Shown here in pieces: positions 1 through 32,926 of a stretch of 32,926 bases of DNA. Below the pieces are notes generated by a model. It was not told where the DNA came from and did not search any database. It saw nothing but the letters and a program-made list of their open reading frames with translations. The position numbers were made by a program, and so were the translations under genes. Source of the stretch: Geminicoccaceae bacterium (GTDB lineage Bacteria; Pseudomonadota; Alphaproteobacteria; Geminicoccales; Geminicoccaceae); the NCBI GenBank assembly GCA_020445645.1, contig JAGRGG010000003.1, positions 1 to 32,926 on the forward strand, read 5' to 3'. Positions within the stretch are counted from its first letter, which is position 1. The number at the start of each line of letters is the position of its first letter.

Positions 1-21
1 GCTGTTTGCAAGATATATAAT

Positions 22-61
22 TGCCAAAAAAAGACTCCACGTCAGCGGACGCGAAGCGTTT
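22..61 (-). terminator. Probable terminator of hemH; gene-end motif copy A
   Basis: Read on the minus strand, the hemH stop is followed within a few bases by CGCTTCGCGTCCGCTGACG, then a run of seven T. CGTC and GACG can pair around a CGCT loop. The stem is short, so termination is inferred mainly from the T-run and the position. The same CGCTTCGCG start follows several other genes in this window. Confidence 0.5.
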
Positions 62-1141
62 TCAGACCCACCCCCCAAGCTCGTTCCTGGCAAGCCCGGC
101 AAGAAACGCGACGTGGTCGTCCTGGTCGTTGAGGCAGGGGACGTAGGCGAAGTGGGTGCCGCCCGCGTGCAGGAAGCTCTCGCGGCCGGCCTTATCGATC
201 TCCTCCAGGGTCTCGACGCAGTCGGTGACGAAGGCGGGGGAGATGACGGCGATCTTCCTGGTCCCTTGACCCGGCAGGGATTCCAGCGTCTTGTCGAGGT
301 AGGGCTGGAGCCATTCCTCGGGGCCGAAGCGCGACTGGAAGCAGACCACGACCTTTTCCTCCGGCCAGCCCAGGGCTTCGCGGACGAGGCGGGAGGTCTT
401 CTGGCAGTGGCAGTGGTAGGGGTCGCCCTCCATGAGGAAGCGCTTGGGCAGGCCGTGGTAGCTCATGACGAGGAGGTCGGGGGTCCAGTCGAGCGCGGCG
501 AGGCGGCGCTCGATGCTGTCCTTGAGCAGGCGGATGTAGTCCGGGTGGTCGTGGTAGGGGGGCAGGGTGCGGATCGCGGGCTGCCAGCGCATCGCCATGA
601 GCGCCTCGAACGCCTTGTCGTAGGCGGTGGCGGTGGTGGGAGCAGCGTATTGCGGGTAGAGCGCCATGAGAAGGATGCGGTCGCAGCCCTGGGAGACGAG
701 GCGCTCCAGGACCGACTTGATGGGCGGGTTGCCGTAGCGCATCGCCCAGTCGACGACGATGGCGGCCTCGCTTTTCCGGTCGAGCGCCGCCCTCAGCTTC
801 GCCGCCTGGGCGCGGGTCACGGTACGAAGCGGGCTCTCGTCGAGATCCTCGTTCCAGATGGACCGGTAGGCGGCGCCGGACTTCTTCGGCCGGGTCGAGA
901 GGATGACGCCCTGGAGGAGCGGCTGCCAGAAGAGGGGCGAGTAGTCGATGACCCGGCGGTCGGAGAGGAACTCGGAGAGGTAGCGGCGCATCGAGCGGTA
1001 GTCGGTGCCGTCGGGGGTGCCGAGGTTCATGAGGACGACGCCGACCCGCCGCTGCCTGACGGGGGGATGGTCGGCCGGCAGGGGGCCGTGGGGGGCGTCT
1101 TCCCGCCTGAGCGTCGCCTTTTCCAGCACCGCGTCCGCCAT
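62..1141 (-). CDS. hemH: Ferrochelatase
   Basis: Ferrochelatase inserts Fe2+ into protoporphyrin IX, the last step of protoheme synthesis, in the cytoplasm or at the inner membrane. The 359-residue product has the family length. It shows the N-terminal VGVVLMNLGTPD motif (about 33-44), the signature MSYHGLPKRF with the catalytic-type His at about 229, and VTDCVETLEEI (about 305-315) carrying the conserved acidic residues. The ATG at 1141 is chosen because GGAGGA lies about nine bases upstream. An open frame continues further upstream but gives only low-complexity Arg/Pro/Gly sequence. The gene diverges from the glucose dehydrogenase gene across a 132-bp gap holding two hairpins. It has a His-Cys-His-Cys run near 243-246. 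I do not see the C-terminal cysteine pattern of [2Fe-2S] ferrochelatases. Confidence 0.96.
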   Translation of the reverse strand: MADAVLEKATLRREDAPHGPLPADHPPVRQRRVGVVLMNLGTPDGTDYRSMRRYLSEFLSDRRVIDYSPLFWQPLLQGVILSTRPKKSGAAYRSIWNEDLDESPLRTVTRAQAAKLRAALDRKSEAAIVVDWAMRYGNPPIKSVLERLVSQGCDRILLMALYPQYAAPTTATAYDKAFEALMAMRWQPAIRTLPPYHDHPDYIRLLKDSIERRLAALDWTPDLLVMSYHGLPKRFLMEGDPYHCHCQKTSRLVREALGWPEEKVVVCFQSRFGPEEWLQPYLDKTLESLPGQGTRKIAVISPAFVTDCVETLEEIDKAGRESFLHAGGTHFAYVPCLNDQDDHVAFLAGLARNELGGWV

Positions 1142-1197
1142 CGCCGTTTCCTCCGCGTTGAACAGGCGACCATCTAGGCGCGGGGCGGCGGATCGCC

Positions 1198-1243
1198 AAC
1201 CCCGCGCGGCGGGGCGGCGGAACCCCGGCCGCCGGGGCGGCGT
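1198..1243. repeat. 23-bp tandem duplication forming two hairpins
   Basis: Two adjacent 23-bp units, 1198-1220 and 1221-1243, both begin AACCCC and share GGGGCGGCG near the end. Each forms a 6-bp-stem hairpin with a 3-base loop: CCCCGC/GCGGGG at 1200-1214 and CCCCGG/CCGGGG at 1223-1237. The innermost pair is C-G in one and G-C in the other. The repeat lies between the divergent starts of hemH and the dehydrogenase. Confidence 0.6.
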
Positions 1244-1273
1244 TTCATGTGCTCTCCGCAAAGGACCCGTGCC

Positions 1274-2110
1274 ATGTCCACCCCCACACCCGCCTCCCTG
1301 CGCGCCGCGTTCGGCCTCGAAGGGCAGGTGGCGGTCGTCACCGGCGCCTCGTCGGGGCTGGGCCGCGCCTGCGCGCTGGCGCTGGGCGCCGCCGGCTGCA
1401 CCGTCGTCGTCAACCACCTGGAGGCGATGGCGGCCGACGGCGAGGCGGTCGCGGCCGAGATCGAGGCGGCGGGCGGCAAGGCCATGCCCTTTGTCGCCGA
1501 CGTGTCCGACGAGGCGGAGGTGGAGGCGATGTTCAAGGAGACGGTGCGCCGCTTCGGCACAGTGCACGTCCTCGTCAACAACGCCGGCATCCAGCGGGGG
1601 GCCAAGTTCCAGGACATGACGCTGGCGGCGTGGCGGGCGGTGCTCGACGTCAACCTCACCGGGCAGTTCTTATGCGCCCGCAGCGCCGTGCGCGAGTTCC
1701 TGCGCCGGGGGCCGGAGCCCGACGTGTCGCCGTCGCTCGGCCGGATCGTCTGCATGAGTTCGGTCCACCAGACGATCCCCTGGGCGTTCGAGGTCAACTA
1801 CGCCGCCTCCAAGGGGGGCGTGATGCTGCTTATGCAGTCGATGGCGCAGGAGCTGGCGACCGCGCGCATAAGGGTCAACGCCGTGGCGCCGGGCGCCATC
1901 CGCACGCCGATCAACCACGACGCCTGGGCGACGCCCGAGGCGCTGACGGAACTCCTGAAGCTCATGCCCTACGGCCGCATCGGCGAGCCGCCGGACATCG
2001 CGCACGCGGTCCTGTTCCTCGCCTCGGACCTGTCCGACTACATGACCGGCACCACCGTCTTCGTCGACGGCGGCATGTCGCTCTACCCCTCGTTCCGCGG
2101 CGCAGGTTAG
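1274..2110 (+). CDS. gdh: Glucose 1-dehydrogenase (SDR family)
   Basis: Short-chain dehydrogenase of 278 residues, predicted to oxidise beta-D-glucose to glucono-1,5-lactone with NAD(P)+ in the cytoplasm. Visible motifs are the cofactor loop TGASSGLG (23-30), NNAG (102-105), Asn127 in DVNLTG, the catalytic Ser at about 163, and Tyr176/Lys180 in YAASKGG. The SSVHQTIPW stretch, the GAIRTPIN loop and the C-terminal DGGMSLYPSF closely resemble Bacillus glucose 1-dehydrogenase as I remember it, which supports substrate assignment beyond generic SDR. The ATG at 1274 follows AAAGGA; nine upstream in-frame codons are rejected for lack of a better ribosome site. The stop codon overlaps the ribosome site of the GH15 gene, so the two are probably co-translated. 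Another sugar or alcohol substrate is possible. Confidence 0.88.
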   Translation: MSTPTPASLRAAFGLEGQVAVVTGASSGLGRACALALGAAGCTVVVNHLEAMAADGEAVAAEIEAAGGKAMPFVADVSDEAEVEAMFKETVRRFGTVHVLVNNAGIQRGAKFQDMTLAAWRAVLDVNLTGQFLCARSAVREFLRRGPEPDVSPSLGRIVCMSSVHQTIPWAFEVNYAASKGGVMLLMQSMAQELATARIRVNAVAPGAIRTPINHDAWATPEALTELLKLMPYGRIGEPPDIAHAVLFLASDLSDYMTGTTVFVDGGMSLYPSFRGAG

Positions 2111-2120
2111 GAGAACTCGC

Positions 2121-3965
<1,845 letters not shown>

Positions 3966-4017
3966 GGCGCCCGTTTCCCGGACGGGTGGCCCCCGTCCCC
4001 GGCGGCGAAGTGGCCCC

Positions 4018-4036
4018 GGCCGGCCGATTGCCGGCC
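4018..4036 (+). terminator. Perfect 7-bp hairpin after the GH15 gene
   Basis: GGCCGGC and GCCGGCC form a perfect stem around a CGATT loop, followed by TTTCC. It lies in the 120-bp gap between the GH15 stop and the aminotransferase ribosome site. The T-run is short, so it may be a weak terminator or a leader structure. Confidence 0.35.
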
Positions 4037-4085
4037 TTTCCGGGCTTTGCTAGGTTCCCCTGTCGGCTTTCAAAGGAACCGTCCC

Positions 4086-5468
4086 ATGACCTTCGCCCCG
4101 AACTCGCTGCACGCCCGCGACATCGCCTACACGGTCCACCCCTACACGGACCTGCGCCTGCACGAAACCAAGGGGCCGCTCGTCATCTCGCGGGGGGAAG
4201 GGGTCCGGGTCTTCGACGACGACGGCAAGGACTACATCGAGGGCGTCGCCGGCCTCTGGTGCACGAGCCTCGGCTTCAGCGAGCCGCGGCTCGCCGAGGC
4301 GGCCAAGCGCCAGATGGAGCGGATGCCCTACACCCACATCTTCGGCCACCGCTCGAACGAGCCTGCGATCGAGCTTGCCGAACGGCTCGTCAGGATGGCG
4401 CCGCCGCCCATCGCCAAGGCGTTCTTCGTCAACTCGGGCTCGGAGGCGATCGACACGGCGCTGAAGCTGATCTGGTACTACAACAACGCCCGCGGGCGCC
4501 CGGAGAAGAAGCGGATCATCGCAAGGCGCCGGGCCTACCACGGCATCACCATCGCGGCCGGGCACCTGACCGGGCTGCCCTACGCCCGCACCGGGTTCGA
4601 CCTGCCGATGGCCGAACGCTTCTTCCACGTCACGACGCCCTCCCACTACCGGGACGGGCTGGAAGGCGAGAGCGAGGAGGCGTTCGCCGACCGGCTGGCA
4701 CTCGAGATCGAGACGCTGATCCGCGCCCTCGGCCCCGAGACCGTCGCCGCCTTCGTCGCGGAGCCCGTCCAGGGGGCGGGGGGCGTCGTGGTGCCGCCCA
4801 CGACCTATTTCGAGAAGGTGCAAAGGGTCCTCAAGAAGTACGACGTGCTCATGGTCGCGGACGAGGTGATCTGCGGCTTCGGGCGGACGGGCAACTGGTG
4901 GGGCAGCGAGACCTACGGCATCCAGCCCGACCTCGTCACCTGCGCGAAGCAGCTTTCCTCGGCCTACCTGCCGATCGGCGCCCTGCTCATGAGCGAGGAC
5001 TTCTACGGCGTCCTCGCCGACCAGTCGGCGAAGTACGGCACCCTTGGCATGGGCTACACCTACGCCGGCCACCCGGTCGCGGCGGCGGTGGCGGTCGAGA
5101 CGCTCAGGATCTACGAGGAGGACGACATCCTCGGCCATGTCCGGGGCGTGGTGCCCCATTTCCAGGCGCGGCTGAAGAAGCTGGCCGGCGAGGGCCTCGT
5201 CGGCGAGGCGCGGGGCGTCGGCCTCATCGGCGCCGTCGAGATCGTCAAGGACAAGAAGACCAAGGCGCAGTACGCGCCGTCCTCCAAGGCGGCGGCCGTC
5301 GTCGGGGCGCACGGGCAGAAGAACGGCCTCATCATCCGGCCCCTGCCGGGCGATTCGGTCGGCGTCTGCCCGCCGCTCATCGTGAGCGAAAGCGAGGTCG
5401 ACGAACTGTTCGACCGCTTCGAGGCGGCGCTCAAGGGGGCGGCGGAGGCGCTGAAGGGGGCCGCGTAG
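4086..5468 (+). CDS. Class III PLP-dependent omega-aminotransferase
   Basis: Fold-type I, class III aminotransferase of 460 residues, moving an omega-amino group (from a diamine, omega-amino acid or similar amine) to pyruvate or another keto acid. It opens with IAYTVHPYTDL and GLWCTSLGF near the substrate entrance. It has NSGSEAIDTALK (phosphate-binding Gly-Ser, about 116-127), YHG (about 151-153), Asp259 in VADEVICGFGRTG for the pyridine nitrogen, and Schiff-base Lys288 in CAKQLSS. The closest family by recall is the SpuC-type putrescine/omega-amino acid:pyruvate aminotransferases; the exact substrate is not determinable. The start at 4086 follows AAAGGA; an upstream in-frame start (13 codons earlier) lies in the hairpin region and is rejected. 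The gene stands alone between non-coding gaps. Confidence 0.9.
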   Translation: MTFAPNSLHARDIAYTVHPYTDLRLHETKGPLVISRGEGVRVFDDDGKDYIEGVAGLWCTSLGFSEPRLAEAAKRQMERMPYTHIFGHRSNEPAIELAERLVRMAPPPIAKAFFVNSGSEAIDTALKLIWYYNNARGRPEKKRIIARRRAYHGITIAAGHLTGLPYARTGFDLPMAERFFHVTTPSHYRDGLEGESEEAFADRLALEIETLIRALGPETVAAFVAEPVQGAGGVVVPPTTYFEKVQRVLKKYDVLMVADEVICGFGRTGNWWGSETYGIQPDLVTCAKQLSSAYLPIGALLMSEDFYGVLADQSAKYGTLGMGYTYAGHPVAAAVAVETLRIYEEDDILGHVRGVVPHFQARLKKLAGEGLVGEARGVGLIGAVEIVKDKKTKAQYAPSSKAAAVVGAHGQKNGLIIRPLPGDSVGVCPPLIVSESEVDELFDRFEAALKGAAEALKGAA

Positions 5469-5470
5469 GT

Positions 5471-5499
5471 ACGCTTCGCCTTCTTCGCGGCCAAGAAGG
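5471..5499 (+). terminator. Gene-end motif copy B with a 7-bp hairpin
   Basis: Two bases after the aminotransferase stop comes ACGCTTCGCC, then the perfect stem CCTTCTT/AAGAAGG (5479-5485 and 5493-5499) around a 7-base loop. There is no T-run. The CGCTTCGC start matches the other gene-end elements but the hairpin sequence differs. Confidence 0.4.
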
Positions 5500-5520
5500 A
5501 CCCTCACCCCACAAAAGCAC

Positions 5521-5563
5521 CAAAAAGAAGCAGAGAAGGCCCCGCCTCAGCGGGCGCGAAGCG
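5521..5563 (-). terminator. Probable terminator of the GGDEF-EAL gene; gene-end motif copy C
   Basis: On the minus strand, CGCTTCGCGCCCGCTGAGGC directly follows the stop and continues GGGGCC, then T-rich sequence ending in five T. CCCGC and GCGGG pair around TGAG. Hairpin plus T-rich tail fits a Rho-independent terminator. Confidence 0.6.
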
Positions 5564-7147
5564 TCATCTGGCGCTGGCGCGCAGGACGACCGGCAGGAAC
5601 CGGGCGGCTTCTTCCCGCAGGCGCTTCAGGCACAGATCGGGCGGCATGGGGCGGGCGAAGAGGTAGCCCTGCGCCGAGCCACAGCCCTCGCGGGCGAGGA
5701 AGGCGCGCTGCGCCTCGGTCTCGACGCCCTCGGCCAGCACCTCCTTGCCGAAGGTGCGGGCGAGGTTGATGACGACCTGTACCAGCGCCTCGTCGGTCCC
5801 GTCGCGGCCGATGCCGTCGGTGAACGACTTGTCGATCTTGATCTTGTGGACGGGCAGGCGCTTCAGGTAGGCGAGCGAGGAGTAGCCGGTGCCGAAGTCG
5901 TCGATGGCGAGGCCCAGGCCCATCGCCTCCAGGTCGAGAAGGGTGCGCCGCATTACGATCTCAGCGGGGTCGACGAACAGGCTCTCCGTCACCTCCAGCT
6001 CGATCCTGCCCGGCGCCACGCCGGTCTCGGCGAGCGCCAGCGCCACCTCCCCCGGCAGGTCCTGCTGGCGGAGCTGGGCAGGCGAGATGTTGATCGCCAT
6101 GCCAAGGTCGAAGCCCATGTCGCGCCACGCTCGCGCCTGCCCCATCGCCTCCCGCAGGAGCCAGGGGCCGATCGCGCGGATGAGGCCGCTCGTTTCGGCT
6201 ATGGGGATGAAGGTGGCGGGGGGGATGTTGCCGCGCTCGGGGTGCGGCCAGCGCATCAGCGCTTCAAAGGCGACGATGCGGCCGGTGGCGAGGTCGACCT
6301 GCGGCTGGTAGTGCAGGCAGAGGTCGCCCCGCCCGATCGCCCGCTCAAGCTCGCGCTCCAGGTCCTTCTTCGTCCTGAGCGCCATGACGAGGCCGGGGTT
6401 GAAGACCTTGCAGCGCCGCCCGCCTGCCCGCTTCGCCTCGTCGACCGCCAACTCGGCGTGGCGCATCAGCTGCTCGTGGCCGGCCCCGTGCTTGGGGCAG
6501 AGGGCGATGCCGACGCTGGCCGAGGGCGTCACCTCGATGGCGCCTTCCTGGAGCCGCAGGGGCCGGGCGAGGCGCTCCAGCATCCCCACGGCCAGCGTCT
6601 CGGCCGCCGCCGACGAGGGCAGGCCCCGGCAGACGACGACGAAGCGGTCGCCGCTCAGGCGGAAGAGGGCGTCGTCGGCCCTGGCCTGGAGCCGCCTTGC
6701 GGCGGCGCGAAGGAGCCGGTCGCCGGCGGCGTAGCCGTGGAAGCCGTTGATGTCCTTCAGCCGGTCGATGTCGAAGGCGATGACGGCGAGCAGCGCGCCT
6801 TCGCCCGCCGTGCCGGCCGCCCGCCCGACGCAGTGCTTCAGCGCGTCCTCGCCCATGAGGCCGGTGAGCGGGTCGGTGGCCCAGCGCCGCCGCTCGGGCC
6901 GGTCGCGCGGGCCGTCCAGCACCCGCAGCGGCGGCGGTGCGGCGGCGCGTTGGCGAAAGGCCCAGAAGGTCGCCCCCACGCCGAGCAGCGCCACGACCGG
7001 CAGCATGAGGTTGCCCTGCAGGCCGCCCGAGGCAGTGCAGACGAGCAGGAGAAGGACGTTGACGAGGGTGACGAGCCACGGGACGGGCAGTCCCCACCGA
7101 TTGGCCGACCGCACCCCGTCGTTCGATCGGGGGTTGAGCGCGTTCAT
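5564..7147 (-). CDS. Membrane GGDEF-EAL protein, likely c-di-GMP phosphodiesterase
   Basis: Inner-membrane signalling protein of 527 residues. Two hydrophobic helices (about 22-40 and 46-66) precede a GGDEF-type domain (about 90-250) and an EAL domain (about 265-510). The GGDEF signature is degenerate: SGDRF at 165-169, and the usual N-D before the GH motif is altered (DINGFHG). Cyclase activity is therefore unlikely. The EAL domain looks intact: FEALMRW (EAL at 295-297), NISPAQL, ELEVTES, DDFGTGYSSLAYLK, KIDKSF and EGVET. The inferred role is cleavage of c-di-GMP, with the inactive GGDEF as a possible GTP-sensing regulator. The ATG at 7147 is preferred over an upstream TTG (7207) because the extra residues are Arg/Pro-rich and precede the membrane helices. 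The ribosome site (GGCGG) is weak and close. Confidence 0.9.
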   Translation of the reverse strand: MNALNPRSNDGVRSANRWGLPVPWLVTLVNVLLLLVCTASGGLQGNLMLPVVALLGVGATFWAFRQRAAAPPPLRVLDGPRDRPERRRWATDPLTGLMGEDALKHCVGRAAGTAGEGALLAVIAFDIDRLKDINGFHGYAAGDRLLRAAARRLQARADDALFRLSGDRFVVVCRGLPSSAAAETLAVGMLERLARPLRLQEGAIEVTPSASVGIALCPKHGAGHEQLMRHAELAVDEAKRAGGRRCKVFNPGLVMALRTKKDLERELERAIGRGDLCLHYQPQVDLATGRIVAFEALMRWPHPERGNIPPATFIPIAETSGLIRAIGPWLLREAMGQARAWRDMGFDLGMAINISPAQLRQQDLPGEVALALAETGVAPGRIELEVTESLFVDPAEIVMRRTLLDLEAMGLGLAIDDFGTGYSSLAYLKRLPVHKIKIDKSFTDGIGRDGTDEALVQVVINLARTFGKEVLAEGVETEAQRAFLAREGCGSAQGYLFARPMPPDLCLKRLREEAARFLPVVLRASAR

Positions 7148-7416
7148 CCGCCTACGAAGCGTACAAGGCCGGGTCGACGGGGGGACCCGTGGCGTTGATC
7201 GGGACAAAAACGGGGGCGAACGAAGATTGGACCACGATCATGCATACCTGGATATGTTTCTCCTATTCTCCAACCTCCCACTGCACGGATATTTAGCGAG
7301 TGTCAACCGACAGGTCACCTTCAGGTTGTTACAGTCCGGTCCTGTACCAAAGCGTACTTCCGCGCGCCTCGCCCATGTCTTCCAAAGTCGATCTGGCGTT
7401 CTTGTCCGGACGGGAC

Positions 7417-8520
7417 CTAGATCCGGGTGCGGGCCAGGGCGGCCTCGTCGAGGTCGAGCCCGAGCCCCGGCGTCTCGGACAAGGCGAGGCATCCATTCCC
7501 GTCCGCGACGATCGGTCGCGCAAGGACGAAGTCGCGGGCGGGAAGGTCCCATTCGGGCGGGTCGAGGGGGAACTCGAGGCAGGGGCAGCCGCCGACCCCG
7601 CCCATGAGCTGGGCGTTGGCCATGAGGCCGACCCCGTTGCCCCATGTGTGGGGGGTGAAGAGGATCCCCGCGTCCTGCGCGCGGCGGGCCGCGTCGCGGA
7701 GCAGGCTGATGCCGCCCACCATGACGGCGTCGGGCTGGAGCACGTCGAGGGCACGCGCGTCGATGTAGCGGTCCACGTCGTGGGTCTCGCGGGCCAGCTC
7801 GCCGCCGGCGACGCGCAAGGGGGTGCGGGCGCGAAGGGCGGCGAGCCCGGCCACGTCGGCGCGGTGCAAGGGCTCCTCCAGCCAGAAGGCGCCCACCTCC
7901 TCCAGGGCATCGGCGACGAAGAGGGCGTCCTTCAGGGTCCAGCTCGGTCGGTCGTCCCAGGGCATCCGCCAGCCCTGGTTGGCGTCGACCATGAGCCCCA
8001 CGTCGGGGCCGACGGCGTCGCGGGCGGCTTGGACGCGCGCGAGGTCGCGTCTCGGGTCCTCGTCCTGGAAGCGGACCTTGATGGCGCGAAAGCCCCGCCC
8101 CTTCAAGGCGGTGCAGACCTCCGCCGTCGCCTCCGGGCCGCGGCGCACCCCCGTTGAGGCGTAGAGGGGCAGGACGGGCTGCCGGCCACCCAGGAGGCGC
8201 CAGACGGGCTGGCCCAGCAGCTTGCCCAGGAGGTCCCAAAGGGCGAGGTCGAGCGGCCAGCAGCGGCCGTAGTGGAAGCTCAGATTGTCGATGATCCGAG
8301 CGTGGCGGCCCATGTCGCGGGGGTCCTGGCCGACGAAGAGGCCCTCGTGGCCCGAAAAGCCCGGCATAGCGTCGCCGGAGCCGACGCCGCAGACGCCCTC
8401 GGCCCAGACCCGGACGATCGTGGCCGTGAAGCTGCGGCGCGGCTCCGGGTCCCAGGAGGCGGGAAAGGCCGGGTCGAGTGGCAGGCGGTGGTGGGTAAGC
8501 TCGATCTTCTCGATGCGCAT
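7417..8520 (-). CDS. Enolase-superfamily (mandelate racemase-like) acid-sugar dehydratase
   Basis: Mandelate racemase/muconate lactonising enzyme family member, 367 residues. These enzymes abstract the proton alpha to a carboxylate held on Mg2+. The metal ligands are visible as Asp179 (MVDANQGW), Glu215 (WLEEPL) and Glu241 (GGE). On the second strand the base pair is Lys148-x-Arg150 (IKVRF) rather than the more common Lys-x-Lys. Asp264 (LQPDAVMVGG) and His291 (FTPHTW) fit a mandelate racemase-type His-Asp dyad, favouring sugar-acid dehydration or epimerisation. Substrate is unknown. The ATG at 8520 has GGGAGG about 12 bases upstream. The gene diverges from an iron-type alcohol dehydrogenase across 79 bp, so shared control is plausible but not shown. 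Confidence 0.85.
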   Translation of the reverse strand: MRIEKIELTHHRLPLDPAFPASWDPEPRRSFTATIVRVWAEGVCGVGSGDAMPGFSGHEGLFVGQDPRDMGRHARIIDNLSFHYGRCWPLDLALWDLLGKLLGQPVWRLLGGRQPVLPLYASTGVRRGPEATAEVCTALKGRGFRAIKVRFQDEDPRRDLARVQAARDAVGPDVGLMVDANQGWRMPWDDRPSWTLKDALFVADALEEVGAFWLEEPLHRADVAGLAALRARTPLRVAGGELARETHDVDRYIDARALDVLQPDAVMVGGISLLRDAARRAQDAGILFTPHTWGNGVGLMANAQLMGGVGGCPCLEFPLDPPEWDLPARDFVLARPIVADGNGCLALSETPGLGLDLDEAALARTRI

Positions 8521-8599
8521 GGGCTATAGACCTCCCTTGCCGGCGCGAACGGGCGGCGCCGGCGGGGTCCAGCCTTGTGCCCGGTCGAAAGGCGCGTCA

Positions 8600-9760
8600 A
8601 TGGCGGAGCGGAAGGCGCCCAGAGGGGTCGAACGGCGGCTGGAGCACGAGGGGACCCTCGTCCGCATGGGCGGGGGTCTGGCGGCGGGCCTGCCGGGGCT
8701 TCTGACCGAGGCCGGGATCGGGGCGGGGCGCGTCCTCGTCGTCGCCGACGCTTTCCTCGTCGGCCGCCGGGCGCTCGACGTTGTCCTGGACGCGCTGAAA
8801 GGGGCCGGGATCGCCGCCGAGACGGCGCCCGGCATCGCGGGCGAGCCGAAGGCGGCGACGGTCGACGGTCTCGCCGGCCGGGCGCGGACGTTCGGGGCGG
8901 AAGCGTTGGTCGCCGTCGGCGGCGGGTCGACCCTGGACGCGGCGAAGCTCGCCGCCGCCGTCGCCGTGCGGGGACGGGCGATAGACTACGCGCTCTGCGC
9001 CAGCCCCCTGCCGGCCGACGCCCTGCCGGTGGCCGCCCTGCCGACCACGGCGGGCACGGGCTCCGAAGTCACCCGCACCTCGGTCGTGAGCGACGCGAGC
9101 GGGCGCAAGCTCTGGGCCTGGGGGGACGGGCTTCGGCCCCGCCTCGCCGTCCTCGACCCTTCGCTCACGGCGAGCCTGCCGCCGGACCTCACGCTTTGGA
9201 CGGCGCTCGACGCGCTCAGCCACGCGATCGAGGCGGCGACACACGCGCGGCGGACGGACCGGGCGGTGGCGGCGGCGCTGGAGGCGGCGGCCATGATCGT
9301 GGCGTCCCTGGAGCGGGTCCTTGACGACCTGGCCGACCTCGGGGGCCGGGCGGACCTCCTCTGGGGGTCGATGCAAGCGGGGCGCGCGATCGACCTCGCC
9401 GGCTGCACGGCGCCGCACGCGCTCGCCCACGCCTTGGGCTCGCTCCGCCCCGCCCACCACGGCCGGCTCGTGGCGCTGGCGCACGACGCCCTCATGGCGC
9501 CGAACGTCGAGGCCGCACCGGGATTGTTCGCGTCCGTCGCCGGGGCCGTGGGCACCGACGCGGAAGGGCTGCCGGGGTGGTTCTCGGACCTCCTCGCCCG
9601 CACCCGCCTGGACCGCGGTTTCGGGGGGGAGGGGCTCGGCGCCGGCGCGGTCGTGGCGGCGATGCTGACGCCTGAGAACCGGCCGATGCTCGCCGCCAAC
9701 CCCAAAAGCTATTCAACCGACGAACTGGAACGGCTCGTGGCACCCCTGCTCGCCGCCTGA
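8600..9760 (+). CDS. Iron-containing alcohol dehydrogenase family protein
   Basis: Group III (Fe-type) alcohol dehydrogenase/maleylacetate reductase-like protein, 386 residues, expected to interconvert an alcohol and an aldehyde or ketone with NAD(H). It has the dinucleotide motif GGGSTLDAAK (107-116) and TTAGTGSEVT (149-158). The four metal ligands align with the family: Asp204 and His208 in LDALSHAIEA, His273 in APHALAHALG, and His287 fourteen residues later in AHHGR. The ATG at 8600 follows AAAGG; the longer open frame upstream runs into the divergent promoter and the neighbouring gene. The protease II gene begins 19 bp downstream, so the two are probably one transcript. Substrate is unknown; the dehydratase opposite suggests a carbonyl compound from acid-sugar breakdown, which is inference. 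Confidence 0.86.
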   Translation: MAERKAPRGVERRLEHEGTLVRMGGGLAAGLPGLLTEAGIGAGRVLVVADAFLVGRRALDVVLDALKGAGIAAETAPGIAGEPKAATVDGLAGRARTFGAEALVAVGGGSTLDAAKLAAAVAVRGRAIDYALCASPLPADALPVAALPTTAGTGSEVTRTSVVSDASGRKLWAWGDGLRPRLAVLDPSLTASLPPDLTLWTALDALSHAIEAATHARRTDRAVAAALEAAAMIVASLERVLDDLADLGGRADLLWGSMQAGRAIDLAGCTAPHALAHALGSLRPAHHGRLVALAHDALMAPNVEAAPGLFASVAGAVGTDAEGLPGWFSDLLARTRLDRGFGGEGLGAGAVVAAMLTPENRPMLAANPKSYSTDELERLVAPLLAA

Positions 9761-9779
9761 ACCCAAGCAAAGGACCTTC

Positions 9780-11849
9780 ATGCAGACGCCCCCCAGCGCC
9801 GAGCCCCGCCCCCTTCGCCTGGAGCGCCACGGCGTCGCCTGGACCGACGACTACGCGTGGCTGCGCGATCCCGCCTACCCGGAGGTGAAGGATCCCCGGA
9901 TCCTCGCCTATCTGGAGGCCGAGAACGCTTGGTACGAGGCGGCGACGGCACCCTGGCGGGGCTTCGTCGACGGGCTGCACGCCGAACTCAAGGGGCGGAT
10001 CAAGGACGAGGACGCCTCGGTCCCCGCGCCGGACGGGCCGTTCCTCTACCACTGGATGTTCCGGGCGGGGGCGCAGTACCGGACGTGGTGCCGGCGGCCG
10101 CGGGGCGGCGGCGAGGCCGAGGTGGTGTTCGACGAGAACGCGGCGGCGCGCGGCAAGGGCTACTTCCAGTTGCGGGCGCTCGCCCCCTCGCCCGACCACC
10201 GCCGCCTCGCCTACGCCGTCGACGAGGACGGCTCGGAGCGCTACGCGCTCCACGTCCACGACCTGGACGAGCGCCTCGCCCTCGCCGAGGCGATCCCCGA
10301 CACCTCGGGCGCCGTGGCGTGGTCGGCGGACGGGAAGACGCTCCTCTACGTCGAGCTGAACGAGCGGCTGCGCCCGTTCCGCGTCCAGGCGCACCGGCTG
10401 GGGGACGGCGGGGCTGACGCCGTGCTGTTCGAGGAGGACGACCCCGCCTTCTTCGTCTCGGTCCGCCGCACCCTGAGCCGCCGCTTCGTCGTCGTCCACA
10501 GCGGCAGCCACGAGACCCACGAGGCGTGGCTCCTGGACGCGGCCGACCCCTTCGCCCCCCTTCGCCTCGTGGCCCCTCGCCTGAAGGGGCGGCGGCTCCA
10601 GGTCGAGCACCAGGCCGGGCACCAGGCCGGGCATGGGGGCGGACGGCTCGTCGTCCTGACCAACGACCGGCACGAGAACTTCCGCCTCGTCGAGGCGCCC
10701 GTCGACGGGCCTGGGCCGGAAAGCTGGCGGGAGGTGGTCGCGGGCTCGGACCGGCGCTACTGGCAGGGGCTGGTCGCCTTCGAGCGCCACGTCGTCCTGC
10801 GCGGGCGGATCGAGGCCGAGGACGCCGTCGTCGTTCTGGGGCCGGATGGGGGGGAGCGGCGCGTCGCCTTCGACGAACCCCTGCTCTCGATCGAGTGGGG
10901 CGAGAACCGCGAGCACGGCACGGCGACCCTTCGCCTCGTCGTCTCGTCGCTGAAAACCCCGCGCACCGTCGTCGACCTCGACCTCGACACCCACGCCCTC
11001 GCCGTCCGGAAGGTGCAGGAGATCCCGTCGGGCTACGACCCGGACCGCTTCGAGACGCGGCGCCTTTGGGCCACGGCCCCGGACGGGCAGCGGGTGCCGG
11101 TCTCGGTCGTCCACGAAAAGGGGCATCCGCGCGACGGCAGCCGCCCCCTCCTCCTCTACGGCTACGGCGCCTACGGCCACGGGATGGAGACGGCGTTCGC
11201 CCCCTCCAGGCTCACGTTGCTGGAGCGCGGCTTCGCCTACGCCATCGCCCACGTGCGCGGCGGCGACGAATTGGGGCAGCGCTGGTACCGGGAGGGCAGG
11301 CTGGAAGGCAAGCCGAACAGCTTTTCCGACTTCGTCGCCGCCGCCGAGGCGCTGGTCAGGGAAGGCTACGCGCGGCCGGGGCGGATCGCGGCGCGCGGCG
11401 GCAGCGCCGGGGGGATGCTGATGGGCGCCGTCGCCAACCTGCGCCCCGACCTCTGGGGCTGCCTCGTCCTGGAGGTGCCGTTCGTCGACGTGCTGAACAC
11501 CATGCTCGACGACACGCTCCCCCTCACCCCCATCGAGTGGCCGGAATGGGGCGACCCTATCCAAGACCCCACGGCGTTCGCGCGCATCAGGGGCTACAGC
11601 CCCTACGACAACGTCGGGGCGAAAGACTATCCCCCCATGCTGGTGACGGCGGGCATCAGCGACCCGCGCGTCACCTACTGGGAACCGGCCAAGTACGTGG
11701 CGAGGCTCCGCGCGCGGCGCACCAACGACGCGCCGCTCTTCCTCAAGACCAACATGGGCGCCGGCCACTTCGGCGCGTCGGGGCGGTTCGACGCCCTGCG
11801 CGAGCTGGCGGAAGCGTACGGGTTCGTGCTCAGGGTCATGGGGCGGTAG
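9780..11849 (+). CDS. ptrB: S9A prolyl oligopeptidase family peptidase (protease II)
   Basis: Serine oligopeptidase of 689 residues, close to the length of Escherichia coli protease II. It is expected to cut short peptides after basic residues in the cytoplasm. The N-terminal beta-propeller (about 70-400) starts after the typical WTDDYAWLRDP segment. The C-terminal alpha/beta-hydrolase domain holds the triad Ser542 (RGGSAGGML), Asp628 (ISDPRVTYWEPAKYVARL) and His663 (GAGHFGASGR). No signal peptide is visible. The start at 9780 has AAAGGA about seven bases upstream. A small in-frame 12-bp duplication at 10608-10631 gives a HQAGHQAGH stretch in the propeller, likely in a loop. Trypsin-like versus prolyl specificity is taken from overall resemblance. 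Confidence 0.92.
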   Translation: MQTPPSAEPRPLRLERHGVAWTDDYAWLRDPAYPEVKDPRILAYLEAENAWYEAATAPWRGFVDGLHAELKGRIKDEDASVPAPDGPFLYHWMFRAGAQYRTWCRRPRGGGEAEVVFDENAAARGKGYFQLRALAPSPDHRRLAYAVDEDGSERYALHVHDLDERLALAEAIPDTSGAVAWSADGKTLLYVELNERLRPFRVQAHRLGDGGADAVLFEEDDPAFFVSVRRTLSRRFVVVHSGSHETHEAWLLDAADPFAPLRLVAPRLKGRRLQVEHQAGHQAGHGGGRLVVLTNDRHENFRLVEAPVDGPGPESWREVVAGSDRRYWQGLVAFERHVVLRGRIEAEDAVVVLGPDGGERRVAFDEPLLSIEWGENREHGTATLRLVVSSLKTPRTVVDLDLDTHALAVRKVQEIPSGYDPDRFETRRLWATAPDGQRVPVSVVHEKGHPRDGSRPLLLYGYGAYGHGMETAFAPSRLTLLERGFAYAIAHVRGGDELGQRWYREGRLEGKPNSFSDFVAAAEALVREGYARPGRIAARGGSAGGMLMGAVANLRPDLWGCLVLEVPFVDVLNTMLDDTLPLTPIEWPEWGDPIQDPTAFARIRGYSPYDNVGAKDYPPMLVTAGISDPRVTYWEPAKYVARLRARRTNDAPLFLKTNMGAGHFGASGRFDALRELAEAYGFVLRVMGR

Positions 11850-12036
11850 CCCGACTGTGGCCGAACGAACACGGCCGGGGACCGGGGCGCCGCCGCCGCC
11901 GTGCCGCCGCATCAACCGGATACGCAATCCTCGACGTTCAAGACGAACGCGCTTGCCTCGGCTTTCGATATCGTTAAAGTGTAACATTCGTAGGATGCTT
12001 TGGCCCGATCTACTTCAATCTGGAGGTGAAACGCCG

Positions 12037-13467
12037 ATGCGGCTAAAAACGCTTGGGCTGGCCCTATTCATGATTGCGTGCCTCTTCCAGGGGGCCGCGC
12101 ACGCGGCGTCGAAGCCGCACTTCGTGATCGTCATGACCGACGACCAGTCGTTCCGCGAGTTCGACCGCACCATCATGCCCAAGACGTTCCGCGCGATCGC
12201 CGACAAGGGGGCGATGCTCACGAACGCGTGGTTCAACGTGGCCCTGTGCTGCCCGGCGCGGGCGAACTTCCTGACGGGCAAGTACGCGCAGAACACCGGC
12301 GTGTCCGCGAACAGCTACGCGCAGTTCCTGGCCGGCGGCAACGAGCCGCAGACCTTCGCCGCCGTGCTCGCCAAGGCCGGCTACGTCAACATCATGTCCG
12401 GCAAGCACCTGAACGGCTACAACGGCTACCTCAACGGGCGCTTCCACCTCCCGGAAGGGTGGACCTACTGGACGGCCCGCGTCGGCGGCGCGAACATCTA
12501 CACCGACTCGACCGTCATCAACGAAGCCGGCAAGAGGACCAAGGTCCAGGAATACACGACCGACTACTACTTCGATCAGGCGGTCATCGACGTCGCCGCC
12601 GCGCTTCGGACGGGCCAGCCCACCCTCACCTTCGTCAACGTGAGCGCCCCGCACACGCCCTACATACCCCCGGCCAGGTACAAGGGTGCCTGCAACAACG
12701 TGCCGCTCCCCAGGATCCCGTCCTACAACCACAAGGACCCGCTCAAGCCGGCCTACACCGTGATCGGCAAGTTCAACCAGACGTTCGAGGCGAAGCTCAA
12801 CCAGAGCCGCCGCGACCGCATCTGCTCGCTCCGGTCGGTCGACGACGGCGTCGAGAAGCTGGTGCAGGCCTACGAACAGGCCGGGCAGGGCAACAACACC
12901 TACTTCATCTTCATGTCCGACAACGGCATGCTGATGGGCGAGCACGGCCTCACCAACTCGAAGGGGTCGCCGCACCAGGAATCGCTGCGCATGTTCCTCG
13001 CCATCCGCGGGCCGGGGATCAGGCCGCGGAGCGAGATCGGGCAGCTGATAGGCATCGCCGACCTCGCGCCGACGATGTACGAGCTCGCCGGCGTCGCCAC
13101 CCCGGCCTGGGTCGACGGCCGCTCGATCGTGTCGGTGTGGGGCCCGAAGCCGCCCTCGGCGGCGGCGTGGCGCAAGGTGCTCCCCGGCCAGCTGATAACC
13201 TCGGGCTCGACCCCCCGGATCCCGTCCTGGCGGGGCGTCGTCACGGCCAAGGGCCAGACCTACGCCGAGTATGCGGGGCTCAAGGGCAAGGGCGTGTGGC
13301 AGGAGTTCTACGACCGCAACCTCGACGCCTACGAGTTGAGCAACCGGGCCAACCGCCAGCCCAGCTGGCTGCTGACGCGCTTTGCCTATCTCACCAAGCA
13401 GCTCAACACCTGCGCCGGCGCCACCTGCCGGGAGCGTGAGCAGTCCTACGTGCCCGCTTCCCGCTAG
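12037..13467 (+). CDS. Secreted sulfatase, N-acetylglucosamine-6-sulfatase-like
   Basis: Formylglycine-dependent sulfatase of 476 residues, exported to the periplasm. It starts with a signal peptide (hydrophobic 5-18, likely cut after AHA at about 23). The metal site starts with VMTDDQS. The sulfatase signature ALCCPARANFLTG puts the cysteine to be converted to formylglycine at Cys71. MSGKHLNGY, SAPHTPY, SVDDGVEKLV and MSDNGMLMGEHGL...KGSPHQESLRM follow in family order. These stretches resemble animal glucosamine-6-sulfatase, so a sulfated amino sugar is a reasonable substrate guess. The ATG at 12037 has an excellent TGGAGGTGA ribosome site; an upstream in-frame extension would bury the signal peptide. 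No formylglycine-generating enzyme is seen in the window. The next gene, a surface lipoprotein, is co-directional. Confidence 0.92.
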   Translation: MRLKTLGLALFMIACLFQGAAHAASKPHFVIVMTDDQSFREFDRTIMPKTFRAIADKGAMLTNAWFNVALCCPARANFLTGKYAQNTGVSANSYAQFLAGGNEPQTFAAVLAKAGYVNIMSGKHLNGYNGYLNGRFHLPEGWTYWTARVGGANIYTDSTVINEAGKRTKVQEYTTDYYFDQAVIDVAAALRTGQPTLTFVNVSAPHTPYIPPARYKGACNNVPLPRIPSYNHKDPLKPAYTVIGKFNQTFEAKLNQSRRDRICSLRSVDDGVEKLVQAYEQAGQGNNTYFIFMSDNGMLMGEHGLTNSKGSPHQESLRMFLAIRGPGIRPRSEIGQLIGIADLAPTMYELAGVATPAWVDGRSIVSVWGPKPPSAAAWRKVLPGQLITSGSTPRIPSWRGVVTAKGQTYAEYAGLKGKGVWQEFYDRNLDAYELSNRANRQPSWLLTRFAYLTKQLNTCAGATCREREQSYVPASR

Positions 13468-13493
13468 GTTCTCCGGGTACTCCTTGGTGTCCT

Positions 13494-13521
13494 GGTCCGC
13501 TTTTCGCGCAACGGACCGTTG
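13494..13521 (+). other. Two mutually exclusive hairpins between sulfatase and lipoprotein genes
   Basis: GGTCCG/CGGACC (13494-13499 and 13512-13517) can pair around a 12-base loop. An overlapping 5-bp stem, CAACG/CGTTG (13509-13513 and 13517-13521), uses some of the same bases. No T-run follows. They could form a weak terminator or leader switch, or be chance in GC-rich DNA. Confidence 0.25.
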
Positions 13522-13581
13522 CCGAAGCCGGCGGACCGGTTCACACCGCGTTACGGATGTCAACTTTCTAGGTGGAAGCCC

Positions 13582-14538
13582 ATGTCGTTTCGGTTCGATC
13601 GCACGTGCCTGACCGTGTCGCTGCTCCTGCTCGCGTCGTGCAGCGGCGGGGGAAGCGGCGGCGGTGACGGGTCCGGCGCCGGCCCGACGCCGGGCGGGAC
13701 CACGACCACGGGCGGGACGACCACCACCGGGGGCGACACCACGACCACGGGCGGGGCGACCACGACGGGCGGTGTCACGACTACCGGAGGGACTACCACC
13801 GGCGGCACGACGACCGGGGGCGGCACGACGACCACCGGGGGCACCACGACCACCGGCGGCACGACGACCGGGGGCGGCCCGCAGATCGGAACGGCGACGT
13901 CCACGACGACGGGCGCCGCGACGACCGCCGCCGCCGTCGACGCGGGCGGCGTCGCCGTCGAGACCGGAAACGGGCTGCGCGTCGCAGCCAGCGCCCCGTT
14001 CGCCACGATCGAGAACAACGTCGACCAGTACGAGGCCGACGACGGCACGGTCTGGGCGTCGCGCAAGGGCCAGACGACGCTGGGGGCGAGGCTCGACTAC
14101 ACGGCGTTCGGCGTCTGGCGCGGCCTCCTGCCGGACGGGGGCACGACCGAGGCGGGCGCCTTCTTCACGGGCGAGCCCACCCCCCCGGCCGGCGTCCCGA
14201 CCACGGGCACGGCGGCCTACGCGGGCGGCGCCATGGCGGTGGAGGAGAGCGGCGGCGGCGAGGTGGTGGAGCCCTATTTCGGCACGTCGACGCTGACGGC
14301 GGACTTCGCCGCCGGCGCCGTGACCGGCGGCGCCGCCTTCGACGGCCTGGGCGTCGACTTCGGGACGATGGGCATCGAGGGCGCCGGGTTCGGCGGCACG
14401 GGCGCCACCTCCGATCGCGGCCACGGCGGCGCGGCCTCCGGCCGCTTCGCCGGCCCGAACGCGCAGGAGGCGGCGGGGACGTTCACCCTCTCCGGCCCCT
14501 CGCAGCTCCGCGGCTCGTTCGGCGCGGCGCGGCGGTAG
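13582..14538 (+). CDS. TbpB/fHbp-like surface lipoprotein with Thr-Gly linker
   Basis: Predicted outer-membrane lipoprotein of 318 residues. A lipoprotein signal peptide ends in the lipobox LASC, giving a lipidated Cys20. A flexible SGGGSGGGDGSG tether follows, then a Thr/Gly repeat linker (about 40-99) built from TTTGG and TTTTGG units. The C-terminal region (about 140-318) has the pattern of transferrin-binding-protein-like eight-stranded barrels: TAAYAGGAMAV, STLTADFAAGAVTG, SGRFAGPNAQEAAGTF and a final LRGSFGAAR. In known families such proteins are flipped to the surface by Slam and bind host or environmental ligands. Here surface display is inferred, no slam gene is seen, and the ligand is unknown. 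The ATG at 13582 has AGGTGGA upstream; the 21 extra in-frame codons lack signal-peptide character. The sulfatase lies 114 bp upstream. Confidence 0.75.
   Translation: MSFRFDRTCLTVSLLLLASCSGGGSGGGDGSGAGPTPGGTTTTGGTTTTGGDTTTTGGATTTGGVTTTGGTTTGGTTTGGGTTTTGGTTTTGGTTTGGGPQIGTATSTTTGAATTAAAVDAGGVAVETGNGLRVAASAPFATIENNVDQYEADDGTVWASRKGQTTLGARLDYTAFGVWRGLLPDGGTTEAGAFFTGEPTPPAGVPTTGTAAYAGGAMAVEESGGGEVVEPYFGTSTLTADFAAGAVTGGAAFDGLGVDFGTMGIEGAGFGGTGATSDRGHGGAASGRFAGPNAQEAAGTFTLSGPSQLRGSFGAARR
13699..13878 (+). repeat. Coding minisatellite for the Thr/Gly linker
   Basis: About twelve imperfect 12-, 15- and 18-bp units built on ACGACCACCGGCGGC, all keeping the reading frame of the lipoprotein gene. They differ mainly at third positions and in the number of Thr codons. 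Such arrays can change length by slippage or recombination without breaking the frame. Confidence 0.75.
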
Positions 14539-14577
14539 GGCAGGTCGAAGAGCCCAAAGCGCCCCCAAATTCCACCT

Positions 14578-14683
14578 CGTGCCCCGGACTCGGATCTGGG
14601 GCCTACATGCTCAAACCCCCGAGCCGCTCGCAGGGACTTTCGTGGGGGCAGCAGCTAAGCCCCGGCTCCGAGTCCGGGGCACG
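14578..14683. repeat. REPIN-like pair of inverted REP units
   Basis: CGTGCCCCGGACTCGGA (14578-14594) and its exact reverse complement (14667-14683) face each other across 72 bp. Similarity continues imperfectly inward. Each unit can also fold on itself through GCCCC(GG)/(CC)GGGGC. Two palindromic units in inverted orientation between genes is the usual layout of mobile REP doublets. It lies between the convergent lipoprotein and nadE genes. Confidence 0.65.
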
Positions 14684-14726
14684 CTGGCGTAAGCTGGAGC
14701 ACGGGCGCTCCGATCACCACCAATAA

Positions 14727-14770
14727 ACAAACAAAAAAGAAAAAGGCCCCGCGCCAGCGGGCGCGAAGCG
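14727..14770 (-). terminator. Rho-independent terminator of nadE; gene-end motif copy D
   Basis: On the minus strand, just after the nadE stop, CGCTTCGCGCCCGCTGGCGC continues GGGGCC and then two T-runs (TTTTTC, TTTTTT). CGCGCC pairs perfectly with GGCGCG around a CGCT loop. It is the best-formed terminator in the window and ends the six-gene minus-strand run. Confidence 0.75.
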
Positions 14771-14774
14771 CAAC

Positions 14775-16832
<2,058 letters not shown>

Positions 16833-16840
16833 GCGCCCCC

Positions 16841-17317
16841 CTACTCCTCCATCCGCGCCTTGATCTCGGCGAGACCCGCCTCGTAGATCCCGGCGATGGC
16901 CGCCTGCGCCTCCTCCTGGCTCGCGTCCTTGGGGGCGAAGGTGCTCTTCCAGACGACGCGCGACTTGCCCTCGCCGACGCTGTCGACGGTGATGGTCGAC
17001 TTGTAGTCGCTGACCGGTAAGGGGCTTTTGAGGATCCGGTAGCCGTACTGGCGGGCGGCGTCGTCGCGCGAGGTCTCCTCCTCCAGGATCTCGCCGCCGC
17101 CCTGAAGCACCAGGAGGCGCCGTTCCTTGCCGGCTTCCTCGCTCTCGGTGCACGTGGCGACGGCGGGGTGCCAGTCGCCGATGGCGCACCACGGCCCGAC
17201 CATCGACCAGACCTCGTCCGGCGGGGCGTCGAGGTCGACCGTCCGATCGACCTCGATCGCCAGCGCCGGGCCGGAAAGGAGGGCGAGAAGGGCGGCGGCG
17301 GGGAGGAGGCGCTTCAT
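16841..17317 (-). CDS. Exported SRPBCC (START-like) domain protein
   Basis: Small protein of 158 residues. A signal peptide ([20 protein letters not shown]) probably cleaved after residue 20 is followed by one SRPBCC/polyketide cyclase-like domain. It begins with the characteristic beta-strand and [20 protein letters not shown] pattern (about 32-51) and ends in a long C-terminal helix. This fold forms a pocket for hydrophobic ligands; members with signal peptides include MxaD-like periplasmic proteins. The ligand is unknown. The gene is tightly coupled to nadE downstream and 36 bp after the AEC permease gene, but no functional link to NAD synthesis is evident. The ATG at 17317 has a moderate AAAGG ribosome site. 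Confidence 0.8.
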
Positions 17318-17353
17318 GACGTTCGGCCTTTATCGGGTTGCTTGGCGCCCCTT

Positions 17354-18292
17354 CTAGCCCGGCGCCGCCCAGACGAGAAGCGCGGTGAGCGTGACGACCG
17401 AGAGGACGTGGGTGAGGAGGACGAGGCCCGACGCGCCTTCGGCGTAGACGCCGTAGCGCCCGGCGACGACGAAGACGGTGGCCGCCGTCGGCAGGGCCGC
17501 GAGGACGAGGATGGGGGCGCTCGTCGCCCGCGGCATCGGCCAGAGCCACGAGGCGATGCCGGCGACGAGGAGGGGGTGGAGGACGAGCTTCATGAGGGCG
17601 AGCGAGAGGAGTTCCCGCCCCGCCCCGCCGAGGCGGGTGCCGACGAGCGACGCGCCGAGCGCGAACAGGGCGCAAGGGGCGGCGGCGGCGCCCAGGAGCC
17701 CCGCGAACGCCTCGACCGTGCCCGGCAGGCCGAACGGCAACGCGGCGGCGAAGGCGCCGAGGAGCACGGCGAGGATGAGCGGGTTGAACGCCAGCCCCCG
17801 CGCGACCCCGACGAACGCGGCCCGCCCGCCGCCGCCGCCTTTGGCCCCCACCTCCAGGAGAACGATCGTCAGGAACACGGTCGTCAGGTTGTCGAAGGTG
17901 ACGGCCAAGACGGCGGGCAGGGCCTGATCGCGCCCGAACCCGGTGATGAGGAGGGGAATGCCCATGTAGCCGACGTTGCCGAACGACGCCCCCAGCCCCA
18001 TCAGCGCCGCCTGCCCGACCCCGGCCCCGAAGACGAGCCGCCCGACGAGGAAGCCCAGCGCGTAGACGGAAAAGGAGGCGCCGTAGTAGGCGACGAAGAA
18101 GTCGGGCGCCAGCAGCTCCCGCGTGGGGGTTCCCGCCACCTTGGCGAACAGGAGCACGGGCAGGGCGAACCAGTAGACGAAGGCGTTGAGCCCGGCCACG
18201 GCGGCGCGGTCCAGGATCCGCCAGCGCAGGGCGGCGAATCCCAGGAAGATGAGGGCGAAGAAGGGGACCGCTACGTCGAGGATCGCGCGCAC
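17354..18292 (-). CDS. AEC-family (auxin efflux carrier-like) permease
   Basis: Polytopic inner-membrane protein of 312 residues with about ten hydrophobic helices in two five-helix halves and a Gly-rich cytoplasmic loop (about 150-157, KGGGGG) between them. It has the family features [18 protein letters not shown] (about 38-55), [13 protein letters not shown] (about 103-115) and [10 protein letters not shown] (about 208-217). Bacterial members move organic acids such as malate, malonate or amino-acid derivatives; the substrate here is not predictable. The start is a GTG at 18292 with no clear ribosome site. The short distance from mutT suggests the same transcript, although a gene-end motif lies between them. 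Confidence 0.85.
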
Positions 18293-18313
18293 AGGGGAGC
18301 TTTCGGCAGGTTA

Positions 18314-18339
18314 CGCCCCGCGCCGGCGGACGCGAAGCG
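18314..18339 (-). repeat. Gene-end motif copy E, after mutT
   Basis: On the minus strand, CGCTTCGCGTCCGCCGGCGC and GGGGCG follow the mutT stop by about ten bases. It is the same element as the terminators after hemH and nadE but has no T-run. The AEC permease gene starts a little further on in the same direction, so complete termination is unlikely. Confidence 0.5.
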
Positions 18340-18349
18340 TGAACCGGCC

Positions 18350-18748
18350 CTAGAGCAGTTCCTGAAGGAAGGGAAGCAGCGGCCGGTCGGCGGGCGGCAT
18401 GGGGAGTTGGAACAGGGCCTGGGGCCTCGCCCAGCGGAGCGCCTGTCCTTCCTTGCCTTCGGGCTCGCCCCGCCAGCGGCGGCAGACGTAGAGGGGCATG
18501 AGGAGGTGGAAGGCGTCGTAGGGGTGGGAGGCGAAGGCGAGGGGGGCGAGGCAGGCGGTCTCGGTGTCGATCCCGAGTTCTTCCCGGAGTTCGCGGACCA
18601 GGCAGGCTTCGGGGGTCTCGCCCGGGTCGAGCTTGCCGCCGGGGAACTCCCACAAGCCGGCGAGGGGCTTGCCCTCGGGGCGCCGGGTGACGAGGACGCG
18701 GCCGTCGCCGTCGACGAGGGCGCAGGCGGCGACGAGGAGGAGGCGCAT
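18350..18748 (-). CDS. mutT: MutT-type Nudix hydrolase
   Basis: Nudix pyrophosphohydrolase of 132 residues, likely the 8-oxo-dGTP-cleaving mutator-prevention enzyme. The full Nudix box is present at 38-60: Gly38, Glu44, then Arg52-Glu53-Leu54 and Glu56-Glu57 ending in Gly59-Ile60 ([15 protein letters not shown] followed by RELREELGI). The N-terminal [17 protein letters not shown] is typical of MutT. Its ATG immediately follows the argJ TAG, and no ribosome site is visible, so translation probably depends on ribosomes finishing argJ. Nudix specificity is hard to fix from sequence, but the argJ-mutT order is a common alphaproteobacterial arrangement. Confidence 0.9.
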
Positions 18749-19984
18749 CTAGGAGCGGTAGTCGGCGTTGATGTCGATGTAGCCGTGGGTGAGGTCGCAG
18801 GTCCAGACGGCGGCCTTGCCGGGACCAATGCCGACGGTGGCCTCGATCAGGATCTCCCGGCCCTTCAGGTGGGCGTCGATCGGCGCCTCGTCGAGGTCGG
18901 GGACGGCGCCGCCGTTTCGGGCGACGGGAAAGCCCCCGAAGGCGACGCCGATGCGGGGCAGATCGACTTTTTCCCCCGCGTTGCCGATCGCCATCAGGAC
19001 GCGGCCCCAGTTGGCGTCGCCGCCGGCGATCGCGGTCTTGACGAGGGGCGAGTTGGCGATCTCGAGGCCGATCCGCCGGGCGCTGGCGTCGCTTTCGGCG
19101 CCGTCCACGCGGATCTCGACGAGCTTCGTGGCGCCCTCGCCGTCCTTGACCACCATGAGGGCGAGGTCCTTCAGGACCGCGAACAGGGCCTGCCTGAAGC
19201 CCGCCAGCGCCGGGTCGTCGGCGCTTTGAGGCATCGGGTTGCCGGCCTTGCCGGTGGCGAGGAGGAGGAGGGTGTCGGAGGTGGAGGCGTCGCCGTCGAC
19301 GGTGATGGCGTTGAACGACTGGTCGGCGCCCTCCTCGACCAGGCGCTGGACGAGGGGGGCGGGGAGGAGCGCGTCGGTGGCGACGAAGGCCAGCATGGTC
19401 GCCATGTCGGGGGCGATCATGCCCGACCCCTTGGCGATGCCGGTGACGGTGACGGGGCGGCCGGCGATGTCGGCACGCCTCGAGGCCCACTTGGGGAAGG
19501 TGTCGGTCGTCATGATCGCCGCCGCCGCCGTCTCGATGCCGTCAGGGGCAAGGGCGGCGACCAAGTCCGGCACGGCGGCCTCGATCCTCTCGACCGGCAG
19601 GCGCTGGCCGATGACGCCCGTGGAGGCGACCAGCACCTCCTCCATCCGGCAGCCGATGGCGTCCGCCACGGCCTTCGCCTCGGCGCGGACGGCGCGGTCG
19701 CCCTCCTCGCCCCGAAAGACGTTGGCGGTGCCGGCGTTGGCGATGACGGCCCTTGCCCGCCCGCGCGCGACGACCTCGCGGCACCAGGGGACCGGGTGGC
19801 CGGGGACGGCGGAGCGGGTCAGCACGCCGCCGACGGCGGTGCCCTCGGCGGCCTCGATGAGGAGGAGGTCGGGACGGTCCCGGTAGCGGAGGCCCGCCTC
19901 GATCGCGGCGAAGCGGACGCCCTTCACGGGAAGGGGGTCCAGCATCGCCGCCGGCGCCAGAGGCGAGCGCGTCGAAGGGGCCAC
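18749..19984 (-). CDS. argJ: Bifunctional ornithine acetyltransferase/N-acetylglutamate synthase
   Basis: ArgJ, 411 residues, transfers acetyl from N-acetylornithine to glutamate in the cyclic arginine pathway and may also use acetyl-CoA. It is made as a precursor that cuts itself between Ala195 and the nucleophile Thr196 in [13 protein letters not shown]. Other hallmarks are SPLAP near the start, NAGTANVF (83-90), [10 protein letters not shown] (121-130), TTDTFPK (159-165), and a C-terminal [16 protein letters not shown]. The GTG at 19984 is chosen because the SPLAP motif normally sits within the first dozen residues. AGTAGGT, overlapping the stop of the PPIase gene, is the likely ribosome site. 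It lies between the PPIase and mutT genes in one transcript. Confidence 0.96.
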
Positions 19985-19993
19985 GTGGGGGAC

Positions 19994-20926
19994 CTACTGC
20001 TGTGCCGGGGCGGCGCCCTCGGTGCCGCCGTCCGTGGCGCCGCCGGCGGTGCCGCCCGGAGTCGGGGTGTCGGTGGGGGTGTCGGTCGGAGCGGCGGCGG
20101 CTTCGCGCGGGTCAGGGGCGGGCTTGCCGTCGGGGCCGAAGCGCTCGATCGTCGCCTTCTCGCGCAGACCCGCCATCATCGACTCGACCGCCGCCGCCGC
20201 GATTTCGTCGCGGAGCACGGGCGCCATCTCCTCGAAGGCGGGCTCGGCCATCCGCTTGTCCTCGACCTGGATGACGTGCCAGCCGAACTGGGTCTGGACG
20301 GGCTCCTTCGTGTAGCTGCCCTTGTCCATCTTGAAGGCGGCCTCGGCGAAGGGTGCGACCATCGCCTCCTTGCGGAACCAGCCGAGATCGCCGCCCTGGG
20401 GGCCGGACGGGCCGGTGGACTCCTTCTTCGCCACCTCGGCGAAGTCGGCGCCGCCATCGAGTTCCTTGATAACCGCCTCGGCCTTCTCCTTCGTGTCGAC
20501 CAGGATGTGCCGAGCCTTCACCTCCTCGTACTTGAAGTCGGGCTGCGACTTCTTCGCATCAAAGGCGGCCTTCAGCTTGTCGTCGGTCGTCGCCGTCGCG
20601 ATCACCTTGGCGATGGCGGCCTCCTGCAGGACGGCGTCGGTCGCGGCCTCGATCCGCTTCTTCACCGCCGCGTCCTGCCCGAGCTTCTCGGCCTTGGCGT
20701 CGTCGAGGAGCAGCGCACCTTCGATCAGCCGCTCGCGCAGGGGCTCGAAGAGCTGGTCCATCGGCATCTGCTGGAACTGCTGCGGCAGCTGCCGGTAGGC
20801 GGCCTGCATGTCGGCCGTCGTCAGCTTCTGGCCGTTGACGGTGGCGACGACGGTGTCCTGCGCCCGTGCCGGCCCGGCGAGCACGACGGCGGAGAGGACG
20901 AGGGCGGAGAGGACGCCAGCGCGCAT
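19994..20926 (-). CDS. Exported parvulin-type peptidyl-prolyl isomerase
   Basis: Periplasmic PpiC/SurA/PrsA-type foldase of 310 residues. A signal peptide is probably cut after ARA at residue 22. A SurA-like helical N-terminal region (about 25-145) precedes a single parvulin domain (about 150-245): ARHILVDTKEKAE, FAEVAKKES, GGDLGWF and TQFGWHVIQV are the characteristic strands. The tail (about 280-310) is a Thr/Pro/Gly/Ala-rich low-complexity extension. It would help fold outer-membrane or periplasmic proteins. The ATG at 20926 has AAGGAG at the right spacing. It is the first gene of the six-gene minus-strand run and diverges from the MerA-like flavoprotein gene across 227 bp. Confidence 0.92.
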   Translation of the reverse strand: MRAGVLSALVLSAVVLAGPARAQDTVVATVNGQKLTTADMQAAYRQLPQQFQQMPMDQLFEPLRERLIEGALLLDDAKAEKLGQDAAVKKRIEAATDAVLQEAAIAKVIATATTDDKLKAAFDAKKSQPDFKYEEVKARHILVDTKEKAEAVIKELDGGADFAEVAKKESTGPSGPQGGDLGWFRKEAMVAPFAEAAFKMDKGSYTKEPVQTQFGWHVIQVEDKRMAEPAFEEMAPVLRDEIAAAAVESMMAGLREKATIERFGPDGKPAPDPREAAAAPTDTPTDTPTPGGTAGGATDGGTEGAAPAQQ

Positions 20927-21037
20927 GGGGACTCCTTGAGACGGGCGGGGAGGCGGGCGGGAAAACGCGGCGCATAAAGCCACAATCGCCGCCTGCCCGC
21001 AAGAAAGGGAAGGTGAAAACGGCATGACGTTTCGCTC

Positions 21038-21102
21038 ATCCTGCGCGGGGTTCTCACGCAGGATTTATCCCGGCGGCGCCGGGCAGCGCCTATGGTGGCG
21101 CT
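21038..21102. promoter_or_regulatory. Cluster of three inverted repeats between divergent genes
   Basis: Three perfect inverted repeats occur in a row: ATCCTGCG/CGCAGGAT (21038-21045, 21057-21064), CCCGGC/GCCGGG (21069-21083) and AGCGCC/GGCGCT (21085-21102). They lie upstream of the MerA-like gene start at 21154 and of the divergent PPIase gene. Operators or 5' leader hairpins are both possible; I see no recognisable regulator site. Confidence 0.35.
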
Positions 21103-21153
21103 CCTGCCCCGAGCGCCCCGAACCCCCCGAACCCAAGCCGCGAAAGCCCATCG

Positions 21154-22566
21154 ATGACCGACTTCACCCCCGACCTATGCATCGTCGGCGCCGGCTCCGC
21201 CGGGCTGTCGCTCGCGGCGGGGGCGGCGGGGGTCGGCGCCGAGGTGGTCCTGATCGAGAAGGGGGCGATGGGCGGCGACTGCCTCAACGTCGGCTGCGTG
21301 CCCTCCAAGAGCCTGATCGCCGCCGGGCGGCGGGCGGCCGCGATGCGGGCGAGCGCGCCCTTCGGGATCGCCGCCGTTAAGCCCGCCATCGACGCGGACG
21401 CCGTGCGGGCGCACGTGCGCGACGTGATCGCCGGCATCGCCCCCAACGACAGCGTCGAACGGTTCGAGGGGCTGGGGGTGCGGGTGATCAAAGCGGCGGC
21501 CCGGTTCACCGGCCCGGACACGCTGGAGGCCGGGGGGCACACGGTCCGGGCGCGCCGCTTCGCCCTTGCCACCGGCAGCCGCCCCGTCGCCCCGCCGATT
21601 CCGGGGCTGGACGCCGTGCCCTACCTCACGAACGAGACGGTGTTCGACGTGGCGCCCGCCTTCGACCGCCTCCTCGTCGTCGGCGGCGGCGCCATCGGCT
21701 GTGAGCTGGCGCAGGCGTGCCGGCGGCTCGGCGCCGGGGTAACGCTGGTCGAGATGGGGAAGATCCTGGCGAAGGACGACCCGGAATTGGTCGCTTATGT
21801 GCGGGCGCGGATGGCGGCGGAGGGCGTGGACCTGATCGAGGACGCCAAGGTGAAGCGGGTCGAGGCGGGGCCGGCGCTCGTCGTCGAGGCGGGCGACGGG
21901 GAGCGGCGCGTCGCGGGCTCCCACCTCCTGGTCGCCACCGGGCGGCGCCCGGTCACGGACGGGCTCGGGCTGGAGGCGGCGGGGATCGCCTTCGGCAAGG
22001 GGGGAATCGAGGTCGACGCCCACCTGCGCACGTCCAACCGCCGCGTCTACGCGATCGGCGACTGCAAGGGGCCGCCCATGTTCACTCACGCGGCCGGGCA
22101 CGAGGCGGGGGTCGTCCTCCAGAACGCGCTGTTCCGCCTCTGGGCGAAGCCGGCGAACGCCTCGACCCCGCACGTCACCTTCACCGACCCCGAACTCGCC
22201 CAGGTGGGGCTTACCGAGGCCGAGGCGAAGGAACGGCACGGCGAAGGGGTGCGGGTGCTGCGCTGGAGCTTTTCCGACAACGACCGGGCGCGCGCCGAGC
22301 GGCTGGAGGGGCTGGCGAAGATCGTCCTCGACAAGAAGGGCAACGTCGTCGGCGCCGGGATCGCGGGCGAGGGGGCGGGCGACCTGCTGGTGCCCTGGCA
22401 GCTCGTCATGGCCGGCAAGGCGGACCTGAAGGATCTGGCGCGGCTCGTCGTTCCCTACCCCACCTTGAGCGAGGTCTCGAAGCGCGCGGCCGGGAGCTTC
22501 TACGCGCCGAAGCTGTTCGGCACCTGGAGCCGGCGCGCCGTCTCCCTTCTGAAGAGGCTCCCCTAG
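21154..22566 (+). CDS. MerA-like FAD/NAD(P)-disulfide oxidoreductase
   Basis: Class I flavoprotein disulfide reductase of 470 residues. FAD-binding VGAGSAGLSL (11-20), the redox pair Cys43/Cys48 in GGDCLNVGCVPSKSL, the NAD(P)-binding VVGGGAIGCELAQ, the second FAD motif VYAIGDCKG and a dimerisation domain are all present. The His-Glu dyad of lipoamide dehydrogenase (HPTxxE) reads Tyr435...Glu440 (YPTLSE). Lipoamide or glutathione reduction is therefore doubtful and a mercuric-reductase-like group fits better. It lacks both the N-terminal heavy-metal domain and the C-terminal Cys pair of true MerA, so mercury reduction is not supported. The VTT membrane protein starts one base after the stop, a pairing I recall from other bacteria. 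The start at 21154 has only a weak ribosome site. Confidence 0.87.
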   Translation: MTDFTPDLCIVGAGSAGLSLAAGAAGVGAEVVLIEKGAMGGDCLNVGCVPSKSLIAAGRRAAAMRASAPFGIAAVKPAIDADAVRAHVRDVIAGIAPNDSVERFEGLGVRVIKAAARFTGPDTLEAGGHTVRARRFALATGSRPVAPPIPGLDAVPYLTNETVFDVAPAFDRLLVVGGGAIGCELAQACRRLGAGVTLVEMGKILAKDDPELVAYVRARMAAEGVDLIEDAKVKRVEAGPALVVEAGDGERRVAGSHLLVATGRRPVTDGLGLEAAGIAFGKGGIEVDAHLRTSNRRVYAIGDCKGPPMFTHAAGHEAGVVLQNALFRLWAKPANASTPHVTFTDPELAQVGLTEAEAKERHGEGVRVLRWSFSDNDRARAERLEGLAKIVLDKKGNVVGAGIAGEGAGDLLVPWQLVMAGKADLKDLARLVVPYPTLSEVSKRAAGSFYAPKLFGTWSRRAVSLLKRLP

Positions 22567-22567
22567 C

Positions 22568-23299
22568 ATGGCGACCGAGGTGAAAGGCGAAGGCGGGACG
22601 GGCGGCTGGCGCCGCTACTGGCCGCTGCTGGCGCTCCTCCTGGTCGCCGCCGCCGTCTGGGCGTCCGGCCTCTACCGCTATCTGAGCCCGGACGCGCTCA
22701 AGACCCACTACGGCGACCTCAGGGGCTACGTCGCCGCCCACCCCTTCCTCGCTCCCGTCGCGTTCGCCTGCCTCTACGCCGTCGCCGTCGCCGTCTCGCT
22801 GCCGGGGGCGGCGCTGCTCACCCTCGCAAGCGGCCTCCTGTTCGGCACGTGGCTCGGCGCCTTTCTCGTCGTCGTCGGCGCCACGGCCGGCGCCGTCGTC
22901 GTGTTCATGGTCGCCCGCACCTCGCTCGGCGAGCCCTTGCGCCGCCGCGCCGGCCCCTGGCTGGAGCGGATGGCGTCCGGCTTTCGGGAGGACGCCTGGA
23001 GCTACATGCTGTTCCTGCGCCTCGTCGCCGTGTTCCCGTTCTGGCTCGTCAACATCGTCCCGGCCTTCCTGGGCGTGCCGCTTCGCACCTACGCGCTCGC
23101 CACCCCGATCGGCATCGCGCCCGCCACCGTCGTCTACGCCGGGATCGGCAGCGGGCTCGGCGACGTGATCGAGCGGGGCGGCGACATCGGCCTCGGCACG
23201 GTCCTGACGCCGGGCGTCCTCCTCCCGCTTGCCGGCCTCGGCCTCCTGGCCTTGCTGCCGATCGCCCTCAAGCGCTGGCGCCGCCGGAAGGCGGCCTAG
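22568..23299 (+). CDS. TVP38/TMEM64 (VTT/DedA-like) membrane protein
   Basis: Inner-membrane protein of 243 residues with the VTT (SNARE-associated, DedA-like) domain. A first helix (about 19-34) is followed by the re-entrant motif LPGAALLTLASGLLFGTWLG (about 78-97). The second half has FLRLVAVFPFWLVNIVPAFLGVP (about 154-176), the family's conserved Arg and Pro-rich loop, and a final helix before a basic tail. Family members are linked to lipid scrambling or transport; the specific role is unknown. It starts one base after the flavoprotein stop, so expression is coupled. Its stop overlaps the stop of the converging exchanger gene in a CTAG tetranucleotide. Confidence 0.88.
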   Translation: MATEVKGEGGTGGWRRYWPLLALLLVAAAVWASGLYRYLSPDALKTHYGDLRGYVAAHPFLAPVAFACLYAVAVAVSLPGAALLTLASGLLFGTWLGAFLVVVGATAGAVVVFMVARTSLGEPLRRRAGPWLERMASGFREDAWSYMLFLRLVAVFPFWLVNIVPAFLGVPLRTYALATPIGIAPATVVYAGIGSGLGDVIERGGDIGLGTVLTPGVLLPLAGLGLLALLPIALKRWRRRKAA

Positions 23300-24222
23300 G
23301 CCTCCACGACGACGAGCGCGCCCAGATAGACGGCGTAGCCGACGAGCAGGGCCGCCCCCTCGCCGCGCGACAGCCGCCGGCCGGTCCAGGCGAAGGCGAG
23401 GAGGAGGAGGGTCGTGCCCGCCATGACCCAGAGGTCGAAGGCGACGATGCCGGGGGGCGCCTCGATCGGGTGGACGAGGGCGGTGACGCCCAGGATCCCC
23501 AGGATGTTGTAGATGTTGCTGCCGATGACGTTGCCGAAGGCGATATCGGTCTGGCCGCGCCGCGCCGCCGTGACGGTGGTGACGAGTTCGGGCAGGGAGG
23601 TGCCGACGGCGACGACGCTGAGGCCGATTACCGTCTCCGGGATCCCGGCGCCGGCGGCGAGCCGCACGGAGCCGGCGACGAGGAGGCGGGCGCCGAGGAC
23701 GGTGAGGGCGAGCCCGCCCAAGGCCGCGAGCGCGCCGAGCCAGAAGGGCCAGCCGCCCGCCTCGGCCCCGGCGCCCGCCGCCCCGTCCTCCTGCCGGATG
23801 CAGACGAACAGGTAGAGGGCGAGAAGGACCAGGAAGACGCCCCCGACGGGCCGGCCGAACCCGCCCGCGAGCGCCGCCAGCACGCAGGCGAGGGTGGCGA
23901 CGACGAGCGCCGCCCCGTCGCGGAGCAGCGTCGGCCGGGCGCAGGCGATCGGCGTGATCAGGGCGCCGACGCCCAGGATGAGGAGCACGTTGGCGACGTT
24001 GCTGCCGACGACGTTGCCGACCGCGATCCCGGGCGAGCCGATCATCGCCGCCTGAAGGCTCGTCACCAGTTCCGGCATCGAGGTGCCGAAGCCGACGACG
24101 GTGAGGCCGATCAGGAGCGGCGAGACGCCGAGCCGCCCCGCCACGGCGACGGCGCCGCGGACGAGCGCCTCGCCGCCGGCGAGGAGGAGGACGAGGCCGG
24201 CGGCGACGAGAAGGATGTCCAT
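23296..24222 (-). CDS. CaCA-family calcium/sodium exchanger (YrbG-like)
   Basis: Polytopic inner-membrane exchanger of 308 residues with about ten helices. Both alpha-repeats are clear: GFGTSMPELVTS with GNVVGSNVANVLLILG in the first half, and AVGTSLPELVTT with GNVIGSNIYNILGILG in the second. The Glu in each PELVT and the Asn/Ser of GNxxGSN form the cation site in this family. It probably exchanges Ca2+ for Na+ or H+. The ATG at 24222 lacks a good ribosome site; it lies 37 bp after the EEP-domain gene, with which it is probably co-transcribed. A further upstream start would give a charged, non-helical extension. Confidence 0.92.
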   Translation of the reverse strand: MDILLVAAGLVLLLAGGEALVRGAVAVAGRLGVSPLLIGLTVVGFGTSMPELVTSLQAAMIGSPGIAVGNVVGSNVANVLLILGVGALITPIACARPTLLRDGAALVVATLACVLAALAGGFGRPVGGVFLVLLALYLFVCIRQEDGAAGAGAEAGGWPFWLGALAALGGLALTVLGARLLVAGSVRLAAGAGIPETVIGLSVVAVGTSLPELVTTVTAARRGQTDIAFGNVIGSNIYNILGILGVTALVHPIEAPPGIVAFDLWVMAGTTLLLLAFAWTGRRLSRGEGAALLVGYAVYLGALVVVEA

Positions 24223-24247
24223 GAGGGCGAGGGCACTCGTTGTTGAA

Positions 24248-24257
24248 GGCGAAGCGT
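24248..24257 (-). repeat. Gene-end motif copy F, after the EEP-domain gene
   Basis: On the minus strand ACGCTTCGCC follows the TGA stop by two bases, as after the aminotransferase gene. No hairpin with a conserved loop follows and no T-run is present. The exchanger gene begins soon after in the same direction. Confidence 0.35.
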
Positions 24258-24259
24258 GT

Positions 24260-25366
24260 TCAGGCGGGCGCCGGCGCGCCCCCAGCCGGGTCCCGGTCGA
24301 CGTCCTCCGCATACGCCTGGGCCAGCTTCTCGTCCGCCTCCGCCTCGTCCGCCGCGTCGGCCTGGGGTTCTGTGTTCAGCGACTCCAGTTCCGGAACGTA
24401 ATCGAGCTCGACCAGGATCGGGAAGTGGTCGGAGCCGATATGAGGCAGGCGCTCGATGCGGCGGAGAAGAAAGGCCTCGCTGACGAAGACGTGGTCGAGC
24501 GGCCAGCGCAGGAACCAGTGCTTGGCGTCGAAGGTGTTGAACATGCCGCGTCCGATGCGCGGGTCGATGAGGTGGCTGAGGCGCCGGAACAGGCGGCTCG
24601 TGTGCGACCATGCCACGTCGTTGAGGTCGCCGATGAGGATGACGGGGTCCTCGGTCGTGGCGATCTCGCGGCCGGCGAGGACCAGCTCGGCGTCGCGGGG
24701 CAGGGAGGTGTCGGCCTCCCCCGGCGCCGGCGGCTCCGGGTGGATGCCGTGGAGGTGGATCAGCGCGCCCGAGCGCAGCCGCAGCTTGGTGCGGATCGAG
24801 GGTATGTCCTTCTTGAGCAGAAAGCGCAGCTCGGGCTCGACGAGTTCCAGGCGGGAGCGGAAGACGAGGCCGTAGGTGTTCGGGATCGGGCAGCGGATGC
24901 TGTGCGGCCAGCGGTCCTCGAGGGTCGCTAGCCGCTCGTCCCACCAGGGGTCGGTCTCGAGGGCGAAGAAGGCGTCCGGGTCCTCCTTGCGGATGAGGTC
25001 GAGGAGGCCGTCCGCCTGTCGGTTGTCCTGGAGCACGTTGACGACGAGGAGGCGCAGCGTGCAGGGGCCGGGCTCGCCCCTGGCGGGGGCCAGATCCTTC
25101 CGCCAGATCGGGGTGTAGGGCAGGATCACCCAGAGCTGGACGAGGAGGGCGGCGACGGCGGCGCCCAGGATGGCGGTCTCCGCCCAGGTGTTCTGGAACA
25201 GCGCGAGCCCGACGGTTCCGACGAGGCCGAGCACGACGAACTGGACGCGCGGAAAGTCGCAGAAGCGCACCCACCACGACACCCAGGGCGTCAGCGAGAG
25301 GGCGGTGACGAGGACGAAGAGGAGGTCGAGGAGGACGAGCCCGCTGCGCAGGCCCTGGAGCATCAT
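24260..25366 (-). CDS. Membrane-anchored endonuclease/exonuclease/phosphatase-family protein
   Basis: Protein of 368 residues. Three N-terminal hydrophobic helices (about 8-28, 42-58 and 64-84) are followed by an EEP domain (about 105-335) and an acidic, low-complexity tail (about 340-368). EEP catalytic motifs are visible: LVVNVLQDN (first metal Asn), a Glu in ALETDPWW, HLHGIHPEPP, GDLNDVAWS (Asp/Asn pair), PLDHVFVS and GSDHFPI (terminal Asp-His). The fold cleaves phosphodiesters, so the substrate could be nucleic acid, phospholipid or another phosphodiester. The helix layout would put the active site in the periplasm or at the membrane face; orientation is not certain. Its ATG overlaps the stop of the crotonase gene as ATGA, so translation is coupled. 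Confidence 0.85.
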   Translation of the reverse strand: MMLQGLRSGLVLLDLLFVLVTALSLTPWVSWWVRFCDFPRVQFVVLGLVGTVGLALFQNTWAETAILGAAVAALLVQLWVILPYTPIWRKDLAPARGEPGPCTLRLLVVNVLQDNRQADGLLDLIRKEDPDAFFALETDPWWDERLATLEDRWPHSIRCPIPNTYGLVFRSRLELVEPELRFLLKKDIPSIRTKLRLRSGALIHLHGIHPEPPAPGEADTSLPRDAELVLAGREIATTEDPVILIGDLNDVAWSHTSRLFRRLSHLIDPRIGRGMFNTFDAKHWFLRWPLDHVFVSEAFLLRRIERLPHIGSDHFPILVELDYVPELESLNTEPQADAADEAEADEKLAQAYAEDVDRDPAGGAPAPA

Positions 25367-26175
25367 GCCCCGTCCTTCCGCGACCAGTCCGGGCGCCGCT
25401 TGGCGGTGAAGGCGTCGAGCCCTTCCGCGAAGCTCTCCCCCAGCGCGTTGTCGACGATCACCCCGGTCGCCCGGGCGTAGGCCGCCTCCAGCCCCGTTCC
25501 CGCCTTGGCGTCGACCTGGGCGTAGAAGGCGCGCTTGCCCAGCGCCAGCACCTCGGCGGGCTTGTCGAGGAGGCGGCCGCAGAGGTCCATGACGGCCGCG
25601 TCGAGGCCTTCCTTCGGCACGACCCGGTTGACGAGGCCGATCCGCCTCGCCTCCCGGGCGTCGATGAAGTCGCCGGTGAGCAGCATTTCGAGCGCCGCCT
25701 TTCTCGGCACGGCGCGGGCGAGCGCCACCATCGGGGTCGCGCAGAACAGGCCGTACTTCACGCCCGAGGTGGCAAAGCGGCTCGTCTCGGAGCAGACGGC
25801 GAGGTCGCAGGCGGCGACGAGCTGGCAGCCGGCCGCCGTCGCGATCCCGTCGACCTTGGCGATGACGGGCTGGGGGATCGTCGTGAGGCGGGTCATGAGG
25901 ATGGAGCAGAGGCCGAACAGCTCGCCCAGGCCCTCCCGCGTCCGGTTCCGGCCGATCTCCTTCAGGTCGTGCCCGGCCGAGAAGACGGGGCCTTGCCCCT
26001 CGACGACGACGACGCGCCGTTCGGGGTCGGCCGCGATCGCCTCGACGGCGTCGAGGAGACCCTGGAGCAGCGCCTTGGACAGGCTGTTGAAGGCGGCGGG
26101 CCGGTTGAGGGTCAGGACCGTGACGCCCCCTTCGTCCCGGCGAAGGAGGGGGGTCCCGGCGGCTTCGTCGTGCAT
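25363..26175 (-). CDS. Crotonase-family protein, ECHDC3-like, without canonical catalytic Glu pair
   Basis: Enoyl-CoA hydratase/isomerase-fold protein of 270 residues. The oxyanion-hole segment GPVFSAGHDLKEI (about 62-74) and second oxyanion stretch ATAAGCQLVAACDLAV are present. So are KYGLFCATPMVALARAVPRKAALEMLLTG and the C-terminal helix, all resembling human ECHDC3. The two glutamates that activate water in true hydratases are replaced: AGCQL stands where GGxEL is usual, and the segment after FATSGV has no Glu. Hydration of enoyl-CoA is therefore doubtful and the reaction is unknown. The ATG at 26175 is chosen for its GAGGA ribosome site; two in-frame upstream starts would add a basic extension. 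It is the first gene of a three-gene run with the EEP protein and the Ca2+ exchanger. Confidence 0.85.
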   Translation of the reverse strand: MHDEAAGTPLLRRDEGGVTVLTLNRPAAFNSLSKALLQGLLDAVEAIAADPERRVVVVEGQGPVFSAGHDLKEIGRNRTREGLGELFGLCSILMTRLTTIPQPVIAKVDGIATAAGCQLVAACDLAVCSETSRFATSGVKYGLFCATPMVALARAVPRKAALEMLLTGDFIDAREARRIGLVNRVVPKEGLDAAVMDLCGRLLDKPAEVLALGKRAFYAQVDAKAGTGLEAAYARATGVIVDNALGESFAEGLDAFTAKRRPDWSRKDGA

Positions 26176-26437
26176 CGGCGCTTCGTCCTCTTCAACCTTC
26201 CTGGGGCGGCGCGCCCACGTCATAAAGGCTCTTCGGATCGGGCGCCACCGCCGCGCCGCCAGTCCCGGCACGGTCGTCGCTTGTCATACCGGAGGGTGGA
26301 TGCAAGGATAGAACCACTCGTAGACGGTGCCATTCCTTTTTCGGCTTGTGCTAGTAAGGGTTCGCGCTTGTCGTAGCGACATAAGACCGTCGGGGTCCGC
26401 CCCGTTCCTTCCATCGTCAGCCGAGGGACAGCCCGCC

Positions 26438-27193
26438 GTGCCCGAACCGCGCAAGCCCACGAAGGCCTCGCCCAAGGTCATCGCGGTCGGCAACCTGAAG
26501 GGCGGCACCGGCAAGTCGACCGTCGCCGTCAACCTCGCCTGCGCGCTCGCCGTGTCCGGCCACCGCACCCTGCTCATCGATACCGATCCCCAGAAGAGCG
26601 CCACCCTCTGGGGCAAGGGCGGGCGCCTGCCGGCGGCCGTCGCCGACTTTCCCGTGCGCGACCTGAACGCCGCCGGCGAGTGGCTGAGCGAGCTCGACCT
26701 CCTCAAGGGGCGCTACGCCCGGATCGTCATCGACCTGCCGGCCGTGGTCTCGCCGGCGCTCGCGTCGGGCTTCCTCGTCGCCGACATGATCATCGTCCCG
26801 ACCTCGATCTCCGACCTCGACGTCCAGGCGACCCGGCGCACCCTCCTCCACGTCGCCAACGCGCGGCGCGAGCGCCGGAACGCGGCGCCGATCGTCCTCG
26901 TCCTGCCGACGCAGCTGCGCCGGCGGGGCTGGTTCGGCGACGGCGGGATCAAGGCGCAGCTCGGCCCCCTGGGCGAGCCCCTCCTGCCGCCGATCCGCTA
27001 CGACCCCGCGTTCGGCGCCGCCTACAAGGCCGGGCGCTGGATCGGCGACGCGGCGCGCGGCGGCAAGGGCCACCGCGACATCATGGAGCTGTTCAAGGCG
27101 ACGGAGGCCATGCTGCGCGACAGGATCGGCTTCTTCGCCCAGCCCCGCCCCCAGCCCGCCGCCGGCACCGCGCTGGTCCGGCCGGTGGGTTGA
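26438..27193 (+). CDS. Orphan ParA/MinD-family ATPase
   Basis: Deviant Walker-type ATPase of 251 residues. The N-terminal nucleotide loop KGGTGKST (21-28) has the signature first lysine that allows dimer sandwiching. [14 protein letters not shown] (46-59) is the Walker A' region, and [14 protein letters not shown] is the Walker B-like strand. Such ATPases position DNA or protein cargo on the nucleoid or membrane. No parB or centromere-like repeat is adjacent, so it is probably not the main chromosome ParA and may position another cargo. The start is a GTG at 26438 with GAGGGA upstream; a longer in-frame version adds 37 residues without family resemblance. It is read alone after a 262-bp gap in which I see no convincing promoter. 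Confidence 0.87.
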
Positions 27194-27218
27194 GGCGGGC
27201 GAAGGCGGTCGGGCGGCC

Positions 27219-27647
27219 TCAGCCCTTCGCAACCGGGGGCGTCGACAGGCCGGGCACGACGTCGGTGTTCTGCCCCGCCCGGATGCGCCACCCTTCCGCC
27301 TCCTCGGTCACGACGAGGAGCAGGATGCCCCGCCGCGGCCCGCCGCTCGGCCCGCCGTCCAGGGCGAGGTGGCCCGTGAGACCCCAGGCAAGATGTACGG
27401 CGGCCGCGCCGGGTCCGAGGCGCCTGACCGAGACGGCGCGGCCGTCCAGGCGGCTGTCGCGGAAGACCGTCGCGTGGCTGCGGGCGTGGGCGGCCTCGAT
27501 CTCCGCTTGGCCCTTCCACCACGTGCCGACGACGTTGACGAAGTCGGCGTCCTCCGCGAACAGCGCGCCGAACGCCCGCATGTCGTGCCGGTTCCAGGCG
27601 TCCACGAACGCGGACGCGACCGCCTCCGGACCAGAACCTTTCGCCAT
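27219..27647 (-). CDS. SgcJ/EcaC-type SnoaL-like (DUF4440) protein
   Basis: Small cytoplasmic protein of 142 residues with the NTF2/SnoaL-like cone fold pattern. The helix AVASAFVDAWNRHDMRAFGALF (about 9-30) with the AWNRHD motif is followed by EDADFVNVVGTWWKGQAEI and strands ending in WRIRAGQNTDVVPG. Family members are annotated as SgcJ/EcaC-like but rarely have known activity; a ligand pocket or small-molecule chemistry is possible. The ATG at 27647 has a strong GGAGG region upstream. It converges with the parA-like gene, 25 bp between stops. Confidence 0.83.
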   Translation of the reverse strand: MAKGSGPEAVASAFVDAWNRHDMRAFGALFAEDADFVNVVGTWWKGQAEIEAAHARSHATVFRDSRLDGRAVSVRRLGPGAAAVHLAWGLTGHLALDGGPSGGPRRGILLLVVTEEAEGWRIRAGQNTDVVPGLSTPPVAKG

Positions 27648-27746
27648 TGCCTCCCTCCTCCGACGTTGGCCGCGGGCGCCGGCGCGCTTCCTGCCCGGCG
27701 CGACATGCTAGCCCGACCGACCCTGCCTGAGAACGGGCCCCGCGCG

Positions 27747-28694
<948 letters not shown>

Positions 28695-28784
28695 CGGGGA
28701 CCGTGTCCGCCCTTGTTCGGGTTGCGATGGCTCGGGTCGCGGCGAGGGGGGGGTTGTGGCTCGCGGCCGGGCGGGTTGTCAATC

Positions 28785-28816
28785 GGGCGGCCGGGCGGCC
28801 GGGCGGCCGGGCGGTC
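28785..28816. repeat. Octamer tandem repeat GGGCGGCC x4
   Basis: Four tandem copies of GGGCGGCC, the last with C changed to T, in the 272-bp gap between accA and the Sel1-type gene. The rest of the gap is GC-rich with no recognised gene or promoter. A short-period array like this is typical of slippage. Confidence 0.6.
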
Positions 28817-28966
28817 GGGCCTGGACCCGCTTTCGGGCGCAGGTCGCTACGCCTCGGCGCCCATCGGGCTTGCCACCCGGGCGGCCTGCCGGAATCCTCC
28901 CCCCGCCCCGGCATCGCCGGGGCCGGACGAACGGGGCTGGAGGCGGGCTTGAGCGGCAGGGGACGG

Positions 28967-29824
28967 ATGCGGGCCAACCGGACGGTCGAGGCGGTGCGCT
29001 TCCTGGCGCTCGTCGTCACCTGCGTCGGCCTCCTCCTGTTCGCCGCCGAGCGGATGCGGCCCGAGCCCGTGCCGCTCCATCCCCTGCCCGAGGCGGCGGG
29101 GGCCGCCACGGGGGTCATCAAGGGTGCCGCGACGGACGCCGCCCTCGACAAGGCGAAGGGCCACGCCCCGAACGAGGCCCCGAACGGGGCGGCCGGCGAC
29201 GGCGGGGGACCACTCGCCGCCGCGCGGGCGCAGATCGACCGCCTGAGCCGGGAACGGGCGCGGCTCCAGCGGGACAAGGAGCGCCTCGAAGCCGAGCTGC
29301 AAAAGGCCCGCGAAGCGCCGGCGCCCCGGCCCGTGCCGACCCCGCCCGCGCCGGTCCCGCCGGCACCGGAGAAGACCGTCCAGGTCCCGATGCTCCCGCC
29401 GCTGCTCGTCCCCCCGCTCGACCGGGATCTCGTCCCGCCGCCGATCGAGACGTTCAGCACCGACGAGGGGGAGGGTCCGCCGCCCGCCGGCGGCGGCGCG
29501 GCGAGCCCCCCGCCGCCGCCCAGGATCGTCCGCCCGGCCACGGTCGAGGCCGGGATCGCCGCCTACGAGCGGCGCGACTACGCGACGGCGCGGGCGATCT
29601 GGGAGGAGCTTGCCCGCCGGAACATCCCCCGCGCCCAGTATCACCTGGGCGCCCTCCTCTACGAGGGCCTCGCCGGCCCGCCCGACCCCGTCCAGGCCTA
29701 CGTCTGGCTGACGAGGGCGGTGCGCGGCGGCATCGACCAGTCGGAGCCGCTGCGGGTGCGATTGCGGGCCGAGATGACCCCGGCCCAGCGCGCCGAGGCC
29801 GAGGCGAGGCTCGCCGGGAGGTAG
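28967..29824 (+). CDS. Membrane-anchored Sel1-repeat protein with coiled coil and proline-rich stalk
   Basis: Protein of 285 residues with four distinct parts. A transmembrane or uncleaved signal helix lies at about 11-28. An Ala/Gly-rich region ends in a charged helix likely to form a coiled coil (about 85-116, IDRLSRERARLQRDKERLEAEL). A long proline-rich stretch follows (about 117-190). At the C-terminus are Sel1/TPR-type repeats (about 195-255: AYERRDYATARAIWEELA, AQYHLGALLYEG, AYVWLTRAV). Sel1 repeats mediate protein-protein contacts. The layout suggests a periplasmic scaffold held away from the inner membrane; its partner is unknown. The ATG at 28967 follows AGGGGA and gives a short lead to the helix; upstream in-frame sequence is low-complexity. 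Confidence 0.75.
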   Translation: MRANRTVEAVRFLALVVTCVGLLLFAAERMRPEPVPLHPLPEAAGAATGVIKGAATDAALDKAKGHAPNEAPNGAAGDGGGPLAAARAQIDRLSRERARLQRDKERLEAELQKAREAPAPRPVPTPPAPVPPAPEKTVQVPMLPPLLVPPLDRDLVPPPIETFSTDEGEGPPPAGGGAASPPPPPRIVRPATVEAGIAAYERRDYATARAIWEELARRNIPRAQYHLGALLYEGLAGPPDPVQAYVWLTRAVRGGIDQSEPLRVRLRAEMTPAQRAEAEARLAGR

Positions 29825-29827
29825 GAC

Positions 29828-29855
29828 ACGCTTCGCGCCAGCGGGCGCGAAGCGT
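29828..29855. terminator. Perfect 12-bp palindrome between convergent genes; gene-end motif copy G
   Basis: ACGCTTCGCGCC (29828-29839) and GGCGCGAAGCGT (29844-29855) pair perfectly around AGCG. It fills almost the whole 33-bp gap between the Sel1-type and GlcD-like stop codons. Both strands therefore show CGCTTCGCG right after a stop, consistent with a two-way terminator, although neither side has a T-run. Confidence 0.6.
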
Positions 29856-29857
29856 AC

Positions 29858-31264
29858 TCAAACCACCTTGCCGGGGTTCATGATCCCCTCCGGGTCGAGC
29901 GCCGTCTTGAGGCGGCGCATGAGGTCGCGCTCGACGGCGGGGCGCAGCCGGTCGGCGAGGGTGACCTTGGCCTGTCCGAGGCCGTGCTCCGCCGAGACGG
30001 TGCCCTCGAGGGCGACGACGGTTTCGTGGACGGCGTCGGCGAGGGCCGCTTCCCGTCCGGCAAAGTCCAGGCCCTCGGGCGGCGAGAGGTTGTAGTGGAC
30101 GTTGCCGTCGCCGAGGTGGCCGAACGCGTTGACGCGCACGGCGGGAAGCACGCCCGCCACCGCCGCGTCGGCCCGGGCGACGAAGTCGGCGAGGCGGCTG
30201 ACCGGCACCGCCACGTCGTGCTTCAGCTGCGGCCCCTCCAGGCGCTGGCCCTCCGGCATCTCCTCGCGCAGCCGCCAGAACGCGGCCCGCTGCGCCCCGC
30301 TCGCGGCGACGCTGCCGTCCTGCACGAGGCCCGCCTCGAACGCGGCGGCGAGCGCCGCCTCCAGCACCGCGTCGAGGTCGATCCCCTCCGCCGAGGCGGT
30401 GAGTTCGGCGAGCAGGTAGACGGGGGCGGGGGCCTCCAAGGGGTCGGCGAGGCCGGCGACGTGTTTGCGGGCGAGGGCGAGGCCCGCCTCGCCGAAGAAT
30501 TCGAGCGCGCCGACGAACTCCCCCGCTTGCTTGCGGAGCATCGCGCCGACCCCGACCGCGTCACCCAGGGATGCGAGGCCCAGAAGGGCGGTCGCGGTGC
30601 GGCGGGGGGCGGGGAAGAGGCGGAGCGTCGCCCTTGTCACGACGCCGAGCGTGCCTTCGGCGCCGCAGAACAGGCGGCGGAGCTGGTAGCCCGCGTTGTC
30701 CTTCAAAAGGGCGCGGTTCCCGTCCCAGACCCGCCCGTCGGGCAGCACCGCCTCGACGCCGAGGACGAGGTCCCCCATCATGCCGTAGCGGAGCACGTGG
30801 CTGCCCCCGGCGTTGGTGGCGATCAGCCCGCCGATCTGGGCGCTGCCCTCGGCGCCGAGGCTGAGGGGAAAGAGGAGCCCCTCGGCCGCCGCCGCCTCGC
30901 GCAGGCCCGCCAGCACCACCCCGGCCTCGACCGAGGCCGTGAAGTCGACGGGGTCGATCTTGAGGATCCGCCGCATCCGCCCGAGGCCGAGGACGATCGA
31001 CGGCCCCTCCCCCGTCGGCACCCCCCCGCCGACGAGGCCCGTGTTGCCGCCCTGCGGCGTGACCGCGATCCCGGCATCGGCGCAGGCGGTCACGACCGCC
31101 GCGACCTCCGCCGTCGAGGCGGGTCGCGCGACGCCGAGGGGCGTGGCGCGGAAGCGCTTCAGCCAATCGGTGCGGTAGGGGGCCGTCGCCGCGTCGTCCT
31201 CGAGCCAGCCGGCGGGGCCCAAGAGCCCGCGCAGCCGGTCCACCGCCGCCCCGATCGATGCCAT
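29858..31264 (-). CDS. GlcD-type FAD-linked 2-hydroxyacid dehydrogenase
   Basis: FAD-binding oxidoreductase of the D-lactate/D-2-hydroxyglutarate/glycolate dehydrogenase group, 468 residues. The PCMH-type FAD domain (about 40-220) has VTPQGGNTGLVGGGVP and GSHVLRYGMMGDLVLG. The substrate domain has NAFGHLGDGNVHYNLSPP, whose His residues bind metal in the family, and the C-terminal EHGLGQAKV. It would oxidise a D-2-hydroxyacid and pass electrons to an acceptor such as a quinone or ETF. No GlcE/GlcF partner is adjacent, so a stand-alone D-2-hydroxyacid dehydrogenase is likelier than glycolate oxidase. The ATG at 31264 follows GGGAGG. The frame stays open for about 100 more codons through the repeat region, giving Arg/Gly/Pro-rich repeats that I reject as coding. 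Confidence 0.92.
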   Translation of the reverse strand: MASIGAAVDRLRGLLGPAGWLEDDAATAPYRTDWLKRFRATPLGVARPASTAEVAAVVTACADAGIAVTPQGGNTGLVGGGVPTGEGPSIVLGLGRMRRILKIDPVDFTASVEAGVVLAGLREAAAAEGLLFPLSLGAEGSAQIGGLIATNAGGSHVLRYGMMGDLVLGVEAVLPDGRVWDGNRALLKDNAGYQLRRLFCGAEGTLGVVTRATLRLFPAPRRTATALLGLASLGDAVGVGAMLRKQAGEFVGALEFFGEAGLALARKHVAGLADPLEAPAPVYLLAELTASAEGIDLDAVLEAALAAAFEAGLVQDGSVAASGAQRAAFWRLREEMPEGQRLEGPQLKHDVAVPVSRLADFVARADAAVAGVLPAVRVNAFGHLGDGNVHYNLSPPEGLDFAGREAALADAVHETVVALEGTVSAEHGLGQAKVTLADRLRPAVERDLMRRLKTALDPEGIMNPGKVV

Positions 31265-31279
31265 CGTCCGCCTCCCGCC

Positions 31280-31677
31280 CGGGTTCGTTTCGTCCACGAC
31301 CGCCGCCCCATCGGCTTCGTTGAAGGGGCCTTCGCCGCCCGGCCCCGCCGAAACCCGAACGACCGCTTTCAGTATCGTTCTCGGGTTCGTTCGCGCAACG
31401 GACATGCCGCTTCGGCCACCGCTCGGGTTCGTTTCGTCGCAGCACCGCCGCCCGGCGGCGCGCTTGAGGCGTGGGCGTCGGTTCCCGGCACGCTCTTCTC
31501 GGGTTCGTTTCGTTGCGACGGTACCACCCCTCGGCCACCCCTCGGCCACCCCTCGGCCACCCCTCGGCCACCCCTCGGCCACCCCTGGGCGGTGTGCCCG
31601 AGGCGCGGGCGTCCGTTCCCGGAGCGGCCGTTCGTGCAGGCCGCCTTCCTCGGGTTCGTTTGGCCCCGGGTTCGTTT
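31280..31677 (+). repeat. Six direct copies of CGGGTTCGTT
   Basis: The 10-mer CGGGTTCGTT occurs at 31280, 31382, 31424, 31500, 31651 and 31667, always in the same direction; five copies extend by T. The wider consensus is YTCGGGTTCGTTTCG. Copies at 31280 and 31424 also share a downstream CCGCCGCC block. Spacing is irregular, from 16 to about 150 bp. Confidence 0.75.
31524..31589 (+). repeat. 11-bp tandem array, six units
   Basis: Six head-to-tail units of CCACCCCTCGG; the last reads CCACCCCTGGG. The 11-bp period is not a multiple of three, so the array keeps several frames open at once on both strands and encodes no stable protein. It sits inside the field of CGGGTTCGTT repeats. Confidence 0.85.
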
Positions 31678-31894
31678 TGCAATTCCGTCTTGCTCAACGA
31701 TCCGCTCCGTGCCCCTTGCCGGTCACAAGATTATCATCCTACCATGCCCGCCCCCGCCGATCCAGGCGGTGGCGCGCGCCCTCGCTTGCAAAAGATGGCC
31801 GGCGGCGCAAAGAGGTTGATGCCGGCGCCGATCGGCCCGACAATCGCGGGACCCATGCGCCCGACGGGCGCGTCAAGAACAGGGGGGCAGGATC

Positions 31895-32893
31895 ATGACG
31901 TTCAGGGTCACGCGCAGGACGGCCGTCGCGGGCGTCGCGGCGACGGGGCTTGCGGTGCTGGGCGCCAGGCGCGCCAGGGCGCAGACGGTGCTCAAGTGGG
32001 CGCACGTCTACGAGATCACCGAGCCCTACCACGAGCAGGCGCTCTGGGCGGCGAAGGAGATCGAGAAGCGCACGAACGGCGCCTACGCGATCGAGGTGTT
32101 CCCGGCCTCGCAGCTGGGCAACGAGAACCAGATCAACGAGGGCCTCGGCCTCGGCACGGTCGACATGATCTACACGGGCGTCGCGTTCGCGGGCTCGATC
32201 TACAGGCCGCTCTCGATCACCAACGCGCCCTACATCCTGCGCGACTTCGACCACTGGAAGGCCTACCGCGACAGCGACCTGTTTCCCGAACTGGCGTCCG
32301 GCTACGAGGACGCCACCGGGAACAAGGTCGTCGCCCTCAACTACTACGGCGAGCGCCACGTCACGGCGAACAAGGCGATCAGGAAGCCCGACGACATGAA
32401 GGGGATGAAGCTGCGCGTGCCGCCGGCGCCGCTCTTCTTGATGTTCACGAAGTCGGTCGGCGCCAACGCCACCCCGATCGCCTTTTCCGAGGTCTACCTC
32501 GCCCTCCAGCAGAAGACCGTCGACGGCCAGGAGAACCCGCTGCCGACGATCCTCGCCAAGAAGTTCTACGAGGTCCAAAGCCACATCAACCTGACGGGCC
32601 ACATCACCGAATCGCTCCTCACCATCGTCGGCGGCGGCGTCTGGGACGGCCTGAGCGACGAAGAAAAGACGGCCTTCGACGATGTGCTGAAGGAAGCGGC
32701 CTCCAGGACCACCGACCAGATCCGCGAGTCCGAGGGCACCCTCGTCGCCAAGTTCAAGGACCTCGGCAACACCGTGGTCGAGGACGTCGACCGCGAAGCC
32801 TTCCGCGAGGCGGCGGTGCCCCTGCACAACGACCCGGACTCGGGCGCGGGCTGGACCAAGGAACAGTACGACGCGCTCCAGGCGCTGGCGTAG
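31895..32893 (+). CDS. TRAP transporter substrate-binding protein, DctP family
   Basis: Periplasmic solute-binding protein of 332 residues for a tripartite ATP-independent transporter. The leader has a twin-arginine pair (VTRRTAVAG) and a hydrophobic core, ending in ARA at about 29, so Tat export is possible. The mature protein starts with the typical LKWAHVYEITEPYHEQALWAAKEIEKRT. It has FPASQLGNENQINEGLGLGTVDM, the conserved-Arg segment MKGMKLRVPPAPLF that would salt-bridge a carboxylate ligand, and PIAFSEVYLALQQKTVDGQENP. The ligand is probably an organic or sugar acid but is not predictable. The DctQ and DctM membrane subunits are not seen and would be expected beyond the right edge. The ATG at 31895 has CAGGAT upstream. 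Confidence 0.94.
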   Translation: MTFRVTRRTAVAGVAATGLAVLGARRARAQTVLKWAHVYEITEPYHEQALWAAKEIEKRTNGAYAIEVFPASQLGNENQINEGLGLGTVDMIYTGVAFAGSIYRPLSITNAPYILRDFDHWKAYRDSDLFPELASGYEDATGNKVVALNYYGERHVTANKAIRKPDDMKGMKLRVPPAPLFLMFTKSVGANATPIAFSEVYLALQQKTVDGQENPLPTILAKKFYEVQSHINLTGHITESLLTIVGGGVWDGLSDEEKTAFDDVLKEAASRTTDQIRESEGTLVAKFKDLGNTVVEDVDREAFREAAVPLHNDPDSGAGWTKEQYDALQALA

Positions 32894-32910
32894 GGACGGG
32901 CGGCGGCGGT

Positions 32911-32926
32911 TGCGCTTCGCGTCCGC
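32911..32926 (+). repeat. Gene-end motif copy H, cut by the window edge
   Basis: TGCGCTTCGCGTCCGC begins 17 bases after the dctP stop and runs to the end of the window. It matches the start of the elements after hemH and mutT. Whether the second half of the hairpin and a T-run follow cannot be seen. If dctQ and dctM lie downstream, the element would fall inside an operon. Confidence 0.45.

Follow-up and report, generated by a model that had tools for sequence, protein, structure and literature searches.

The window, meaning the whole stretch of 32,926 nucleotides analysed here, is one entire contig of a Geminicoccaceae draft genome (3.78 Mb in 291 contigs). At positions 13582-14538 of its forward strand it carries an ORF with an ATG start which encodes a predicted stalked surface lipoprotein of 318 aa. 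The arrangement AGGTGG-N6-ATG, which places a putative ribosome-binding site before this start codon, occurs once in the window against 0.10 expected by chance. The features of the locus are:

13570..13575, forward strand: putative ribosome-binding site AGGTGG, 6 nt upstream of the ATG
13582..14538, forward strand: coding sequence of the predicted stalked surface lipoprotein, 318 aa (ORF; match to slam_lipo, NF041636)
13582..13638, forward strand: signal peptide, residues 1-19, with the lipobox LLLLAS preceding Cys20 (by inspection)
13639..13641, forward strand: Cys20, predicted lipidation site, followed by Ser (sequence and alignment)
13642..13692, forward strand: Gly/Ser-rich tether, residues 21-37, SGGGSGGGDGSGAGPTP (sequence)
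13693..13878, forward strand: Thr/Gly stalk, residues 38-99, TTTGG/TTTTGG repeats (composition, TRF, codon analysis and model)
13921..14067, forward strand: handle (pedestal) strands, residues ~114-162 (AlphaFold2 models; structure alignments that extend into the handle)
14101..14532, forward strand: C-terminal TbpB-type barrel domain, residues ~174-317 (PF01298 match, model and PDB matches)

A sulfatase gene with an N-sulphoglucosamine sulphohydrolase-like C-terminus (12037-13467, forward strand) ends 114 nt upstream of the lipoprotein gene on the same strand, and the downstream neighbour, a NAD synthase gene, lies on the opposite strand. A promoter scan found no promoter. Directly 3' of the lipoprotein gene is an inverted repeat (14578-14683) with 34-nt arms that are 85% complementary and separated by 38 nt; it is possibly a terminator, and no second copy was present in the loci compared. 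At 31524-31590 the window also contains CCACCCCTCGG six times in tandem, the copies being 98% alike.

The original prediction described a lipidated cysteine, a Gly/Ser tether and a stalk of roughly 60 Thr and Gly residues leading to a TbpB/fHbp-like barrel, and each of these elements is borne out. The lipobox (LLLLAS|C, residues 14-20, read by eye from the sequence) precedes a cysteine that is invariant in all eight full-length relatives aligned, and residues 21-37 form the tether between Cys20 and the stalk. The stalk itself spans 62 residues, with 35 Thr, 24 Gly and, as the remaining three, Asp, Ala and Val. Its densest 30-residue stretch consists entirely of Thr and Gly (30/30), whereas 2000 shuffled versions of the protein averaged 19.5 and never exceeded 25, and the best count per 30 residues in the 157 other window frames of at least 100 aa was 18. 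Residues 1-114 have pLDDT values below 50 and zero secondary structure in a full-length model using eight sequences, and the stalk is predicted on this basis to be unstructured.

The full-length lipoprotein has no match in Pfam, probably because of the low-complexity stalk; residues 140-318 match TbpB_B_D (PF01298) with 34.1 bits against a cut-off of 26. NCBIfam slam_lipo (NF041636) matches both the full-length protein (61.2 bits, E 1.4e-16) and the domain alone (64.1 bits, E 1.7e-17), below a curated cut-off of 80 that is not reached by any match in the 31 genomes of the family and the 385 of the class, Slam-adjacent genes included. Structure prediction had been proposed for residues 140-318; run on residues 94-318 together with 25 related domains, AlphaFold2 returned a handle and a barrel (pLDDT 90.7, pTM 0.88). 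The best PDB matches of this model in Foldseek were the TbpB C-lobe, NHBA and haemophilins, and a second structure aligner gave Z scores of 17.9 for the TbpB C-lobe (5kkx), 17.8 for NHBA (6cuj), 17.8 for a haemophore/haemophilin (6om5) and 17.2 for HpuA (5ee4), the identity in alignments with TbpB-type proteins being 15-27%. A profile built from 26 domain sequences retrieved, at E<=0.1, 49 different sequences from the PDB, with TbpB at the top (1.7e-26) and with LbpB, NHBA, haemophilin, HpuA and fHbp also found. Against a viral structure library there was no match at E<=0.001. The fold of a handle with a C-terminal barrel is thus held in common with TbpB, HpuA, fHbp, NHBA and the haemophilins. 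TbpB, HpuA and fHbp are surface lipoproteins (PMC7857515), as the window protein is predicted to be, whereas the haemophilins are mostly soluble. An assignment as TbpB proper was rejected, since that protein needs two handle-barrel lobes and the window protein has one in 318 aa; inspection of the window ORFs by eye showed no TbpA-type TonB-dependent partner receptor.

The window contains no Slam gene, and the lipoprotein gene stands alone. The genome has exactly one match to SlipAM (PF04575; ~70-72 bits, cut-off 22), on contig C206, in an intact 499-aa ORF with a SlipAM barrel and a sub-cut-off TPR_Slam match. Upstream of this ORF, on the same strand, come three cargo-type lipoprotein ORFs; the successive gaps are 338 nt, 239 nt and, between the third lipoprotein ORF and Slam, 82 nt. 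In a tree of 34 domains the window barrel is joined with C206a, which stands first in this cluster (support 96/90). Slam and slam_lipo occur together in the same five of the 31 family genomes (Fisher 5.9e-6), two of the five belonging to one genus. Within the 385 class genomes Slam is found in 43, slam_lipo at E<=1e-4 in 42 and both in 23 (p 2.6e-14), and a Slam match accompanies slam_lipo in 9 of 11 genomes at E<=1e-10 and in 7 of 7 at E<=1e-12. The remaining 19 of the 42 have a slam_lipo match and no Slam match, and many of these matches sit in long ORFs; G110, G224, G055 and G059 are examples, with slam_lipo-type domains in ORFs of ~900-980 aa. The single Slam beside three such lipoproteins, the placement of C206a as nearest relative and the co-occurrence across the family all favour the original view of the protein as Slam cargo.

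Fourteen slam_lipo domain matches at E<=1 lie on seven contigs of the window's genome. The cargo set used here comprises 13 genes or fragments, one of which, the C33 fragment, is recognised by its signal peptide and stalk alone. The neighbours of the other cargo genes include OpgC, DUF6675, Mrr and an acetyltransferase, and no common functional theme or receptor was found among the neighbours of the cargo genes. One two-barrel cargo gene (L027:4954-7017, reverse strand) extends across two reading frames and may be a pseudogene, an assembly error or a frameshift. Two further cargo genes are truncated by contig ends (L031:2-274, reverse strand, and L030:3247-3972, forward strand), in one case within the T/G array.

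T/G arrays, defined as 20-residue windows with at least 80% Thr or Gly, are present in 8 of the 13 members of this cargo set; the 10 cargo genes taken from four family relatives have none. The paralogue arrays range from 20 to 147 aa and occur at several sites. The two-barrel protein C206c (L024:10455-12974, forward strand) has them in its handle (~147 aa), in a hairpin of its first barrel (~76 aa) and at its C-terminus, positions which a pure stalk role leaves unexplained, so that 'stalk' may be too narrow a term. The TTTGGTTTGG coding pattern has 13 matches in the window's genome, all inside arrays of these lipoproteins, and is found in 3 of the 385 class genomes, the window's own among them. 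In the second of these, an alphaproteobacterium of another family, it encodes part of a PEP-CTERM-like protein with a T/G linker (L076:1386-1766, reverse strand) whose C-terminal end reads VPEPG...LARRRRRDR; in the third it lies close to the beginning of a contig, in a frame of 94 codons with no recognisable barrel.

The genus is represented by a single genome in the set analysed. No relative turned up when named genomes were scanned with the full-length protein, and a scan of the 385 class genomes at E<=1e-8 found only the window's genome and genome G069. Neither of two stalked G069 proteins has a T/G array (a count that omits a third, longer protein of that genome); both have Pro-Thr stalks instead (28/30 and 30/30). 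Stalks were also compared at eight further loci, of which L066 duplicates the family relative G013. By eye, PT-rich stalks are present in Sphingomonas sp. NFR04 (2 of 3 proteins), in an uncultured Sphingomonas and in isolate SPHING1, and no notable stalk was seen in cargo from Haemophilus sputorum, Parasphingorhabdus or Pelagibacterium. A cargo-type lipoprotein of Noviherbaspirillum humi (L072:2885-4426, forward strand) carries a third kind of stalk, about eight GTNTG units after a Gly tether.

The stalk DNA retains traces of how it arose. TRF reports periods of 15, 18, 21 and 36 nt with 67-80% matches; all are multiples of three, so the expectation that the repeats keep frame holds, though the units are degenerate. 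Between units, the agreement of synonymous codons is at chance level (the observed value is reached in 99 of 500 shuffles), and one exact 30-nt repeat at a lag of 54 nt is reached by 0 of 200 shuffles. Scrambled codons together with a single exact repeat make past in-frame duplication likely and fast, ongoing change of stalk length less so; the 30-nt repeat is likely to be an old in-frame duplication within an otherwise worn array. Fresher duplications are seen in the arrays of two paralogues, with an exact 95 nt at a lag of 54 nt in one and 46 nt at a lag of 24 nt in the other. Because the codons are scrambled to shuffle level while 59 of the 62 residues are Thr or Gly, the sequence suggests that the residue pattern has been kept while the codons drift. 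Gene conversion between paralogue arrays was considered and rejected, since for 20 of 21 pairs the longest common exact stretch falls within codon shuffles; only C67b and C33 depart from this, with 30 nt in common (0 of 40 shuffles).

The gene product is probably a surface lipoprotein that depends on Slam (type 11 secretion) and in which the stalk acts as a flexible spacer, the surface location, the dependence on Slam and the spacer role all being features that we infer. Slam recognises the C-terminal end of its cargo, which follows the Lol route with involvement of Skp (PMC9090332). By this route Sec would export the window lipoprotein, Cys20 would be lipidated and the Lol system would deliver the protein to the outer membrane. 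The one Slam translocon of the genome, whose gene lies elsewhere, would then recognise the C-terminal barrel and pass the unfolded chain, and the handle and barrel would fold on the cell surface. The tether and Thr/Gly stalk, ~80 residues in all, would form a flexible, hydrophilic and unstructured spacer that lifts the barrel off the membrane surface and allows the barrel loops to reach a ligand. None of the 10 cargo genes from family relatives, which have the same barrel, encodes a stalk, which indicates that the stalk is dispensable for the function of the family.

Whether the protein reaches the surface at all bears on this scheme. A lipoprotein held in the outer membrane facing the periplasm, with no Slam export, would be in keeping with the lack of a Slam gene near the window gene and with the 19 Slam-less genomes, but the nearest relative C206a is a Slam-adjacent gene and the closest matches (E<=1e-12) accompany Slam in all 7 genomes in which they occur, and we regard this arrangement as quite improbable. 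That the stalk is an artefact of assembly is harder still to credit: the draft has 291 contigs, the paralogues C33 and C288 end at contig ends and the stalk of a third has runs of N, yet the window stalk is in frame inside a 32.9-kb contig, is degenerate and has no near-identical units to confuse an assembler, and arrays recur in paralogues on other contigs.

Other explanations accept the array and differ over its purpose. Functionally neutral growth of low-complexity sequence, in which in-frame duplications are tolerated in an unstructured chain, would account for arrays of such varied length at several paralogue sites, for the exact repeats in the window and in two paralogues and for the family relatives that have no arrays; we think it unlikely, given that composition appears to have been kept despite shuffle-level codons and that other lineages carry Thr-rich stalks of PT or GTNTG units at the same place. 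The arrays might instead be O-glycosylated, with the threonines as acceptor sites, and form a mucin-like coat in place of a bare spacer. The abundance of Thr in the stalk fits this, as do arrays located away from the anchor (handle, barrel loop and C-terminus), and three genes of Wzy_C ligase type in the window's genome exceed the cut-off, one of them partially matching the O-linking transferase TfpM (E 1.5e-9). That match, however, reaches 37.4 bits where the cut-off is 600, and none of the three genes is clearly an O-linking transferase. The Wzy_C family also takes in ordinary O-antigen ligases and polymerases, and 9 of 14 control genomes have a match to it as well; a scan of six neighbouring proteins found no glycosylation gene among them. 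We regard glycosylation as an unlikely explanation. A broader proposal, which takes up the C206c arrays and which we advance with little confidence, is that T/G arrays are a modular surface element exportable by Slam at any site, with at least eight proteins forming a Thr-rich brush over the cell that is perhaps glycosylated and selected for its composition, not for an exact sequence. If true, the sites of insertion would be the gap between anchor and barrel, the handle, a barrel hairpin and the C-terminus of different cargo.

The stalk had been called unusual, and this stands for its Thr/Gly version and not for Thr-rich stalks as such, which are published with PT and PTD units (PMC12282271) and were found here with PT and GTNTG units. 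According to that study, predicted T11SS cargo of Sphingomonas has a Pro-Thr repeat stretch before TbpBBD barrels, and surface proteins of Psychrobacter, mostly lipidated, have PTD repeats in the same position. The Sphingomonas cargo resembles the window protein in being alphaproteobacterial, with N-terminal Thr-rich repeats followed by TbpBBD, and in part lipoproteins; it differs in having Pro-Thr units and multiple barrels where the window protein has TTTGG/TTTTGG units and one barrel. The Psychrobacter cargo likewise has a repeat stretch ahead of its TbpBBD barrel, but it is built of Pro-Thr-Asp units, has multiple barrels and comes from another class of Proteobacteria. Thr-rich repeat stalks on T11SS cargo are already known, and the Thr/Gly stalk is a variant of them. 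Within the terms of the literature search, Slam cargo with Thr/Gly stalks was not among the reports listed, and neither was the spread of such arrays over the paralogous set of one genome or their presence inside a barrel loop.

These results extend predicted Slam/T11SS cargo to the Geminicoccaceae, where a single translocon is accompanied by about a dozen cargo genes, the majority located on contigs other than its own. The same barrel without a stalk, or with a T/G, PT or GTNTG stalk, forms a natural comparison set for the function of Thr-rich spacers, and this set also bears on how much low-complexity chain Slam is able to pass.
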